64,000 nt of DNA, taken from assembly GCA_030697555.1 (NCBI GenBank), contig JAUYPV010000132.1:1-64000 (forward strand). Direction: 5' to 3'. Both the position numbers and the translations under genes were made by a program. A model generated the notes under the pieces. That model was not told the DNA's origin. It saw nothing but the letters and a program-made list of their open reading frames with translations, and searched no databases. Source of the DNA: Hyphomonadaceae bacterium (GTDB lineage: Bacteria; Pseudomonadota; Alphaproteobacteria; Caulobacterales; Hyphomonadaceae). Numbering within the stretch: position 1 is the first letter of the stretch; each line of letters starts with the position of its first letter. Below are positions 1 through 64,000 of the stretch, one piece after another.

Positions 1-205
1 CTCACCGTGAGCTACGCCGAAAAGGCCAGGGCGGATTATCGACGGAACACATTGCGCATTCCCGTCGCAGCCTGCAGCGAACGCGCGTCGAACCTTTCGC
101 CAATCGACCGCCCCTGATGCCGACGATTTCGAGGTGAACGGCAGCAATGGGCGGTGGGCTCAACCGGTGAGCGCAACACGTACCTTGATATGAGGACGTG
201 GAGCG

Positions 206-479
206 ATGGCGATGAGGCGAAAATACCGCAGGACGAAGGTTACGGCGGCCGAAAGCGCTGAGCTGTGGGAGCGCTGGAAGAAGGGCGAAGGGCTGCATGC
301 GATTGGCCAGGCGCTGGGCCGGGGACATACCAGCGTCTTCGCGCATCTGAGGCCGAGCGGCGGCATCAGGCCGCCAGCCCGGCGACGGTCGGTGCGCGCG
401 TTGACGATGGCGGAACGCGAAGAGATCTCGAGAGGCATCGTCGAAGAGCGGCCGGTTGCTCGCAAACTGTTCGCTGACT
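206..479 (+). pseudogene. IS30-like transposase N-terminal remnant
   Basis: The frame opens with a short basic stretch and a helix-turn-helix (residues about 12-50), followed by the LTMAEREEISRGI motif at about residues 65-77. Both are typical of the N terminus of IS30-family transposases, where this part binds the terminal repeats. Similarity stops after that motif, and the DDE catalytic core is absent. The frame is then interrupted at 480 by the IS66-family element. It was probably already a fragment, because the sequence beyond the IS66 element does not resume an IS30 protein. The IS30 link rests on the motif only. Confidence 0.5.
472..479. repeat. Left 8-bp target site duplication of the IS66 element
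   Basis: CGCTGACT directly abuts the left terminal repeat and recurs exactly at the right end (3507-3514). Eight base pairs is the usual IS66-family target duplication. Confidence 0.9.
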
Positions 480-494
480 GTAAGCGTCCGGTGG

Positions 495-1109
495 TCACGC
501 CTTGGGTGATGCCTTCTTCCCTTTGACGGCGGGCTTGCGGGTCCAGCGTTTGGCGAGGGCGACGAACGCGGCGTTGATGCGGTCGGTGTGCGGATCGTTG
601 GTGTCGAAATCGGGTCCGCGCCATTGGATGAGTTCGTCGTGACGCTCGTGGTCGGGATCGGCGAGCGCTTCAAGGTAGTCGGCATAGCCTGGCGGGCCGC
701 CGACGTCTTCCGGCGGGCAGGCGCCCTTGGCCTCGACCAGCGCCGGATAGACGGCGCCGGAAGCGGCCTCGGAGATGCGCTCGACCTTGATGGCGTGCTC
801 CCAGCCGTCGCCGAAGTCATAGAGGTATTTCAGCGCCTTGGCGCCGGTGTCCTCCATAACGGCCTGCAGCGTGGTCTTCTCGGCGTTGAGCGGGCCGTCG
901 CCGAACCCGTAGTCCTGGCCGGGTGGGCCGAAGCGGAGGTTGCGCACGCGGAACTCCCAGAGGTGATAGGTCTCCCATCCCATGGCGGCCTGGAGTGCGA
1001 GGTGCAGCCGGTCGAGGCGGATATCGACGGGGACCTCGATGCGCCGCATCACTGGCGGCTCGACATAGTCGAGGATGATCTTCAGGCGGGCGATGGCTTG
1101 GGCGGTCAT
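495..1109 (-). CDS. pRiA4b ORF-3-like protein (IS66 passenger)
   Basis: This 204-residue protein matches the plasmid pRiA4b ORF-3 family. Recognisable motifs are the N-terminal [19 protein letters not shown], then [11 protein letters not shown], and [11 protein letters not shown] at about residues 94-104. The molecular role of the family is not established, although members often travel with transposons. Its ATG overlaps the tnpC stop codon as ATGA, so translation is coupled to the transposase. The whole gene lies between the element's terminal repeats, so it moves with the IS. It could be an accessory transposition factor or neutral cargo; the sequence does not say. Confidence 0.75.
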
Positions 1110-2647
1110 GCCGCCAGACTAGCGGACCCGGCGGGCGGCGCGAAGCGCCAGGGCAGAAGTTCGTCGATGCGGTTGATCGGATGCTCGGCGATGCGGCCGA
1201 GGACGTCAGTGAGCCATGCCTGGGGATCGACAGTGTTGAGCTTGGCGGTTTCGATGAGGGTGTAGGCGACGGCTGCGGTCTGTCCCCCGCCTTCGGAGCC
1301 GGCGAACAGCCAGTTCTTGCGTCCGATGGCGAGCCCACGGATGGATCGCTCAGCAGCATTGTTGTCGATCTCCAGGCGGCCATTGGAGAGGTAGACCTCG
1401 AGCCGCGGCAGGCGCGCGAGAGCGTAGCGGATCGCTCTGGCGAGATCCGACTTGGCGGAGATCTTCTGCAGCTGGACGCGCAGCCACGCGGCAAGATCAT
1501 CGAACACGGGTCGGGCCTTCGCCTGCCGGATGGCGGCTCGCCTGTCGGGCGGTTGGCCGCGTGCTTCATCTTCGATGGCGTAGAGCTGGGCGATGCGGGC
1601 GACAGCCTCGGCGGCTGTGGTGGAGCGGCCATCCTTGGCCAGGTCGAAGAACTTGCGGCGGACGTGCGCGAGGCAGGCAACCTCCTGGATGCCGTCAGCC
1701 TGGAACAGCTCCCCAAACCCGGCATAGCCATCGACGTGCACGAACCCACGATAAGCCGCCAGATGCTCGGCAGGCCGTGCGCCCTTGCGGTCCATGGAGA
1801 ACCGGTAGAACGCGGCGGGAGGTGCTGCCCCGCCCCATGGCCGTTCGTCGCGCACATAGGTCCAGAGCCGACCTGTCACGGTCTTGCCGCGGCCGGGGCT
1901 CAGCACATCGACCGGCGTATCATCAGCATGGATCGCATCGCCCACGCGAACATGGGTGGCGATGGCTTCAGCAAGCGGGGCGAGCAGCGCGGCCGTCTTG
2001 CCCATCCAGTCGGCCAGGGTCGAGCGCTCAAGGTCGATCCCTTCGCGCGCGTAGATCTGGCTCTGGCGATAAAGGGGAAGATGGTCGGCGTACTTGGAGA
2101 CCAGCACATGCGCGAGGAGGCCGGGTCCCGGCCGGCCGCGCTCGATCGGCCGGGAGGGCAGCGGCGCCTGCTGAAAGGCCTCGCAGCAGGCGCAGGCCAT
2201 GCGTGGTCGGATGATGCGGTTCACGACGAACCTCCCCGGCACATACTCCAGCTCTTCGGTGACGTCCTCGCCGACTTGTCTGAGCCTGCCGCCACAGGCG
2301 TTGCAGGCCTTACCGGGATCAAGTGTCTGGTCCCGACGCGGCAGATGATCGGGCAGCGGCTTGCGGTGAGGCTTGTCCTTCGGCTCCGGCCGCACGTCTG
2401 CAAGGGGCGTCTCGGCGCTGCGTGTGATCTCAAGGTCTTCCAGCATCAGCTGGAGTTGCTCGATGCCTTCGGCGGAGGAGCCGAACCGGTCGCGCAGCTG
2501 CTTGTCGAGCCTTACCCGGAGCTTCTCGATCATCAGGTCGCGGTGCGCCAGCTCCTGATCCTTGCGGGATATCTCCTCGCGCGCGGACAGCAGCATCGCC
2601 TTCAGCGCATCGACATCATCCGGCAGATCAGACGTGGCCAGGGACAT
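1106..2647 (-). CDS. tnpC: IS66 family transposase TnpC
   Basis: This 513-residue protein is the DDE transposase of the element and is full length for the family. In order it has an N-terminal coiled coil (about residues 15-65), a zinc-finger-like CNACGGRL motif (about 115-122) with a second CACCE pair, and the catalytic domain. The motif [10 protein letters not shown] carries one catalytic aspartate, HVDGYAGF another, and the downstream [19 protein letters not shown] stretch the glutamate. The start is separated from the tnpB stop by 57 bp. The stop overlaps the passenger gene by 4 bp. No frameshift is visible. Confidence 0.93.
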
Positions 2648-2704
2648 GAACTGAAGCTTGCCACACGTCGCGCTGCTTGTGAATCCGCGAACGATGGTCG
2701 CCGG

Positions 2705-3052
2705 TCACCCCGCCACCAGCGGGCGCCAGGTGCGTTGCGGCGCTCGCCAGTCGATCCCTTCCAGCAGCATGGCGAGCTGCGCCTGGGTGATGACGATCCG
2801 CCCATCCGCCGGTGAGGGCCAGACAAAGCGTCCCTTCTCCAGCCGCTTGGCGAACAGGCACGCTCCCTGACCATCCCACCAGATGACCTTGATCAGATCG
2901 CCGCGCCGGCCGCGGAAGACAAACAGATGACCACTGAACGGGTCCTGCTCCAGCACCTTCTCCGCCAGCGCGCTCAGGCCATCGAACCCCTTGCGCATAT
3001 CGGTGACGCCCGCCGCCAGCCAGACCCGCGTCGAGACTGGAACCGGGATCAT
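2705..3052 (-). CDS. tnpB: IS66 family accessory protein TnpB
   Basis: This 115-residue protein belongs to the TnpB (Orf2) family found in nearly all IS66 elements and needed for transposition by an undefined mechanism. Diagnostic stretches are [15 protein letters not shown] (about residues 17-31), [20 protein letters not shown] (about 44-63), and a C-terminal GIDW. It overlaps the tnpA stop by 4 bp (ATGA), which implies translational coupling. Length is normal. Confidence 0.93.
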
Positions 3053-3402
3053 GGGATACGCCGTGCAGCTCGCAGGACGACAATCAGCGAGGGCTCATCG
3101 CGACAGTGAATCCGAACCCCGCCAGGAAACTCCACGGTCAGGTCCAGCGGGTCTGGTCGCTTCTCCAGAGTGGGCGGCGCCATCGGGGTCGAACTGGTCG
3201 CGACCGGCAGGAACTCCACGGGAGCGATCTTGCCGCCAAATCGCGGATCCCGCAGCCAGCCGAACACCACATTGGCGTTGATGCCATGCCGCCTCGCAAC
3301 CGCAGCGATCGACACGCCCGGCTCGTGGGTCTCGGCCACCACCTCGCGCTTGAACGCATCGGAGTAGCTGCGGCGCACCCTCACGGGCCTATGGTCGGAC
3401 AT
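3049..3402 (-). CDS. tnpA: IS66 family transposase TnpA
   Basis: TnpA is the small helix-turn-helix component of IS66 elements and probably contacts the element ends. [14 protein letters not shown] and [20 protein letters not shown] form the helix-turn-helix. I start it at the ATG at 3402 ([13 protein letters not shown]). The frame is open back to 3468, but family members begin close to the RRSYSD motif and the extra residues look like translated noncoding DNA. The product is 117 residues. Confidence 0.9.
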
Positions 3403-3506
3403 GGTCGGATCGCGTCCACGATAGACAAGCGGACACGATCCGCCCCGATCCATCCAGAATGACGCCAATCTCCGCCGCCGTAAGGTCGGTCAGACCGGAC
3501 GGTTAC

Positions 3507-3514
3507 CGCTGACT
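3507..3514. repeat. Right 8-bp target site duplication of the IS66 element
   Basis: CGCTGACT directly follows the right terminal repeat and is identical to 472-479. Confidence 0.9.
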
Positions 3515-3555
3515 GGCACTGGAATGGTGACCTCCATCCGCCCACGTTACGATTT

Positions 3556-3581
3556 CTAGGTACTTGCACATAAGTACCTAG
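3556..3581. promoter_or_regulatory. Operator-like inverted repeat of the first AbiE operon
   Basis: A perfect 10-bp inverted repeat, CTAGGTACTT then AAGTACCTAG with a 6-bp spacer, lies 18 bp upstream of the antitoxin ATG. AbiEi antitoxins of other systems bind inverted repeats in their own promoters and repress them, so autoregulation here is likely. The TTATTGTAA stretch just downstream could serve as the -10 region. No clear ribosome binding site precedes the ATG, so the transcript may have a very short leader. Confidence 0.7.
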
Positions 3582-3599
3582 TTATTGTAACATCCCGCC

Positions 3600-4208
3600 A
3601 TGGAGCAAAACCCCTCCCATCGCCACAAGGCGCTCGCACTGGCCCGAACATCGGGGCTCGCGCGGGCGCGCGATTTCGAGGCCGTCGGCGTGCCGCGCAC
3701 CACGCTGGCCCGACTTGTTGACGACGGCGTGCTTATCAGACCAACGCGCGGCTTCTACCAGCTAGCGGATGCGGACATCTCCGCAGGTCACAGTCTCGCC
3801 GAGGCGGCGCTTGCCGCGCCGAAGGGCATCATCGCCCTGCTTTCCGCGCTCAAATTCCATGGCCTGACAACCCAGCTGCCGCACGAGGTCTGGCTGCTGA
3901 TGCCATCGAAGGCATGGGCGCCGACAGCCGCGCCGGTCAGGCTTCGCATCGTACGCGCCTCCGAGCCGTCGCTGCGGGCGGGGGTTGAGAGACACACGAT
4001 CGATGGCGTCGCGGTGCGCATCACCTCCCCGGCGAAAACCATCGCCGATTGCTTCAAGTACCGCAGCCGCGTCGGCCTCGACGTTGCGATCGAAGCCCTG
4101 CGGGACGGCCTGCGGCAACGCAAGGCCACGCGGCCCGACCTGCAGCGTTACGCGAAGATCTGCCGCGTCGCGAACGTCATGCGCCCGCACCTTGAGACGC
4201 TTCTGTGA
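3600..4208 (+). CDS. abiEi: Type IV toxin-antitoxin AbiEi family antitoxin
   Basis: The product (202 residues) has an N-terminal winged helix, seen in SGLARARDFEAVGVPRTTLA and VLIRPTRGFYQL (about residues 18-58). The AbiEi C-terminal domain follows, with ALKFHGLTTQ, the HEVWLLMP strand, and RITSPAKTIADCFKYR (about 140-155). AbiEi proteins neutralise the nucleotidyltransferase toxin AbiEii and repress their own operon through the winged helix. The gene overlaps the toxin by 4 bp (GTGA) and sits behind a perfect inverted repeat. AbiE systems are known for phage abortive infection and plasmid or island stabilisation. Confidence 0.9.
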   Translation: MEQNPSHRHKALALARTSGLARARDFEAVGVPRTTLARLVDDGVLIRPTRGFYQLADADISAGHSLAEAALAAPKGIIALLSALKFHGLTTQLPHEVWLLMPSKAWAPTAAPVRLRIVRASEPSLRAGVERHTIDGVAVRITSPAKTIADCFKYRSRVGLDVAIEALRDGLRQRKATRPDLQRYAKICRVANVMRPHLETLL

Positions 4209-5140
4209 CCCGGCCGCCGGTCCGCGACGTCGCCGCCTCGGTGCGCGACCGCCTGCGCAACCACGCAAACGCGACGCGCCAGGATTTCCAGCGCGTGCTC
4301 CTCAGATACGGAATCGAGCGTCTGCTCTATCGGCTCGCCGGATCGCAGATCCGGGACCGGTTCGTGCTCAAGGGCGCGATGCTGTTTGCGACCTGGGCCG
4401 ATGTTCCGTTCAGGGCGACGGGGGATCTCGACCTGCTCGGATTCGGCGATCCGGGCGTGGAGAACGCCAAATCGGCTTTCATCAGCCTGTGCGGCATCGC
4501 GGTGGAGCCGGACGATAGCCTCGTCTTTCCGGCCGACACCGTAACCGTCGAACGGATGCGCGAGGACGAAGACTACCAAGGGCTCCGCGTCCGCATGGAC
4601 GCCAAGCTCAAGAACATCGTTATCCCCATTCTGATCGACATCGGCTTCGGCGATGTCATCCATCCCGCGGCGCTGGATATCGACTACCCTCGCCTTCTTG
4701 ACGATCTGCCGGCGGCGCATATCCGCGCCTATCCGGCAACGACAGTCATCGCCGAGAAGTTCGACGCCATGGTGCGCTTCGGCGACCAGGCAACGCGCCT
4801 CAAGGACCATTTCGACATCTGGGCGATCTCGCAGACGTTCGATTTCGACCTCGCGACCCTCGCAGCCGGTCTACGCCGGACGCTTGAAAACCGGCAGCGC
4901 GGAATTCCGTCGGAATGGCCAGCGAGCCTCACGGACGCGTTCGCGGCCGACCCGGCGACGCAACGCCAGTGGAACGCATTCCTGCGTCGTACGGCGCCCA
5001 CACTCCAACCGCCAACTTTTCCTGTCCTCGTCGAGGCCCTCCGGGCCTTTCTGGATCCGGTGATGGATAAGCTGCAGAACGACGATGCTCCCGACAAGCG
5101 CTGGACGCCGGCGGCCGGATGGCGCGCGCAAGCCTCATAG
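4205..5140 (+). CDS. abiEii: Nucleotidyltransferase AbiEii/AbiGii family toxin
   Basis: The product (311 residues) is the toxin half of the AbiE pair. The nucleotidyltransferase core is visible as DRFVLKGAMLFATWADVPF followed by RATGDLDLLGFG (about residues 57-86), which carries the paired metal-binding aspartates. A later YPATTVIAEKFDAMVRFG motif (about 178-195) supplies the conserved lysine. AbiEii-type toxins transfer nucleotides to cellular targets such as tRNA and cause reversible growth arrest. It starts at a GTG inside the antitoxin stop region. The frame is complete. Confidence 0.9.
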   Translation: MTRPPVRDVAASVRDRLRNHANATRQDFQRVLLRYGIERLLYRLAGSQIRDRFVLKGAMLFATWADVPFRATGDLDLLGFGDPGVENAKSAFISLCGIAVEPDDSLVFPADTVTVERMREDEDYQGLRVRMDAKLKNIVIPILIDIGFGDVIHPAALDIDYPRLLDDLPAAHIRAYPATTVIAEKFDAMVRFGDQATRLKDHFDIWAISQTFDFDLATLAAGLRRTLENRQRGIPSEWPASLTDAFAADPATQRQWNAFLRRTAPTLQPPTFPVLVEALRAFLDPVMDKLQNDDAPDKRWTPAAGWRAQAS

Positions 5141-5306
5141 AGCGCTCGTGGAGCTGACCGAAGAATAAGCGCCCCGCTGTCTCGCCCTGGTGGGCCGATG
5201 ATCCGTCGCGTGCGCATTGCCGAAGGAACGGCTCGTTCAAGACAATTGCGCGGCCAGGTTTGACCTGGCTCGCCTCGTTCGCGATCATGCTCGCATCCGC
5301 ACTCCC

Positions 5307-5630
5307 TATGCCCCGGTGCTTCGCGACGAATGCGAACATCACGCATGGTCCTTCGCGAAGTAGGCCGCGGCCTTTTTTAGAATGTCGCGCTCAGCCTTGA
5401 GCTTGGTGACCTCGCGCCGTAGGCGCTCGATCCCCTGTTGCTCCGGCTTCATCTGCCCCGGCCGGGGAACGCCTGCGCCGGGTCGTCCTCGAAATCCCAG
5501 ACCCACTTGCGCAGCATGTTGGCGTGCACGCCCAGATCCGGGACGCATGAGCGACCGACACCCCGCGATCCCGAACCAACTTCACAGCCTCAAGCTTGAA
5601 CTCGCGGCCAAACGTCCGTCTCTGTCCCAT
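5307..5630 (-). pseudogene. IS3-family transposase remnant (frameshifted orfA plus first codons of orfB)
   Basis: The orfA product begins MGQRRTFGREFKLEAVKLV and runs through RGVSVAHASR, then shifts frame near 5545. The proper continuation, ending KLKAERDILKKAAAYFAKDH, lies in another frame down to 5339. Twelve codons of orfB (MMFAFVAKHRGI, 5307-5342) follow before similarity stops, so the catalytic DDE half is gone. The sequence near 5668 (TGTCCGTGAAACCGGCAG) may be the element's outer end. It sits directly downstream of the AbiE toxin gene. It cannot encode an active transposase. Confidence 0.8.
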
Positions 5631-5710
5631 GGTCCACCTCCGATCCCACTAAAAAACACCTAAGCTCGGTGTCCGTGAAACCGGCAGCAGCCCACGCTCC
5701 TCTGAATCCG

Positions 5711-5784
5711 CAAGACAAAAGGGACGTAGGTTTCCCAACGTCCCTTCCTGTCTTGGACCCGGGCGGAGGGAGGATAGCTCCGCG
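5711..5784. ncRNA. Candidate structured RNA: two consecutive strong hairpins
   Basis: CAAGACA (5711-5717) pairs with TGTCTTG (5749-5755). Inside that, AAGGGACGT (5719-5727) pairs with ACGTCCCTT (5738-5746) around a 10-nt loop, giving a two-part stem with a small internal loop. A second hairpin follows (GCGGAG at 5764-5769 with CTCCGC at 5779-5784). There is no T-run, so a simple intrinsic terminator is less likely. No RNA family is recognised. It could be a small RNA, a leader element or a transposon-end structure. Confidence 0.35.
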
Positions 5785-6195
5785 ACCGTGCCATCACAGC
5801 ATAAACAAACCGGCTGCCGGCCAATGCTCAGCTGTCTCTCCCTGCGCGTCTTTTCAGGGCGGGCAAGTTAGGCTGCGCATCGTGGGGCAAGCCCTTGCGC
5901 GATGAATCACCTCCTTTCCTAAGCAGTTCCAAGTCCGCCGATCTCGCAAGTTTCACGATCCAAGAACTGAAGCTGGGCTACATTGATCGTCTCGCTGTTG
6001 CGTTCGACGTTACGCAACCAGGCCACAAAATCGCGGCCGCTGTACTCTGCAAGCATGTCACCCTCACAAATCGGGCGAACCTTTTGCGTATCGGCAAAGC
6101 AACCCTAGCTCGCCAGCATTGTCCGAAGCTTAATTTGCGCAGCGCATTTGTTAGGATATCCGTTCTGGGTCCGAAGTTCGTCCGTTGGTACGACG
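5785..6195. other. Intergenic, no supportable gene
   Basis: Open frames occur (for example 5895-6245) but have no recognisable domain and no good start context. The stretch ends at the start of a broken PilZ gene. Confidence 0.5.
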
Positions 6196-6507
6196 ATGTT
6201 CGGAAGAGCCAAACCGCAATCAACTGTCCCTGCCGATCGGCCTAAGGCGGTCGCAACGCGGAGCACGCCCACCGACTATGGCGATGATGCTTTGCGCACG
6301 GAGCGTGATCCTCGAACCACCTTGTATAACCCGGCGACCCCTATGCTCTCCCGTGGTGAAAAAGTTCCCGTCATCGTCAAGAACATGAGTTCCACCGGCC
6401 TTCGCGTCGAGTTTTTCCAGAACAGGCCGCTCGGCGGGCGAGTGCATGTTAGCGCGCCCGCCATACCTCTCCGCTCCTGAGCGCAGGTCATATGGGAGTG
6501 CGCCTGA
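6196..6507 (+). pseudogene. PilZ-domain protein copy with premature stop
   Basis: This is a paralogue of the intact PilZ gene at 17829-18173: both begin MFGR(A/S)K and share YGDDAL/YSDYGS, GEKVPV(I/V)VKNM and STGLR(V/I)EFFQN. The c-di-GMP-binding signature is well kept here (an RDPR basic motif and NMSSTG, fitting (D/N)xSxxG). At 6478 a TGA stands where the paralogue has tryptophan. Readthrough would give a few more homologous residues (WAQVIWE) before another TGA at 6505. So the final strand and helix of the barrel are lost. The truncated product might be made but is probably not functional. Confidence 0.7.
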
Positions 6508-6569
6508 CGCCTGCGGCGTGTTCTGAGCACAGGACGCACATCTTGGTTAGATTGAGCCTACTTCAAAAG

Positions 6570-6914
6570 CTACTGAAAGGTCCAAGGGACCGCGCGAAAG
6601 GATGATCTGTCGCCGTGACAAAACCTGATTTCTCCTATGAGGACGCCGTCGGCCTCAACTCCAATCCGGATGTCGCCCGTGACTGGTCTCATCTCGTCGA
6701 TGCCGACCCAGCTGCAAACGAACGAACGGCCACCCGCCCTAGTCAAAAACGTTCCGTCGATGCAGCCAAACGAGAATTCGCCACGACCTTTGGCATCGAT
6801 GGCAATGCGCGCCGGACTCATCAGGTCTAAGATGCTCTTATCGCAGGCTTCCGTCTCGACGATGCGCCATTCTCCGGTGAGTCTTCTGGGGACGCTCACT
6901 GCTCGTTCTCCCAC
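6570..6914 (-). CDS. Conserved small hypothetical protein
   Basis: The 114-residue product has the pattern LTGEWRIVETEACDKSILDL near the N terminus, IDAKGRGEFSFGCIDG in the middle and GVLIGEIRFCHGDRSSF at the end. This resembles a widespread small bacterial family of about 110 residues with unknown function. No signal peptide or membrane segment is seen. The start is a GTG at 6914. The alternative at 6899 would remove five residues. Base composition and spacing do not tie it to a neighbouring operon. Confidence 0.5.
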   Translation of the reverse strand: MGERAVSVPRRLTGEWRIVETEACDKSILDLMSPARIAIDAKGRGEFSFGCIDGTFLTRAGGRSFVCSWVGIDEMRPVTGDIRIGVEADGVLIGEIRFCHGDRSSFRAVPWTFQ

Positions 6915-7512
6915 GGCCTGCTATCGAAATCCGTTCCGCCCGACGGAGCCAGCTCTGTCACGCGGTCGATGTCATACCTGAGAGCGTCACGCCTCCACCG
7001 ATCAGCTGCGTGGCGCCCGGCGCCCTGGTCGCGCCTTTCGCGATGGTCTGCGATAGCAAAGTTGACTTGCCTCAGTCCGCTCCACGAGTCCGACCACGAC
7101 AATGAATCGCCTAACCGAAGCTGATGTAGGACGATCACGCCGGAAATGAGCGCTGAGCCAATAACTGCCGCCAGCACTACTTTCAATATCGATGCGATGT
7201 TTGCCGGCGCCCATTGACCGCACAATGTCATCGATCTTCTTTGATTTACGCGAGGATGGATCATGCCGCCAAAGGATCGACAACCAAGCGCGATCTGTCG
7301 ATCAGGTAGATTCCTTAGGCCGGCTTCAGAGACTATTGACCGCCAGTTCAACACGCGTCGTTCAAGCTGCCTATTCGTCATTGTGCAGCATGCCGAGCGC
7401 GGCGCGCCACCCCGTGATCGCATTAGCCACAGGTCGGCGATCGCCTCGGCAACCTAGTCCGGCCGACCTTACCGCGTGCCGTTCGGCGACAGCCAGCTTG
7501 CAGAACATATCG
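6915..7512. other. Intergenic, no convincing gene
   Basis: A minus-strand frame (6896-7423) contains one hydrophobic stretch, VVLAAVIGSALISGVIVL, but the rest reads like noncoding DNA and there is no family match. I leave it uncalled. Confidence 0.45.
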
Positions 7513-9003
7513 TCAGGCTGAGCCCTGCAGCGGGACACGCGCGCGAATCATGAACCCCTCGCTGCTGGAAATGATCGAAAGCACGCCGCCGAGAGCCGTC
7601 AACCGCGCTTTCATGCTCTGAAGCCCAACGCCCGCTGTTTCCCAGGGACTGCTCTGCTCAGCGCCGGCGCCGCCTCCATCGTCCTCGATCTCGAGAACGA
7701 TCGCCGCAGCTTCGTAGCGCAGCCGGAGCTTAGCGACCCGCGCGTTTGCATGCTTGTGGACATTCATCAGAGCTTCCTGCGAAACGCGCAGCAGCGCATG
7801 CTCGACCGCTTGCGAAACGGCGCGGGGAGCGCCTTCCAGCTCAAAGTCGGTTGCAAGGCCAGTTCGACGCCCGAAGCCGCGGACAAGCCCATCGAGCGTA
7901 TCCGAAAGCTTCCCGCATTCCAGCTCCGGCGGGTGCAGCGCGAAGGTAGCCACACGGAGCTCCCGATGGGCGGCTTTTGTCAGCGTCCGCATCTCGTCGA
8001 CCCATGTGCGAAGGTCGGCAGCGGTCAACGGCGCCATGGTCTCCAACTGAGATAGCCCAAGATCGAGAGCGACGATGAGCTGTGCCGTCGAGTCGTGAAT
8101 CTCGCGGGCGATTCGGCGTCGCTCATTCTCCTCCGCCTGCAGCAGGGCGCACGAAGTTGCATGTAGAGTCTCGTTCAGTCGCTTAAGCTCGGTGATATCG
8201 ACGGCAATCCCGACGGCTCGCGCCACAGCGCCGCTCCGATCCCGAGATAGGATACGAGAACGAGCTTCGATCCATCTCCACCCTTTGAGGACATGCCTCA
8301 TTCGGAACACCAGGGTCATGACGGTGTCGTTTCTGGCTGCGCGCAAGTCCGAGAGATGTGTCGAAACCGCTCCAGCATCATCTGGATGAAAGAACAGTTC
8401 AAACAATTCTCTCTGCGGGCCGGCAAGATCGAGGATAAGACCTCCCAGCATCTCCCGCGGAACGCCGACCAGATCCTTAACGCGATCCGTGACGTACACG
8501 ATTGCATTCGACCGGAGATCCAACACGTAGATGACGCCGTTTTCGATCGAGCCGAGCATTTCCAACAGGTGTTGGTCTGACTGGCGGCGTGCGCAAATGA
8601 TGTCGCCCGGCAGTGTTGCGAGCACGCAGTCAACGCCTAGAGGCTTCATACGCATCTCGACCAGGCGGGCGCTCTGCTCTGAACACTTGATCGGAAATGC
8701 AAGACTTAGTGTCCGGCGACTCGCTAAGACTCGATGCGCAAGCTGCTCGATCGCAAGCGACGCCTCTTCCGGCACGGCTTCCGCAACACGCTTGCCGCGC
8801 ACACACGCCGGATCGATACAAAGGCGATGCGCAAAACTGATACTCAGATCGACGATGTACAAATCCTCTCCCGCCACCAGTTGGAGCAGGCACGATGATC
8901 CAACTAAGCGTCTTGAGCTTGAGGGCGGCGCACGAGCCAGTTCACCCGGCGCGGGTAAGGATAGGGGCGAGCATTTTACCTGCTGGGCGCCCAGCATAGC
9001 CAT
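7513..9003 (-). CDS. PAS sensor histidine kinase, HisKA_3 type (NarL-partner class)
   Basis: The product (496 residues) has no membrane segment and is probably cytosolic. An N-terminal PAS-like region (about 50-130) is followed by a clear PAS/PAC domain (about 145-270, SIENGVIYVLDLRSNAIVYV ... AVGIAVDITELKRL). The HisKA_3 dimerisation helix carries the phosphoacceptor histidine in RRRIAREIHDSTAQ (about 293-306). The ATPase domain at the C terminus has EALMNVHKHANA and IEDDGGGAG. This class pairs with LuxR-type response regulators, and one is encoded divergently 160 bp away. The input signal cannot be read from the sequence. Confidence 0.9.
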   Translation of the reverse strand: MAMLGAQQVKCSPLSLPAPGELARAPPSSSRRLVGSSCLLQLVAGEDLYIVDLSISFAHRLCIDPACVRGKRVAEAVPEEASLAIEQLAHRVLASRRTLSLAFPIKCSEQSARLVEMRMKPLGVDCVLATLPGDIICARRQSDQHLLEMLGSIENGVIYVLDLRSNAIVYVTDRVKDLVGVPREMLGGLILDLAGPQRELFELFFHPDDAGAVSTHLSDLRAARNDTVMTLVFRMRHVLKGWRWIEARSRILSRDRSGAVARAVGIAVDITELKRLNETLHATSCALLQAEENERRRIAREIHDSTAQLIVALDLGLSQLETMAPLTAADLRTWVDEMRTLTKAAHRELRVATFALHPPELECGKLSDTLDGLVRGFGRRTGLATDFELEGAPRAVSQAVEHALLRVSQEALMNVHKHANARVAKLRLRYEAAAIVLEIEDDGGGAGAEQSSPWETAGVGLQSMKARLTALGGVLSIISSSEGFMIRARVPLQGSA

Positions 9004-9162
9004 GACCCAGTTTCCGACTTGGTCGCCAGTTTACCCGCTTGGAAGGTTAAGCGGAGTTAAAACCGGACCGGCAAATATCGCGGAACTAGTAGGGATAGTT
9101 CTAAGCGCGCCGGAACCTCTTTGGACTACCCTGACTATCTGCTGCTCAAGGACGAAAGTCTC

Positions 9163-9798
9163 ATGCTGCGCGTCCTGATAGTCGATGACCACGAAATCGT
9201 ACGGCATGGCGTCCGCGATCTCGTAAATTCGCATCTGGACTGGGAGATCTGCGGCGAAGCTGGGGACGGCCACACTGCCTACGAACTGGCTATTTCGACC
9301 AACCCCGATGTCATCGTGCTTGACATCGCTATGGCCCAACTCAACGGTCTGACGCTAGCGCGGATGCTTCACCGCGAGCTTCCCGCAGTGAAGGTTCTGT
9401 TGTTTACGATGCTCGAGGATCGAGCATCCGTGAACGCCGCTCTTGCCGCCGGCGTGCGCGGGTATGTTCTGAAGAGCGACCCAGATGCGCAGCTTGCGAC
9501 GGCAATTGCAGCCCTAGGCGAGGGTCGACTATTTTTTTCTCCTTCCATTGCGGAGATGGTCGTGGACGCCGCCGTCAATGGCAAACCGACATCCTGTTTG
9601 GCAATTTTCTCCGCACGCGAGTTGGAGGTCTCTCAGCTCATGGCGGAGGGCTACGGCAACAAGGCGATCGCCCGTGCGCTCGACCTTAGCGTGAAGACCG
9701 TTGAAAGCCACCGCGCGTCTGCTCTGCGCAAGGCAGGCGTGCATACAGCAGCCGAGCTTGTTCGCTTTGCAATCAGGCACAATCTGATCAAGCCTTGA
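9163..9798 (+). CDS. NarL/FixJ-family response regulator
   Basis: The receiver domain (residues about 1-120) begins MLRVLIVDDHEIV and has the phosphoacceptor in VIVLDIAMAQLNGL. The LuxR-type helix-turn-helix lies at the C terminus (FSARELEVSQLMAEGYGNKA, then VKTVESHRASALRKAG). I start it at the ATG at 9163 because receiver domains begin there. An upstream TTG at 9121 would add 14 unrelated residues. It lies head to head with the HisKA_3 kinase at 7513-9003, so the two probably form one two-component system. Confidence 0.92.
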   Translation: MLRVLIVDDHEIVRHGVRDLVNSHLDWEICGEAGDGHTAYELAISTNPDVIVLDIAMAQLNGLTLARMLHRELPAVKVLLFTMLEDRASVNAALAAGVRGYVLKSDPDAQLATAIAALGEGRLFFSPSIAEMVVDAAVNGKPTSCLAIFSARELEVSQLMAEGYGNKAIARALDLSVKTVESHRASALRKAGVHTAAELVRFAIRHNLIKP

Positions 9799-10649
9799 TG
9801 CCCCGCTTGCAGGATTGCGGCCGTATCCGGCGCCGGTGAGGACCTCTTCAGGGTTCCACCCCATAGCGCACGACTCAAAGACTTCCGATCTCCAGCATAG
9901 AGGCTTGTCTCAGCTGGAGCGCAGACATGCGTGCGCGAAAGACCGTGCAGCCGATCGGGCTGATCGGATTTGTGCAAACCGTTCATCGTCGGCGATCACA
10001 TGACAGCCGCCAATGAAAGATGCGGCCAGGGCTTAGTGCGACAGCCCAAGCGCTTTTCGGGAATGGATCGCGCATACTGCGATTTGGAACCGGCGCGCTT
10101 GATGCGACGGAATGATGAGGCTGCGGGGTGGTTCGCCGTGAGCCCTGAACCCCACTTTCACCGCAGATCGCGCCAGCGCTCTCACCGTGAAAACGAGCAA
10201 GATCACCAAGCGGCTGGAAATGGCGTCATCTACGTCTTCCTACTTGCCGCAATGCGGGAGGATGATTTGGCTTCAGCGGCCCTCCGCCGCACCACTGCCT
10301 ACGAACTGCCCTCGCCCATGTCTGCTCACATACTGGATTGCCATACATAGGAAATAACGGCGATCGAGACCCGTTCGCAGGTTCTGGTCAGCGGAGCAAT
10401 GGACCACGGCGGCAAGGACCGCACTCATGAGCGCCTACAAGACATTCCCGTCGCAAAGGGCCGGGCTTCCTTCCCGAGAATTACGGTCCCCATGGCGAGC
10501 GATCCTTGTCGCTCCATCTGAAATCAACGCGATAGCTTTCGATCCGCTGAATTTTGGCGATAAATCCGCGTGAGCTTGGCAACGGCCTGACAGCCTAGAA
10601 GGCGCAAATTCGAATGCGCCGAGGCGCGATTCGGCCATGGAGGTTCAGC
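9799..10649. other. Intergenic, 850 bp without a supportable gene
   Basis: Open frames on both strands (for example 9970-10350) lack domain matches and good starts. From about 10540 the sequence resembles the upstream region of the paralogue at 25673: CCGCTGAATTTTGGCG near 10550 against CGGCTGAATTTCAACG near 25565. It ends with a GGAGG ribosome binding site before 10650. Confidence 0.5.
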
Positions 10650-11852
10650 ATGCGAGGCGTACATACCCTGACACCCGTCGACCGTCCGGCGGATCGCCTG
10701 AGCCGGATCGTTCGGGATAGAACCGAGCTGGATGTCGCCCAGTTCCGTTTTATCGGCTTCGACAATGCAGAAGAGAAATTCGGGCGGCCAGAAGGATCTT
10801 GGGCGCGGGATGCGATTGAGTCCTTCGTTGCAATGCGGCTCCACCGCGACGATCTTCTGGTCTAGGATGATAGCGGTTTCTACGTTGTTTTCGCCACTCG
10901 GATCGGCGAAGCAGCTGAGCAGGCAGCGTACGATCTGGCATTCGAGCTGAATGCGCATTTTGCCCGAAATGCGGCCAGCGCTAGGCCACATGTTTTGGCG
11001 GCGACATGTCCGATAGCGGTCGGTAGTCTCGCCAGCGCGGTCAAAACGGGGCGTATCGACAGCATAGCGTCATCGGGCTTCGATGATCCTGTCACCTCGC
11101 CTTCCGCGGATTTGGAATGGCGCTTCCAACCTGTATGGGACGCGCGCCGCGAGATGATTTCGAGTTGCTTCGTGGTTCCGACGACTAAAGGCGCCAACAA
11201 ACGAATCCGAGGGTATCAGTTCGAATGCATGCCCCCTGGCGAGAGACCGGACTTTGCGGCGATCGACGAAGCAAGCCTCAAGATATCCGAACAGGCGCTA
11301 CGCAAACTGCGCGGCGAAAGCAAACGCTGCCTGATCGGCATGAGCCTGCATATCAATACGCTGCGGCGCGAGGATACAGCGGGGCGCTTCATGTCCCTGT
11401 TGGCGGGGATCGACAAGAGCCTGGCGCGTTATGGTCTGATCAAGATTACCGGCGTTGATCCCGGCTTTCCCAAACTTCAGCTTGCGCACATCGTCGGCGC
11501 TCTGCGCGTGTAGGTTCCGCTGGTCCTGCTGAGCGCCGCCTGGAACGAGCCGGATGTCGGCTCGCTTGCCGGATCCGGGCCATCGGCGATCGGTTTCGCG
11601 TGCCCAGATACGACGGCGGCGGCATTGGCGCACCTTGCCGAAGATGAGCTGATGTCACATCTAAGACACGGCGCTGACATCGCCCACACCCATGGCATGT
11701 CGCTTTATGTTGAGGGCGCGATCACTCCCTTCTTGGTCCTCGCGTTCCGCGAAGCAGGCGCCGATTATCTGGCCTCGCCGCTGATCTGGACGCCTCAGGA
11801 GGCGCCCGATACGGCGATCAAGTGGCCAGCTAGCCGACTGGCGGCGGCCTAA
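10650..11852 (+). pseudogene. Degenerate GGDEF-EAL paralogue A, interrupted by two in-frame amber codons
   Basis: The reading frame is colinear with the intact paralogue at 25673-26872 over about 400 codons with no frameshift. It holds two TAG codons, at 10863 and 11511; at the second, the paralogue has an ordinary coding triplet. The ATG at 10650 is preceded by GGAGG as in the paralogue. The N-terminal third looks like a degenerate GGDEF fold (RTELDVAQFRFIG ... FYVVFATRIGEA). The rest looks like an EAL fold without catalytic residues (EWRFQPVWDAR, LHINTLRREDTA, LYVEGAITPF). Without amber suppression it yields only fragments. The lack of frameshifts suggests recent inactivation. Confidence 0.75.
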
Positions 11853-12091
11853 CCGGCGTTGAGGTTCTCAAATTGCGGCAACGTCTCCTGGCGCGCCGTT
11901 GTGCGTGACATCCGCAACGGACACGGCATCCGATCGGTCAACACCCCAGAAGCTGAGGTCTCGGCTCGGACGTTTTGCTGGGGGCCTGATCGTCTTGGCG
12001 ATCCGTGGCGTCGCGTATGGTTGATCATGAATGGAAAATTTGAAGGCGTACTGCGGCGCGGCGTTAACGCACGTCTTGCACAATCGGCTTC

Positions 12092-13351
12092 ATGGCAGGT
12101 CTTGCCAAACATTCCGGTCGTAAGTGCAACAGGGGGAACGTAGCAATCATTTTGGCGCTAGCGGCGCCCGCGCTTGTCGGTGTGGCTGGGCTCAGCGTCG
12201 AAACCGGCTACTGGTACTATCTTCAGAAAAAGGCGCAGAAAGCCGCAGACATATCCGCCTATGCCGGCGCTGTATCGCTAAGGAACGGAGAGGCGCAAGC
12301 AGCAGCCCTGGATGTCGCGCTCAAGGAAGCTGCGCTCCTGGGATTTGCAGCGCCGGAAGTCGCCGTGACGCCCGTCTCGCCGCCGACCAGCGGTCCCAAT
12401 CAGCACGGACGGGCGATGCAGGTGACCATCGATTACGAGGCGCCACGCTTCTTTTCGGCGATTTTCGATACAGCGCCGATCTTGGCCTCGGTCAGAGCGG
12501 TGGCCGCCTATCAGCAGCCGGCCAATGCTTGCGTGCTGGCGCTAGATGGTGCGGCGCCTGGCGCGATAACAATCAGCGGCAGCGCCGATATCACTCTGCG
12601 ATCATGCGAAGTCATGTCCAATTCCATTGCGGACAGTGCGGTGCTTCTATCGGGAAGCAGCGATGTTGAGACCGACTGCGTGAATGCGGCGGGCGGTGTT
12701 GCGATCAAATCAGGCAGCGTTGATCTTACGCTGACGGACTGCGCAGTAGCGCGCGAGAACATGCCTCGCGCCCCCGATCCATATGCAGACGTGTCTGAGC
12801 CCACGTTTTCAGACTTGCCCTGCTCTTCGCCCGGAAACGGAAGAAGAGCCGCCATGATCGTCTCGGCAGGCGCAAGCGGCGTAAAACGCTTTTGCGGCGG
12901 GCTCACGCTCAGTGGAGACTACCGTTTTGAACCCGGCGTCTATGTCGTCGATGGCGGCGCATTTCGAATCAACGCGTCCAGCCACGTTTCCGGAGACGGC
13001 GTCACCTTCTTTCTTACGAACGGCGCCGAGATAAGATTCAACGGTGCGGCAATGCTTGATTTCTCCGCGCCGACGCGCGGGACATATGCCGGCATCGCGT
13101 TCATGGGCGACAGAAGCGACGCCGGCGTCGAACATCGATTCAACGGAACGTCCGATTCGCTGATTACCGGCGCGATCTACACCCCCGCTTCCGAACTGAT
13201 CTTCAGCGGCAATTTTTCGGGAGAAAATGGCTGCACCCAGCTTGTCGCATCAACGATAACGCTGCTCGGCAACATGGGCTTTGCAACAGACTGTACCGGA
13301 CGAAGCCTCAGATGGGCTCAGGTCCCGGGAGCGGTTCGGATGTTGGAGTGA
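12092..13351 (+). CDS. TadG-like protein with N-terminal Flp-assembly domain
   Basis: The product (419 residues) starts with a TadE/TadG-type N terminus: a short basic stretch, then GNVAIILALAAPALVGVAGL as a single membrane helix, then VETGYWYYLQKKAQKAADIS (about residues 15-55). Such proteins are anchored by this helix and project into the periplasm, in tight-adherence (Flp) pilus loci or related envelope functions. The long C-terminal part is rich in short beta-strand and glycine/serine patterns and has about ten cysteines. No von Willebrand domain motif is evident. The downstream TadE-type gene overlaps its stop codon. No other tad genes are in the window. Confidence 0.75.
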   Translation: MAGLAKHSGRKCNRGNVAIILALAAPALVGVAGLSVETGYWYYLQKKAQKAADISAYAGAVSLRNGEAQAAALDVALKEAALLGFAAPEVAVTPVSPPTSGPNQHGRAMQVTIDYEAPRFFSAIFDTAPILASVRAVAAYQQPANACVLALDGAAPGAITISGSADITLRSCEVMSNSIADSAVLLSGSSDVETDCVNAAGGVAIKSGSVDLTLTDCAVARENMPRAPDPYADVSEPTFSDLPCSSPGNGRRAAMIVSAGASGVKRFCGGLTLSGDYRFEPGVYVVDGGAFRINASSHVSGDGVTFFLTNGAEIRFNGAAMLDFSAPTRGTYAGIAFMGDRSDAGVEHRFNGTSDSLITGAIYTPASELIFSGNFSGENGCTQLVASTITLLGNMGFATDCTGRSLRWAQVPGAVRMLE

Positions 13352-13800
13352 CGCTGGTGATCAGACACCTGCTCCACCGATTAGCGCGAAGGCGGCTAAT
13401 CCGCGACAGCGAGGGTCTTGCAGGGATCGAATTCGCGCTCACCGCGCCGTTTCTGGTAATGCTTCTGGTTGGGGTCGCCGATGTTGGAATGCTGATCCAC
13501 AACCGGATGGACACAGTCTCGGCGCTGCAGGCCGGCGCGCGGTATTTCATGGCGGGCGGCGCGGATACCGACGAGGCGCTCGCCGCGGTTCGCCGATCCT
13601 GGACCTCGATGCCCGACAACGCAAAGCTGGAGATCCGCAAGGTCTGCTACTGCGACGACGTGGAATGCAGCTGCACCCAGAACTGCCCCGACAGCTCGGC
13701 GCCAGCCGCGTACCACACCATTTCCGCCACCGCTGTGTACAAGGGCCTCTTGATTGAGAAGACAGAATACGAGTTCTCGGAAAGCGTGCGCATCCGCTGA
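13348..13800 (+). CDS. TadE-family pseudopilin-like protein
   Basis: After a basic leader the sequence SEGLAGIEFALTAPFLVMLL shows the TadE signature: a glycine, then a glutamate five residues inside the hydrophobic helix, as in prepilin-like processing sites. The mature part contains a short cysteine cluster (CYCDDVECSCTQNC, near residue 110). I choose the GTG at 13348, which overlaps the upstream stop as GTGA; an ATG at 13312 would also be in frame. TadE proteins are minor pseudopilins of Flp pili. The cysteine cluster is unusual for the family. Confidence 0.75.
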   Translation: MTLVIRHLLHRLARRRLIRDSEGLAGIEFALTAPFLVMLLVGVADVGMLIHNRMDTVSALQAGARYFMAGGADTDEALAAVRRSWTSMPDNAKLEIRKVCYCDDVECSCTQNCPDSSAPAAYHTISATAVYKGLLIEKTEYEFSESVRIR

Positions 13801-14194
13801 CTTTGGCGCCAGATTTGTTGCCGGCAAGCACGGCGCTGCGGCTGTCGAATTCGCACTCGTTATTCCCGCTCTCCTATTGCTGGTAGTCGGCGCGATGGAA
13901 CTCAGCATCGCTCTATATCGAGGCGCATCCGTACAATGGGCTGTTGAGCGCGCCGCGCGCGCCGTGTCGCTCAACGGCACATTGACCGAAGCCGACATAC
14001 AGGCCTTGGTCGACGCCGACCTCGCAAGGGTTGGCGCAGCAGTTGAGGTGGATGTCGGCTATTCGACCGAAGCCGGACCAGAACTTACGCTGGCGCGGAT
14101 AACCGCAACCTATGTCCACACAGTCGACATCGCCTTCCTGCCGTCCCTCGACATCCCCTTCATGGTCGATGTAACTGCGCCTCGGGCGGATTAG
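13754..14194 (+). CDS. Second TadE-family pseudopilin-like protein
   Basis: The product has the same architecture as its upstream neighbour: GKHGAAAVEFALVIPALLLL forms the prepilin-like helix with the conserved glutamate, followed by a periplasmic domain of about 90 residues. The only early start in frame is a TTG at 13754, inside the preceding gene, so translation is probably coupled. It closes a three-gene operon (12092-14194) of TadG-like and two TadE-like proteins. This operon lacks the ATPase, platform and major pilin genes, so it either supplements a tad locus elsewhere or has another envelope role. Confidence 0.7.
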   Translation: MRRQNTSSRKACASADFGARFVAGKHGAAAVEFALVIPALLLLVVGAMELSIALYRGASVQWAVERAARAVSLNGTLTEADIQALVDADLARVGAAVEVDVGYSTEAGPELTLARITATYVHTVDIAFLPSLDIPFMVDVTAPRAD

Positions 14195-14531
14195 AAAGAA
14201 GTCAGATGCCCAATGCCAATGTATCGGATCGACCTCGCGGCCTCTGGTGTCCGACATTGGATCTCAGCACCGTCAAATTTGTAAAGGCCGGCGCACGGAA
14301 CGTTAAGGCTCTCGCGCAAACATGGGTCTTGCTGCCGGGAGACGCCATCTATGGCTTGGTCCCTCGAACCGTACACAGCCGACGGCATCCCTCTCAGAGC
14401 TGGTCCGGGCAGGCGTTCCGTTCTCTTCCCTGGCAGCGCCCCGCCACAGCGTCCGCAAGCAGCGCTTGGTCTAACGATGGCGCGCATACGCCCTCCGGCC
14501 CATCAGCAAGCACAGCGCGTGAGCGAGGCCT
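14195..14531. other. Intergenic, no supportable gene
   Basis: A plus-strand frame (14206-14643) overlaps the next gene and has no recognisable domain. I see no hairpin of note. Confidence 0.45.
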
Positions 14532-15857
14532 ATGGATGAAAATCTTCCCGTCTCCGTTGCTGAATGCCGATCTGATCTTGCGCCTTCACGCCGCCAAAGC
14601 GCGCTTGCCGTTTCACGCGTGGCCGCCTGCGATCCCGCCATGATTGAGCAACGGGCAGAAGCCATGTCAGCCAGATCTTTCTCCGCCAAAGAACGCGCCG
14701 ATCCGATCGGACAAGCGTCGGGGATGTGGGAAGCCAGTGATCTTTACTTCGCCAGTTTCTTTTTGTTTGAGACCCTGCTCGCGCTCGGCTTTTGGAGCGC
14801 AGGCTTGGCGCCGGCCTGGATTCCAACAATTCTGGCCTCGCTGACCGCAGCTATGCTGGGATTGATCGGATGGAGCTATTTCGGCGGTGCGGGTCTTGGG
14901 CCAGGAAGAGCCCGCTTGCATCTTCTGATGCAGTTGACTGCCGTCGGGCTTGCGGTTGGGCTGGCAATAGTCGCCCCGCAGCTCGCATTGCAAGCCTTCG
15001 CTGCCCTGTTCGCCGCCAACTTGGCCTGCTTCATAGCGCCCGACCGAACCCGACTGCTCGTGATCGCCGGTCTATCGATCCTGGGAGCAATGACTGCGAC
15101 ATTGATCGTCGGCGCCGAATTCGACATGGCAACGGCGACGCCGATTGAGCTGGCGTTGACCGCCGCCGTCCTCGTCATAGCTTTGGCGCGTTGCCTGGCT
15201 GTTGCTTCTTACGTCGGCGATTTGCGCACTCGCATCGCCGGCGCAAACCAGTCTCTGAAAGAAGCGCGCCAACGGATCGAAATCTTGACGACATGCGATG
15301 AGCTGACCGGGTTGCCGAATCGCCGCGCCATTCTACGGCAGCTTTGCGATCAAATTGCGCTCGCAGAACGTACATCCCTGCCGGTAAGCGCGGCGTTGCT
15401 GAGTATTGATCACTTCAAGCGCATCAACGAGCAGTTTGGATATGTCGCCGGAGACGGCGTTTTGAGAATGTTTGCCGTTCGAGCCTCGGCCGCCTTGCGC
15501 GAGACAGATTGCATCGGAAGATACAACGGAGAGGAGTTCCTAGTTGTCTTAAGCGCAACGTCAGCCCAGGACGCTATTGACGCACTTCGTCGCATTCGTC
15601 GAAGCATTTCTCGCGGCGACTGGCGCTCGATAAACCCCGGCCTGCATGTAACCGCCACTATCGGGATTGCCGAGCGTCGGGCTGGCGAGATGGTGGAGCA
15701 TTTGCTGACGCGTGCGGACGCGGCGCTCTGCACAGGGAAGCTCTCTGGACGCAACCGAGTGGTCATAGATTCTGGACCGGTATGCGAATTCAACTCCGAT
15801 CCTTGCTCTCATCCCCTCGGCACAGTCGGCTCGAAGGCCATCGTTTCAGAGCGGTAA
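14532..15857 (+). CDS. Membrane-bound GGDEF-domain protein with NGEEF signature
   Basis: The N-terminal half (about residues 70-235) holds about six hydrophobic helices and probably forms a membrane sensor region. A GGDEF domain follows (about 255-420), with TCDELTGLPNRRAI, SIDHFKRINEQFGYVAGDGVL and the active-site loop RYNGEEFLVV. The first glycine of GG(D/E)EF is replaced by asparagine. The inhibitory I-site RxxD is intact as RETD, exactly five residues before the loop. Canonical members make cyclic di-GMP from two GTP. The substitution makes activity uncertain, and a c-di-GMP receptor role is possible. Its neighbours are degenerate EAL and PilZ genes. Confidence 0.85.
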   Translation: MDENLPVSVAECRSDLAPSRRQSALAVSRVAACDPAMIEQRAEAMSARSFSAKERADPIGQASGMWEASDLYFASFFLFETLLALGFWSAGLAPAWIPTILASLTAAMLGLIGWSYFGGAGLGPGRARLHLLMQLTAVGLAVGLAIVAPQLALQAFAALFAANLACFIAPDRTRLLVIAGLSILGAMTATLIVGAEFDMATATPIELALTAAVLVIALARCLAVASYVGDLRTRIAGANQSLKEARQRIEILTTCDELTGLPNRRAILRQLCDQIALAERTSLPVSAALLSIDHFKRINEQFGYVAGDGVLRMFAVRASAALRETDCIGRYNGEEFLVVLSATSAQDAIDALRRIRRSISRGDWRSINPGLHVTATIGIAERRAGEMVEHLLTRADAALCTGKLSGRNRVVIDSGPVCEFNSDPCSHPLGTVGSKAIVSER

Positions 15858-16045
15858 CCAAGTTGCTGCTGACGACGACTCCCAGTTTGGACGTTGGCGC
15901 CGCCTTCGGCGCGCCTGCGAACAATGAACAGAAAGCCTGACCGCGTTACGAATCCCAACAAACCAGCGGATCAGCTTAATTTCATCGATAGCATAATGTG
16001 CGATCCTGAGCGCCTCACGGAGAGTCAAGCATTCCCGGAATGCCT

Positions 16046-17299
16046 ATGATCGAAACCAACGACGGCCACGACCTCGTCCGGCGGATTAAGCGCCTCGCAG
16101 ACGCTAACCAAGCAATCAACGCCGCGCAGATTCAATTCATTGCACTCGAAGAAATTGCTACGGCGTACGGAGATCGCTGGCGAGCCGAACGTGGGCGGAT
16201 CATGCCTGCAGCAGCAGCCTTCATTTCGAAACGCACAAAGCACGACGATGTTCTTATCCCGTGCGATAACGGCTTCATCATCGTATTCGCCGATCCAGAT
16301 CCCGCGAATGCAGCTGTTGCCGCCCACGCGATCGGCCGATCTCTTCGCAGCGTTTTCTTCGGCGCTGACGCGACCTTCCAACAGGAGCGTGAAACCACGT
16401 TTCATCCGACGCCATCGGCAGATCCTGTCGACACAAATGACCTCGACGCCAAAGGCCACTCGCAGACCGTCTGCCGGGAATCGCCTCCCGACTTGGCTGC
16501 TGACGCAGCTGGCCTCTCTTTTCGCTTCCAGCCAGTCTGGGATGTCAAGCGTCAAGCCGTGACAACCTACTACATAGAGCCAGTCAATCTTTTAACCGGC
16601 CAGCGTGTCGGCGGATACCAGTTTGAGAAGCCAGGCGGCGTCACCCCGCGCTTTCTAGAGATTGACGACCGTTTGTTGCGTATTTCCGAAACGGTTATGC
16701 GATCCCTGTTCCAGACAGGTCGGAAGGCCATCGTTGGTGTGTCGATTCATATTTCGAGTTTGACGAAACAGGCCCATCGCCAGCGAATTCTCGAGACTAT
16801 CTCACAATTTGACGCACAGCTTCTGCAGTACCGCGCCATCAAGGTCAGCGCTGTCGAGCCCGGCTTCCCCCGACGGTATCTTAGGGACACTGTAAGCTTT
16901 CTCTCGGCTCAAATACCTCACATCGTGGTCGGAATGAGCGCGGCGGAGGAGAATTTCTCGACGGCGCTCGATTGTGGCGCGTGGGGTTTGGGCTACACGA
17001 TACCGCCAGACTCGGCGCTCGCGCACGAGGCTGGTTTCTTTTCCAAACTTACCAGGGATGCGGCGGCCGCGCGCGCAAGCGGCAAGCGCTTCTTCGTTGA
17101 AGGCCATCTCACGCCGACGCAGGCTCTCCAATGCGCAGAGTGCGGCGTTGACTTTCTTGCATCTCCAATCGTCTGGCCGCCGTTGCAGAGCATCAGAGGA
17201 GTCCTCAGATGGAACTCTTCGCGGCTCGGAGTTCGCCGCATTGGAGCTGATCCATCCCCTAGCCTTCGGCCGACGAGCGACGAGACGCCGGCCGCATAA
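16046..17299 (+). CDS. Degenerate GGDEF-EAL tandem protein, paralogue B
   Basis: The product (417 residues) belongs to the four-member family of this window. Residues about 1-105 resemble a GGDEF fold without its motifs (AAQIQFIALEEIATAYGDRW, then DDVLIPCDNGFIIVF). Residues about 155-400 resemble an EAL fold: FRFQPVWDVKRQAVTTYYIE sits where EAL proteins have QPIxD ... YEAL. VSIHISSLTKQ replaces the metal-binding NxS motif, and the FFVEGHLTP segment keeps only part of EGVE. Most catalytic residues are missing, so phosphodiesterase activity is unlikely. I start at the ATG at 16046 to match paralogue C (MIGGTDGRDL); an ATG at 16040 is also possible. The fold assignment is inferred. Confidence 0.65.
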   Translation: MIETNDGHDLVRRIKRLADANQAINAAQIQFIALEEIATAYGDRWRAERGRIMPAAAAFISKRTKHDDVLIPCDNGFIIVFADPDPANAAVAAHAIGRSLRSVFFGADATFQQERETTFHPTPSADPVDTNDLDAKGHSQTVCRESPPDLAADAAGLSFRFQPVWDVKRQAVTTYYIEPVNLLTGQRVGGYQFEKPGGVTPRFLEIDDRLLRISETVMRSLFQTGRKAIVGVSIHISSLTKQAHRQRILETISQFDAQLLQYRAIKVSAVEPGFPRRYLRDTVSFLSAQIPHIVVGMSAAEENFSTALDCGAWGLGYTIPPDSALAHEAGFFSKLTRDAAAARASGKRFFVEGHLTPTQALQCAECGVDFLASPIVWPPLQSIRGVLRWNSSRLGVRRIGADPSPSLRPTSDETPAA

Positions 17300-17786
17300 C
17301 CGCGACATGCCTCTCTTGAGCGGTAGCCCTGGTCGCGCTCCCGCGCCGATCGGACAACGGGCAATGCCTCAAGCGGCCCCGGCGAAGCGCCCCAGTCTCC
17401 TCCCTTCTCGCTTGGAAGATCCGCCTCAATCCGATCTGGAGTTTTTGTCGAACGTTGAGAAGCGTAGAGGGCATCCCCGCCGACGCCCATGAACCTCTGA
17501 TCCGAGTTCGTGGGAGCGCGCCCAGCAGATAACAATTCCACCCCAAAAATTAACGCTCTGAAAACTGCCGGAGGAGTAGTTTGCTCTTTGAAGGGATGCC
17601 TTATGGGCCTCGAATGCGCCTTCACGGGGATGGACTGGCTCTCGCCGTCAGCACGCCCTCAACCAAGCCGGAAAACCACCAGCCGGCGCATCCCTCATAA
17701 TCGATCTGGCTCAACTGGTCTTCTGGTTGATCGCTTCGAATTCGGCGGAAAAACCTCAGCCGCCGACGATCAAATCAACCCTTTCG
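17300..17786. other. Intergenic, about 490 bp without a supportable gene
   Basis: No frame has domain similarity or good start context. It leads into the regulatory element and start of the PilZ gene. Confidence 0.5.
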
Positions 17787-17804
17787 CGTTAACAAACGGT
17801 CGGC
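17787..17804 (+). promoter_or_regulatory. Partial copy of the shared upstream element, before PilZ
   Basis: CGTTAACAAACGGTCGGC matches the first half of the element found upstream of three other genes in the island (consensus CGTYAACAATYYRWCGSC). The second half (GAAATTAA) is not conserved. It starts 42 bp before the PilZ ATG. Confidence 0.35.
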
Positions 17805-17828
17805 TGGGGAGATAGTCGCCAAGCATTG

Positions 17829-18173
17829 ATGTTCGGCAGGAGCAAATCGCAATCGACCATCCCTCTCGATCGCATAAGAGCGATCGCCGAACAGAGCCCG
17901 CCCAACGCCTACAGCGACTATGGATCGCTAAAAAAGCGCGAACCCCGCATGACAGTTTATAAGCCGGCCTATGTGATGCTTTCTTACGGCGAGAAGGTTC
18001 CTGTGGTCGTCAAGAACATGAACTCCACCGGACTTCGCATCGAGTTCTTCCAAAATACGACGTTGGGCGAGCGCGTGCAAATCGTTGAGCCCAGCATTCC
18101 GCTTCGCGCTTGGGCGGAGGTCGTGTGGGAGCGCAACGGCGCCAGCGGTCTACGCCTCATCGACACGGGCTGA
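17829..18173 (+). CDS. Single-domain PilZ protein
   Basis: The product (114 residues) is essentially one PilZ domain. REPR (about residue 38) can serve as the arginine-rich motif, and NMNSTGLRIEF (about 65-75) occupies the second binding motif. There the canonical serine of (D/N)xSxxG is asparagine, while the broken copy at 6196 keeps serine. PilZ domains bind cyclic di-GMP and signal it to pili, flagella or polysaccharide systems. I use the ATG at 17829; a TTG one codon upstream is possible. Affinity for c-di-GMP is uncertain given the substitution. Confidence 0.8.
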   Translation: MFGRSKSQSTIPLDRIRAIAEQSPPNAYSDYGSLKKREPRMTVYKPAYVMLSYGEKVPVVVKNMNSTGLRIEFFQNTTLGERVQIVEPSIPLRAWAEVVWERNGASGLRLIDTG

Positions 18174-18245
18174 TTAAGCTCGGTGTCGAACGACCACCAA
18201 AGCGCCCTCCCCTGGCGACATTCAAGTCTCCCCGAATAGTTGATC

Positions 18246-18387
18246 GGTGCTGTCAAGTTATGCAAGTAGAGCCGGTTTTCGAACGGCCGCTGCGTGTTGG
18301 ATGGGTCGAAATTTGACGGAAAATCAATCTAGGCTGCGACTGTGAAAAATCCGCTTGACGAGTATTCACGCTTAACTTGACAGCTCC
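18246..18387. repeat. 142-bp inverted-repeat element, copy A (MITE-like)
   Basis: The ends are 15-bp inverted repeats (GGTGCTGTCAAGTTA at 18246-18260, against the complement of 18373-18387 with one mismatch). The element is 139/142 identical to copy B at 28640-28781, same orientation and length. It has no coding capacity. No 8-bp target duplication flanks it. The right end abuts a hydrolase gene that lacks its 5' part. The likely nature is a miniature element mobilised by an unidentified transposase. Confidence 0.85.
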
Positions 18388-19726
18388 GTCCCAGCTGCTC
18401 GACTGGATCACAGCTCAACCCTGGTCAAACGGCCGTGTCGGCGTCTATGGCCAGTCCTTCGTTGCGCTGACCGCTTATGCGGCGATCGCATCACGTCATC
18501 CGGCTGTCGAGGCGGCTTTCGTGTCAGCAACGCCGCTCGACCCCTACGCGTCGGTCGGCTATCCGGGCGGCCTCTACGCCAGAGGCTTTGGCGAGAACTA
18601 CATTGCCCTGACCGACGATCTTGATGCAGTTGCGACACCGGTGGATGACGATCAGGATGGCGCTCAACTCCACGCGGCGATCGCGGAACGCAAGACCCTC
18701 ACTTTCTCTGGTCTCGTCGCAGATCTTTTCCAGACCACGCCGGCGCGAGATGGGCGCAGCGAACGCGAAGCGCAATCGTGGAGCGATATTTCACTTGAGC
18801 CGGTCATGGACGCTGTCGCCGCAAGCGAAACACCCGTCTACGCCATCGGCGGCTGGCTGGACATATTCAGCGACGACACAGTCCGGCTCAACAGTCTCTC
18901 GAAAGGCCAGAACAAGCTGGTCATGCGCCCCTGGCATCATCGCCTCCTGTTCGCGCGTGAGCACGATCTGGATCCCGCCACCGAAGCGCGCGCCTGGTTC
19001 GATCGCTGGCTGAAAGATGCGGCCCCAAGGCCGGAGAGCGAGCCTGGCGCGTTCTACTTTCAGCAAGCCGGCGATGTCGGCACGCGCCAGGAAGGCACAT
19101 GGTGCAAGGCGACAGGTTGGCCCGAGACAGCAACGCCGGAAACCTCGATCCGCTTTGCGCCGTCGCTCGGCGGAAAGCTGCAAAAGATCGGCGCTCCTTC
19201 GTTCGGCCCGGCGGAAACAATCACGGTTCCGGCCGATCCGGAGGCCACCAGCGGCGTCAACAGCCGCTGGAATGGCGTCCTAGGCAACGGACGCTATGAG
19301 GATCTGGCGGTTCTGAACCCGCAGGCCATCCGCTTCACGTCCGAACCGTTCGCCGAGAAGGCGTCCATTTCTGGCGCACCGGTTCTTCACGTCACGGTGG
19401 ACAGCTCGGCCGCCTCCGCGGTCCACGCCTTCCTCGAATATGTCGGTCCCGACACGAAGGCGGCCTACCTCAGCGAGGGCGTATCCCGCCTCGTCGCGGG
19501 TGCTCCGGCCGTGGTCGACATTCGCCTTCTGCCCACGGCGGTCGAGGTGGCGCGCGGTGGCCGTCTTCGCCTCACCGTCCTGGCCAGTGATCGCGACAAT
19601 TTTGCTCCCGAGACGCCCACGGGCCCTTCTCCCCTCACCCTCCATCTTGGCGGCGGAGATCCCCCCACGCTCCTGCTTCCCTCGCAGCCATGCCTGCCTG
19701 TGCATTTCGGAGCGATTTCGAGATGA
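18377..19726 (+). pseudogene. CocE/NonD-type (peptidase S15) hydrolase, N-terminally truncated
   Basis: The frame begins inside the right end of element copy A and reads directly into WITAQPWSNGRVGVYGQSFV, which holds the serine nucleophile (GQS). The acid is in GGWLDIFSDD and the histidine in RPWHHRLLF. The C-terminal jelly-roll domain of X-Pro dipeptidyl-peptidase-like esterases follows (about residues 210-445). About 100 N-terminal residues normally present in CocE-family enzymes, including the first strands of the alpha/beta fold, are missing. A TTG at 18377 could start translation, but a functional enzyme is doubtful. The next gene overlaps its stop by ATGA. Confidence 0.75.
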
Positions 19727-20106
19727 TCGTGAAACGCCTTGCCGCGCGAGCGATATCCGGATTGTCGAAACTGGCGCGCACCATTGGCTTCCATAGCGAC
19801 CCCCTTCCGCTCCAACCGGCGTTCGAGACATTCCGTATTCTCGATGGCGTCTATGTCGGCGGCCTCACGATGCTGAAGAACACGGGCTGGGAGATGCATC
19901 CGGATGGCGACGAGGCGCTGACCCTTCTTTTCGGCCGGATCGATGTTGTCCTTCAGAATCCCGACGGAGACAGCATCATCCCGCTCGAGCCCGGGCGGAG
20001 CTGCGTTGTTCCCAAGGGCGTCTGGCATCGTCAGATCGTCCACGAGCGGAGCCGGCTGCTGTTCCACACATACGGCGATGCGACGCGGCACAAGCCCCAG
20101 GATTAG
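19723..20106 (+). CDS. Cupin-domain protein
   Basis: The 127-residue product contains a cupin barrel: GWEMHPDGDEALTLLFGRID (metal-binding motif 1, with a histidine and a glutamate) and PGRSCVVPKGVWHRQIV (motif 2, with a histidine). An N-terminal basic amphipathic stretch of about 25 residues precedes it. The ATG overlaps the stop of the truncated hydrolase (ATGA), so the two formed an operon. Small cupins of this sort often bind a metal and act as enzymes or ligand sensors. The substrate is not apparent. Confidence 0.7.
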   Translation: MIVKRLAARAISGLSKLARTIGFHSDPLPLQPAFETFRILDGVYVGGLTMLKNTGWEMHPDGDEALTLLFGRIDVVLQNPDGDSIIPLEPGRSCVVPKGVWHRQIVHERSRLLFHTYGDATRHKPQD

Positions 20107-20426
20107 ACGTTGCCGGACGCGCCTCTTCCGAATACGTCCGAATGGTCCTGACTCGGAAAGCCGGTCTGATCTGCCCGTGATCGCACTGCACTAGCAAGCG
20201 CTCGTGACGCGCGAAAAAGCTGCAGCTCTCCTCCTGGGCGCCGCGTTACATCGGCTCTCAAAGTTCTCATGCTGCGGCGCGCCGACGCGCTTTCTTTCAT
20301 GCCGGGACGCATCTACTCTTCCGAAACTGGCGGCATCGCCGCCCCGCCTCCTCCGTCGACCGGTCCACCCAGCCTGATCTGAGCTGACCCAGCCAGCGCG
20401 GCCGCCGGCACGGCGGGTGTGCTCCA
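20107..20426. other. Intergenic, no supportable gene
   Basis: I see no domain-bearing frame and no clear terminator between the cupin gene and the convergent small helical gene. Confidence 0.45.
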
Positions 20427-20696
20427 TCAGTCCAGATCAAGCCTTTCAGTTTTCATGTCATTCCTTTCGAGGCGCGCCGCCTCCCCTGCGCCTCTGAAGC
20501 TAGCGCCTTTGGGACAGGAGCATCCGTCGTCTTTGTCCTTGGTAGGGCGGGACTGGGATGCCTCGATCAGACGATCGACTTGTTCCAGGCGGCGACGAAG
20601 ATCGGCGTCATCACGTCCTTGGACGCCGGCCAGTTCGATCTCGGCCAACAATTTGCTACGCAGATTTTGGAGCCAATCATCCGTCCCAGCCGCCAC
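20427..20696 (-). CDS. Small helical protein, paralogue 1
   Basis: The 89-residue product shares WLQNLRSKLLAEIELAG and RRLEQVDRLIEAS with paralogues 2 and 3 at 20888 and 24449; the middle is shorter and the C-terminal tail is unrelated (it includes CSCP). The pattern predicts two amphipathic helices. I start at the GTG at 20696, which has AAGGGG upstream; a GTG at 20729 would add 11 residues. No known family is recognised. All three copies lie among degenerate-EAL and receiver genes, so a helical partner or adaptor role is plausible but unproven. Confidence 0.5.
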   Translation of the reverse strand: MAAGTDDWLQNLRSKLLAEIELAGVQGRDDADLRRRLEQVDRLIEASQSRPTKDKDDGCSCPKGASFRGAGEAARLERNDMKTERLDLD

Positions 20697-20887
20697 GTGG
20701 TTGCCCCTTTTAATTGCAGCAACCCCCACTTAATGGCAGCAAGGTAACGCCTGCCGCGAGGTTCCGGTTAATCTACATTAAATCGGTCCGGTTTGTGCAG
20801 AGCCAACGAAGTCGCAGGCCCGTCCCCCCAACCCAGGGCCTGAGGCGCGTAGAGTGGGAGCGCCGGGCAACCGGCGCTCTTTCTGCA

Positions 20888-21100
20888 TCAGCCCGGACTA
20901 TTCTGTTCAAACGCGGCGATCAGGCGCTCGATCTGGGCGAGGCGTACGCGAACTTCCGCGAGGGTTCCTTCGGTGACATTCCTCCGGCCCTGATAGGTCA
21001 TGTGGAAGACCTCCTTCACGCCGCTTTCCATCAGCCCGATTTCGGTGAGCAATTGCAATCGGAGATCGCGCGCCCAGCTCAGCGTATCCGCGTCAGCCAT
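20888..21100 (-). CDS. Small helical protein, paralogue 2
   Basis: The 70-residue product has WARDLRLQLLTEIGLMESGV, then VFHMTYQGRRNVTEG, then VRVRLAQIERLIAAF. This is nearly the same layout as paralogue 3 at 24449 and is shared in part with paralogue 1. I start at the ATG at 21100, behind GGGTGAG; an ATG at 21109 is also in frame. Two helices joined by a conserved polar loop (QGxxNVTxG) are predicted. The gene lies downstream of and parallel to degenerate-EAL paralogue C. Function unknown. Confidence 0.6.
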   Translation of the reverse strand: MADADTLSWARDLRLQLLTEIGLMESGVKEVFHMTYQGRRNVTEGTLAEVRVRLAQIERLIAAFEQNSPG

Positions 21101-21210
21101 CCAGCTCACCCCAGTTCCTGGGGTTAGCCTCTAACGTGCACTAGCTGGCGTGGTGAGACCCGACTCCTCTCGCGCGACTCAACTCTTCGTTTTCCCCCAC
21201 CGAGTGCGTG

Positions 21211-22419
21211 CTAGGCGCCGCCAGCCTCGACCAGGAACCGCGAGGCCGACCATTTGAACACACCGCTCGGGCTCTTGGCTGCAGGCCACACCAGGGAAGA
21301 GGCGAGAAAGTCAATTCCGCACTGCGCGCACTGGTGAGCCTGGCGAGGCGTGAGACTACCCTCGACGAAGAATCGTTTGGAATGAGACCGGGCTGCAGCG
21401 GCATCCTGTCGGACCTTGGCGAAGAAATTCGGGTCTTCGGCAAGGCGCGAGCCCGGCGGCAATGTGTAACCGAGCCCCCACGCCTCGCAGTCAAGCGCGG
21501 TCGAGAAATCGTCCTCCGCCGCATTCATCGACAAGACGACGTGGGGAATGTGAGCCGATAGGAAGGCGACGGTGTCCTTCAGGTACAGCCGGGGAAAACC
21601 AGGGACGACACCGCTCAGCTTGATCGCGCGGTATTTGCAGAGTTCCGGGTCGAATTGCGAGATGATGTGGAGGATGCGGGAGCGGTTTTCCATCTTGACC
21701 AGGCTGGAAACGTGGATTGAGACGCCGAGGATAGCTTTCTTGCCTGCCTCGAACATCGACCGCATCGCGACCTCGGAAGCGCGCAGCGTCACTTCGTCGA
21801 TCTCCAGCAGGCGCGCGGTGACAAAGATGCTGTCCTCGAACTGATAGCCTGCAATCCGCTCGCCCGATTTGAGATTGATCGCCTCGGCATAATAGGTCGT
21901 GACGGCCTCGTGCTTGACGTCCCAGACCGGCTGAAAACGAAGGCCGAAGTCTACTGCGTCGGCTGCCGGTCCAGGCTGAATCTCTCCGCGGCGCGCCTTG
22001 GAGGGATCGGTACCGCTGAGGCCGTTCATGAATTCGGAAAAGCCCTGCACCGGCACCGTCTCGTGGACGGTGTCGACCTTGAAGTGCTTTGTCGCTTCAT
22101 CGCCGAGGAAGAACTGGTTGAGGGATTGTCCGATGGAGTGCGCTGTAAAGGAGGCTTCCGCGGAGTCGACGGCGCCAAATACGATGACAAAGCCGTTGTC
22201 GCAGGGGATGAGAATGTCTTCGTTGTGGATGCGCTTAGTGATAAAGGAGTGTGCGACGTCCTGAATGCGATCGTGTTCGACGCGCCAGCGATCGCCGTAG
22301 GCGACCCGAACCTGGTCAAGTCCGACGAACTGCATCTGCGCAACGTCAATCGTCTTGCCGTTGCGTGCGATGCTGCGTAAGCGATCGACGAGATCGCGAC
22401 CGTCAGTGCCTCCGATCAT
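21211..22419 (-). CDS. Degenerate GGDEF-EAL tandem protein, paralogue C
   Basis: The product (402 residues) is closest to paralogue B (16046). The N-terminal part has VAQMQFVGLDQVRVAYGDRW and DILIPCDNGFVIVFG in place of a GGDEF core. The C-terminal part has RFQPVWDVKHEAVTTYYAEA, VSIHVSSLVKMENRS, and FFVEGSLTPRQAHQCAQCGI where EAL proteins have EGVE. The EAL triad, the NxS asparagine, the DD pair and the lysine are not conserved, so a receptor or scaffold role is more likely than catalysis. The start codon lies about 70 bp downstream of the shared upstream element. Confidence 0.65.
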   Translation of the reverse strand: MIGGTDGRDLVDRLRSIARNGKTIDVAQMQFVGLDQVRVAYGDRWRVEHDRIQDVAHSFITKRIHNEDILIPCDNGFVIVFGAVDSAEASFTAHSIGQSLNQFFLGDEATKHFKVDTVHETVPVQGFSEFMNGLSGTDPSKARRGEIQPGPAADAVDFGLRFQPVWDVKHEAVTTYYAEAINLKSGERIAGYQFEDSIFVTARLLEIDEVTLRASEVAMRSMFEAGKKAILGVSIHVSSLVKMENRSRILHIISQFDPELCKYRAIKLSGVVPGFPRLYLKDTVAFLSAHIPHVVLSMNAAEDDFSTALDCEAWGLGYTLPPGSRLAEDPNFFAKVRQDAAAARSHSKRFFVEGSLTPRQAHQCAQCGIDFLASSLVWPAAKSPSGVFKWSASRFLVEAGGA

Positions 22420-22489
22420 GTGAGCCTCCGGGCCACAAACTTTTCAAACGGGACGGGGCTCAGCATGCTCTCTGTGTATGCTCGATACC

Positions 22490-22516
22490 TTAATTTTGGT
22501 CGGCGGATTGTTTACG
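22490..22516 (-). promoter_or_regulatory. Shared upstream element, copy before paralogue C
   Basis: On the minus strand it reads CGTAAACAATCCGCCG then ACCAAAATTAA. It aligns without gaps to the copies at 24241-24266 and 24352-24380. It ends about 70 bp before the start codon at 22419, much as the others do for their genes. It could be a promoter or the site of a shared regulator. Confidence 0.5.
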
Positions 22517-22660
22517 TTCGGCGCGATCGGTCGAGGAGTCGCTACGTCAATGCCGCCAACGAAAATGGTGAGGCCGCGCGGAGGCTTCCCTGGCGCAGAG
22601 CCGACGAGAGGCGGACCAACCTTCGTCGGCCCGCGTTGCGCTGCGCTTGCAGCTCTAAGG

Positions 22661-23059
22661 CTAGTGTTTGGGCAGTTCACCCCTGCGCCAGTAGTCCACA
22701 ATCGCACCGGCCATGGAGCGATAGTCCTCAAGCGTAGAAGGCTTCTCGACATAGCCGTTGCACCCTTCGGCATAGGCGCGATCGACGTCCTTCTGACGTG
22801 TCGAGCCTGAGCACATCACGATCGGCACAAAGTTACCTTCGCCGCGAAGCATCGCCAGCAAACCGAAGCCATCGAGATCGGGCATCTTGATATCTAACAT
22901 TACGAGGTCCGGCATCTCTTTCCGAATGCGGCCGAGCGCTGTCACCGGCTTAATTTCACCGGTCACGTCCACACCGCTGTGCGATTGGAACGCGAGTGTC
23001 AGGAATTCGAGACAATGCAGATTGTCGTCGACAATGAACACGTTAGCGAGCTTCGTCAT
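22661..23059 (-). CDS. Stand-alone receiver (CheY-like) protein
   Basis: The 132-residue product is a single receiver domain: VFIVDDNLHCLEFL carries the acidic pair, LVMLDIKMPDLDGFG the phosphoacceptor aspartate, CSGS the switch residue and VEKPS the lysine. I start at the ATG at 23059, behind a G-rich ribosome binding site; seven upstream residues are possible. It has no output domain and so acts through a protein partner. It lies between degenerate-EAL paralogue C and another receiver gene on the same strand. Confidence 0.88.
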   Translation of the reverse strand: MTKLANVFIVDDNLHCLEFLTLAFQSHSGVDVTGEIKPVTALGRIRKEMPDLVMLDIKMPDLDGFGLLAMLRGEGNFVPIVMCSGSTRQKDVDRAYAEGCNGYVEKPSTLEDYRSMAGAIVDYWRRGELPKH

Positions 23060-23269
23060 AATGCCCCCCCAACAAGGCACCGCGTCTGGAAGAAAGTCTT
23101 GCGCGATCGTGCGTCCTGCGGAACCCGGGAAACCTGGGGCTCAAGCGATTGGATGACTGAGGTTCAATCGCGGATCAGTTCGCTAATCGACGGTGCGCGC
23201 ATTGGTGTCGGAAGTAAAGCGCTGCAGGTTTGCCGCTCAAAGAAGCAACTGCTTCCATCAGCCGAGCGG

Positions 23270-24163
23270 TCAAGCGACGTCAGTTTTTTTCTCGTGGGCT
23301 GAGTGGATTTTCTTGGCGACCAGGCGTTCGAGCTCGTTGGCGACCGCCGTGCGGTGGAGGAAGGCCTCTGCCGGCATGTCGAGAATGATTGCGATGGTCT
23401 GAAAGTGATACTTCACCACGTCGACATCGTAGGTGTCGGTCATGCCGACGCCCTCGATATAGCGCAGCGCCGTGTTCCACACACGCATGATAACATCATC
23501 GCCCAACGTGGCGACTTCCTCAGCATGCTGGTTGAGCATGCGATACATGCCGCGGATGCCGGTGCTGCGGTCAGTAGTTGTTCGATCGGCATACTGCGAA
23601 AGGTTGTCGACTATGGCGCGCAGTTTGAACGCGTTCTCCTTCGACTGCTCCGGGGCCGCTTTGGCCTGCGGCTCGTCGGTCAGACGCCGCCACGGGCCAG
23701 CATAAGCCGGGTCTTCCTTCCGGCGGCGGCAGGGGCCGACATAGTTGCGGCTGTCGATGAATTTGCGCGGGCGAAGTAGAACCTCCTCAACGCGCGACAG
23801 CACGTGCTGGGCCGAAACCGGCTTCAGCAGGAATTCGTTGATGCCGGCCTGGCGAGCGGCCATCAGCTGATCGTGGTCGATTATCCCGGCAAGCAGGACG
23901 ATTGGGATTTCGCGAGATATGCCCGTAGTGTTGCGGCGGACTTCGCGGGTGAATTCGAGGCCGGACATATTGCCGGCGTCCCAGTCAACGAAGATGACGT
24001 CTGGTTTGAACGTACGGCCGATGGTGAGAGCTTCCAAGGCGTTGGCTGCTGCCGAGATGTTGGTGACGGTGAGGCGGCGCAAACTATCGGCCACTAGGCC
24101 GCGCATGAACGCGTTGGGGTCCACCACCAGCGCCTTCAGGCGCTTCAGCTCGTCAGCGAGCAC
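23270..24163 (-). CDS. Receiver domain fused to an uncharacterised helical C-terminal region
   Basis: The product (297 residues) begins with a receiver domain (about residues 1-125: LKALVVDPNAFMRGL, VIFVDWDAGNMSGLEF, LLAG, LLKPVS). The remaining 170 residues are mostly helical, with NLSQYADRTTTDRST and a C-terminal LERLVAKKIHSAHEKK. They match no output domain that I recognise. I place the start at the GTG at 24163, five bases after GGGAGG; the frame is open to 24310. The shared upstream element lies about 77 bp upstream. It may be the phosphorelay output of this island. Confidence 0.75.
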   Translation of the reverse strand: MLADELKRLKALVVDPNAFMRGLVADSLRRLTVTNISAAANALEALTIGRTFKPDVIFVDWDAGNMSGLEFTREVRRNTTGISREIPIVLLAGIIDHDQLMAARQAGINEFLLKPVSAQHVLSRVEEVLLRPRKFIDSRNYVGPCRRRKEDPAYAGPWRRLTDEPQAKAAPEQSKENAFKLRAIVDNLSQYADRTTTDRSTGIRGMYRMLNQHAEEVATLGDDVIMRVWNTALRYIEGVGMTDTYDVDVVKYHFQTIAIILDMPAEAFLHRTAVANELERLVAKKIHSAHEKKTDVA

Positions 24164-24240
24164 ATGAACCTCCCAACCCGACGACGAGGCCGTTTCAACC
24201 AAGACAGGATTCCTGTACTCCTTGTGTGCTTTCGGGCCCT

Positions 24241-24266
24241 TAATTTCGGGCGACGGATTGTTGACG
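24241..24266 (-). promoter_or_regulatory. Shared upstream element, copy before the receiver-helical gene
   Basis: On the minus strand it reads CGTCAACAATCCGTCG then CCCGAAATTA. It has four mismatches in 26 against the copy at 22490-22516. It ends about 77 bp before the GTG at 24163. Confidence 0.5.
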
Positions 24267-24351
24267 TCTTGGGCGCTGGTTGGTGATCCGTTGCGTTGTT
24301 GCGGAAGCAAACTAGCCGTTGCGGCGTAGCCGCAAACTGAACCGCTTCGTG

Positions 24352-24380
24352 CGTTAACAATTTAACGGCTGAAATTAACG
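24352..24380 (+). promoter_or_regulatory. Shared upstream element, copy before small helical paralogue 3
   Basis: On the plus strand it reads CGTTAACAATTTAACG then GCTGAAATTAACG, matching the 24241 copy at 21 of 29 positions. It ends 68 bp before the ATG at 24449. It also contains GTTAA-N4-TTAAC, which faintly recalls CtrA boxes but has the wrong spacing. Confidence 0.5.
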
Positions 24381-24448
24381 AGGTGAAAACACTGCGAGCG
24401 CACCCTAAGTCCTGTCCCGCTTCTGGCTGCTCTGGTGGAGAGGCTCAA

Positions 24449-24712
24449 ATGTTGGGAGATACTGACAGTCGCGATGTCCTCCATCGAGTGACGGCCACTG
24501 GCACGCTTGATTGGGCGCGCGATCTTCGATTGGAGCTGCTGGCCGAAATCGAGCTTATGCATAGTGGTGTGAAGACGGTTTTCCACAAAACGCTTCAGGG
24601 CCCCGCAAACGTCACTCAGGGATGCCTTCAGGACACTCGGGATCGCTTCGCTCAGATGGAGCGCTTGATTGCAATCCTGGAGGGAAGCGTGACGGGTGGA
24701 AGCAATACTTGA
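24449..24712 (+). CDS. Small helical protein, paralogue 3
   Basis: The 87-residue product contains LDWARDLRLELLAEIELMHS, VFHKTLQGPANVTQG and RDRFAQMERLIAILEG, the same layout as paralogue 2. An N-terminal extension of about 20 residues (MLGDTDSRDVLHRVTATG) differs. The ATG at 24449 has GGAGAGG eight bases upstream. An IS66 remnant begins directly after its stop codon, so its original 3' flank is lost. The conserved loop QGxxNVTxG is a good family signature. Function unknown. Confidence 0.6.
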   Translation: MLGDTDSRDVLHRVTATGTLDWARDLRLELLAEIELMHSGVKTVFHKTLQGPANVTQGCLQDTRDRFAQMERLIAILEGSVTGGSNT

Positions 24713-24715
24713 TTT

Positions 24716-25367
24716 TTGAGACAGCGCCGGCGTCGCCGCGCTTTGACGCCCTGGCAACGCCCGGTCTGCTCGCTCACGTCCTGGTCGCCAAATACTGCGA
24801 TCACCTGCCCCTCTACCGGCAGTCGAAGATCTTCTCTCGGCACGGCGTCGAGCTGGAACGTTCAACGCTCGCTGGCTGGGTCGGCGGCGCCGCCTGGTGG
24901 TTGGAATCGCTGCGCCGTCGCCTTGCCGAGGATGTGGTCGCCTCCGACATCCTGTTCGCTGACGACACGCCAGTCCCCGCGCTCGATCCAGGACGCGGGC
25001 GGACGAGACCGGACGCCTGTGGGCCTATGTGCGGGACCAGCGCAGCTGGACCGGCGCCGATCCGCCCGCTGCCATCTATCACTATGCGCCGGATCGCAGG
25101 GCCGGGCGGCCGGAGGCGCACCTCGCCCGGTTCAAGGGCATCGTCCATGTCGATGGTTATGCCGGGTTCGAACGGCTGACGGCCAATGGCGACATCATGC
25201 TCGCGGCATGTTGGGCGCACACCCGCCGCAAGTTCCACGAGGTGGCGGAGGCTGAGAACACGCCGCTGGTGCATGAAGCGCTGCGCCGGATCGCTTCCCT
25301 CTACGCCATCGAAGCGGAGGTGCGCGGCCAGACGCCTGCGCGTCGGTTTGCGCACATTGAAGCCTAG
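24716..25367 (+). pseudogene. Internal fragment of an IS66 tnpC, frameshifted
   Basis: The sequence matches the central part of TnpC in the complete element at 480-3506: [33 protein letters not shown] and DILFADDTPVPALDPGRGRT, then a frame change near 25020 into [12 protein letters not shown] and ACWAHTRRKF. It lacks the N-terminal coiled coil and zinc finger and everything after RGQTPARR. Its orientation is opposite to the complete element and the sequence differs clearly, so it derives from another IS66 copy. Confidence 0.85.
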
Positions 25368-25672
25368 CGCGACCGCGGCTCCCGATGCACCGTTATCGCC
25401 GATAACCTTTTCGCCGATCGGTTTTCCTGCGCTGGATCGCGCTGCCGAGCCGGGGAAAGCCCTGTGGCTGCTGCCTAACCGGCCACATTTCCTTCTTTGC
25501 CTACGCGTATCCGTATGGCTTTGACCCAGCCGAATATCGTCGAGAATCAAGAGTTGAGTCGTTAATCGGCTGAATTTCAACGAACGCATCCATGCGAGCT
25601 TAGCATCGGGGTGAGAGCCTGAAGGCACGAACGGGAATGGGCCAAGGCGCGACTGCGCCACGGAGGTTCAGT

Positions 25673-26872
25673 ATGCAAGGCTTACACAGTGCGATGCTCG
25701 CGGATCATCCAGCCGAACGCCTGAGGCGGATCGTTCGAAATAGGACCGAGCTGGATGTCGCACAGTTCCGCTTCGTCGGTCTCACCAACGTGGAAAAGAC
25801 ATTGGGACTGCCGACCAAGTCCTGGACTTGGGATGCGGTGAAGTCCTTCCTTCAGACGCGGCTGCAGCGTGACGATATGCTGGTGCGCGGCGAGGGAGGG
25901 CTCCTTGTGGTCTTCGCCACGCGTATTGGCGAGGCTGCCGAGCAGGCGGCGTACGATCTCGCCTTCGAGCTGAACACGCAGTTCGCCGCCAACGCAGAAG
26001 GCGACAAGCCGCAGGTTCTGGTCGCAGCCTGCTCTGTGCCGGTCAGCGAGCTCGCCAACGCGATTCGAACAGGGCGCATCGATAACCTGTCATCAAGCTT
26101 CGGCGATCCCGTGAGTCTGCTTCCCTCGGAGTTGGAGTGGCGGTTCCAGCCCGTGTGGGATGCGCGCCGGGAGGTGATTTCAAGCTATTTCGTGGTTCCG
26201 ACAGCCAAGGGTACGAACCAGCGGGTCCGCGGATATCAGTTCGAGCGCATGCCGGCCGACGACAGACCAGACTATGCGGCGATCGACGAAGCAAGCCTGA
26301 AGGTATCCGAGCGAGCGCTGCGCAAGCTACGCGGCGAACGCAAACGCGCCCTTGTTGGCTTGAGCCTGCACATCAACACGCTGCGCCGCGAGGACACCGC
26401 AGGGCGGATCATGTCGCTGCTGGCGGGGCTCGACAAGGATCTGGCGCGTTACCGGCTGATCAAGATTGCCGGCGTCGAGGCAGGCTTTCCCAAGCTGCAG
26501 CTCGCGCACATCGTCGGCGCCTTGCGCGCCCGGGTTCCGCTGGTCCTGCTCAGCGCGGCTTGGGACGAACCGGATATCGACTCGCTGGTCAAATCTGGCC
26601 CCTCGGCCATCGGCTTCGCCTACCCAGATACGGCGGCGACGGCGCTCGCGAGCCTTGCCGAGAGCAAGCTGATGTCGAACCTCCGGGCCGGCGCCGACGC
26701 TGCCCACGCGCACGGCATGCCGCTCTACGTAGAGGGAGTGATCAGTCCATTCCTCGCCAGCGCCTTCCGCGAGGCGGGCGCGGACTACATGTCCTCGCCA
26801 CTGATCTGGACGCCTCAGGAGGCGCCCGACACTGTGATGAAATGGCCCGTCAGCCGGCTTGCGGCGGCCTGA
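25673..26872 (+). CDS. Degenerate GGDEF-EAL tandem protein, paralogue D
   Basis: The product (399 residues) is the intact counterpart of the amber-interrupted gene at 10650. The N-terminal region has RTELDVAQFRFVGLTNVEKT and RDDMLVRGEGGLLVVFATRI, which looks like a GGDEF fold whose active-site loop has decayed to GEGGLLVVF. The EAL-like region has EWRFQPVWDARREVISSYFV, LSLHINTLRREDTAG, AAWDEPDIDSL and LYVEGVISPFLASAFREAG. Catalytic glutamate, asparagine and aspartates are not at the expected places. The ATG at 25673 follows GGAGG by five bases. It probably works by binding a protein or nucleotide. Confidence 0.7.
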   Translation: MQGLHSAMLADHPAERLRRIVRNRTELDVAQFRFVGLTNVEKTLGLPTKSWTWDAVKSFLQTRLQRDDMLVRGEGGLLVVFATRIGEAAEQAAYDLAFELNTQFAANAEGDKPQVLVAACSVPVSELANAIRTGRIDNLSSSFGDPVSLLPSELEWRFQPVWDARREVISSYFVVPTAKGTNQRVRGYQFERMPADDRPDYAAIDEASLKVSERALRKLRGERKRALVGLSLHINTLRREDTAGRIMSLLAGLDKDLARYRLIKIAGVEAGFPKLQLAHIVGALRARVPLVLLSAAWDEPDIDSLVKSGPSAIGFAYPDTAATALASLAESKLMSNLRAGADAAHAHGMPLYVEGVISPFLASAFREAGADYMSSPLIWTPQEAPDTVMKWPVSRLAAA

Positions 26873-26931
26873 TGAGCGCAGCTTCGCACCGGGTCGTAGG
26901 TGCGTGAGTCTAACGTGTGCCGCCTAGTTGA

Positions 26932-27129
26932 CTGATCTACGGCATCGACAAGGCGATCACTCGCGCCAAGCTGATCCCCGGCGTCGAAACGCAGATCCTG
27001 CCAGGCGCCAACCACACCGCCGCGCTTTCAAAGTCCGCCGCCGTGAGTGCTTGTATCCTTGCCTTCATCGAGCTCCAGCTGACCGGCGAAAAGTCCCGCC
27101 GTGATCGCCAATGCGCCCTCCAGCACTAA
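26932..27129 (+). pseudogene. C-terminal remnant of an alpha/beta hydrolase
   Basis: The frame reads IYGIDKAITRAKLIPGVETQ, then ILPGANHTAALSK, then ILAFIELQLTG, resembling the last helix-strand segment of an alpha/beta hydrolase with its catalytic histidine (GANH). No start codon or upstream part is present. It is a 65-codon fossil downstream of paralogue D. Confidence 0.5.
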
Positions 27130-27305
27130 CGGTCCCACGCTGCAGAACAGGCAAACGAAAGTAAATCAGCGTGCGAGATTCGACTTCGGCGGCACCGACA
27201 GCGGCGGGGTCGAGACTCTGTCTCGCGGCGAACGCTTCGGCCATGACCTTAAGCTGGCGATCCGCGTTCTGTGGCGCAGGCATACTGGAACGAGCAGGAG
27301 AGCCG

Positions 27306-28562
27306 TCAGTCTTTCGGCGATCGGCGCGGGGCGCCGACCATCAGGATCGAGCCACGCTCTGCCGATGGGCAATGTCCAGGATCAGATCCTTCCCGTTCAT
27401 CGGAAGAGCGTTTCGTCGCGGCCTCACCACCAAGAAACGTCAGAACAAACTCCGATCCACAGCCGGGTTGGCTTGTCGCGGTCGTTGTCCCTCCCATCAG
27501 CTCGGCGAGTTTGCGGGTTATTGAGAGCCCGAGGCCGGTCCCGCCGTAGGTGCGGGCGGTGGTGTCGTCCGCCTGCGTGAAGGGCCGAAACAGCCGCTGA
27601 AGCGTTTCTTCGTTGATACCTGCGCCGGTGTCCGCGACCCGGATCTTCACAAGATGATCGCCGGAGCTCTGGCGGACCGAAGAAGCGTACACAACGACAT
27701 GGCCGCGAGCTGTGAACTTGATCGCATTGGAAATCAGGTTGCCCAGGCATTGTCGCACGCGTCCGGCATCGAAGTTCAGAACCGGCGGCAAAGCGGCGTC
27801 CACACAGACATGAAATTGAAGGCCGGCCTCTTGCGCCTTGGGGGCCCAAAGTTGGCCAACTCGCTCCAGCAGATCGATAATGTCAGTCTCGATTGGCGTG
27901 ACGGTCAGCTTGCCCGCTTCAATCTTCGAAATGTCGAGAATGTCGGTCAGCAAAGCCAGCAGGTGGCGCCCCGAATCCAGGATTGTCGATACCTGTTCAC
28001 TCTGCTCGGGCGCTAGTGGTCCCATCGCCAGCACCTGCGCCATGCCCAGGATTCCGTTGAGCGGTGTCCGAATTTCGTGGCTCATGTTGGCGAGGAACGC
28101 CGATTTCGCAGTCGAGGCGGCGAGCGCGAGATTCTCAGACTCAACAGCTGCTTCGTGCGCTCGCCGCAGTTCCTTCTCCTTGGCGCGCAATTCCGTGATG
28201 TCCACTGATGTCGCGGCCTTCCGGCCGTGCGGCATCGACCGAAAGCTCACGCGGACGATGCACCCATCCTCGGTCGGCGTTTCGTAGGGCTCGCCGGTCT
28301 GGAACTTGCTGGTGAGGCCAGCAGTGACTTGCTCGATCTGTTCCCTCGACGCTCCCGGCCAGGCGGCGGCGACGGAGACGGCAATTGCGCCCTTGAAGTC
28401 CAAACCGCAATCTAGCGCGGCATAGAAGGTCGGAAATCGCCTTCGGGAGACACTGTTCGCCACGATCGGCTTGCCGTCGGCCTCACAGATCATAAAGCCA
28501 TCGGGCAGGGCCTCGAGGGCGTCCTGCATGATCGGGCTGACCTCAATCGCAGCGGGCTCCAT
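27306..28562 (-). CDS. PAS sensor histidine kinase (HisKA/HATPase), possibly a truncated hybrid
   Basis: The product (418 residues) is cytosolic. A PAS-like domain (about residues 10-125: ALEALPDGFMICEADGKPIV) is followed by a coiled linker and HisKA with FLANMSHEIRTPLNGILGMA (about 155-175). The ATPase domain has NLISNAIKFTARG, RVADTGAGI and GGTGLGLSITRKLAELMGG. After the ATPase domain the chain ends soon after SILMVGAPRR, which looks like the first strand of a receiver domain (ILxVDD) cut short. It may therefore be the remnant of a hybrid kinase. The ATG at 28562 is preferred over a TTG at 28574. A stand-alone receiver of the island could be its partner. Confidence 0.85.
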   Translation of the reverse strand: MEPAAIEVSPIMQDALEALPDGFMICEADGKPIVANSVSRRRFPTFYAALDCGLDFKGAIAVSVAAAWPGASREQIEQVTAGLTSKFQTGEPYETPTEDGCIVRVSFRSMPHGRKAATSVDITELRAKEKELRRAHEAAVESENLALAASTAKSAFLANMSHEIRTPLNGILGMAQVLAMGPLAPEQSEQVSTILDSGRHLLALLTDILDISKIEAGKLTVTPIETDIIDLLERVGQLWAPKAQEAGLQFHVCVDAALPPVLNFDAGRVRQCLGNLISNAIKFTARGHVVVYASSVRQSSGDHLVKIRVADTGAGINEETLQRLFRPFTQADDTTARTYGGTGLGLSITRKLAELMGGTTTATSQPGCGSEFVLTFLGGEAATKRSSDEREGSDPGHCPSAERGSILMVGAPRRSPKD

Positions 28563-28639
28563 GTGGAAATCCAAGAGTCATATCTGCTAATCGTCAGACC
28601 GTAGATTCAAACGCATGCGAGCTAAGGATTCGTTTCGTC

Positions 28640-28781
28640 GGTGCTGTCAAGTTATGCAAGTAGAGCCGGTTTTCGAACGGCCGCGGCGTGTTGGATGGGT
28701 CGAAATTTGACGGAAAATCAATCTAGGCTGCGACTGTGAAAAATCCGCTTGACGAGTATTCGCGCTTAACTTGACAGCACC
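28640..28781. repeat. 142-bp inverted-repeat element, copy B (MITE-like)
   Basis: It has perfect 15-bp terminal inverted repeats (GGTGCTGTCAAGTTA at 28640-28654, complement at 28767-28781). It differs from copy A at three positions. No flanking target duplication is visible. Its right end cuts into an SRPBCC-family gene that has lost its first codons. Confidence 0.87.
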
Positions 28782-29119
28782 TCTATGCCGCGCTGACTGA
28801 GGCCAAGGCATTCACCGCCTTCACGGGCGGTGCGCCGGCGGAAATCGACGCGAGCGCCGGCGGCGCCTTCTCTCTTTTTGGCGGTCGCGTCACCGGGTTC
28901 AACATCGACCTCGAGCCCAGTCGTCGCGTCGTCCAGGTGTGGCGTGCGGGCAATTGGGACGCTGGCCAGTTCTCGCTTGTCCGTTTCGATCTCACCGCGA
29001 AGGGCAACGGTACGAAAGTCGTATTCGACCAGGCGGGCCATCCGCCCGGCGCTGCCGAACATCTCGCGGCTGGCTGGGCACAGATGTACTGGGAGCCGCT
29101 CGCCGCGTATCTCAAGTAA
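28778..29119 (+). pseudogene. SRPBCC (AHSA1-like) protein, N-terminally truncated
   Basis: Directly after the element copy B the frame reads LYAALTEAKAFTAFTGGAPA, then GGRVTGFNIDLEPSRRVVQV, then GNGTKVVFDQAGHPPGAAEH and WAQMYWEPLAAYLK. This is the AHSA1 branch of the START-like fold, missing about the first 15-20 residues (helix and first strand). No plausible start codon precedes the homologous part. Family members are hydrophobic-ligand-binding proteins or Hsp90 activators. Confidence 0.75.
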
Positions 29120-29133
29120 GGCGACCCTCCAAT

Positions 29134-29427
29134 CTAGATGTCGAGTTCTATCGTGATCTCGACCGCCACGTCATCCTTGATGGCTTCGCGTTTGCGGACA
29201 TCGGCTTTGATCGGCAGCAGGAAGGCGTTGCGCTTCGTGTCCGGGAAGATCGACGTCTTCCAGGAGGTCGACCCGATCGTCGCTACAACGCGAACAGAGC
29301 CGAAGCCGCGCGTCGCCCCGGCCGTCAGTTTGCGGATGCCCAGCGATATCTTCACGGGGAGCGTGACGAAGCGCCAACCGGCTTTTCCCGGATATAGCCA
29401 CATCCTGGCTTTGAAGTCGTATCGCAT
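29134..29427 (-). CDS. DUF1905 domain protein
   Basis: The 97-residue product starts MRYDFKARMWLYPGKAGWRF and has TRGFGSVRVVATIGSTSWKT and FLLPIKADVRKREAI, all diagnostic of DUF1905, a small beta-barrel family of unknown function. The open frame reaches 29523, but the family begins at the ATG at 29427. It lies five bases downstream of the HxlR gene on the same strand, so the two are probably cotranscribed. Confidence 0.85.
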   Translation of the reverse strand: MRYDFKARMWLYPGKAGWRFVTLPVKISLGIRKLTAGATRGFGSVRVVATIGSTSWKTSIFPDTKRNAFLLPIKADVRKREAIKDDVAVEITIELDI

Positions 29428-29432
29428 CGCCG

Positions 29433-29858
29433 TCAACGCCCTCGAGGCCGGGTCGCCTTCCTGGTTCGCGCGATCGGAACATCTTTCGGCATCATCCGCA
29501 TGAACTTGTCCGGGGGCGTCCAACGGTTCGGCAGGCAGGCGCCAGCCCAGTTACAGATCGAATGCAGAACTGGCAGGAGGCGCGCCCCTGCTTCGGTGAG
29601 GCGATACGCGTACCGCTTCGGGCGCTCCTGATAAAGCTCGCCGACGATGAGGCCGTTCACCTCCATCTGCGCGAGGCGCGCGGTCAAGATGTTGCTCGCG
29701 ATCCGTTCCGGGCTCTCGAGAAATTCCTGAAATCGCGTCTTGCCGTTCACAAGGTCGCGCAGAAGCACCAGGGTCCACTTGTCGCCGATGAGATCGAGCG
29801 TTGAGGCGATCGGACACCCCGACCGGAATTCCACAGGAGCGCTTCGCGGCATGGTCAT
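29433..29858 (-). CDS. HxlR-family transcriptional regulator
   Basis: The 141-residue product is a winged helix of the HxlR/MarR group: SGCPIASTLDLIGDKWTLVL, then GKTRFQEFLESPERIASNIL, and YRLTEAGARLLPVL. The early cysteine in SGCP is the residue that senses reactive aldehydes or thiol stress in several HxlR proteins. A perfect palindrome (ACTTGCAAGT, 29869-29878) lies just upstream of the start and is a candidate operator. It probably controls itself, the DUF1905 gene, and perhaps the divergent GFA-family gene. Confidence 0.88.
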   Translation of the reverse strand: MTMPRSAPVEFRSGCPIASTLDLIGDKWTLVLLRDLVNGKTRFQEFLESPERIASNILTARLAQMEVNGLIVGELYQERPKRYAYRLTEAGARLLPVLHSICNWAGACLPNRWTPPDKFMRMMPKDVPIARTRKATRPRGR

Positions 29859-29868
29859 CTCAATTGCG

Positions 29869-29878
29869 ACTTGCAAGT
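29869..29878. promoter_or_regulatory. Candidate HxlR operator
   Basis: ACTTGCAAGT is a perfect 10-bp palindrome, 11 bp upstream of the HxlR start and in the divergent promoter region toward the GFA-family gene. Confidence 0.4.
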
Positions 29879-29963
29879 TACAAGAGTCTTGATATGAATC
29901 GCGGCTCTGGACAAGCCGCCGGCGGCGTTTCTTGGCCGGTCGCCTTCAACATGGGGTTGAGAC

Positions 29964-30386
29964 ATGACGAAATTTACGGGCGGATGCCTCTGCGGCGCAG
30001 TGCGATACGAAAGCGCGTCCGATCCTCAAATGGCCGGGCATTGTCATTGCGCGGACTGCCGCAAATCGAGCGGCTCGGGCCATTGCTCGCACCTTTTGGT
30101 GCCTGAGGCCGCGGTCAAGATCACGGGCGCTCTGGTCAGCTACGAGCGGCCGGCAGACAGCGGCAATGTGATCACGCGATGCTTTTGCGGAACGTGCGGC
30201 TCGGCGGTCCTGTCTCGCAATTCAGCCATGCCGGGCGTCATCTTCCTGCGCGCGTCCAGTCTCGACGACCCGGAAGTGTTCAAGCCGCAGGTCGTCGTCT
30301 ACACCTCGCGCGCGCCGTCCTGGGACGCAATTCCCGGCTTGCCGGCCTTCGCGGAAATGCCTCCGCAAGGTCTCCCGCAAGCCTAG
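29964..30386 (+). CDS. GFA family protein (glutathione-dependent formaldehyde-activating fold)
   Basis: The 140-residue product starts FTGGCLCGAVRYES and has HCHCADCRKSSGSG (about residues 27-40) and RCFCGTCGSAVLS (about 71-83). These give the two zinc sites of the CENP-V/GFA fold. Members were named for glutathione-formaldehyde adduct formation, but most have unknown substrates. Divergent from an HxlR regulator, a class often tied to aldehyde stress, which fits a role in electrophile handling. Length is normal. Confidence 0.88.
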   Translation: MTKFTGGCLCGAVRYESASDPQMAGHCHCADCRKSSGSGHCSHLLVPEAAVKITGALVSYERPADSGNVITRCFCGTCGSAVLSRNSAMPGVIFLRASSLDDPEVFKPQVVVYTSRAPSWDAIPGLPAFAEMPPQGLPQA

Positions 30387-30440
30387 GCATCACGCCCGGC
30401 CCTAAACGTTTGGCGGATCGGCGATAAGGTCAGCGCATCG

Positions 30441-30863
30441 CTAGCCGGCCGAAGGCGCCGCGGTACGACGCGACATCCAAGCTACGAACGCCGCCACGGC
30501 GAGGAACGCCAGCGCCATCATGAACAGCACCGGGCTACTTTCGGCGCCTGGCGCATTCGACATCGGCGTCGAGACACCTAGAATGGTGAGATGCGCAACC
30601 ACGGCGCCGACGAGAACGAGCAACGCCAGGCCGCCGCCGGCAAAGCGCCGTCCGATCACGAGAAGCAGGGCGGAAACCAGCTCAAGACCGCCGGTGAAGT
30701 ATTTGAACCAGGGTTCGACCCACGGGACGTTGACATTCCACTGGGCGGCAAGATTATCTTCGATGATCTGGAAGATCGGCACGGCGCCGAAGAATTTCTG
30801 CGCGCCCATGAACGCCATGAACGCAGCCAGCACATAACCGACGATTCTTAATGCAAGCGTCAT
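30441..30863 (-). CDS. DoxX family membrane protein
   Basis: The 140-residue product has four hydrophobic helices, with ALRIVGYVLAAFMAFMGAQK at the N terminus and a GGLELVSALLLVIGR segment, typical of the DoxX/DoxD-like group. It lies 34 bp downstream of the thioredoxin-like gene at 30898, on the same strand. Upstream of that gene is a near-copy of the ECF-type promoter found at the sigma and bufferin operons. DoxX proteins are linked to membrane redox and thiol stress in several bacteria. Confidence 0.82.
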   Translation of the reverse strand: MTLALRIVGYVLAAFMAFMGAQKFFGAVPIFQIIEDNLAAQWNVNVPWVEPWFKYFTGGLELVSALLLVIGRRFAGGGLALLVLVGAVVAHLTILGVSTPMSNAPGAESSPVLFMMALAFLAVAAFVAWMSRRTAAPSAG

Positions 30864-30897
30864 CGAGGCCCCCTTCGTCCAACCGTCCCTGACGATC

Positions 30898-31497
30898 TCA
30901 TGGCGCGGCCGCAGCAGCCCGCTTCGTCGCGGCGTCGACGGTCTTCAGCACGAGGTCCGTCGGGGGCCGCTTCTTGTAGCTCTCCTCGTAGAGCTTATCC
31001 AGGACGACGCCCTCGCCGCTTATGATGAAAATAGCCGGATGCGGAATGCCGTCGAAACGCTTGGCGCCGGCGACATCAAGATTGCGGACGCCGAAAGCAT
31101 CGATGACGACTGAATGAGGGTCCGATAGCAGTGTGTAGGCGATCTTGTTGGCCGTCGCGAACTTCGCGAGCGTATCAACGCTGTCGTAAGACAGCGCCGC
31201 GAGTTTGAAGCCCCGGGCGTCGAGATCGTCCGCGATCGTGTTGAGATCCTTGAGCTGCTGCTTGCAGAATGGGCACCAGTCAGCCGACCGGAAGAAGGCG
31301 AGCACGAGGCCTTTCTCGCCGCGAAGGCTGGCAAAAGCAGCTGGCTGGCCGGTCTGCGTGACCCCGGAAATCGCAGGCGCCGGCATGCCCACAGCGATGC
31401 CGATTTCCTTGGCCGGTTGATAAGCACTGGAAGGCAGTACGAGCGCGCCCAAAACCAGCGCAGCGATCGCTGCCGCCGATGCAAACCAAGCTTTCAT
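30898..31497 (-). CDS. Exported peroxiredoxin/thioredoxin-like protein
   Basis: The product (199 residues) has a signal peptide (MKAWFASAAAIAALVLGALV) and an AhpC/TSA-type thioredoxin fold: GMPAPAISGVTQTGQ, then LAFFRSADWCPFCKQQLKDL with a CxxC pair (WCPFC), then a conserved FGVRN and GIPHPAIFII. The CPFC motif suits a disulfide reductase or peroxiredoxin acting in the periplasm. It is the first gene of an operon with a DoxX protein. The upstream GTAACC-N16-CGAACACT sequence suggests control by the ECF sigma factor at 32925. Confidence 0.85.
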   Translation of the reverse strand: MKAWFASAAAIAALVLGALVLPSSAYQPAKEIGIAVGMPAPAISGVTQTGQPAAFASLRGEKGLVLAFFRSADWCPFCKQQLKDLNTIADDLDARGFKLAALSYDSVDTLAKFATANKIAYTLLSDPHSVVIDAFGVRNLDVAGAKRFDGIPHPAIFIISGEGVVLDKLYEESYKKRPPTDLVLKTVDAATKRAAAAAP

Positions 31498-31579
31498 GTG
31501 AGCACCTTTGTTTCCAGATAGCAGCGGGTCGATAGGAACGCGGTCTCCAACCCGTCAGCCGATATCAGGCCTTAGATAT

Positions 31580-31609
31580 AGTGTTCGGCCGGACTGGATC
31601 ATCGGTTAC
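31580..31609 (-). promoter_or_regulatory. Candidate ECF sigma promoter for the thioredoxin-like/DoxX operon
   Basis: On the minus strand it reads GTAACC, 16 bases, CGAACACT, 83 bp upstream of the start at 31497. It differs from the two sites at 33598 and 33700 by one base in the -10 block and one base of spacing. Confidence 0.55.
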
Positions 31610-31740
31610 ACTGGCTTACGGATTTACTCCGACAAGTGGGACGCACCACGCCAACTCTCACATCTCGCGGCGCAGACCAACCAAGCGCGCGAAAATAGGG
31701 AAATTGACGGAGGCATCGTCGAAGAGAGAGAAAGACGCCC

Positions 31741-32223
31741 TCAAACCGCAGGTTTGGAGGCAGTTTGAATTGCCGCCCCAATCGTGCGCTGAATGTCCTG
31801 ATCAGACTGTGTCACGGTGACGATTGCGATCACGTTCTGATTTCGTCGATCGATGAGCGCCATGAAGCCGGTGGCGCCCTTGTTGGCCAGATAGACTTGC
31901 TCAACGCCCAACTCCTTCGCCTTTTCAGTCAGGCTTTCGGGTTGGCCCATCGAAAAGTCGAACTTCGCGAACTCGACTGCGCGGCCTTCGAAGCCCGGCA
32001 GGATGTGGCGAAGCCTTGGTTCGAGGACTGCGCAGCTTGAGCACCATGCCGAATAGAAAGTTGCGGCGACCAGATTTGGACGTCCGTCGGTGAATGCGGT
32101 CGCCTCGTCGTTCTGCGCACCCTGTGCGATGGCATAGTCCCCGCGATTGATGAAACCATGCGCGACAAAGCCCGCGACCAATGTGATCCCGAGGATCGGC
32201 AGAACGAGGCTAAGGCGAGGCAT
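31741..32223 (-). CDS. Membrane-anchored thioredoxin-fold protein
   Basis: The product (160 residues) begins with a membrane or signal segment (LSLVLPILGITLVAGFVAHG) and then a thioredoxin domain with the active site FYSAWCSSCAVLEP (CSSC). The cis-proline region is not obvious, replaced by a YLANKGATGFMAL stretch. It lies 70 bp after the anti-sigma gene on the same strand and is probably the third gene of the sigma operon. Its position suggests periplasmic thiol-disulfide work connected with the metal or oxidant stress sensed by the system. Confidence 0.82.
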   Translation of the reverse strand: MPRLSLVLPILGITLVAGFVAHGFINRGDYAIAQGAQNDEATAFTDGRPNLVAATFYSAWCSSCAVLEPRLRHILPGFEGRAVEFAKFDFSMGQPESLTEKAKELGVEQVYLANKGATGFMALIDRRNQNVIAIVTVTQSDQDIQRTIGAAIQTASKPAV

Positions 32224-32293
32224 GGCGAGTCTCTATGCTGCGTGTTCTGATCGGGAGATGGCTGGGATTTGGTTCAGGGTCACCGTTACACGC

Positions 32294-32944
32294 CTACCAC
32301 TGGAGCCATCTCTTCCCGGCAAACGCTCCGGCAACGGCGCAGGCCGCCATTCCGAGTGTGTACCAAGTGATCATGAAGGCCACTGTTTGCTCGGGGCAAG
32401 TGAAAGCATAGACGCTTGCGGCTAGCGACGACGCCAGAACGCCGGCCATTGCGCCGGCGACAACAGGTTTCGTCGGCGCCAGCCGCCCGAATGCCCATAT
32501 CAGGCCGGCAAATACAGGGACGGCAAGACCGACAATCGCCACGGAGCAGATTGGCGCAGTCCGGCCAAGAACAAGCGCACCGCGCTGCTCCGGCGGCGCC
32601 AGCATCAATTCTCCAATGCCCATCATCAAACCGACCGCGAACGGTGTGATAAGTCCAAGCCAGCGCCACCCGATTCCCACATCCGGCTGGCCTAGTCGCC
32701 TGACGATCAGAAAAGACGCGCAAGCCACACCGAGCGTGAACGCCCACTTCATCCAGAAAGGCGCCGTAGCGCTTGCTGCGCCAAAATCGGGGCGCACGCC
32801 GAGGGTCGCGAGCAGAAATGCAAACGCGGCGGCTGCACCAAGCGTCAGCGCAATCCCCAGTCGCGCCGCCAAGGCGTGACGCAGGACAGGGCGCAGGCCC
32901 TGACTAAGCTGGTCGATAAGCTGATCAGTTTGCATCGGCGTCAC
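32294..32944 (-). CDS. nrsF: NrsF family (DUF1109) anti-sigma factor
   Basis: The product (216 residues) has about six membrane helices and the N-terminal pattern QLIDQLSQGLRPVLRHALAA found in DUF1109/NrsF proteins. In Caulobacter, NrsF holds SigF at the membrane and releases it on heavy-metal stress, apparently through conserved cysteines. Cysteines are present here (about five, including GMAACAVAG near the C terminus). The gene overlaps the end of the sigma gene by 20 bp, so production is coupled. The assignment of partner is strong from the arrangement. Confidence 0.88.
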   Translation of the reverse strand: MTPMQTDQLIDQLSQGLRPVLRHALAARLGIALTLGAAAAFAFLLATLGVRPDFGAASATAPFWMKWAFTLGVACASFLIVRRLGQPDVGIGWRWLGLITPFAVGLMMGIGELMLAPPEQRGALVLGRTAPICSVAIVGLAVPVFAGLIWAFGRLAPTKPVVAGAMAGVLASSLAASVYAFTCPEQTVAFMITWYTLGMAACAVAGAFAGKRWLQW

Positions 32945-33476
32945 CCTTTCGAACCCGGGCCATCAGCGCCTTCAGCCCGCGGTGGACACTGATCTTGACG
33001 TTTGAAGCTGAAAGTCCCGTTCTGTTCGCAGTCTCCTCCACGGACAGGCCTTCGATCTTTGTGTGCTGGATCGACAGGCGCTGGTTGGCCGGCAGCTCCG
33101 CCATCAACCGTTCAATGGCCACGCCCGCTGCAATTCCGTCGCTGGCATCATCGGCGAACAGGTCGTCGATATCCTCGATCGGAATGGCGACCCGGGTTCC
33201 GCGGCTGCGGAACGCATCGACCATCTTGTAGCGCGCTATCGAAAAGGCCCAAGCAGTGAAGGCTCGATTGCGATCATAGCTTTCCCGTCGCGTATGCACG
33301 GCGATCAATGTCTCCTGAACCAGATCTTCAATGTCAGCCGTCAGGCCTGCCATCCGCTTCGCATAGTAGCTCCGCAACATGCGCGCGAGTTCGCCGAGCA
33401 GCCGGTTGTGTGCGGCTGCGTCGCCCTCAAGACCTTGGATCATCAGGGCCTTCAATCGCGGTTCCGACGCCGTCAC
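32925..33476 (-). CDS. sigF: ECF-type RNA polymerase sigma factor (SigF-like)
   Basis: The product (183 residues) has region 2 ([20 protein letters not shown], then [18 protein letters not shown] and [19 protein letters not shown]) and region 4 ([20 protein letters not shown], then [18 protein letters not shown]). I start at the GTG at 33476, five bases after a GAGG-containing site; the frame is open much further upstream but the extension is not sigma-like. It probably transcribes its own operon and the divergent bufferin operon from matching promoters. The gene symbol rests on similarity of arrangement with Caulobacter sigF-nrsF. Confidence 0.9.
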
Positions 33477-33597
33477 TCGCACCTCTGTTCCAAGTTCGCC
33501 GGCGAACGATGGGCGGCTACATGCACTTGTTGATCTACTATCTAGGCGATTTCCTCGGACGCCGGCTGACCTCAAACCCCTAGCGGTCGTTATTCCT

Positions 33598-33628
33598 AGT
33601 ATTCGGACCCAAGCCGGGTGCCGGTTAC
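33598..33628 (-). promoter_or_regulatory. ECF-type promoter of the sigma operon
   Basis: On the minus strand it reads GTAACC (33628-33623), 17 bases, CGAATACT (33605-33598). The same blocks with the same spacing occur in the divergent direction at 33700-33730. Position fits autoregulation with a leader of roughly 115 nt. Confidence 0.8.
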
Positions 33629-33699
33629 AGGGCAACGCAAATTCACGTGGAACCCAGCGAGCGGAGTGTCGCACAGGGGAATCATTTGCGGGTCATGGC

Positions 33700-33730
33700 G
33701 TAACCGCGGGGGCGTGCCGGCCCGAATACT
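33700..33730 (+). promoter_or_regulatory. ECF-type promoter of the bufferin operon
   Basis: GTAACC (33700-33705), 17 bases, CGAATACT (33723-33730), about 70 bp upstream of the bufA1 start. It matches the site of the sigma operon in both blocks and spacing. Confidence 0.8.
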
Positions 33731-33798
33731 CGATAGATGGACGCGTTCCGTCAGCTCGCCCGGCCCATCGGTGCGGGCCCCAAACAAGGAGATCCTCA

Positions 33799-34122
33799 AT
33801 GACCACCGTCGCGAAGACCCTCACCGCATCCTCGCTACTGAGCGCGTTTGCCCTGGCCGCGGCCTTGGTGGGGCCTGCAGCGGCCCAGCAGGGCGCCATG
33901 CCGATGAAGAAGCCGGTGACGTCGGCGCAGATGAAAGGCATGGAGAAATGCTACGGCATCGCATTGGCTCACCAGAACGACTGCAAGGCGGGCGCCGGGA
34001 CAACCTGTGCAGGCACGTCGAAGGTCGACTACCAGGGCAACGCTTGGTCGCTGGTGAAGGAAGGCACCTGCACGACCATCTCGACGCCGAAAGGCGCAGG
34101 CTCGCTCGCGTCGAAGTCGTAG
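33799..34122 (+). CDS. bufA1: Bufferin precursor peptide BufA1 (DUF2282)
   Basis: The 107-residue product has a signal peptide (cleavage likely after PAAA, near residue 29) and the DUF2282 core with four cysteines: [31 protein letters not shown] and KEGTC. In bufferins the MNIO enzyme modifies core cysteines to thiooxazole-type groups and the exported peptide binds copper. The start ATG at 33799 follows AAGGAG. Gene order bufA1-bufB-bufC-doxX and the upstream ECF promoter match known copper- or gold-induced operons. The modification here is inferred from the family. Confidence 0.92.
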
Positions 34123-34135
34123 ATTCGGGCACGCC

Positions 34136-34987
34136 ATGGAACCGACCGCCGGGCTGAGTCTGAAGCCACAGCATTATCGCGAGGCATTGAACGTTTCGGC
34201 GGCCGGTTTCTGGTTTGAAGTGCATCCCGAGAATTACATGTGCGATGGCGGACCGCGTCACGCCTGGCTTGAAGCAATCCGCGAGCGCCATCCCCTCTCC
34301 TTGCATGGCGTTGGGTTGTCACTGGCGGCTGACGAAGATCCCGATCCGCGCCATCTCGCCAGACTGAAGCAACTGGCCGATCGATTCGAGCCCTTCGTCG
34401 TGTCCGAGCACCTCGCCTGGTCGCAGAGACGTGGCATCTATCATCCCGACCTCTTGCCATTTCCACGGACCCGCGCAGCTCTAAACCGCATCTGCGACAA
34501 TGTCGGCCGCGCCCAAGACGCGCTTGGCCGGACGCTTCTGATCGAGAACCCGTCGCTCTACCTCACCCTGAAGGGCCATGAGTTGAGCGAGGTCGAGCTG
34601 CTGGGGGAGCTGGCTCAACGCACGGGATGCGGGCTACTGATCGACGTCAACAACGTCCATGTGAGCGCCAACAACCTTGGCTTCAGCGCCGAGAACTATG
34701 TCGATTCCGTTCCGGCAACTGCCATCGGCGAAATCCATCTCGCGGGACACAGGCCCGATGAGAAGGCCGGTCCGAACCTGCTCATTGATACGCACGGCGA
34801 GCCGGTCGCCGAAGAGGTCTGGCGTCTTTACGAGCGGCTGATCGCGCGGGTCGGGCGGCGTCCGACGCTGATCGAGCGGGACGACAACATTCCAGCGTTT
34901 GGTGACCTTGCCGAAGAACGGGCGCGCGCCTCGACTGTTCTGCAAGAGCAACCAAGCCCTACGAGAGCCGAGCTGGCCCATGTCTGA
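34136..34987 (+). CDS. bufB: MNIO-family (DUF692) RiPP-modifying enzyme BufB
   Basis: The product (283 residues) is a multinuclear non-haem iron-dependent oxidase of the TIM-barrel DUF692 family. Visible motifs with likely metal ligands are EVHPENYM, SLHGVGLSLA, VSEHLAW, LLIENPS, LLIDVNNVHVSANN and EIHLAGH. The chemistry of the family is oxidation of precursor-peptide cysteines. It follows bufA1 by 13 bp and overlaps bufC by 8 bp. The frame is complete. Confidence 0.94.
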   Translation: MEPTAGLSLKPQHYREALNVSAAGFWFEVHPENYMCDGGPRHAWLEAIRERHPLSLHGVGLSLAADEDPDPRHLARLKQLADRFEPFVVSEHLAWSQRRGIYHPDLLPFPRTRAALNRICDNVGRAQDALGRTLLIENPSLYLTLKGHELSEVELLGELAQRTGCGLLIDVNNVHVSANNLGFSAENYVDSVPATAIGEIHLAGHRPDEKAGPNLLIDTHGEPVAEEVWRLYERLIARVGRRPTLIERDDNIPAFGDLAEERARASTVLQEQPSPTRAELAHV

Positions 34988-35759
34988 GCTGACCCAGTTT
35001 CAGGATGCGTTCAGCGCCGCCTTGCGGGGCAACGGCAACAGGCTTCGGTGGTGGATGTCCGATCCCAGCGACGTGGGCCTTTCCGTCTATCGCAACACGG
35101 TGGCGGCCGGCGCGGTCGATGCGCTTGCGGCGAGTTTTCCGACCGTTGTCCAGATCGTCGGCGCCGAATGGTTCCGCGCCGCCGCCGCTGCCTACGCGCG
35201 GGAGCGCGCGCCGACGAAACCTTCGCTAGTGGACTACGGTGAGGACTTTCCGGAATGGCTCGCGTCTTTTCCTCCCGCCAGAGATACGCCGTATCTGGCC
35301 TCGATCGCGCGCATCGACCGCTTGTGGTGGGACGCCTATTTCGCCGACGACGCCGAGCATCTCGCGCCATCGGCGGTCGTTGGGCTAGCGGAGGCCGACC
35401 TTGCGAGCGCTGCACTGCGGCTTCACCCGAGCGTGCGTCTGGCGCGGTTTGACGAGACTGTCGTTAGTCTGTGGCTCACGCACCAGGAACCGTCTCGGAC
35501 CGCCGAAGGTTTTCAGATCGAGGTGCGACCGGAGTGTCTGCTGATTGCCCGACGCGGCCTCGATGTGACTGCGCAGCTCGTTGATCTCGCGACGCTTGAG
35601 TTGCTGTGGGCGTGCTTGCTGGGCCGACCGCTGATGAGCGCCGCGGCGCTGGCGAGCGAGGCTGATCCATCGGCGTCGCTGCCGGCGATCCTCAGCTTGT
35701 GCTTCCGGGCGGGCGCATTCAGTCGCCTCGATCAGGGCACAGGAGATCGGACATCATGA
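34980..35759 (+). CDS. bufC: Bufferin partner protein BufC (DUF2063)
   Basis: The 259-residue product starts MSELTQFQDAFSAALRG and carries the DUF2063 N-terminal helical domain (VYRNTVAAGAVDALAASFPT, then DYGEDFPEWLASFP, then LASIARIDRLWWDAYFADDA). In related systems this partner binds the precursor leader and presents it to the MNIO enzyme. I use the ATG at 34980, which lies inside the end of bufB. The stop overlaps the DoxX start (ATGA). The C-terminal half is a less conserved recognition domain. Confidence 0.92.
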   Translation: MSELTQFQDAFSAALRGNGNRLRWWMSDPSDVGLSVYRNTVAAGAVDALAASFPTVVQIVGAEWFRAAAAAYARERAPTKPSLVDYGEDFPEWLASFPPARDTPYLASIARIDRLWWDAYFADDAEHLAPSAVVGLAEADLASAALRLHPSVRLARFDETVVSLWLTHQEPSRTAEGFQIEVRPECLLIARRGLDVTAQLVDLATLELLWACLLGRPLMSAAALASEADPSASLPAILSLCFRAGAFSRLDQGTGDRTS

Positions 35760-36202
35760 CGACTGGAAGAGGCTGGTCCTGCGTTCGCGCATTTCTGGCC
35801 TGGCCGGACAAAGCAGTCCCCGAGTGGTTGATCGCTCTAGTCTGCAGACTGGGCGTTGCCGGCGCGTTTTTCTTCTCCGGGCGCACCAAGGTCGACGGCT
35901 TCCTCAACATCACCGCTTCGACTTACACGCTCTTTGAGACCGAGTACAAACTGCCGCTGGTATCGCCATTCATCGCCGCGCATCTCGCCACCTATGCCGA
36001 GCACCTCTTCTCTATATTGCTGGTGCTCGGCCTGTTCACACGTATTTCGGCCAGCGCCTTCCTGGTGATGACGCTGGTGATCGAAATCTTTGTCTATCCT
36101 GACGCCTGGCCCACCCATCTAAGTTGGGCGGGGCTGTTGCTCTATCTCATTGCACGCGGCAGCGGCGCCGTTTCGTTCGACCGGATGTTTCGCATTCCCT
36201 GA
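35756..36202 (+). CDS. DoxX family membrane protein of the bufferin operon
   Basis: The 148-residue product has four membrane helices. RLGVAGAFFFSGRTKVDGFL (about residues 29-48), LATYAEHLFSILLVLGLFTR and LSWAGLLLYLIARGSGAVSF are typical of DoxX proteins found at the end of buf or gig operons. The ATG overlaps the bufC stop by 4 bp. The role in metal stress is unresolved; a membrane redox function is the usual suggestion. Confidence 0.9.
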   Translation: MTTGRGWSCVRAFLAWPDKAVPEWLIALVCRLGVAGAFFFSGRTKVDGFLNITASTYTLFETEYKLPLVSPFIAAHLATYAEHLFSILLVLGLFTRISASAFLVMTLVIEIFVYPDAWPTHLSWAGLLLYLIARGSGAVSFDRMFRIP

Positions 36203-36208
36203 CGAAGC

Positions 36209-36532
36209 TACATTCCCGGCATCGACATCTGTTCGAGTATCTCGATCGAGGCACGGCTTAATCAGGTGCGGATGCCCGTCGAACAGCTTTCTCGCCTCCT
36301 CCTCAGAACTGGCCTGGACGACGCCATAGCCGCCGATGTGACCCGTGCCCGCTTTGCCCCCGATTGCGATTGGATCGCCTAGCGGCGCGCCCATGTCGAC
36401 GATCGCCGGGCCGGCTTGCTTAGCCCACCCCATCCATGCGTCCATGCCGGCTTTCGCCCGCTCAGGAGTGGCGCTTGCCATCTGCTCGCGGGCTGAAACG
36501 GGCGCTCGATGGAGGATGAGATACTTCTTCAA
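36209..36532 (-). pseudogene. YCII-related (DGPF) protein with a C-terminal frameshift
   Basis: The frame starts MKKYLILHRAPVSAREQMAS and follows the YCII fold through GYGVVQASSEEEARKLFDGH. Just after HLIKP, near 36262, the frame changes. The expected ending ASIEILEQMSMPGM lies in another frame and stops at 36209. The loss of about two bases in CC/G runs explains it. The undisturbed frame otherwise runs into the DoxX gene. This is either a mutation or a sequence error. Confidence 0.75.
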
Positions 36533-36630
36533 GGCTATTCCTCCGGGATTTTGGGCAATGCCTGATAAAATAGGCTTCCTGAAGCAATAGAATGGCCATC
36601 GTGGGCCGAGAGGCCGATCGAGCGATTTGA

Positions 36631-37128
36631 TCAGGCCTGTAGTTCAGCCAACAGCTTGGCGAGCAGCTCCATGCCTGCTGCCCAGCCCTTGTCCATGCCG
36701 CCGATGGCAGCAGCGAAACACGCAATCTCGGCCGCGCTCGCCTGATGCGGAACCCAAGTGAGACGCATGCTCGTTTGATCGCCATCCTCTTCAAACGTCA
36801 CCGTCGTCAGCAGTATGCGCGGCCAGTCGGGCATCATCGGATTTGAGGTAACGTTCCAGTCCGCATCGGAGCTGGAGTGCAACCAGACAAGACGTTCGCC
36901 CGGCTTCACTTCTGAGTATTCGACGCGCTGATATCCGGATCCGCCGTTGCCGAAGCGCATCTCGACGAGCCAGAGTCCGCCAACTTTCACGTCCATCCGA
37001 TGGACGATCGTCTCAACATTCGGCCCATACCACCGCGCGACCAGCTTGGGATCTGTCCAGGTCTTCCAGACAAGGTCGCGCGGAGCGTCGAATTTCCGCT
37101 CAAGCACATAGGTTGGCAGATCGCTCAT
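36631..37128 (-). CDS. SRPBCC family protein (AHSA1-like)
   Basis: The 165-residue product starts VLERKFDAPRDLVWKTWTDP and has VARWYGPNVETIVHRMDVKV, YSEVKPGERLVWLHSS, LLTTVTFEEDGDQTSMRLTW and a C-terminal GGMDKGWAAGMELLAKLL helix. This is a full START-like fold of the AHSA1 branch. It is paired with an ArsR regulator, and the two genes overlap by 4 bp. That pairing is very common, and the ligand is usually unknown. Confidence 0.9.
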   Translation of the reverse strand: MSDLPTYVLERKFDAPRDLVWKTWTDPKLVARWYGPNVETIVHRMDVKVGGLWLVEMRFGNGGSGYQRVEYSEVKPGERLVWLHSSSDADWNVTSNPMMPDWPRILLTTVTFEEDGDQTSMRLTWVPHQASAAEIACFAAAIGGMDKGWAAGMELLAKLLAELQA

Positions 37129-37496
37129 TTGCGTCGTCCCCGCTTCTTTTCGGCTTTCTTCAATTCACCAAGCAGGTCGTCGAGCTGGTCGAAGCTCGAT
37201 GACCAGAATTGCCTGAACTCTTCCAGCCAGCTTACTGCTTGTGCCATCGGCTCGGCTTTCAACCGCGCCGGTCGGCGTTGTTGGTCGACGTCGCGTTCAA
37301 TCAGGCCTGCTTGTTCCAGTACTTTGAGATGTCGGGAAACGGCCGGCTGGCTCATCTTGAACGGTGCCGCGATCTCGTTCACCGGCGCCTCGCCATGTGC
37401 AAGCCGCATGAGGATCGCTCGCCGTGTCGGATCGGCGAGCGCGGCGAAAATCGCGTCCAGATTCCCAGAACGGGATGTATAACGAAGTTGTTCCAT
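37125..37496 (-). CDS. ArsR-family transcriptional regulator
   Basis: The product (123 residues) is a winged helix-turn-helix protein: AIFAALADPTRRAILMRLAH, then APFKMSQPAVSRHLKVLEQA (recognition helix) and a wing RDVDQQRRPARLKAEP. It lacks the CxC metal site of true ArsR, and the following acidic/basic tail is helical. I start at the ATG at 37496; a perfect inverted repeat directly upstream is its likely operator. It should repress its own operon with the SRPBCC gene. Confidence 0.9.
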   Translation of the reverse strand: MEQLRYTSRSGNLDAIFAALADPTRRAILMRLAHGEAPVNEIAAPFKMSQPAVSRHLKVLEQAGLIERDVDQQRRPARLKAEPMAQAVSWLEEFRQFWSSSFDQLDDLLGELKKAEKKRGRRK

Positions 37497-37510
37497 AACA
37501 TGCGTGTTAT
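37495..37510. promoter_or_regulatory. ArsR operator candidate
   Basis: ATAACA-TGCG-TGTTAT is a perfect 6-bp inverted repeat touching the start codon of the ArsR gene, followed on the upstream side by an A/T-rich stretch that can hold the -10 region. Confidence 0.6.
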
Positions 37511-37586
37511 ATAAAAGACCCCACCTGTCAACCTCGCTTGCCGGCATTGGCTTGCGCACGACCGCTCAGGCCTAATACCAGCGGCC

Positions 37587-38201
37587 CTAAAGGGTGACCT
37601 TCATCCATTCGCGAGTTGTGATTGAGGTCACGGCGGCGTGGTCCTGTGCAAAGAAGTTCCAAGCGTTGCAGCAAGCCCCGACAATATCGGCGTAGGTCTC
37701 GAATACGCTGTTGGCGAGCTGGTTCTGGCGCAGATAGGCCCAGATGTTTTCTGCCGAGTTGAGTTCGGGAGAATAGGGCGGCAATCGGATCAGCGTGAGG
37801 TTGTCAGGAAGCCTGAGATCGCCGGCGCCATGATATCCGGCGCCATCGATGAGGATGGCGGCATGTGCGCCGGGGGCCACGGCTTTGCTGATTTCAGCGA
37901 GATGCAGGTTGAAGGCGTGGCTATCGGAGTGTGGCAGCACCAGAGCCGCGCTGGTCCCGCGCGCCGGACAGGCGGCGCCGAAGATATAGGCCCAGTCATA
38001 GCGCCGGTCGCGCGGCGCTCTTGGTCGCGAACCTTTCTTCGACCAGACCCACGTCAGCGTGCCCTGCTGGCCAACTCTTGCTTCGTCCTGGACCCAGATC
38101 TCGATCGGCTTGCCTTGCGCGGCCGCCGGTAGGCTCTGGCGAACCCGTTGACGCCAAAAGCACAGCGGCGGTGATCGCTTTGAGGATTGCATCATCCGCA
38201 A
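37587..38201 (-). pseudogene. IS630-family transposase, catalytic half only
   Basis: The frame contains the DDE core of IS630: EIWVQDEARVGQQGTLTWVW, AAILIDGAGYHGAGDLRLPD and RLPPYSPELNSAENIWAYL with the final glutamate. The N-terminal helix-turn-helix part (about 130 residues) is missing. The first 25 residues of the frame do not match the family and suggest a frameshift or a junction. The sequence near 37575 (CAGCGGCCCTAAAGGG) may be the element's end. It lies between the ArsR operon and the kinase gene. Confidence 0.82.
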
Positions 38202-38362
38202 GTCATGTGGTGACCAAGGGTGGTCTTCGGGTCATCTGGCGTTCCGCGCCGTCAACGGCGTTCAGGAGCCCCGCTTCTCGGGGCACGCACTCGGAGTTGA
38301 TCGCTATCACGCGTCCAAGCCAGATGCGCTTGGCACGGATCACACATTGACTACCGGCGGTG

Positions 38363-39730
38363 TCAGTTGGCGTTGGAGAAATTCAATGAGAAAATTGCAC
38401 CGCCGCCGGGGTTCTCTTCAACTGACAGCGCGCCGCCGTGCGCACGCATGATTTCGCACACAATGGCAAGCCCCAGACCGGCACCGCCTGACGCTCCGCC
38501 CTTTCCGCGCCAAAACCGCTCAAAGATGCGTTCGCGATCTTCCGTGCGCACTCCAGGACCGTGATCAGCGATGCTGACGCTTGCCGGTTGGGCGACGCGC
38601 ACCTCTACGTCAGCACCCTGCGGCGACAGCGCCAGGGCGTTTTCCACAAGGTTGCGGATCGCGTCCTCGACTGCATAGCGATTGCCTATGATCACAGTCG
38701 GGAGCTCGCTGGCGACCAGCTCGATGTTCTGACAGTTTGCGATGGCCAGCGGCGCCATGGCGGCTACGACAGCGGCTGCGGCGACGTTGAGATCGACGCT
38801 CCCCGAAACGTCAAGCGCCACCGCATCGAGCCGAGCAACGCGAAGGAGTTGCTCGACCAGGCGGTTCATGCGGGCGACGTCGCTCTTGAGTTTATTGACT
38901 TCTTCGGTCGGCGACATGGCGTCAAGCGCTGCGGTCAGAATGGCAAGCGGCGTGCGCAATTCGTGAGCGGCGTTGGCCGTGAATTCCCGCTGCACGGCGA
39001 ATCCTCGATCGAGCCGATCGAGGGCGCGATTCATCGCCGCCACCAATGGGGCGATTTCATCCGGCAAGTTCTGTTCAGGCAGGCGAACGGCCGTTGTGGT
39101 CGGGCCGATCTGAGCGGCAATGTCAGATGCCTTCCTAATCGGCTTAAGCCCGCTGCGGATCGCCCACACGCCCGCGCCCAGGGTGATGGCGACCAGCAAC
39201 GGAATCCACCAAGCCATATCCAGCATGAAGTCGCTCACCACGGATTCGACCAGCCCGTGTCTCCCGCCAGCTTGAGCGACATAAATCGAGAGCGGCCCTA
39301 CTTGACTGCCGGTCTCGATGCTCAAGCCATAATAGTCTTCGGATGCATCGCCGACGCCTTCGACCTGGAACCACGCCGGTTCGTCGGAGGCCAAAGGCCA
39401 GTCGGCCACCTGCTCGCCGAAGGCGCGGGGCCGCGCCGCGATCACGCGCCCATCGCCGGCTCGGATCGCAAAGACATCCTCGCCGGTTGATGCATAGTCC
39501 TCGGCAAGGCTAGGCGGCAGCGCCAGACGAGCCGCGCCCGCGTCGTCGATCTCGACTGCGCGGGCGAGATCCATCGCCCGCAGCCGCAATTCGCGATCCT
39601 TGAGGGTTGCAGCAACATCGTAGGCGCGAAAAGCAAGCGCGGCCACGATGACGAGCGTGACGAGCAAATAGACAAGCGCCAGACGAATAGCGAGGCGGAG
39701 CTGAAGCGAGCGCGGCCGACGCAATGTCAC
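38363..39730 (-). CDS. Two-component sensor histidine kinase (transmembrane, QseC/TctE type)
   Basis: The product (455 residues) has a membrane helix (IRLALVYLLVTLVIVAALAF), a periplasmic domain of about 130 residues, and a second helix (WWIPLLVAITLGAGVWAI) leading to a HAMP-like linker. HisKA has REFTANAAHELRTPLAILTA (about residues 237-256). The ATPase motifs are NLVENALALSP, IADHGPGV and GGAGLGLAIV. The GTG start overlaps the regulator gene stop (GTGA). It is divergent from the superoxide dismutase/iron ABC operon and may control it; the signal is unknown. Confidence 0.92.
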   Translation of the reverse strand: MTLRRPRSLQLRLAIRLALVYLLVTLVIVAALAFRAYDVAATLKDRELRLRAMDLARAVEIDDAGAARLALPPSLAEDYASTGEDVFAIRAGDGRVIAARPRAFGEQVADWPLASDEPAWFQVEGVGDASEDYYGLSIETGSQVGPLSIYVAQAGGRHGLVESVVSDFMLDMAWWIPLLVAITLGAGVWAIRSGLKPIRKASDIAAQIGPTTTAVRLPEQNLPDEIAPLVAAMNRALDRLDRGFAVQREFTANAAHELRTPLAILTAALDAMSPTEEVNKLKSDVARMNRLVEQLLRVARLDAVALDVSGSVDLNVAAAAVVAAMAPLAIANCQNIELVASELPTVIIGNRYAVEDAIRNLVENALALSPQGADVEVRVAQPASVSIADHGPGVRTEDRERIFERFWRGKGGASGGAGLGLAIVCEIMRAHGGALSVEENPGGGAIFSLNFSNAN

Positions 39731-40404
39731 GTTTTTGCTTCCGCCAGCAGATAGCCGACGCCGCGCACCGTGTGGATTTCCGCGCTGGCGCCGGCGTCCT
39801 GCAGTTTACGCCTCAGATGATGCACATGCACCGGGATCGCGTTCGATTCGAGTTCGTCATCGATGCCGTAAAGCTTCTCCTCCAGAACCGCCTTCGGGAC
39901 AACGCGGCCGAGGCGGCGCATCAGATGCTCCAGGATGGCGCATTCCCGCCGCGGCAATGCGAGCGTCGTCTCGCCCACGCTCACGTCGCGGCCGATACTG
40001 TCCATCGTGATGTTCCCGGCTTTAAGGACGACTCCAAGCGCGCCGCCCGGCCGGCGCAGAAGCGCCTTTGTGCGCGCAATGAGTTCGCTCATCGCGAACG
40101 GCTTGACCAGGTAGTCGTCGGCGCCGGTATCCAGGCCAAGGACACGGTCTTCCACCGTATCGCGCGCGGTGAGCACAAGCACAGGAACGCGGCAGTCACT
40201 CGCACGCAATTCGCTGAGCAGGCCTATCCCGTCTCCATCCGGAAGGCCGAGATCGAGAATGGCGGCATCGTAGGATGTGACTGACAAGGCCTCCCGCGCA
40301 TCGGCGCAGAGATGCGCCGTATCAACGGCAAAGCCGGCGGCTTCAAGCGCGCGCTTGAGAAGCTCTGCGATCCGCGCCTCGTCTTCAACAATGAGCAGCC
40401 GCAC
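39727..40404 (-). CDS. OmpR-family response regulator
   Basis: The product (225 residues) has a receiver domain (RLLIVEDEARIAELL, AAILDLGLPDGDGIGLL with the phosphoacceptor, VLTA, YLVKPF) and a winged-helix output domain (LALPRRECAILEHLMRRLGR, VHHLRRKLQDAGASAEI, VRGVGYLLAE). I start at the GTG at 40404, preceded by GAAGG; the frame is open to 40467. The kinase gene follows with a 4-bp overlap. The divergent promoter region (40405-40621) includes a GGAGCGCTCC palindrome at 40531-40540. Confidence 0.92.
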   Translation of the reverse strand: MRLLIVEDEARIAELLKRALEAAGFAVDTAHLCADAREALSVTSYDAAILDLGLPDGDGIGLLSELRASDCRVPVLVLTARDTVEDRVLGLDTGADDYLVKPFAMSELIARTKALLRRPGGALGVVLKAGNITMDSIGRDVSVGETTLALPRRECAILEHLMRRLGRVVPKAVLEEKLYGIDDELESNAIPVHVHHLRRKLQDAGASAEIHTVRGVGYLLAEAKT

Positions 40405-40621
40405 AGAAGCCTTCACCCGTTTCGCGCCGGCCAGCGACCGGATTCCACAAGTCACCGGCTCCAACACGGGAAGTTTAAGGCCGTATTAGGCCGATCACAG
40501 CTCCGAAACCTATGTTACATCAAGCACGAGGGAGCGCTCCTCCTAAAACTGCCTTAAACCAGCCGTTCCAAGTCTAATCCGCGCGCCAGCTCTGATTCAA
40601 TTCTCACGAGGAAGATGACCC

Positions 40622-41332
40622 ATGACCGCAGAAATCGACCGCCGCGCCGCAGTCGCCCTCGTGGCCGGAGCAGCTCTGGCTGTTTCTGGCTCCGCCATGG
40701 CGCAGCAACCCGCAGCGGCGGCCCGCGCCAAGGGCTATCAGCCAAAGCCGCTGCCGTTCGATCCTAAGACGATCCCAGGCCTCTCGGAAAAGCTTCTCGT
40801 CAGCCATCACGACAACAATTATGTCGGCGCCGTCACGAGGCTCGGCGCGATCGAGGCGGAGGTCGGCAAGCTCGATCCTGCCACCGCCCCCGGCTTCATG
40901 TTCAACGGGTTGAAACGCGAAGAGCTGCTCGCGATGAACTCTATGATCCTGCACGAGCTCTACTTCGCCTCGCTCGGCAAAGGTAGAAGCAAGGCCGGCG
41001 CTGCGCTGGCGAAGCAGATCGAGACGGATTTTGGCAGCCAGCAGAAATGGCGCGACCAGTTCGTGGCAATGGGCAAGGCGCTCGGCGGCGGGTCGGGTTG
41101 GGTCCTGCTGAGCTGGTCGCCGCGCGCGGGCAAACTGATCAATCAGTGGGCCTTCGATCACACCATGACGATTGCCGACGGCGATGCGCTGGTCGCACTC
41201 GATATGTATGAGCACGCCTATCATATGGATTTCGGCGCTAAGGCCGCTGCCTATGTCGACGCCTATATGGGCGCGCTAGATTGGGCCAATGCGGATCAGG
41301 TGTTCGCCAAGGCAGCCGCCCAGCCAACCTGA
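40622..41332 (+). CDS. Exported iron/manganese-type superoxide dismutase
   Basis: The product (236 residues) has a Tat-like leader (EIDRRAAVALVAGAALAVSG) followed by an Fe/Mn superoxide dismutase. Metal ligands appear in LLVSHHDNNYVGAV, MILHELYF and LDMYEHAYHMDF. The usual tryptophan in DxWEHAYY is tyrosine here. The enzyme converts superoxide to peroxide and oxygen, here probably in the periplasm. It is the first gene of a run containing a lipoprotein, an iron-type ABC importer and a beta-propeller, all on the plus strand and tightly spaced. Confidence 0.88.
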   Translation: MTAEIDRRAAVALVAGAALAVSGSAMAQQPAAAARAKGYQPKPLPFDPKTIPGLSEKLLVSHHDNNYVGAVTRLGAIEAEVGKLDPATAPGFMFNGLKREELLAMNSMILHELYFASLGKGRSKAGAALAKQIETDFGSQQKWRDQFVAMGKALGGGSGWVLLSWSPRAGKLINQWAFDHTMTIADGDALVALDMYEHAYHMDFGAKAAAYVDAYMGALDWANADQVFAKAAAQPT

Positions 41333-41344
41333 AAGGACGTCGCC

Positions 41345-42091
41345 ATGAAAAACCTTCCCCTCATCGCTCTTGCCTTCGTGCTCGGCATCGCCTGCAGCCC
41401 GGTCGGGCAGGAGGCGTCATCCTCAGACGCGTCCCCGGCGGCGGCGGATGAGCAGGTCGATCCAGCCGGCCCGCAACAAGCTGGCCAAACCTCCACTGGG
41501 TCTGCGCAATTGAACTGGACACGCATTTTCGATGACGACGCCGCAGACGCGCCGCCGCCTGGTTTCCTGTTCGGCCGCACCGGCGGCGGCCGGCCGGGGC
41601 AATGGCTTGTCCGCGCGGACAGCGGCGCGCCGAGCGGGGCGAACGTTCTCGCGCAGTTGGATACGGACGCCACCAACAACCGCTATCCCGTTGCGGTGCT
41701 TGATGCGCCCAGCGTACGGGACGTGCGCGTCAGCGTGCGCTGCAAGGCGGTCTCCGGCAAGGTCGATCAGGCGTGCGGTCTGGTCGCCCGCCATCGCGAC
41801 GAGAACAACTATTTCGTGACACGCGCCAACGCGCTCGAAGACAATGTCCGGCTCTATGTCATGAAAAACGGCAATCGGCGCCAGATCGCGAGCTGGAGCG
41901 GCAAGGTTACGCCCAATGCTTGGCACACCCTTCAACTGGAGGTTCAGGGCGACCGCCTGCAGGTAAGCTGGGACGGTCAGCGCGTGATCGATCATCGCGA
42001 CGGGACATTTGCCGATGCCGGCCGGGTCGGACTTTGGACCAAGGCCGATTCGGTGACTTATTTCGACGATCTGCGTGCGGACGCGCTTTGA
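41345..42091 (+). CDS. Lipoprotein with a laminin-G/DUF1080-like domain
   Basis: The product (248 residues) has a lipobox (LALAFVLGIAC, cysteine at residue 17), a low-complexity linker rich in serine, alanine and glutamine, and a beta-sandwich domain (RYPVAVLDAPSVRDVRVSVR, CGLVARHRDENNYFVTRANA, WHTLQLEVQGDRLQVSWDGQ, GRVGLWTKADSVTYFDDL). The last motifs match concanavalin-like domains such as DUF1080. It starts 12 bp after the superoxide dismutase stop. It probably sits at a membrane face of the periplasm; the ligand is unknown. Confidence 0.8.
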   Translation: MKNLPLIALAFVLGIACSPVGQEASSSDASPAAADEQVDPAGPQQAGQTSTGSAQLNWTRIFDDDAADAPPPGFLFGRTGGGRPGQWLVRADSGAPSGANVLAQLDTDATNNRYPVAVLDAPSVRDVRVSVRCKAVSGKVDQACGLVARHRDENNYFVTRANALEDNVRLYVMKNGNRRQIASWSGKVTPNAWHTLQLEVQGDRLQVSWDGQRVIDHRDGTFADAGRVGLWTKADSVTYFDDLRADAL

Positions 42092-42130
42092 GGGCCATGA
42101 GCCTTCAAGCTTGAGGCTCGGGAGGCTGCC

Positions 42131-43147
42131 ATGAACCGACGCCACTTGCTTGCGCTGTCCGGCGCCGCCGCCGCGGCGCCGCTTGGTTTGGCGGGGTGTT
42201 CGCAAACAACTCAAGATGTGGTCGCCTACACCTCCGTCGACCAGGTCTTTTCCGAGCCGGTGTTTCAGGCCTTTGAGCGCCAATCCGGCATTCGCGTGCG
42301 TGCGGTTTACGATACCGAAGAAACCAAGAGCACCGGCGTGCTCAACCGCCTGATCGCCGAAGCGCAAAACCCGCAGGCCGACGTGTTCTGGTCCGGCGAC
42401 CCGGTGCGGCCGTTCCAGCTCATCCGGCGCAACCTGGTCGAGCCTTATGTCTCGCCGCAAAGCACAGGTTTGCCAGATGCCTTCAAGGCGGCCGACGGAA
42501 CCTGGACCGGCTTCGCCGCGCGCGCACGCGTCTTGCTGGCAAACCGCGAGCGGGTCGCGGACACCGATATACCGCAAAGCATACGCGATCTCACCGCTCC
42601 GAGCTGGCGCGGCCAGACTGCCATGGCCAATCCGCTCTTCGGCACCACCACCATGCATGTCGGCGCTCTCGCCGCCGCGTGGGGAGAAGCGGCGATGCGC
42701 AGCTTCCTTACTGACCTTAAGACCAACGGCGTGCGCATCTCCAGCAGCAATGGCGAAGTGAAGCGCCTCGTCGTTGCCGGCGAAGTCGCATTCGGCCTCA
42801 CCGACACCGACGACGCGAACGAGGCCCTGAAGGACGGCGCCAATGTCGCGGTAGTCTATCCGGACCAGGACGATTTCGGCGCGCTTGTCATTCCGACGTC
42901 TGTGGTGATGCTGCGCGGAGCGAAGCGCGCCGAAGCGGCGCGGGCGCTGGTCGACTATCTCCTGTCGGCGGATGTCGAGCGGCAGATGGCGGAGAGCGCG
43001 GCTCATATGCCGCTGCGGCCCGGCGTTCCCACGCCCGCCAATGTGCGCCCCGTCTCTGACTTGCACGCCATGCAGGTCGACTATGCGCAGGTCTCCGACC
43101 AGATCGAGGCGCAGCAGGACTGGCTGCGCCGCTGGGGCGGGCTTTGA
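42131..43147 (+). CDS. Iron(III)-type ABC transporter substrate-binding lipoprotein
   Basis: The product (338 residues) begins MNRRHLLALSGAAAAAPLGL with a lipobox LAGC, then VVAYTSVDQVFSEPVFQAFE, VYDTEETKSTGVLNRLIAEA and PQADVFWSGDPV. These are typical of the FbpA/FutA-type binding-protein cluster for ferric iron, though related proteins bind other oxyanions or phosphonates. A GGGAGG site precedes the ATG. The permease gene overlaps its end. The Tat-like double arginine suggests export of a folded protein. Confidence 0.87.
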   Translation: MNRRHLLALSGAAAAAPLGLAGCSQTTQDVVAYTSVDQVFSEPVFQAFERQSGIRVRAVYDTEETKSTGVLNRLIAEAQNPQADVFWSGDPVRPFQLIRRNLVEPYVSPQSTGLPDAFKAADGTWTGFAARARVLLANRERVADTDIPQSIRDLTAPSWRGQTAMANPLFGTTTMHVGALAAAWGEAAMRSFLTDLKTNGVRISSSNGEVKRLVVAGEVAFGLTDTDDANEALKDGANVAVVYPDQDDFGALVIPTSVVMLRGAKRAEAARALVDYLLSADVERQMAESAAHMPLRPGVPTPANVRPVSDLHAMQVDYAQVSDQIEAQQDWLRRWGGL

Positions 43148-44700
43148 CGGCGGCAGGCGGCAGGTGGCAGGGGCCGTCTGTCGTGGCAGGCGCTGCGGCC
43201 GTCATCCTCATCACAGTTGTCCCGCCCCTCATTGCAACGTTTGGGCAGGTCATCGGGGCCGAAGATGTGCTGGCGCCGTTCGCGACTGCGCAGCTTTGGC
43301 TCCTTCTCGCGCGCTCGCTTGCGCTTGCTGCGGCGGTGACCGCGCTTTCGCTTGTCGTGGGCGTTCCGCTTGGAATCCTGTTCGCGCGCGCGCACCTGCC
43401 GCTTCAGCGCCTGCTGTTCGCCGCACATCTCTCGATCCTGTTTCTGCCGCCGTTCCTGCCGACACTGGGCTGGTTCCATGTGTTTGGACGGGACGGCTAT
43501 CTCGGCGGACCACTGTCGGCCGCGATCCTGTTCAGCGATGTCGGCCTCGTGCTTGCGCTGACCAACGCCCTCCTCCCCGCTGTCACTGCGCTCACAGCGA
43601 TCGGCGCCCGCGGGATCGACGCCTCGCTTGAGGAGGCTGCGCGTGTCGCAGGGGGACCCTGGCGCGCCGCCGCCTTTGTCGTTGTGCCGACCGCTGCGCC
43701 GGCCATCGCGCTGGCGGGCGTCATCGTGTTCGCGCTGGCCTTTTCCGAACTTGGCGTCCCCATGTTCCTACGTGTGGACGTTTATCCGGAACTCGTATTC
43801 TCGCGGCTGGGCGGCATGGACTTTGCGCCGGGCGAAGCCGCGGCGTTGGCCCTGCCGCTCGTCGTCTTGGCCGCAGCGCTCTTGTGGATCGAACAGCGCC
43901 TTGCTGGCGGTCGAGCGATCGCTGCGCTGGGCGGCGGCGGTCTGGGCGTGCGGGCGCCGCTGTTTGCCTTTCGCCCCTGGATGCTTGGCGTTGGCCTTGT
44001 CGCGGCAAGCATTTCGCTGGCCCCGATAGCAGCCCTGCTCGTGCATGGCGCTGAAAGGGGCGGCCTTCTGGAGGCGGCGCGCTGGATCGGCGCCGCGCCT
44101 GTCAACAGCCTGCTCGCCAGTTCGCTTGCGGCCACGTTCATGGTCATGGCAGGCGCTATTCTCGGTGTCTCGCTTGCGCGGCAGGGCATTGTAGGCGTGT
44201 GGCTCGACCGCATTGCCGTGCTCGCCTTCGTGCTTCCTGCGGCGATCCTGGGCGTCGGCATCGCTTATGCTTGGAATCGCCCAGCCACGAATTGGCTTTA
44301 TGCCAGCGTGCTGGTGCTTGTCGTGGCGTATGTCGCGCGCTACAGCGCGCTCGCAACGCGCACCGTGGCTGCTGCTGTCGCGCAGACGCCGCGTTCGCTC
44401 GACGATGCGGCGCGAACCGTCGGCGCAGGCTATTTCGACCGGCTCAGGCTGCAGCTCGGCATGGCGCCGCAAGCCCTAATCGGCGCATTCGCGCTTGCGC
44501 TCGTGTTCAGCCTGCGCGATCTCGAAACTGCGGTGCTGCTCTACCCGCCGGGCGGCGAGCCGCTTACCGCGCGCATCTTCACGCTTGAAGCAAACGGGCC
44601 GGCCGGCGTCGTCTCTGCGCTTGCCGCCTTGCATATGCTTATCACCTTCATGGCGGTTGGGCTCGCTTGGTTCGCGCTGAGGCCGAGGGCCTCCGCATGA
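43144..44700 (+). CDS. ABC transporter permease, fused two-domain (FbpB-like)
   Basis: The product (518 residues) contains two permease units, each with about six helices. The ATPase-contacting loops carry EEAARVAGGPWRAAAFVVVP (about residues 162-181) and DDAARTVGAGYFDRLRLQLG (about 420-439), which fit the EAA loop. The fused layout is typical of ferric-iron importers. The first possible start is a TTG at 43144 overlapping the upstream stop; a GTG at 43183 is an alternative. It is flanked by its binding protein and ATPase. Confidence 0.87.
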   Translation: MTAAGGRWQGPSVVAGAAAVILITVVPPLIATFGQVIGAEDVLAPFATAQLWLLLARSLALAAAVTALSLVVGVPLGILFARAHLPLQRLLFAAHLSILFLPPFLPTLGWFHVFGRDGYLGGPLSAAILFSDVGLVLALTNALLPAVTALTAIGARGIDASLEEAARVAGGPWRAAAFVVVPTAAPAIALAGVIVFALAFSELGVPMFLRVDVYPELVFSRLGGMDFAPGEAAALALPLVVLAAALLWIEQRLAGGRAIAALGGGGLGVRAPLFAFRPWMLGVGLVAASISLAPIAALLVHGAERGGLLEAARWIGAAPVNSLLASSLAATFMVMAGAILGVSLARQGIVGVWLDRIAVLAFVLPAAILGVGIAYAWNRPATNWLYASVLVLVVAYVARYSALATRTVAAAVAQTPRSLDDAARTVGAGYFDRLRLQLGMAPQALIGAFALALVFSLRDLETAVLLYPPGGEPLTARIFTLEANGPAGVVSALAALHMLITFMAVGLAWFALRPRASA

Positions 44701-45443
44701 TCGAGATGCGCGATGTAACGGTTCGCCTTGGCGGCAAGACCATCCTCGACCGCGTCAGTCTTTCGGTTGGCGATGAAGTCGTGGCGCTGGCTGGCCCCTC
44801 AGGCTGCGGCAAGACCACGCTTCTGCGCGTGCTGCTGGGGCTGGAGACGCCCGTGGACGGCGAAGTCTGGATCGGCGGGCAGAGTGTGAGCGCACGAGGG
44901 CGGCTTCTCGTGCTTCCGGAGCACCGCAACATTGCCATGGTGTTCCAGGACCTCGCGCTCTGGCCGCATCTCACAGCGCGCGGCAATCTCGCGTTCGGCC
45001 TCAAGGCGCGCAGCATACCAAAAGACCAACGTGAGAGACGCATCGCAGCCGCGCTCGCCTGGGTCGGTCTCGACGGCAAAGGCGACAAGCGCCCGGGGCA
45101 GCTCTCGGGCGGCGAGCGCCAGCGCGTCGCCATCGCCCGCGCCCTGGTGCTCGATCCTCATGCGCTTTTGCTGGACGAGCCGTTCGCCAGCCTCGACATC
45201 CTGCTCAAGCACGAAATCGTCAACTTGCTGGTGCGTCTGTTCGCGGAGCGGCGCCTGCCGACGCTGTGCGTCACCCACGATCCACGCGACGCCGCCTTCC
45301 TTGCAAAGCGCGTCATCGTCCTGGAAAGCGGGCGCATCGTCCAAGAGGGAACGTTGAGCGAGCTTGCCGAAGCCCCGGCAACGCCCTTCGTCCGCGCCTT
45401 TGCAGGTTGTAATCGCACGTTTGTCCCTGATCAAAGCGCTTAG
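44697..45443 (+). CDS. ABC transporter ATP-binding protein
   Basis: The 248-residue product has Walker A (LAGPSGCGKTTLLRVL), the Q loop (VFQDLALWPH), the signature LSGGERQRVAIARAL, Walker B (HALLLDEPFASLD) and the H loop (LCVTHDPRDA). The ATG at 44697 overlaps the permease stop (ATGA). With the two upstream genes it makes a complete importer, most likely for ferric iron. The length is short for FbpC proteins, which often carry a regulatory C-terminal domain that is missing here. Confidence 0.92.
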   Translation: MIEMRDVTVRLGGKTILDRVSLSVGDEVVALAGPSGCGKTTLLRVLLGLETPVDGEVWIGGQSVSARGRLLVLPEHRNIAMVFQDLALWPHLTARGNLAFGLKARSIPKDQRERRIAAALAWVGLDGKGDKRPGQLSGGERQRVAIARALVLDPHALLLDEPFASLDILLKHEIVNLLVRLFAERRLPTLCVTHDPRDAAFLAKRVIVLESGRIVQEGTLSELAEAPATPFVRAFAGCNRTFVPDQSA

Positions 45444-45491
45444 ACCGCCGCGCGTTCATCTTGATGCGAGCAATCCGTGGAGGCTATCGTA

Positions 45492-46481
45492 ATGGCATTC
45501 GAGCTGAACCGTCGCACTGCCATGGCCGCTGCGCTCGGAGCGGGCGCGGTGCTTCCTCTCGGCGGTCCTGCGAGCGCTCAGGCGGCGGCGCTTGGCGCGG
45601 GCCGGCTCTATGTCACCTCATGGTTCGGCAACGCGATCAGCGTGGTCGATCTTGAGAAGGGCAAAGCGATCAAGACCATCGCCGTCGGAGTGCATGACCA
45701 CAATGTTTTCCTCAGCCCCAACCGGCGGGAGGCCTGGGTCGCCAACAACAATGACGGGACCGTCTCAATCATCGACACGGCCACTGACGAGGTCTCCGCC
45801 GTCCTTAAGGTCGGCGCCGGCCCACGCCACACCTTCTTCAGCTCCGACGGAACAAGCGCCTATGTGACGCTGGAGTTCGAGAACGCTGTCGCAGAGATCG
45901 ACCCCGCAACTCGCGCCGTGCTGCGGCGGTTTGCCGTCGGCCACATGCCGCATTTCCCGCTGGTCGTCGGAAATAAACTGTTCGTCACCGATTTTGGCGG
46001 CGCCTCCGTGTCCGTCATCGACCGCGGCGCGGGCGCAATGCTCGCCCACTTGCCTGTAGGGATCGGTCCTCTGGGTGCGGGTGCAACCCGCGATGGCGCG
46101 CGTGTTCTGGTCGCTTGCCACAACTCGAATGAGGTCGCGATCCTCGATGCCGCGGCGCTCAAGGTCGAAGCGAGGGTGTCGACCGACGCAGGGCCCGTGC
46201 AGGTCTCCGTCGCGCCGGACCAGGCGTTCGCCTATGTCGCCAACGATGGCGCCGGCACAGTGCAGAAGATCGATCTCGCCAAGCGCGCTGTCGTCTCTAC
46301 CATTCCGATCGGCGCTGGCGCCGGCTCGCACGGCATCGCCTTTGCGCCGATGGCCGGATTGATGTTCGTCACCAACACCGGACGAGCCTCGGTATCGGTG
46401 ATCGACATCACGCGGGACGCTATTGTCGCCGACATCGCTGTCGGCCCCGCCCCGGAAGGCGTGGCCTTCCTTCCGGCGTAA
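45492..46481 (+). CDS. YncE-like beta-propeller protein with Tat-type leader
   Basis: The product (329 residues) starts FELNRRTAMAAALGAGAVLP, a Tat-type signal, and then holds seven YVTN-type repeats (VTSWFGNAISVVDLEKGKAI, WVANNNDGTVSIIDTATDEV, VTNTGRASVSVIDITRDAIV among them). Such propellers are extracytoplasmic and often accompany metal uptake or redox systems, with no known reaction. The ATG at 45492 has GGAGG ten bases upstream; the frame is open to 45477. It lies 48 bp after the ABC ATPase gene, likely in the same operon. Confidence 0.85.
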   Translation: MAFELNRRTAMAAALGAGAVLPLGGPASAQAAALGAGRLYVTSWFGNAISVVDLEKGKAIKTIAVGVHDHNVFLSPNRREAWVANNNDGTVSIIDTATDEVSAVLKVGAGPRHTFFSSDGTSAYVTLEFENAVAEIDPATRAVLRRFAVGHMPHFPLVVGNKLFVTDFGGASVSVIDRGAGAMLAHLPVGIGPLGAGATRDGARVLVACHNSNEVAILDAAALKVEARVSTDAGPVQVSVAPDQAFAYVANDGAGTVQKIDLAKRAVVSTIPIGAGAGSHGIAFAPMAGLMFVTNTGRASVSVIDITRDAIVADIAVGPAPEGVAFLPA

Positions 46482-46918
46482 GGTTTGTCGGTGCAGGAGC
46501 GGTTAGCCATGTCGGCAGAGCCTGTTCGTGAGCAGTGGAGCGCGCATCGCACGTCCCCGGCCTGGCCCGCCTTGCGCGGTCTGACGTGGCGGCGGAGAGC
46601 GCTTAATCCTGATTGCGGCGCGACGCACGGATGCGCGTTGCTCCTTGTGTGTGAATAGCCGTCATCAGATGACCCCTCACTTCCTCGCAAAATCAGCGCT
46701 GTGGCGTGCCGATCGGCGTCCTGACCCCACGCCGATTCACACACCGGTTTCCGCGAGAATCTTTCAGCATCGCCTCATCGACACCGCTTCCGGGGAACTC
46801 TGCCACGACCCACCCCCGGCCATACTCTTGCTGACCTTCCACCATGGCTGACGATGTGCGCTGGAAACGCGCGTATGGGCCTAGCGGACCCAGCTTCGTT
46901 TAGGGCTTTCGTCGACTC
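46482..46918. other. Convergent intergenic region, 437 bp
   Basis: It separates the plus-strand iron operon from the minus-strand HupE operon. Short open frames have no domain similarity. I see no strong hairpin. Confidence 0.45.
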
Positions 46919-47602
46919 CTACTGGGAGCGCTGCGGGCCACGGGGTGGAGCGGACCCCTCTGGCTCAATGCCCGCCAGGTTGCCTTGCTGTCCCGCCGGG
47001 ATGAGCTGGTAGTAACCGGCGAGTTGGACGCGAATCCTCAGCGGCTTGTCGGACCGGTTGCGGAAGTACCAGCCGTGGATCCCGTCGATGGGCGCAACCA
47101 GGGAACCGTTCGCCTCCGCGCCGCTTGCTCGTTCATAGTCCGCCACGCTGACCTCACCCTGCGCTGCGCCGGCGACCGTGTGTCCGTGGAAGTCGAACAT
47201 CAAATCTTCGGGGACAGACAGGCCCTCTACCCGCCATCTGTAGATGAGCATCGACCCCTTATTCACCTTGACCTTGAACTCGAGCGCATTGCGGCGGGCT
47301 TCATCGCCATCCGGTGCGAGCGGAATCTCGAAGCTGTCCGTCCGGAAGGCCGCTGGCTCTCGGCGCGCCGACGGGCCTCCCGCCGCATCTGTCGCCACTG
47401 CGACTTGTTTCGGCGCCCAGAGACGCGACAAGCCGGTAAGCCGACCGAGGCCTAGAGGGTCGCGATTGTACTCGGCCGGCAGGACCGCAACGAAGATGAT
47501 CAGGACCGCGACGAGCCCCGCGCCCGCCACGGACAGCAGCAGCGTGCGCTTCGAAGGCGCTGCCTGTTGGACCGGTTGCGCCGGGGTCTGGAGGTCTGAC
47601 AT
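46919..47602 (-). CDS. Membrane-anchored hypothetical protein of the HupE operon
   Basis: The product (227 residues) has one N-terminal membrane helix (LLLSVAGAGLVAVLIIFVAV) and a periplasmic domain of about 190 residues. That domain has FEIPLAPDGDEARRNALEFK, IYRWRVEGLSVPEDLMFDFH with GHTV, and VAPIDGIHGWYFRNRSDKPL. Similar proteins are often annotated as transmembrane anchor proteins next to HupE/UreJ genes in metal-resistance regions. Its ATG shares one base with the HupE stop (TGATG). The proline-rich C terminus is probably disordered. Role unknown. Confidence 0.7.
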   Translation of the reverse strand: MSDLQTPAQPVQQAAPSKRTLLLSVAGAGLVAVLIIFVAVLPAEYNRDPLGLGRLTGLSRLWAPKQVAVATDAAGGPSARREPAAFRTDSFEIPLAPDGDEARRNALEFKVKVNKGSMLIYRWRVEGLSVPEDLMFDFHGHTVAGAAQGEVSVADYERASGAEANGSLVAPIDGIHGWYFRNRSDKPLRIRVQLAGYYQLIPAGQQGNLAGIEPEGSAPPRGPQRSQ

Positions 47603-48327
47603 CAGGACGGCGCTCCGTAGGCTAGGCCTCCGAGCTGGAAGCCGATGAGGACAAATCCCGCCGTCATGAGCAAGACATTGGCGGCGATGGCCATGCGGCG
47701 GTAGCCCGGCAGCGAGCGCCAGACCATGATGAGCGCCAGCATGAAGGAAAGCGCAATCAATTGGCCGATCTCAACGCCCACGTTGAAGGAGACCATGTTG
47801 ATGAGCAAGCCATTCTGGGGCGGCTCAAGGGCCTGGAGTTTGGTCGCAAGTCCGAAGCCGTGGATCAGGCCGAACCCGAAGACTGCTCCTCGTTGACTCG
47901 GCTGGATTCCGAACAGCGTGCGGAAACCGCTGAGGTTGTCGAAGGCCTTATACGCGACCGAAAGGCCGATGATTGCATCGACCACATAAGGGTTCACTTC
48001 GATCCGGCCCAAGACCCCTGCGAGCAGGGTCAGGGAGTGGCCGACCGAGAACAGGGTCACATAGAGGCCGATGTCCTTGAGCCGGTAGAGGAAGAAGATC
48101 ACGCCCAAAATGAAGAGCAGATGGTCGTAGCCTGTCACCATGTGCTTGGCGCCCAGGTACAGGAACGGGATGACATCCGGCCCGTTCGCGCCGGCCACGA
48201 ACGCGGCGTCCTTTCCGCCCAGCCCATGGGCGGCTGCAGCACCTGCTGCAGCCAGGGCAGCCACGAGAAGGACGATGCTCCAGGCTATATAGCCGACGGC
48301 CCGCTTGGGTAGGCGGAGGATTTTCAC
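47602..48327 (-). CDS. HupE/UreJ family protein
   Basis: The product (241 residues) has about seven membrane helices and the family signature HMVTGYDHLLFILGVIFFLY (about residues 56-75), followed by SVGHSLTLLAGVLG and VFGFGLIHGFGLATKLQALE. HupE/UreJ proteins are linked to nickel or cobalt delivery, and this subgroup occurs in metal-resistance loci. The histidine in the first signature is the usual candidate ligand. It lies between the DUF5666-like gene and the anchored protein, all on the minus strand. Confidence 0.87.
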   Translation of the reverse strand: MKILRLPKRAVGYIAWSIVLLVAALAAAGAAAAHGLGGKDAAFVAGANGPDVIPFLYLGAKHMVTGYDHLLFILGVIFFLYRLKDIGLYVTLFSVGHSLTLLAGVLGRIEVNPYVVDAIIGLSVAYKAFDNLSGFRTLFGIQPSQRGAVFGFGLIHGFGLATKLQALEPPQNGLLINMVSFNVGVEIGQLIALSFMLALIMVWRSLPGYRRMAIAANVLLMTAGFVLIGFQLGGLAYGAPS

Positions 48328-48362
48328 GACAAGTCAAAGCACCAGTGTTGGCGGGCGCGAGC

Positions 48363-48677
48363 TCAGCCGCCCTGCCCGGGTACGGTGATCGTCACGTCGA
48401 GCGCCACGAGATCCGACAGGCTGTCGCCAAATCCCAGCGCCTTGACCGATTGCCCTACCTTGATGTCGGTCAGGCGCAGTTTTTTACCCGCCATCTCTAC
48501 GCGCGTATTGGCATCCATCTGAAGAGTGACGGTTTTGCCGTCCTTCATGTTGATCTCGAGAGTCGTGGCGGTCACCGCCGCGACGACGCCCGCAACAGGA
48601 ATTTCACCGTGCGCCCACGCTGGCGAGGCGCCAAGCAAGGCGGCGGCGAGCGCAAGCGGAATCAGGAGTTTATGCAT
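48363..48677 (-). CDS. Small exported protein, DUF5666-like
   Basis: The 104-residue product has a signal peptide (MHKLLIPLALAAALLGASPA, then WAHG) and a single small beta domain (VAGVVAAVTATTLEINMKDG, KTVTLQMDANTRVEMAGKKL, KVGQSVKALGFGD) resembling the OB-like DUF5666 repeat. The mature N terminus AHGE could bind a metal through its amine and histidine, but that is a guess. I use the ATG at 48677 behind GGAG. It is the first gene of the three-gene HupE operon, 36 bp ahead of the HupE gene. Confidence 0.7.
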   Translation of the reverse strand: MHKLLIPLALAAALLGASPAWAHGEIPVAGVVAAVTATTLEINMKDGKTVTLQMDANTRVEMAGKKLRLTDIKVGQSVKALGFGDSLSDLVALDVTITVPGQGG

Positions 48678-48689
48678 CAGAGGCTCCAC

Positions 48690-49121
48690 TTTGGGGCTTA
48701 GAGAGAAGAATGTCGTCGGAAATCAATCGCTGCCGGCATAGCCTGAAATTGTCAATTCGCCTTGTCACTCAACCGTGACGGCAAGTCGAACCCGTCTCCG
48801 GACTGCCCAGCATGACGAGTTCAAAGAAACTGTCGACTTCGACAGCCGGAGACGCCCAGCGGAAGGTCGGGGACTGTGCGGCCGGTCGGAATGGCCGAAG
48901 CGTGCGCGGCTCCATATCGGCGTCTTTCGATGACATCGGCTTTTTCACTTCTCGAGAGCATCAAGCCAGATCCGTTCCGGCCTCCCGCAAGGTCTGGGAC
49001 GAAACCCTGTTTGGCGTCGGCCCAACGTAGTTTTCGCCATCGCCCATTGTCCGTTTAGGGCCGAGGCTGAGTGAAAACAGCAAATCACTTTAGCTTCCTT
49101 CTTGCCGGTTAGGAGGTCGCG
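48690..49121. other. Intergenic, no supportable gene
   Basis: The stretch upstream of the HupE operon should hold its promoter, but I cannot place one with confidence. Short frames are uninformative. Confidence 0.4.
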
Positions 49122-49241
49122 ATGAGCGGGTTCATTGCAGGTGTTGGCCGCGATCAGGCAACGCTCTTCCCGGACTGTCTCGACGATTTTGTGGCTGCAG
49201 ACAGCGCGGTTCGGGTCGTCGATGCGTTCGTCGAAGCCCCC
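49122..49241 (+). pseudogene. IS1182-like transposase, N-terminal fragment
   Basis: The first 40 codons read MSGFIAGVGRDQATLFPDCL, then DDFVAADSAVRVVDAFVEA, the typical beginning of IS1182-family transposases. Similarity ends after that and the catalytic region is absent. GGAGG lies nine bases before the ATG. The remaining frame to 49463 crosses a hairpin and looks noncoding. Confidence 0.65.
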
Positions 49242-49324
49242 GGGCGTCGGCGCCTCTCGATATCTGCCGACGGCGAGCAACCGGGAGCCAACCGACCTTT
49301 TTTCGGACGCCCAACCGCCGGGAG

Positions 49325-49379
49325 GATTGATACAATTCCTCGGATGATAGCGGTCAATCTCCGAGGTTCTGTATCAATC
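49325..49379. other. Large imperfect hairpin
   Basis: GATTGATACA-ATT-CCTCGG (49325-49343) pairs with CCGAGG-TTC-TGTATCAATC (49361-49379): 16 of 19 positions, 17-base loop. It could be the paired ends of a lost or miniature element, a terminator, or a protein-binding site. It lies between the IS1182 remnant and the second AbiE operon. Confidence 0.6.
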
Positions 49380-49573
49380 CCATTGGTGACCAACGGTCGA
49401 TCTGCCTTACCTCTCGCCGACCGCGGTATGCGATTTCAACAAAAACCATCTCTTTTCTTGTAGTTAGCCGGCTGACCGGTCAGAATGTCACTAGCCAATC
49501 TGCATGATTTTTTAACAAGGTTTCTTGCATACTTGTCCCTGACGCACTAGGTTCACGGGCGAAGGAGCGTGCA

Positions 49574-50170
49574 GTGTCAGCGCTGAGCGAACTCAAGAAA
49601 CGCCTCCGGCCCGGACAGGCCTACCGCCGCAAGGATCTTGCGCAGTGGTCGAACGCTGTCGACCGGCACCTTCAGCAGCTGCTCGAAGAGGGCCGTCTCA
49701 AGAAGGTGTCCGGCGGGGTCTACATGGCGCCGCGCAAGACGCGTTTCGGCGCCGCGCCCGCAGCGCCCGAGGAGCTGGTCGGCTCTTTCCTCGACGATGA
49801 CAGGTTCCTGCTGGTGTCGCCCAATGCCTACAACGGATTGGGCGTGGGAACGACGCAGCTCTACAACACCCCTGTCGTCTACAATCGAAAGCGGCATGGA
49901 GAGTTCGAGCTCAACGGACGCGCCTATGATTTTCGCCGGCGCGCGTCGTTTCCCAAAAGTGTCAGCGAGGAGTTTCTGCTCGTCGATCTGCTGCACAACC
50001 TGAACAGGCTGGCGGAAGATCACGGCGCTGTCCGCGCGCGCGCCCTGGCGCGAGCTAAACAAATGGATCGCAAGCGCTTGTCCAAGGCGGTCTACGACTA
50101 CGACTCGGCCAGGGTTCGAAAACTTCTGGAGCCAATCCTCAAAGGCGATGAAGCGAGCCTCGCGGCATGA
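49574..50170 (+). CDS. AbiEi-type antitoxin/regulator of the second AbiE pair
   Basis: The product (198 residues) has an N-terminal winged helix (LKKRLRPGQAYRRKDLAQWS, then RHLQQLLEEGRLKKVSGGVY) and a C-terminal domain with LLVSPNAYNGLGVGTTQLYN and FPKSVSEEFLLVDLLHNLNR. This is a diverged relative of AbiEi, similar to antitoxins annotated as DUF6088 or AbiEi_4. The start is a GTG at 49574 with AAGGAG eight bases upstream. The region 49472-49527 contains a perfect CTGACCGGTCAG palindrome and CAAGGTTTCTTG, candidate operators. The stop overlaps the toxin gene. Confidence 0.82.
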   Translation: MSALSELKKRLRPGQAYRRKDLAQWSNAVDRHLQQLLEEGRLKKVSGGVYMAPRKTRFGAAPAAPEELVGSFLDDDRFLLVSPNAYNGLGVGTTQLYNTPVVYNRKRHGEFELNGRAYDFRRRASFPKSVSEEFLLVDLLHNLNRLAEDHGAVRARALARAKQMDRKRLSKAVYDYDSARVRKLLEPILKGDEASLAA

Positions 50171-51105
50171 CCTTTCTCCACGAGCAGTCTGACTTCGGCG
50201 ACCTGCTCGCGGTTGTCGGCGACACCCTGAAAATCGATCCAGGGCTCGTGGAGAAAGACTACTGGCTCATGCACACCCTCTGGGGACTGCAGCAGCTGGG
50301 CTACACCTTCGAACTGAAAGGCGGCACGTCCCTGTCGAAAGGCTTCGGCCTCATCCACCGGTTCTCCGAGGACATCGATATCCACATCGATCCTCCAGCG
50401 GGGCTGCTGGTAGGATCCAATCACAACAAGCCGCAGCATATCGCGGCTCGCCTCGCCTTCTATGATGACCTGGCCGCCAACATAAAAATCGCCGGCATAG
50501 CAAAGGTCGAGCGCGACAAAGCCTTTGATGACCCGAAGGGACGCAGTGGCGGCATCCGCCTCATCTATCAGGGATCCAAAGCGGCGCCGGGCGGCGTCAA
50601 GGAAGGTGTCCTGCTGGAGGCGGGCTTTGACCAAGTCGCGCCGAACCGCGCGTGCAACATTTCGTCCTGGGCCTATGACCACGCCATCGCAAGCGGCGTG
50701 AAGAAGCTCACCGACAACCGCGCCCTCAACGTCGCCTGCTACGAACCAGGCTACACGCTGGTCGAGAAACTCCAGACGGTCTCGACAAAATACCGGCAAC
50801 AGCAGGACGCCGGCGGCATGCCGACAAACTTCATGCGGCACTATTACGACATCTATTGCCTGCTATTCGACCCGACCGTGCAGGCGTTCATCGGAACGGA
50901 CGCCTATCTCAAGCACAAGGACGACCGCTTTCGGGCCCAGGACGAAAAGGGCATCACCAGGAACGAAGCATTCCTCCTGAGCGACCCAACGGTGCGCAAG
51001 ATCTACGCCGCAGAATATGCGTCCACATCGGCTCTCTACTACAACGGACAGCCGCCATTCACTGACCTCCTCGCGCGGATCAAGGATCACGCCGCGAGAC
51101 TGTGA
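50167..51105 (+). CDS. Nucleotidyltransferase AbiEii/AbiGii family toxin (second pair)
   Basis: The product (312 residues) has the AbiEii core FELKGGTSLSKGFGLIHRFS followed by EDIDIHID (about residues 51-78), the nucleotidyltransferase metal-binding motif. Later come GYTLVEKLQTVSTKYRQQ (lysine motif) and FMRHYYDIYCLL. It begins 4 bp inside the antitoxin gene. The last 63 codons also exist as a second copy at 54263-54451, separated by a metal-resistance module, which marks this gene as an integration or recombination site. It is unlike the first AbiEii at 4205. Confidence 0.88.
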   Translation: MTFLHEQSDFGDLLAVVGDTLKIDPGLVEKDYWLMHTLWGLQQLGYTFELKGGTSLSKGFGLIHRFSEDIDIHIDPPAGLLVGSNHNKPQHIAARLAFYDDLAANIKIAGIAKVERDKAFDDPKGRSGGIRLIYQGSKAAPGGVKEGVLLEAGFDQVAPNRACNISSWAYDHAIASGVKKLTDNRALNVACYEPGYTLVEKLQTVSTKYRQQQDAGGMPTNFMRHYYDIYCLLFDPTVQAFIGTDAYLKHKDDRFRAQDEKGITRNEAFLLSDPTVRKIYAAEYASTSALYYNGQPPFTDLLARIKDHAARL

Positions 51106-51112
51106 CGCCTTC
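50917..51112. repeat. 196-bp direct repeat, copy 1 (3' end of the AbiEii toxin gene)
   Basis: It matches 54263-54458 over 196 bp with 12 substitutions and no gaps. Eleven of the substitutions are synonymous in the toxin frame and one is a Thr/Ser change. The first about 65 and last about 45 bp are identical. Confidence 0.9.
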
Positions 51113-51255
51113 AGTCGAGCGCGGTGCGGTGTCCGGCTACAAGGATATTCAGTTTTGCCGGCGCCTCAGTGACTCAGCTTGGCGCCCTTCGCTCCAGATG
51201 CTTTCGCCCAAACGTTCCCGGCAGTCCGAACCGGGCCCTTTTCAACCATTGATAG

Positions 51256-51272
51256 ATACTATAGGGGAGTAT
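51256..51272. promoter_or_regulatory. DmeR-type G-tract operator
   Basis: ATACT-ATAGGGG-AGTAT resembles the TACT-G-tract-AGTA sites bound by RcnR-like repressors. It overlaps the ribosome binding site of the regulator gene, four bases before its ATG. Confidence 0.7.
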
Positions 51273-51276
51273 CCCA

Positions 51277-51552
51277 ATGGCTCATACAAAAACAGACAAG
51301 ACACGCCTCGCCGGGCGGATTCGACGCATCGTCGGCCAACTTGGCGCAATCGAGCGGGCGCTCGATGAAGAGGCCGGCTGTTCCGAGGTTCTGCAACAGG
51401 TCGCGGCTGCGCGAGGAGCCATCAACGGCCTGATGGAGGAACTGATCCTCGACCATCTTAAGCATCACGTTGCCGGACCGGACCTTGACGCCGCATCACG
51501 CGCCGCAGGCGTCGAAGAACTGGTCGCCGTGATCCGCCGATACGCGAAATAG
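51277..51552 (+). CDS. dmeR: RcnR/DmeR-type metal-responsive repressor
   Basis: The 91-residue product is an all-helical CsoR/RcnR-family repressor. Histidine 3, cysteine 35, histidine 60 and histidine 64 are all present (MAHT, GCSEVLQQ, DHLKHHV). This is the nickel/cobalt ligand set of RcnR and DmeR. Metal binding releases the repressor from a G-tract operator, and such a site lies directly upstream. The next gene encodes a DmeF-like exporter, which completes the DmeRF pair known from rhizobia. A formaldehyde sensor (FrmR) is less likely given the neighbour. Confidence 0.9.
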   Translation: MAHTKTDKTRLAGRIRRIVGQLGAIERALDEEAGCSEVLQQVAAARGAINGLMEELILDHLKHHVAGPDLDAASRAAGVEELVAVIRRYAK

Positions 51553-51560
51553 GAGCCTGC

Positions 51561-52517
51561 ATGGAAAGCCCTTCCCAGTCAGATGCCATCGCGCATTCCC
51601 ACGTATTCCTGGGCGCATCGCATGACGCAAACGCTCGTCGCACTCTTTGGGTTGTGGCGCTTACCGCAGCCATGATGGTCGGCGAGATCATTGCCGGCTT
51701 CGTCTATGGGTCGATGGCCCTGCTCGCGGATGGCTTTCACATGGCGACCCATGCGGGTGCTCTGGCTGTGGCGGCTGGTGCGTATGCTTATGCGAAGCGG
51801 CACGCAAACAACCGGCGGTTCACGTTCGGAACCGGTAAAGTCGGCGATCTGGCGGGCTTTGCCTCGGCGCTGATACTCGGGGTCGTCGCGCTCGCAATCG
51901 CGGTTGAGTCGTTGGGACGATTACTCGCGCCCCAGACTGTCGATTTCGGCCCGGCAACGATGATTGCGATCGTCGGCCTGGTCGTGAACGTGCTGAGCGC
52001 TGTCATTCTGTCTGGCGGTCACCACCATGGACATGACCATGGCGCCCATCATCATGCACATGGCGCTGCAAGCGACCACCATCACGATCACGATCACGAT
52101 GATCGCTCCCCCGGCCGGGACAACAATCTCCGGTCAGCCTACTTCCACGTGATCGCAGACGCCTTGACGTCCGTGCTGGCGATCACAGCGCTGCTTGCCG
52201 GCCAGTATCTGGGCTGGGTCTGGCTGGATCCGGCCATGGGAATCGTCGGCGCCGCTGTCATTGCGAGGTGGTCGTGGACGCTCATGCGGGACACCGGCGC
52301 CGTTCTGCTCGACACCGCCGATCCGGTTCTTGAACAGGAGGTTCGCGAACATGTGGAGACGGATGGTACACGGATTACCGATCTTCACGTGTGGCGGGTC
52401 GGACCAGAGGCGCATGCGGCGATCGTCAGCGTTGTTGGAACGGATAGCGCTGACGCCATCAGGGCGCGCCTTAGGCCTATCCACGAACTCGCCCACATCA
52501 CCGTCGAGTGCCGCTGA
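51561..52517 (+). CDS. dmeF: Co(II)/Ni(II) efflux transporter DmeF (cation diffusion facilitator)
   Basis: The product (318 residues) starts with the DmeF-specific HVFLGASHDANARRTLWVVA. Six membrane helices follow, with MALLADGFHMATHAGALAVA in helix 2 and FHVIADALTSVLAITALLAG in helix 5 carrying the transport-site residues. The cytoplasmic loop (about residues 153-180) is very rich in histidine and aspartate. A short C-terminal domain has DLHVWRVGPEAHAAIVSVV. It exports divalent cobalt or nickel by proton antiport. It follows the regulator by 8 bp. Confidence 0.92.
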   Translation: MESPSQSDAIAHSHVFLGASHDANARRTLWVVALTAAMMVGEIIAGFVYGSMALLADGFHMATHAGALAVAAGAYAYAKRHANNRRFTFGTGKVGDLAGFASALILGVVALAIAVESLGRLLAPQTVDFGPATMIAIVGLVVNVLSAVILSGGHHHGHDHGAHHHAHGAASDHHHDHDHDDRSPGRDNNLRSAYFHVIADALTSVLAITALLAGQYLGWVWLDPAMGIVGAAVIARWSWTLMRDTGAVLLDTADPVLEQEVREHVETDGTRITDLHVWRVGPEAHAAIVSVVGTDSADAIRARLRPIHELAHITVECR

Positions 52518-52545
52518 CCGGAGTTGGCGGTTCCTTCGTCCGTCG

Positions 52546-52567
52546 GGTGTTGTCAAGTCGAGCGCGA
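52546..52567. repeat. Solo terminal sequence related to the element at 63374
   Basis: GGTGTTGTCAAG then TCGAGCGCGA matches the left end of the element at 63374 at 20 of 22 positions. Similarity stops after this and no partner end is found nearby. It lies 28 bp after the DmeF stop codon. Confidence 0.45.
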
Positions 52568-52621
52568 ATGCCTTCATTCGAGGGCTTGGGCCTGATCTAC
52601 CTCCGATGTAGCCCGATGCGT

Positions 52622-53032
52622 TCACCGCCCGGGTTCGCCAGACAACGCATCGATCAGCGGACAGTGCGGCGCATGGCCTCGTCTGCACGCCTTGGCGGAC
52701 GCCGAAAGCTGATGCTCCAGCCGCTTCAGGTCATCGATCTTCGCACGGACGTCCGTCAGATGGCGGTTGGTGAGCGCGTACACCTCAGCGCAGGAGGGCG
52801 GGCGGGCTTCAAGCCCGAGGAGAGAGCGAATGTCGTCGAGGGGAAAGCCCAGTTCGCGCGCGCGGCGGATGAAGCCGAGGCGGCGTATCGCCTCCCGGTC
52901 GTAGACCCTGCGTCCGCCCGACGAGCGCGGCGGGGCCGGCGCCAGGCCGATCCTCTCATAATATCGTATCGTCTCGATGTTCACGCCGGACTCGGCGCTC
53001 AATCGCCCAATTGTGAAGCCTGCATCGTCCAC
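52622..53032 (-). CDS. merR: MerR-type mercury-responsive regulator
   Basis: The product (136 residues) has the MerR DNA-binding domain (FTIGRLSAESGVNIETIRYY, then RRVYDREAIRRLGFIRRARE) and the three cysteines of mercury sensors: SCAEVYALTNRHL, then ACRRGHAPHCPLID. I start at the GTG at 53032, behind AGGAG. A longer start at 53065 would place the operator inside the gene. It is divergent from the MerT-like gene, and a dyad lies between them. It should activate the membrane-protein operon when mercuric ion binds. Confidence 0.85.
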   Translation of the reverse strand: MDDAGFTIGRLSAESGVNIETIRYYERIGLAPAPPRSSGGRRVYDREAIRRLGFIRRARELGFPLDDIRSLLGLEARPPSCAEVYALTNRHLTDVRAKIDDLKRLEHQLSASAKACRRGHAPHCPLIDALSGEPGR

Positions 53033-53042
53033 GGGTCTTGCT

Positions 53043-53059
53043 CCTGTAGTCGCTACAGG
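53043..53059. promoter_or_regulatory. MerR operator dyad
   Basis: CCTGTAG-TCG-CTACAGG is a perfect inverted repeat between divergent merR and the MerT-like gene. It lies just downstream of TTGCTC, which suits the -35 of an overlong-spacer promoter typical for MerR activation. Confidence 0.65.
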
Positions 53060-53074
53060 TTGCATGGTTCCGCC

Positions 53075-53425
53075 ATGGACGAGAAACGCAAGTCAAACTT
53101 CCGCGGCTTCGGCTTGGCATCCGGCTCTGTCGGACTGAGCGGTGTCGCCGCAGCACTGGGGCTTTGCTGCTATGGGCCGCTTGCCGTCACACTCGTCGGC
53201 GTCAGCGGCGCGGCTTGGTTCTCGCGGTTCGAGCCCTACCGACCGATTGCCCTGATCGTCGCGGGCGGCTTGCTGGCCTGGGCCTTCTGGCGGGTCTACA
53301 GCCGGCCGGGACGCGGACTGGCCATCCAGATTGTCCTGTGGGGTTCTTTGGCGCTGTTCATCGGGTCCGTGTTTCTGCCCGATCTCGCCGCGCTGTTCAT
53401 AAGCATTAGACCGTCAGGAGGCTGA
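53075..53425 (+). CDS. merT: MerT-like mercuric ion uptake protein
   Basis: The 116-residue product has three membrane helices. The first contains the vicinal cysteines in ALGLCCYGPLAVTLVG, then SGAAWFSRFEPYRPIALIVA and WAFWRVYSRP, a MerT hallmark. The second, cytoplasmic cysteine pair of classical MerT is missing. The ATG at 53075 lies 15 bp after the operator dyad. No MerA reductase or MerP is nearby, so if mercury is the substrate its fate must involve the next two cysteine-rich products or genes elsewhere. Confidence 0.78.
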   Translation: MDEKRKSNFRGFGLASGSVGLSGVAAALGLCCYGPLAVTLVGVSGAAWFSRFEPYRPIALIVAGGLLAWAFWRVYSRPGRGLAIQIVLWGSLALFIGSVFLPDLAALFISIRPSGG

Positions 53426-53428
53426 CAC

Positions 53429-54022
53429 GTGAAGCGAAGACACATCATCATTGGCGCTGGGGCGGCGGCCACACTGGCGGCATGCGGCGAAGCGATCGAC
53501 GAGAATGCCTTCGGCGGGGCGCCGGTTGAAGTCACCGAACTCGACGAGAAGCTTTCGGCGCTCAGGGCGGCGTTCGACGCCGCCGCGGGATGCGTACGTC
53601 TGCTGTTCGTCGTCGGGCCAAGCTGCGGACCCTGCCTGCGAGGCCTGATCGACATGGACAAGGAGCTTGGCGAGCGCCTGCTGTCTGACGCCCGGCTGAA
53701 GGTCTTCGTGGTGCATGTTCCGACCCTGTCCGCCGAACTTCATCATGCCCAGCGGGCGGCGAAACTGTTGCAAGGCTCAAGTGTCCGCAACTTCTGGGAC
53801 CCGAGCGGCAGGTCTGGCGACGTGGTGCAGCAGACGTTGCAGATACCCGAATACGCCTGGGACGTATGGCTCACCTATGACCCTGGGGATCTCTGGCAGG
53901 GCGATGCGCCGCCGGCGCCGGCGACCTGGAGCCATCAGCTCGGAGCGCTGGACAAGGGCACGCGGCTGGAGCCCGCCAGTTTCGCCGCTGACGTCCGCAA
54001 GCGAGTAGGGGAGCTGAATTGA
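53429..54022 (+). CDS. Thioredoxin-like lipoprotein of the mer-type operon
   Basis: The product (197 residues) has a lipobox (AAATLAACGEA, cysteine near residue 19) and a thioredoxin-like domain with LLFVVGPSCGPCLRGLIDMD (CGPC). Then come FVVHVPTLSAELHHAQRAAK and IPEYAWDVWLTYDPGDLWQG. The vicinal CGPC pair suggests thiol chemistry or binding of soft metals. It begins three bases after the MerT-like stop and overlaps the next gene by 4 bp, so it is part of that operon. Similar proteins occur beside mer genes without a proven role. Confidence 0.75.
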   Translation: MKRRHIIIGAGAAATLAACGEAIDENAFGGAPVEVTELDEKLSALRAAFDAAAGCVRLLFVVGPSCGPCLRGLIDMDKELGERLLSDARLKVFVVHVPTLSAELHHAQRAAKLLQGSSVRNFWDPSGRSGDVVQQTLQIPEYAWDVWLTYDPGDLWQGDAPPAPATWSHQLGALDKGTRLEPASFAADVRKRVGELN

Positions 54023-54252
54023 GCATCGCGCCGGAGAGTTCGACCCGTCCGTTCGAGAAGATGTCCACGCTGACCTGCCCGCACTGCGGCCAGACCTCGA
54101 CCGACGAGATGCCTACGAACGCATGTAGGTATTTCTACGACTGCACGGGATGCGGGGTTACGCTCAAGCCGAAGCCAGGCGACTGCTGTGTCTACTGCTC
54201 CTATGGCGACGTCAAATGCCCGCCCATCCAATTGGGAGACGGCTGCTGCTAG
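54019..54252 (+). CDS. GDCCVxC domain-containing small cysteine-rich protein
   Basis: The 77-residue product has CPHCGQTS, ACRYFYDCTGCGVTLKPK, PGDCCVYCSYG and KCPPIQLGDGCC, that is about a dozen cysteines in the pattern that names the GDCCVxC family. These proteins are regularly found next to mercury transport genes and probably bind metal. The ATG overlaps the upstream stop (shared 4 bp). The N-terminal 14 residues may be dispensable, since an ATG at 54061 also fits the family start. Confidence 0.87.
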   Translation: MSIAPESSTRPFEKMSTLTCPHCGQTSTDEMPTNACRYFYDCTGCGVTLKPKPGDCCVYCSYGDVKCPPIQLGDGCC

Positions 54253-54262
54253 GCTAAGGGTT

Positions 54263-54458
54263 AAGGACGACCGCTTTCGGGCCCAGGACGAAAAGGGCAT
54301 CACCAGGAACGAAGCATTCCTCCTGAGTGACCCAACAGTGCGCAAGATCTACGCCGCCGAGTATGCGTCCACGTCCGCCCTCTACTACAATGGCCAACCA
54401 CCATTCAGTGACCTCCTCGCGCGGATCAAGGATCACGCCGCGAGACTGTGACGCCTTC
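54263..54458 (+). repeat. 196-bp direct repeat, copy 2 (detached 3' end of an AbiEii toxin gene)
   Basis: The sequence encodes the last 62 residues of the AbiEii toxin in frame to the same stop codon, but with no gene in front; it begins 11 bp after the GDCCVxC stop. Against copy 1 there are 12 substitutions, 11 synonymous. That suggests it derives from a different allele rather than from a fresh duplication. It marks the right border of the metal module. Confidence 0.88.
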
Positions 54459-54485
54459 CCGCCTCAGCGACGGTCACCCGAAGGG

Positions 54486-54513
54486 CGAAGCCCCGCCTTC
54501 AGGCGCGGCTTCG
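54486..54513. terminator. Hairpin after the metal module
   Basis: CGAAGCC pairs with GGCTTCG, with an inner GCC-TTCA-GGC. There is no T-run, so factor-independent termination is uncertain. Confidence 0.35.
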
Positions 54514-54664
54514 GGCGGATGGCGCCAGACACGCGGGCCGGCAGGTCGCCTGCCCGCCCGGCGGCGGCATGCCGGCCTTGCCCTTGCTGATTTCCGAGGC
54601 GTTCGCTGCGGATTTCCTACCGGTTAGCATTTAGAGCGTACACTGGCGTCAGCGGGATTCCCTC

Positions 54665-55030
54665 ATGGCGTCGATACTGATCGTTGAAGATGAGATCTTC
54701 ACCCGCGAACTGGCGGGCATGCTCATTGAAGATCTCGGGCACAGCGTGCTTTTCGCCGGCTCGGTCGATGAAGCCCTCGTTTTGCTGCGTTCCGACCAGC
54801 CGATCGATGCCTTGTTCACGGACATCTACCTGAAGACTGCGGTCTTTGGCGGTTGCGACCTCGCACGGATCGCGGTCAGCCTCCGGCCAAATCTGCGCGT
54901 GCTTTACACCACCGGCAACGCTACAACGGCGGAACTCCGGGCAACCTTTGTGGTAGGCTCCCACTTCCTGGGCAAGCCCTACTCCCCCGACCAGCTTCAG
55001 ACGTCAGTGCATGGTATGCTCGCGGCCTGA
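54665..55030 (+). CDS. Stand-alone receiver-domain protein
   Basis: The 121-residue product has the acidic pair in SILIVEDEIFTRELAGML, the phosphoacceptor in DALFTDIYLKTA, TTGN as switch and LGKPYS with the lysine. The form resembles receivers paired with HWE/HisKA_2 kinases. The kinase gene begins 32 bp downstream on the same strand, so the two very likely form a pair. No output domain is present. Confidence 0.88.
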   Translation: MASILIVEDEIFTRELAGMLIEDLGHSVLFAGSVDEALVLLRSDQPIDALFTDIYLKTAVFGGCDLARIAVSLRPNLRVLYTTGNATTAELRATFVVGSHFLGKPYSPDQLQTSVHGMLAA

Positions 55031-55062
55031 TCCCAGGGCGGGCGGTTCAGCAGGAGCCTTCC

Positions 55063-56478
55063 GTGCCCGAAATCGCCGCAATCGCCGCAAGTGAAATTGT
55101 CGACACCGTGCCCAGCGCGCTGATCGTCCTCGACAAGGACCTGATCATCACGTCCGCCAACCGCGCCTTCTACCAGACGTTTCGCACCAGCCCCAGCGAG
55201 ACCGAAGGGTGCATGATCTACAACCTCGGCAACCGGCAGTGGGACATTCCCGCCCTTCGAACGCTTCTCGAAAGCGTCATCCCGCACCGCGCATCGGTGG
55301 AAGGGTTTGAGGTCGAGCACGATTTCCCGACGATTGGCCGGCGCACCATGCTGGTCAACGCGCGCAAGATCTTCAGCCCCGGCGACCATGATGGCTCGAT
55401 CCTGCTCGCCATCGAGGATGTCAGCGAGGAACGCGCGGCGCGCAAGGAGAGCAGGGGCGCGCAGCAGCTCATCCAGAGCATTGTCGACACAATCCGCGAT
55501 CCGCTGGTCGTGCTTGAACGCGACATGACAGTCGTCACTGCGAGCCAGGCATTCCTGACGATGTTCGATATCACGCAGGCGCAGGCCTATGGACGCAAGG
55601 TGTCGGAGCTGGGTCAGCACCAATGGGATGTTCCAGCCCTTCGTCATCTGCTCGACAAGGTGCTGCCCGAGAACAAGCCATTCGACAATTTCGAGATCGA
55701 AGACGTGTTTCCGGGTCTTGGTCTTCGGGTATTCAACCTCAACGCACGGAAGATATCGCAGCCAGGCAACCATACGGACCGCATGCTGCTGGTGTTCGAG
55801 GACATCACTGACCGCAAGCAGCGCGAGCGCGATGCCGCGAACCTGACCAACGAAATCTCGCATCGGGTCAAGAACAACCTGCAGATCATTGTCGGGTTGA
55901 TCGCCTTCGAGGCCCGCTCGACAGCCCCGCAGTGCGTCCAGGGATATCGCGCCATGCAGACCCGCATTGGCGCGATTGCCCAGCTCTACGACCTGATTTC
56001 GCATTCGAGTCGCGGGGCGTCTATCGCTGTGGACGTCTATCTCAGGGACATCGCCAAGAGCCTGACCGCCAGTCTGCTAGGCGATACCGCCCAGATCTCG
56101 ATCGAGGTGGACGCCGAAGCCCTCGAGCTTGATCCCGAACGCGCCGTTCCCTTCGGCCTGCTGGTCAACGAACTCGCGACCAACGCCATCAAGCACGCGT
56201 TTCCCGAGAAGACCGGACGCGTAACGCTTGCCGCAGCGCGCGTCGGCGGCCAGATCGAACTCACGATTGCCGACGACGGGGTCGGGATGAAAATGGCGGA
56301 GACGCCGAAGACCCCAGAGAAACGCGGGACGGACTATGTCGCAATCTTCCTGCGGCAGATCGGCGGCGCCATTATTCCCGCCAGCAGCCAGGCTCGAGGA
56401 ACGGCTATCCGGATCCAGTTCCCGATGCACACGGCGCCGATTGTCCCGCCAAACGACCTGGACCATGTCGCCGCCTAG
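55063..56478 (+). CDS. PAS-PAS sensor histidine kinase of the HisKA_2 family
   Basis: The product (471 residues) is cytosolic. Two related PAS domains (about residues 10-125 and 140-260, with SALIVLDKDLIITSANRAFY and DPLVVLERDMTVVTASQAFL) share the motif GNRQWDIPALRTLLESV / GQHQWDVPALRHLLDKV. HisKA_2 follows with NEISHRVKNNLQIIVGLIAF (about 266-285). The ATPase domain has LLVNELATNAIKHAFPEKTG and IADDGVGMKM. The GTG at 55063 follows AGGAG by seven bases; an upstream extension is unlikely. Such kinases sense light, redox state or small ligands. The PAS core lacks an obvious flavin cysteine motif. Confidence 0.9.
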   Translation: MPEIAAIAASEIVDTVPSALIVLDKDLIITSANRAFYQTFRTSPSETEGCMIYNLGNRQWDIPALRTLLESVIPHRASVEGFEVEHDFPTIGRRTMLVNARKIFSPGDHDGSILLAIEDVSEERAARKESRGAQQLIQSIVDTIRDPLVVLERDMTVVTASQAFLTMFDITQAQAYGRKVSELGQHQWDVPALRHLLDKVLPENKPFDNFEIEDVFPGLGLRVFNLNARKISQPGNHTDRMLLVFEDITDRKQRERDAANLTNEISHRVKNNLQIIVGLIAFEARSTAPQCVQGYRAMQTRIGAIAQLYDLISHSSRGASIAVDVYLRDIAKSLTASLLGDTAQISIEVDAEALELDPERAVPFGLLVNELATNAIKHAFPEKTGRVTLAAARVGGQIELTIADDGVGMKMAETPKTPEKRGTDYVAIFLRQIGGAIIPASSQARGTAIRIQFPMHTAPIVPPNDLDHVAA

Positions 56479-56768
56479 CGGGCATGGCTGACGCAACACA
56501 GCGTTCCGAATGCTTGCTGGAACGCCGGCGTTTCAGCTCCCGGACTTGCTGGACGACGCCCGCCCAAGGGGATGAAACGAATATCGTTCGCTTCCTTGTG
56601 CAATCTCCGCAATTCGCTTTCGAGATAATCCAGGGCGTCGACGTCCGTTATCTCGAGATCGGTCAGCAGATCGGTGACGACGACCAGGACATGGGAGACC
56701 TCCAGAAAGTCGCGGGACGAGGGACGGCGAACAACCCGCTCGAACCAGAGCTCGTGAACATGCTTCAT
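56475..56768 (-). CDS. Hypothetical protein
   Basis: The product (97 residues) starts MKHVHELWFERVVRRPSSRD and contains VLVVVTDLLTDLEITDVDAL and YLESELRRLHKEANDIRFIP, a possible beta-alpha arrangement with a coiled helix. The frame is open to 56846 but the ATG at 56768 is a natural start. It ends tail to tail with the kinase gene, overlapping 4 bp. No family is recognised. Confidence 0.4.
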   Translation of the reverse strand: MKHVHELWFERVVRRPSSRDFLEVSHVLVVVTDLLTDLEITDVDALDYLESELRRLHKEANDIRFIPLGGRRPASPGAETPAFQQAFGTLCCVSHAR

Positions 56769-57051
56769 CCGATTGCTCTCCGGGTCAGCACCCCAAGCCA
56801 CCCCCTCTTTCGCTAGCATGGACTTGCAGGGTTTTCGGTGCGCCATCCAACAAACCGATTCTTTTCAGCTCCCGGGCGAGTTCGATATCGCCGAGACCGG
56901 ACGCTTTTCCATCGCTCGCCCGCGCTCGTGTCGCGATACCGCAGGCATGCGCTGTCCGCTGATCGACGATGTCCATCGCCCTTCGCGCACAGCAGCCGTT
57001 GCCAGAAGACGCCAGATAAATAGCCCTTCGTCTGGGAGACGCGCCGCGTTG

Positions 57052-57810
57052 CTATCTCGGCTCGTCCCTGCGTATTGGAATGGCGTTCTCGCCTGTCGAG
57101 AACAGGCCACGCGCCACCCTGACCACTGCGGCGGTGTCTACCGGCTTGGCCAAAAGCGGCGCTGAGGCGAAGGCGATGGGGAGACTCTCGCGCCCATAGC
57201 CCGTTACAAATGCAAATGGAATGTTGCGCCGCGTCAGCGCAGCCGCCAGTTCGTCGACGGGCCGGCCGGCCAGGTTGGCGTCGAGCAGCGCTCCATCGAA
57301 TTCCGCTTTGGCGATCAGGCGCATGGCTTCGTCGATGCGGCTGGCAGGGCCGACAACGTCGAAGCCGGCGTCGCCCAGCGTTGCCGCCATTTCCATGGCG
57401 AGAAGAGGTTCGTCCTCGACAACCAGCACCCGCTGTCCGCCCGCCCCAGCAACATTTCGGTCGTCACTCATACTGAGTCTGTGTGGCGCGCTGGCCGGTT
57501 TCCGGACCGGCGCCAGATCGGGCAGAACCATCTGGAGCTTCCAGCTTATGCCGTGAGACTCGACGCGCATGACGGCTTCGCCGCCCTCCAAAGACTTCAT
57601 GCTCCGCTCGATCAGCGTGGTGCCGAAACCGGCCCTGGCCGGGGACTCGACATACATGGGCGGCCCGCCTGTCTCGCTCCAGAGCAGGTGAAGTGATGCG
57701 GGCGCCGTGGAGGAGGTCGACCAGGTAACCGTCACGCGACCCTTTGGCGCCGAGAGAGCGCCGTGCTTTCGCGCATTGGTGCCGAGTTCATGAAGGACCA
57801 GGGCGAGGAT
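57052..57810 (-). pseudogene. HWE-kinase C-terminus fused to a receiver domain, N-terminally truncated
   Basis: From 57810 the frame reads ILALVLHELGTNARKHGALS, the N box of an HWE kinase ATPase domain, then GFGTTLIERSMKSLEGGEAV. It continues into a receiver domain (RVLVVEDEPLLAMEM, DGALLDANLAGRPV, FVTGYG, LLAKPV) and ends at 57052. The sensor part and the phosphoacceptor histidine are missing. At the breakpoint the opposite strand starts a Pr6Pr membrane gene that is also truncated. The receiver could in principle be made from an internal start. Confidence 0.75.
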
Positions 57811-58189
57811 GTTCGTCGGCGTGACCTATGTGCTGATCCTGCAGAATCTGTGGGATCCGCAGGGCTTGCAACTGATCGCCGACATGCTGCTCCACTATGC
57901 GGCGCCGATCCTCACAATCCTGTTCTGGTTTGTCGGCGTGCCGAAATCGGCGCTCAAGTGGAGCGATCCCGTGCGTTGGGCAGGCATCCCGGTACTCTAT
58001 CTTGTCTACGCGCTCGCACGCGCCGCATTTGACGGCTTCTATCCCTATCCCTTCATCGATGTGAGCCAACTTGGCTGGCCGCTCGTGCTGGTGAATGGGG
58101 GCGGGCTGTTCGTAGCTTTTCTCATTGTCGGTCTTATCTTCGTGGCAATCGGCCATGCAATGAGCCGCAAGCGAGCGACGACGAGCTGA
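57809..58189 (+). pseudogene. Pr6Pr family membrane protein, N-terminally truncated
   Basis: The frame encodes VTYVLILQNLWDPQGLQLIA, LLHYAAPILTILFWFVGVPK, LYLVYALARAAFDGFYPYPF and VNGGGLFVAFLIVGLIFVAI, the last two thirds of a Pr6Pr (FAR-17a/AIG1-like) six-helix membrane protein. About 70-80 N-terminal residues are absent. The ATG at 57809 is probably fortuitous since it lies at the breakpoint with the reversed kinase fragment. Function of the family is not well established in bacteria. Confidence 0.7.
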
Positions 58190-58379
58190 CCCGCAACGAC
58201 AGCGATGCGCTGAGCGACAAGACCTACGATTGCTAAAAGGCGCCGCGTTGCTAGCAGCAATCCCGCCGCAGGCACATTGCGGACTACGCGAACGTGGAGC
58301 AACGCGCCGTTCGAAAGGGAGGGCCCCCGTGAAAATCGCTTCCTAGCCTTTCGTTTCGTCAGTTGGCGGACACTCTTCG

Positions 58380-58810
58380 TCAGCTCGCCTTGGGCACAGC
58401 TGCAGCATCCGCCGGCTTGCCGGCGTCCTTGTGCCACTCGTAGATGCGCCGGATCGAGCACGAGCCGTCAAAGCGCGAGTCCGTCATAAGCTGGTCGCCC
58501 GGCGAGAGGCAGGATCCGCCACCGACGCGCGAGACGAGGCCGATCGAGGTGAAAGCGTCTTCGGGCTCACAAGCGCCGATGAGTTCGAGCTTGTATTCAT
58601 CTCTCACACCTTCTCGACGATGACGGACTTATTGTCGTTTTCGCGCCAGTTGCGAATCTGCTGGTTGAAGCAGATCTGGCGCGCTTCCTTGCCCTGGCGC
58701 GGGTCAGGCTTGACGTCCGCCGCGACAACGTTGTCCGTCGGAGCACCGCCGGACTGGCAGGCGCCGGACGGAAGGATCGCAGAAGAAGCGAAGGCGAATC
58801 GTCTTCGCAA
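58380..58810 (-). pseudogene. DUF6491-like lipoprotein, frameshifted
   Basis: The first frame (58810 to 58604) has a lipobox-like LPSGACQ and then ARQICFNQQIRNWRENDNKS, ending VIVEKV and a stop. The continuation VRDEYKLELIGACEPEDAFT, then CLSPGDQLMTDSRFDGSCSI lies in the neighbouring frame down to 58380. Adding one G in AAGGTG joins them as EKGVRDEY. Together they match the DUF6491 layout of paired cysteines. The N-terminal codons also look shifted (MSHFAKT lies in a third frame). Mutation or sequence error cannot be told apart here. Confidence 0.65.
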
Positions 58811-58830
58811 AATGACTCATGACGTCTCTC

Positions 58831-59664
58831 CCAAAATCCGACCGCTGGCGGCGGAGCCTGAAGCTCCGCGTTGCGACCTGGATGGTCCCTGAGCACAGAT
58901 ATAGCCCATTTCTCAGTCGGCCTCACCTTCCGACACGAAAATTACTGCTGAGGCCGGAGGCAACGCGGTGGTCTGCCGTGCTGCGGCGGGTGGTCATGAA
59001 CGCGCACATCTTGCGGTGCGCACATTCATAGATGCGCTGACCGCGCATTGTTTAGAGCTGATCGACTGCATGTCAGCGGCCTACGTCTGCCAGACATACT
59101 GTCCTCGGCGGCTGTCGATAATTTGAAGCCGTCGTCCGGCGTTCACCTTCTTACTTTGGGACCGAAAGAAGCACCCGCGAAGACCCAGCGGAATGAAAGC
59201 GCAGTGTTTGTCTCGATATCGTCGACGAGAATGCGTCCTGACATCGTTGAAAGGGGCGCCGGTCGCCCGACGCCCCAGACCTCCGAGGCTTTGAATTGGG
59301 GGCTGCCTCGGATCGAAGAGTCTATTCCAGTGGATGAGTCACGGCAATCCGGTCATCGTGGCAATCGGGGGCAGCCCGGAGGGCAGAGGCCATGAGCCGC
59401 TGGCCCGACTGGCTTTTCCCACACCGCACCGACCTGTCGACGCCGGCTCCCTCCATTCGACATCCGTGACAAACAAAGAGCGCGTACCTGCTGACGCAAG
59501 AGATTGCGCGCGATCGATAGCGGCGGCTCATAAATTCCAGTTGTCGTCGGTAGCCCGCGCGTTAGTGTGGATAACATGGAATGGAAGCGGCCGAACGGCG
59601 CTGCCGATCCGCGCCTTTGCCGCCGCCCCGCGACACGCCGGAGCGCTGTGCAAGGGAGGGTGGG
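58831..59664. other. Intergenic, about 830 bp without a supportable gene
   Basis: Several frames are open but none has domain similarity, a start with a good ribosome binding site or convincing codon pattern. It could hold decayed genes. Confidence 0.45.
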
Positions 59665-60272
59665 ATGAAGAACAGGTTTAGTGCGACGACGCTGGTTGTA
59701 GTCACGGCGATGGGGCTTGGCCTCTCGTTGATGACCTCAGCCGCTGGGCAGCAGCCAGCGGCGGACGCCGAAGCGATCATCTATCGCGATCAAAACTTCC
59801 AAGGTCCCGCCCCATGAACGCCAGCGCCGTGCAGCCCGATTTGCGCCTCGCTTGGCAGGTGCGCAGCATTACCGTCGTGCGCGGCCAATGGGAGATTTGC
59901 ACGCGCCCGAACTATGTTGGCGATTGTGCATGGGTAAGCGCGAACATGTTCAACATTGCACCTCTTGGCATCGGCTATGCGATCCAAGGCATGCGGCCCG
60001 TGACCACCACGCCGCCGCCACGGCCAGTGCCAGTGGCCGGCTTCGGGCCGTCTTTGCGCGGGATGAACGCGGAATTCTTCAGCCAGCCTTCGCAAGACGG
60101 CCGACGCATATTGGCGTGTCAAACTGGATCGGCGACGGCCAATTGCGCACGCGCGACCGCGGAGCAATTCTGCCGTGCACGCGGATATAATTTCGTCGGC
60201 AATGTTTCATTGGAGACGGCAGGCCGCCGCGTCGTGCTCGCCGACGTACTGTGCAAACGTACCAACGCCTGA
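59665..60272 (+). pseudogene. Exported beta/gamma-crystallin-like protein, frameshifted
   Basis: The first frame has a signal peptide (TTLVVVTAMGLGLSLMTSAA) and the crystallin-type AEAIIYRDQNFQGPA, then stops at 59817. The next frame (from 59814) continues with VQPDLRLAWQVRSITVVRGQ, then WEICTRPNYVGDCAWV, a second crystallin-like motif, and a C-terminal cysteine-containing segment (RRILACQTGSATANCARATA). Restoring one base in the CCCGCCCC run would fuse them into a protein of about 200 residues. Alternatively, ATGA coupling could make two chains, but splitting the motif pair argues against it. Confidence 0.65.
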
Positions 60273-60403
60273 ACGGGAGACGGTCGCGCAGCAAGCAATG
60301 AAGGGTGACGGCGAGGGTCGATAATTGATGATCGAAGTCGATGATTGAATCGGCCAGCGCCGATGCTCAAGTCCGCGCTATTTTTTTCTAGAGGGAGATG
60401 ACC

Positions 60404-60736
60404 ATGTTCATGCGTTTAGCGACTGCCGCAATCGGCGCTCTGGCGCTTGCAAGCTGCCACACAACACCGCCTCCGACGCCGGGTGGAGGAGCGTCAATTT
60501 TTCCCCCGCCAGTTAGCAACTACGCCTGTCAGGGCGGAACGCGTCTCGCCGTACGGCTGATGGGCGAAAGCGCGTCGGTACAGGTCGACGGGCAGCCGGC
60601 GATGAGCCTTCCGCAAATCTCGTCCTCATCGGAATTGACGAGCTATTCAAGCGGAACGCATGTGCTCAACATCCGGCAGGGTCAGGTCTCGTGGGGAGTC
60701 GGCCGGGCGATGCCCGTGCCTTGTACTGGAGGCTGA
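60404..60736 (+). CDS. MliC-like lipoprotein (lysozyme inhibitor fold)
   Basis: The 110-residue product has a lipobox (IGALALASC, cysteine at about 18), a proline/glycine linker and a domain with NYACQGGTRLAVRLMGESAS, then VQVDGQPAMSLPQISSSS and SWGVGRAMPVPCTGG. This fits the MliC family of membrane-bound C-type lysozyme inhibitors, with the two conserved cysteines. I use the ATG at 60404, six bases after GGGAG. The protein would protect periplasmic peptidoglycan. Confidence 0.78.
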   Translation: MFMRLATAAIGALALASCHTTPPPTPGGGASIFPPPVSNYACQGGTRLAVRLMGESASVQVDGQPAMSLPQISSSSELTSYSSGTHVLNIRQGQVSWGVGRAMPVPCTGG

Positions 60737-60901
60737 AGCATAACAGCGAGACTCAACTCGCCCGCAGGTTGGACAAGTGCAAAGTGGCCGGAACGCCACC
60801 GATCTCTGTCATTCCCGAACCCTGTCTTTCCGGTGCGCTTCAGCGCCAATGCGGAGTGGCGCTTCCTTGAGCGCTGCCGCCCTTCAGATGGAGAAACCCG
60901 C

Positions 60902-61266
60902 ATGCGGTCATCAGTCGTTTTGAGCATCCTCGTTCTCTGGACTGCAGGTTGCGAGCGATCGCCTCAGGCGCCGGCTGACGTTCCTGGGCAGCCGGCGCTG
61001 GTCGAGATGAGTTTGCGCGACACCTTGGTCGATTGCGCGGGAGCGGTCGCAGCCTCGGGCGGAGTCGATCCAATCGCCGACCCGGCGACGGGATCGGCAG
61101 CGGAGAACACATACTTTCTCTTGCTCGCCCTGATGGACAAGGAGCCCGGCTTGGCGGCGGAAACGGCCGTGAGGCGGCAAAGACCGCCCACGACGTCTGG
61201 ATGTCGAGGCCGGCCGAAGAGCGGACGGCGCGCGCGGCTACGTGTACGACGCGCTTTGCCGGGTAG
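60902..61266 (+). pseudogene. Small lipoprotein, frameshifted near its end
   Basis: The frame begins MRSSVVLSILVLWTAGCERS with a lipobox (LWTAGC) and continues with LVDCAGAVAASGG. Near 61170 the likely continuation REAAKTAHDVWMSRPAEERT and the ending ATCTTRFAG lie in another frame, ending at 61266. One extra C in GGCCGTG would repair it. The unshifted frame runs to 61297 with a basic tail unlike the family. Function unknown. Confidence 0.55.
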
Positions 61267-61297
61267 CGGCGCGAAAATCGAACAATCGCGCGACTGA

Positions 61298-61609
61298 AAT
61301 CGTTGGCGGTCGAAAATACTACATGGACGGTGACGCTATCGCGTTCCGTCAGATCCGCGGATCAGCCCAACCTTCTCCTTGTAGCTTAGGGGCCGTCTAC
61401 AGATGACACCGCCCGTGTTGGGTCCTCGGCGCGCTGCGCTGATCGTCCGGATGGTCATTGGCCGGGCAAGGCGCCCTCCCCCGGGAAGTCCGCATCTATT
61501 CGGATTGGCAGCTATCTAGGGATAACCTGCGGAGCCGGTTGCAATCCCGCGCTCGCCATGTGGAAACTTTCTCGGTTGGCCACAGACGCCAGCGCAAAAG
61601 GGGAAGAAC
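61298..61609. other. Intergenic, nothing seen
   Basis: No domain-bearing frame and no striking repeat. Confidence 0.45.
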
Positions 61610-61819
61610 GTGTCGGAGAGAGAGATTTATTTGTTGTTGGCGCTGCGTTGCATGCGCAAGCGCACCGAAGAAATTCGCGACCGCGGGCAACGCGATTCGC
61701 CCGCCAATTTTCTGGGTCGCCATGAAGCAACGTTGATCGACGAACTGCGCAAGCGGTGGGACGCCGTTACCGAGCGCATGGGTCTGCCGTCGCCAGCAGA
61801 CATCGTAGCTTGGCTATGA
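61610..61819 (+). CDS. Small hypothetical protein
   Basis: The 69-residue product (GTG start, GGGGAAG about ten bases upstream) is charged and helical: EIYLLLALRCMRKRTEEIRD, then FLGRHEATLIDELRKRWDAV and LPSPADIVAWL. There is no recognisable family, membrane segment or signal. The reverse strand is open over part of the same stretch, which lowers confidence. It precedes nhaA by about 200 bp. Confidence 0.4.
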   Translation: MSEREIYLLLALRCMRKRTEEIRDRGQRDSPANFLGRHEATLIDELRKRWDAVTERMGLPSPADIVAWL

Positions 61820-62026
61820 CCCTACGACCGCCTGGCTCCAGGTCTAAGCCCGCCAATGGAGAGCTCGACCAAGCAACGAGACATGCGAACGCCGACCTGG
61901 CTTGAGCCATTGTCGAGTGGTTGCTGAATTTTTCAATATCAACCTAACAGGTCAGCGCCGAGACAGAGCAAGACCAGGTCGTCGATCAGGCATTGAATCG
62001 CGGCTTGCATCAGCTAGTCTCGCGCC

Positions 62027-63274
62027 ATGGCTTCGACGAGCGCGAACATATCGTGGTGGGCGCGCGACACGACGCCGGGTTTTGTGCTGCTGGCGGCGAC
62101 AGCACTATCGTTCCTGATCCTCAATGGGCCGCTTGCCGGCGGCTTTCATCATCTGCTGGAGGATAGTTTCGCGCAGGTCGCCCTCACCGGCGCGCCACGC
62201 GGCCTGAACTTGCATCTCGTCATCAATGACGGACTGATGGCGATCTTCTTCCTCTTCGTCGGGCTGGAGCTGAAGCGGGAAACGGTCGAGGGTCCGTTCA
62301 AGAATCCGCGCGACGCCGCGCTGCCTCTGTTCGGTGCCGTCGGCGGCATGATCGGCCCCGCGCTTATCTACCTCCTCATTGCAGGATCCAACGCGGAGTA
62401 TCAGCGCGGCTGGGCCATTCCCGCAGCGACCGACATCGCTTTCGCAATCGGCGTGCTCTCGCTCCTGGGCAAGCGCGTGCCGGCTGGTTTGCGTCTTTTC
62501 CTCCTGGCGCTCGCGATTATCGACGATCTCGGCGCCATCCTGGTGATCGCGCTTTTCTATACGACGCAGATCGTCGGTTGGGCGCTCGGAGGCGCGATCC
62601 TCGCCTTCCTGGCGTTGCTGGCGCTCAACCGCGCCGGTGTGCGCACGCTCTGGCCTTATTGGGTGATCGGCGCGGTCCTCTGGAGCTTCATGCTGCTCTC
62701 CGGCGTACACGCCACGATCGCCGGCGTCTTGACCGCCATGGCCGTGCCGATGCGCGCAAAGAATGGAGGCTCGCCCCTTATCACAGCGGAGCATGCGCTC
62801 AAGCCGTGGGTCGCGCTGGCGATCATGCCGATCTTCGCCCTGGCCAATGCTGGCGTCTCGCTCGTCGGGGTCGACGCAACACTGCTGCTGCATCCGGTTG
62901 CGGTTGGCGTCGGTCTCGGCCTCCTTCTCGGCAAGCCGGTCGGCATCATGTTGTTCACATTCGCCGCCGCCGCGCTCCTGAAGCGCGCGCCGCCAGCGGG
63001 CTTGGCGCCGATGGCGGGCGTTGCGACCATCGCTGGGATTGGCTTCACTATGAGCCTCTTCATCGGCACGCTCGCCTTCGGAGCGGGCGATCTCGCCACG
63101 CCTCTGCGCTTTGGCGTGCTGGGGGGCTCGCTTCTATCCGCGCTGATCGGCTTCACGCTGCTCCACCTTGTGTTGCGCAAACCGGAGCAAGGCGATCAGG
63201 CGCTGGCGGCGGATGAGGAAATGGCCGAGCGCAGCGGCGTCCTGCAAGACATGGACACGGCTGATCCGCGCTAG
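62027..63274 (+). CDS. nhaA: Na+/H+ antiporter NhaA
   Basis: The product (415 residues) has about twelve membrane helices. Diagnostic motifs are NDGLMAIFFLFVGLELKRET (about residues 66-85), PAATDIAFAIGVLSLLGKRV (with the helix IV aspartate) and ALAIIDDLGAILVIALFYT (the paired aspartates that bind sodium), plus GIGFTMSLFIGTLAF near the end. NhaA exchanges sodium for two protons and protects against alkaline or saline stress. The C-terminal tail (about 25 residues) is slightly long. The gene stands alone on the plus strand. Confidence 0.95.
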   Translation: MASTSANISWWARDTTPGFVLLAATALSFLILNGPLAGGFHHLLEDSFAQVALTGAPRGLNLHLVINDGLMAIFFLFVGLELKRETVEGPFKNPRDAALPLFGAVGGMIGPALIYLLIAGSNAEYQRGWAIPAATDIAFAIGVLSLLGKRVPAGLRLFLLALAIIDDLGAILVIALFYTTQIVGWALGGAILAFLALLALNRAGVRTLWPYWVIGAVLWSFMLLSGVHATIAGVLTAMAVPMRAKNGGSPLITAEHALKPWVALAIMPIFALANAGVSLVGVDATLLLHPVAVGVGLGLLLGKPVGIMLFTFAAAALLKRAPPAGLAPMAGVATIAGIGFTMSLFIGTLAFGAGDLATPLRFGVLGGSLLSALIGFTLLHLVLRKPEQGDQALAADEEMAERSGVLQDMDTADPR

Positions 63275-63373
63275 ATGTTGGACTCGGAAGCGCGGTAGAG
63301 CGGGTCAAATTTGAAGCGACCTGGCTCCTGTTTCCCGCCATCCGATCAACGGACCGCTTCTTGGTCGCACGCC

Positions 63374-63511
63374 GGTGTTGTCAAGTTGAGCGGGATTTGT
63401 CGAACATCGATTCTGAAGGTGATCGGGAGGCTGATTTGAGGAGGAATTTCGGACGCAGCCGGGCAGCGGAACGTGCGGAATCGCGCCTTATTAGGTCAAC
63501 TTGACGGCATC
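63374..63511. repeat. 138-bp inverted-repeat element (MITE-like, second type)
   Basis: The ends are GGTGTTGTCAAGTTGA (63374-63389) and the complement of TCAACTTGACGGCATC (63496-63511), 13 of 16 matching. The core GTCAAGTT is shared with the 142-bp elements, but the interior differs. There is no coding capacity. It lies between nhaA and folP. Confidence 0.55.
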
Positions 63512-63627
63512 GCGGTGTATTCTCGCCGAAGACGGTCAATCGACGAATGTGCGGTTTCCTGGCGGTTTCCGCCGGGATATGGCTATCGCCACAATATCGG
63601 ACACAGACTGCCTTTTCGGAGTGAATC

Positions 63628-64000
63628 GTGCCCGAACATCGAGAAATTGTTCGCGATGCCTTTCTGTCGCGCGCAGCGCATGGGCCGCTGATCATGGGCA
63701 TCCTGAACGTCACCCCAGACTCTTTTTCCGATGGGGGTCAGCATTTCGATCCCCAACAAGCGCTGGCTCGCGCCATGGAGATGTGCTCGGAAGGCGCCGA
63801 CATTCTTGATGTGGGCGGCGAGTCCACGAGGCCCGGCGCAAGCAGCGTTTCTCAAGAGGAGGAACTCGCGCGAGTGGAGAGTGTTATCGTCGCGATCAAC
63901 CAAATCACCGAAGTCCCTATTTCGATCGACACATACAAGGCAGGGGTTGCCCGCGCCGCCGCTGCTGTTGGCGCGGTCATCGTCAACGACGTCTGGGGCA
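63628..64000 (+). CDS. folP: Dihydropteroate synthase FolP (partial, runs off the window)
   Basis: The first 124 residues show the TIM-barrel start of dihydropteroate synthase: MGILNVTPDSFSDGG, then DILDVGGESTRPGA, PISIDTYKAGVARAA and VNDVWG. The enzyme joins p-aminobenzoate to hydroxymethyl-dihydropterin diphosphate in folate synthesis and is the sulfonamide target. The start is a GTG at 63628 preceded by CGGAG. The sequence follows the chromosomal FolP pattern rather than the Sul pattern. The 3' part is outside the window. Confidence 0.9.
   Translation, partial: MPEHREIVRDAFLSRAAHGPLIMGILNVTPDSFSDGGQHFDPQQALARAMEMCSEGADILDVGGESTRPGASSVSQEEELARVESVIVAINQITEVPISIDTYKAGVARAAAAVGAVIVNDVWG

Follow-up and report, generated by a model that had tools for sequence, protein, structure and literature searches.

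Short elements with IS6-like ends adjoin 5'-truncated genes in a Hyphomonadaceae genome

Introduction

Two nearly identical short elements, A and B, lie in a 64,000-nucleotide stretch of a Hyphomonadaceae genome (contig JAUYPV010000132.1, positions 1 to 64,000; hereafter the window), and each is joined at its right end to a gene that has lost its beginning. What kind of element is this, and how did it come to stand twice at the broken edge of a gene?

Copies A and B and their neighbouring genes

Renewed measurement returned the two near-identical 142-bp inverted-repeat copies at the coordinates given by an earlier reading of the sequence alone (Table 1), with three mismatches between them, at element positions 46, 123 and 140. 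The 15-bp terminal repeats described in that sequence-only reading were likewise recovered: the inverted ends match at 15/15 positions in B and 14/15 in A, GGTGCTGTCAAGTTA forming both ends of B and, with one mismatch, those of A. Outside the element, A and B agree for 2 bp on the left and for none on the right. The 15-bp end pattern (at most two mismatches) occurs five times in the window against a mean of 0.25 in shuffled sequence and is not due to chance. The element is 142 bp long, is present in multiple copies and contains no transposase gene. No promoter-like site that would make a hybrid promoter from the outward TTGACA was found at the A or B junction, and searches of the window for Rfam-type RNA families and tRNAs found none.

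Table 1. Elements and adjoining genes in the window
Feature	Position	Strand	Remarks
PilZ-like protein, left neighbour of A	17826..18173	+	complete to stop codon; Pfam score slightly below cut-off
Copy A of the 142-bp element (most likely an IS6-type MITE)	18246..18387	+	
CocE/NonD-type hydrolase remnant	18388..19726	+	right of A; ~92 N-terminal residues gone
Histidine kinase, left neighbour of B	27306..28574	-	listed start 66 bp from element
Copy B of the 142-bp element	28640..28781	+	98% identical to A
AHSA1/SRPBCC-type protein remnant	28781..29119	+	right of B; without start codon or first strand
Third, degenerate copy	63374-63510	-	identity 69% with the contig C36 copy and 58% with A

At both A and B homology restarts within two codons of the element. 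In the hydrolase, the TIGR00976 match begins at model position 84 of 550, the PF02129 match begins at 81 of 262, and residue 5 of the remnant lines up with cocaine esterase residue 97; the 5' truncation first noticed from the sequence, then put at about 100 residues, is thus upheld at about 92. Copy A itself contains a TTG, at 18377, in frame with the remnant. The remnant appears to have kept the serine motif and lost the first part of the fold. On the right of B, the PF08327 match runs from position 7 of 125, which marks the SRPBCC protein as AHSA1-like, and residue 1 of the remnant pairs with residue 19 in an alignment to an AHSA1 chain of 132 residues. Its first codon takes the last base of copy B, in its frame a TGA stands three codons ahead of the first homologous codon, and no ATG, GTG or TTG occurs between the two or in the next 19 codons, in agreement with the earlier description of this gene as lacking its start. 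Clipping is confined to the right side of A and B, since the PilZ-like gene to the left of A is complete up to its stop codon and the kinase gene to the left of B starts clear of the element.

Close orthologues of the hydrolase or the SRPBCC gene were absent from the 41 genomes of the order that were searched, in which the best hydrolase relatives are 30% identical. A protein search of plasmids gave hydrolase relatives of at most 27% identity among the best 8 of 118 records, and no relatives of the SRPBCC protein. The assembly has 29 hydrolase-family matches, none of them restricted to the lost N-terminal part, so that no detached hydrolase N-terminus was detected by a search that a short or gap-located fragment could escape; this result favours deletion over exchange.

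A family of elements in the genus

The assembly that holds the window (G000) is a draft of 4.98 Mb in 176 contigs. A search of it with copy A returned A and B themselves and, on contig C36, the end of a diverged copy; among 150 genomes four matched, its own counted, all of the same genus. A profile built from six copies (R1) was searched in 15 genus genomes and 46 other genomes of the order. It found 14 places at E <= 1e-3 in six of the 15 genus genomes (G000, G006, G008, G009, G010 and G013), eight of which are not among its source copies, and nothing convincing in the 46 others (best E 0.056). A second profile of twelve copies (R2) gave 13 hits at E <= 1e-3, all in these six genomes, and reached a best E of 0.018 in 16 genomes outside the genus. 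The twelve aligned copies are 42-79% identical except for A and B (98%), and most are 141-142 bp long. The 142-bp elements form a small, real, genus-wide family of a known kind and are not an isolated pair.

The further copies for which the sequence-only reading proposed a search did turn up: besides that on C36 there are a third copy within the window and, on the same contig (C52) but outside the window, a partial copy near 65622-65725, which brings the number on this contig to four. No gene is obviously clipped at the third copy. Its downstream gene is one that we take to be folP-like, and folP, folB and folK presumably lie between it and the partial copy (C52:65622-65725); these two copies are diverged and share one orientation. 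A second form, 130-131 bp long with ends GGTGCTGACAAGTTAAG, occurs on contigs C115 and C64 of G000 and in G002. Its copies at G000:C115:1873-2003 and C64:19509-19639 are 131 bp long, lack target duplications and are nearly identical by eye.

A distant-mode search of a plasmid collection gave no match to copy A, and the exact inner right end was not found in viral contigs. One degenerate right-end pattern, searched in genome contigs, gave the single record JALHLU010000013.1 (a Hyphomonadaceae MAG), which is probably the copy already known on G013:C13. A search of the literature on MITEs in Hyphomonadaceae or Hyphomonas found nothing relevant.

Kinship with the IS6 family

PF13610 transposases were found in ten of the 15 genomes searched, including nine of the ten genus members. 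A scan of IS6 ends, which took in 21 of the 30 IS6 loci returned, found exact, inward-facing GGTGCTGTCA at nine of the 21 and AGAGCTGTCA or near variants at others; ends downstream of the transposase read, for example, AGAGCTGTCAGGTTAAGC, and TTAA is present further in at some ends. Four IS6 copies had both ends located and measure 817, 817, 818 and 745 bp. The 142-bp element shares ten identical terminal bases with IS6 elements of the genus, and the likeness is confined to about the first 10-15 bases. Passages in PMC6807381 describe bacterial IS6/IS26 ends, inverted repeats of about 14 bp, that begin with GG and have G at position 7; those of clade III also have A at position 10. The ends of the 142-bp element have all three. 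Because these ends are similar to the ends of IS6-family insertion sequences from that genus, the elements are most likely IS6-type MITEs, a kinship that rests on the ends.

Past the end repeat, 7.3-7.5 of 24 bases are alike, against 6.0 in shuffles, at one class of IS end and there is no likeness at the other, a comparison in which the 5'/3' labels of the IS6 ends were partly wrong and which serves here only to describe the inner likeness as weak. No full-length IS6 element sharing the inner end sequence of the element was found, and the three IS6 transposases of G000 are all partial; the full-length parent with shared ends that had been envisaged from the sequence did not emerge.

On contig C10 of G000, a solitary right end of the 142-bp element lies at 1524-1556 and the truncated start of an IS6-like transposase, recognized by eye, at 3326-3530, 1.8 kb away, with a GMC-type oxidoreductase gene between them. 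Detached 14-bp IS6-type ends abut the left end of a copy, in the same orientation, in two of 15 copies (GGTGCTGTCAGGGT, G010:C110, just past 5268; GGAGCTGTCAGGTC, G006:C255, just past 6319), and may be what is left of an insertion or joining event at the end of a different element.

Missing duplications and the origin of the junctions

An 8-bp target duplication, the hallmark of simple IS6 insertion, was found at none of the 15 element copies, the best agreement being 5 of 8 bases (the ends of G010c and of the copy at 63374 are degenerate). At A 2 of 8 flanking bases match and at B 3 of 8, so that the earlier failure to see duplications at these two copies was borne out. The four IS6 copies with both ends located lack an 8-bp duplication as well. 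According to passages in PMC7986276, IS26 copies need not carry this duplication, and its absence therefore does not exclude the IS6 family. In the same passages, intramolecular replicative transposition of IS6 elements leads to deletion or inversion of the segment between the element and its target, and the flanking repeats are lost.

Clipped genes adjoin the element in relatives too. The copy at G006:C25:3212-3353 abuts an IS6 transposase without about 96 model positions and the copy at G010:C110:9774-9914 one without about 55, both transposases passing the Pfam cut-off and, as partial proteins, falling short of the NCBIfam one. In both cases the clipped gene lies at the left end of the element, while the clipped genes of A and B adjoin the right end, so both element ends take part. 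The proposal that losses occur at the same element end is thus correct for A and B and does not extend to a rule. The Pfam search of flanks covered five of the 15 copies; the flanks of the C36 copy matched no family.

The family, its ends, the exact joining of gene and element, the missing duplications and the like ends of IS6 copies in the genus are observed, and we propose, with a probability of about 0.6, that A and B are IS6-type MITEs moved in trans and that adjacent deletions clipped both right-hand genes. An IS6-type transposase acting in trans would move the gene-less 142-bp elements by replicative transposition. If the target attacked lay on the element's own molecule, the stretch between them would leave as a circle, and the element would then be joined straight to the far side of the target without a bracketing duplication. 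The start of the right-hand gene would have been lost in one such event at A and in another at B. We infer that an IS6 transposase is the mover and that the junctions arose by deletion and by no other route. Adjacent deletion by the mobilizing transposase, one of the two possibilities raised from the sequence at the outset, is plausible because the pattern fits the intramolecular transposition described in the IS6 passages of PMC7986276, with duplications missing from 15/15 copies and no detached N-terminus detected, and it is the best of the explanations considered.

Exchange between copies is the alternative that the sequence-only reading had itself raised for A and B. Ordinary MITE insertions followed by homologous recombination, whether of A and B or of copies since lost, could have swapped flanks and so removed both duplications and gene halves, and the material for it is at hand in A and B, which are direct repeats of 98% identity, and in the several copies per genome, four on the contig of the window. 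However, no crosswise 8-bp flank match exists among the copies of G000, A and B included, and the sole one-mismatch flank match in 5670 comparisons joins two different genomes. The detached hydrolase N-terminus that exchange might have left was not detected in the assembly, and duplications are absent even from copies that are at most 79% identical to any aligned copy and thus too diverged for frequent recombination. We consider this route unlikely. It is highly improbable that the hydrolase and SRPBCC genes were horizontally acquired already broken, with the element merely at the edge of the acquired DNA: the scarcity of relatives in the order, with no close orthologue of either gene in 41 genomes and best hydrolase relatives at 30%, would suit such an origin, but in both genes homology starts no more than two codons from the element, and break and element end would have had to coincide twice.

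Other explanations concern the nature of the element itself. Were it a MITE of another DDE family, with ends beginning GGTGCTGTCA by happenstance, the weak likeness inside the end repeats and the lack of an intact IS6 partner in the assembly would be expected; the ten terminal bases identical with those of genus IS6 elements, the TTAA further in at some ends and the lack of duplications common to the elements and the IS6 copies nevertheless make this quite doubtful. The constant length, the inverted ends and the clustering of copies a few kb apart would also suit a recombination site, for instance an integron attC, in place of a transposable element, but this is hardly credible here, given that the single-strand fold is not conserved (z -3.38 to +0.24 over four copies), that copies are spaced 2-35 kb apart and that the core-site-like motifs in the element, as we understand them, point the wrong way.

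The deletion account can be carried further, to a reading that we regard as speculative and rather improbable. The MITE family would spread almost only by intramolecular, duplication-free IS6 reactions, each copy would be the scar of a deletion or targeted joining, the end repeats would themselves serve as targets, as the two of 15 copies abutting a detached 14-bp IS6-type end might indicate, and A and B together would form a mobile 10.4-kb unit that an IS6 transposase could excise and join to other copies.

The interval between A and B

A role for A and B in duplicating the island's signalling genes is not supported. The paralogue pairs 11069/26089 and 10598/25621 are 78% and 74% identical, each at a spacing of 15.0 kb, and the pair 6343/17976 is 73% identical at 11.6 kb, compared with 98% identity and 10.4 kb for A and B; with lower identity and different spacing, the paralogues did not arise from the event that copied A and B. 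The G+C content of the interval (0.59-0.63) is not distinct from that of the window (0.58-0.67). When the stretch from 14 to 33 kb was compared with 31 genomes, nine candidates being scored per genome, those matches in relatives that were listed each spanned less than about 0.92 kb. A pseudo-compound transposon composed of A, the intervening 10 kb and B was considered and rejected: the outer flanks AGTTGATC and TCTATGCC differ and share no 8-bp repeat.

Two other repeats were seen on this contig. A 76-bp sequence at 20811-20886 recurs in inverted orientation, 99% identical, at C52:65761-65837, outside the window; it contains a strong GC-rich hairpin (fold z -3.4), and the search of the window against Rfam matched nothing. 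The other repeat is direct, measures 196 bp at 94% identity and lies outside the A-B interval, at 50917-51112 and 54263-54458, 3.3 kb apart.

Relation to known systems

IS6 transposases are best known for building resistance islands. If the proposed account is true, they also reshape environmental alphaproteobacterial genomes through gene-less 142-bp passengers, and the absence of duplications from 15/15 copies would make these small elements a readable record of deletions. The family itself belongs to a class already known and is understandable within it. Passages in PMC6807381 and PMC7986276 name only two IS6-family MITEs in ISfinder as of 2019, MITEBth2 and MITEHarch3, which by these descriptions resemble the present elements in having two IS6-type ends and no gene and are set apart by their lengths of 227 and 336 bp, compared with about 142 bp here and 130-131 bp in the related form. 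Unlike these two, the 142-bp family occurs in several species, all from a single genus of Alphaproteobacteria.

With IS26 and other short bacterial IS6 elements, the 142-bp element has in common ends that start with GG and carry G at position 7, an outward -35-like motif and, as far as the passages in PMC7986276 describe them, adjacent deletions and an absence of target repeats after intramolecular transposition. It differs in lacking a transposase gene and in being 142 bp long rather than about 800; the IS26 consensus end is GGTTCTGTTGCAAA, whereas that of the 142-bp element is GGTGCTGTCAAGTTA, which at position 10 carries the A of clade III. Closest to hand are the full-length IS6 elements of the genus (817, 817 and 818 bp; for example on G008:C8, G006:C199 and G003:C531), which have terminal GGTGCTGTCA or AGAGCTGTCA as the element family does and, like it, no 8-bp repeats at the copies checked, but which carry a PF13610 transposase and have mostly different inner ends.
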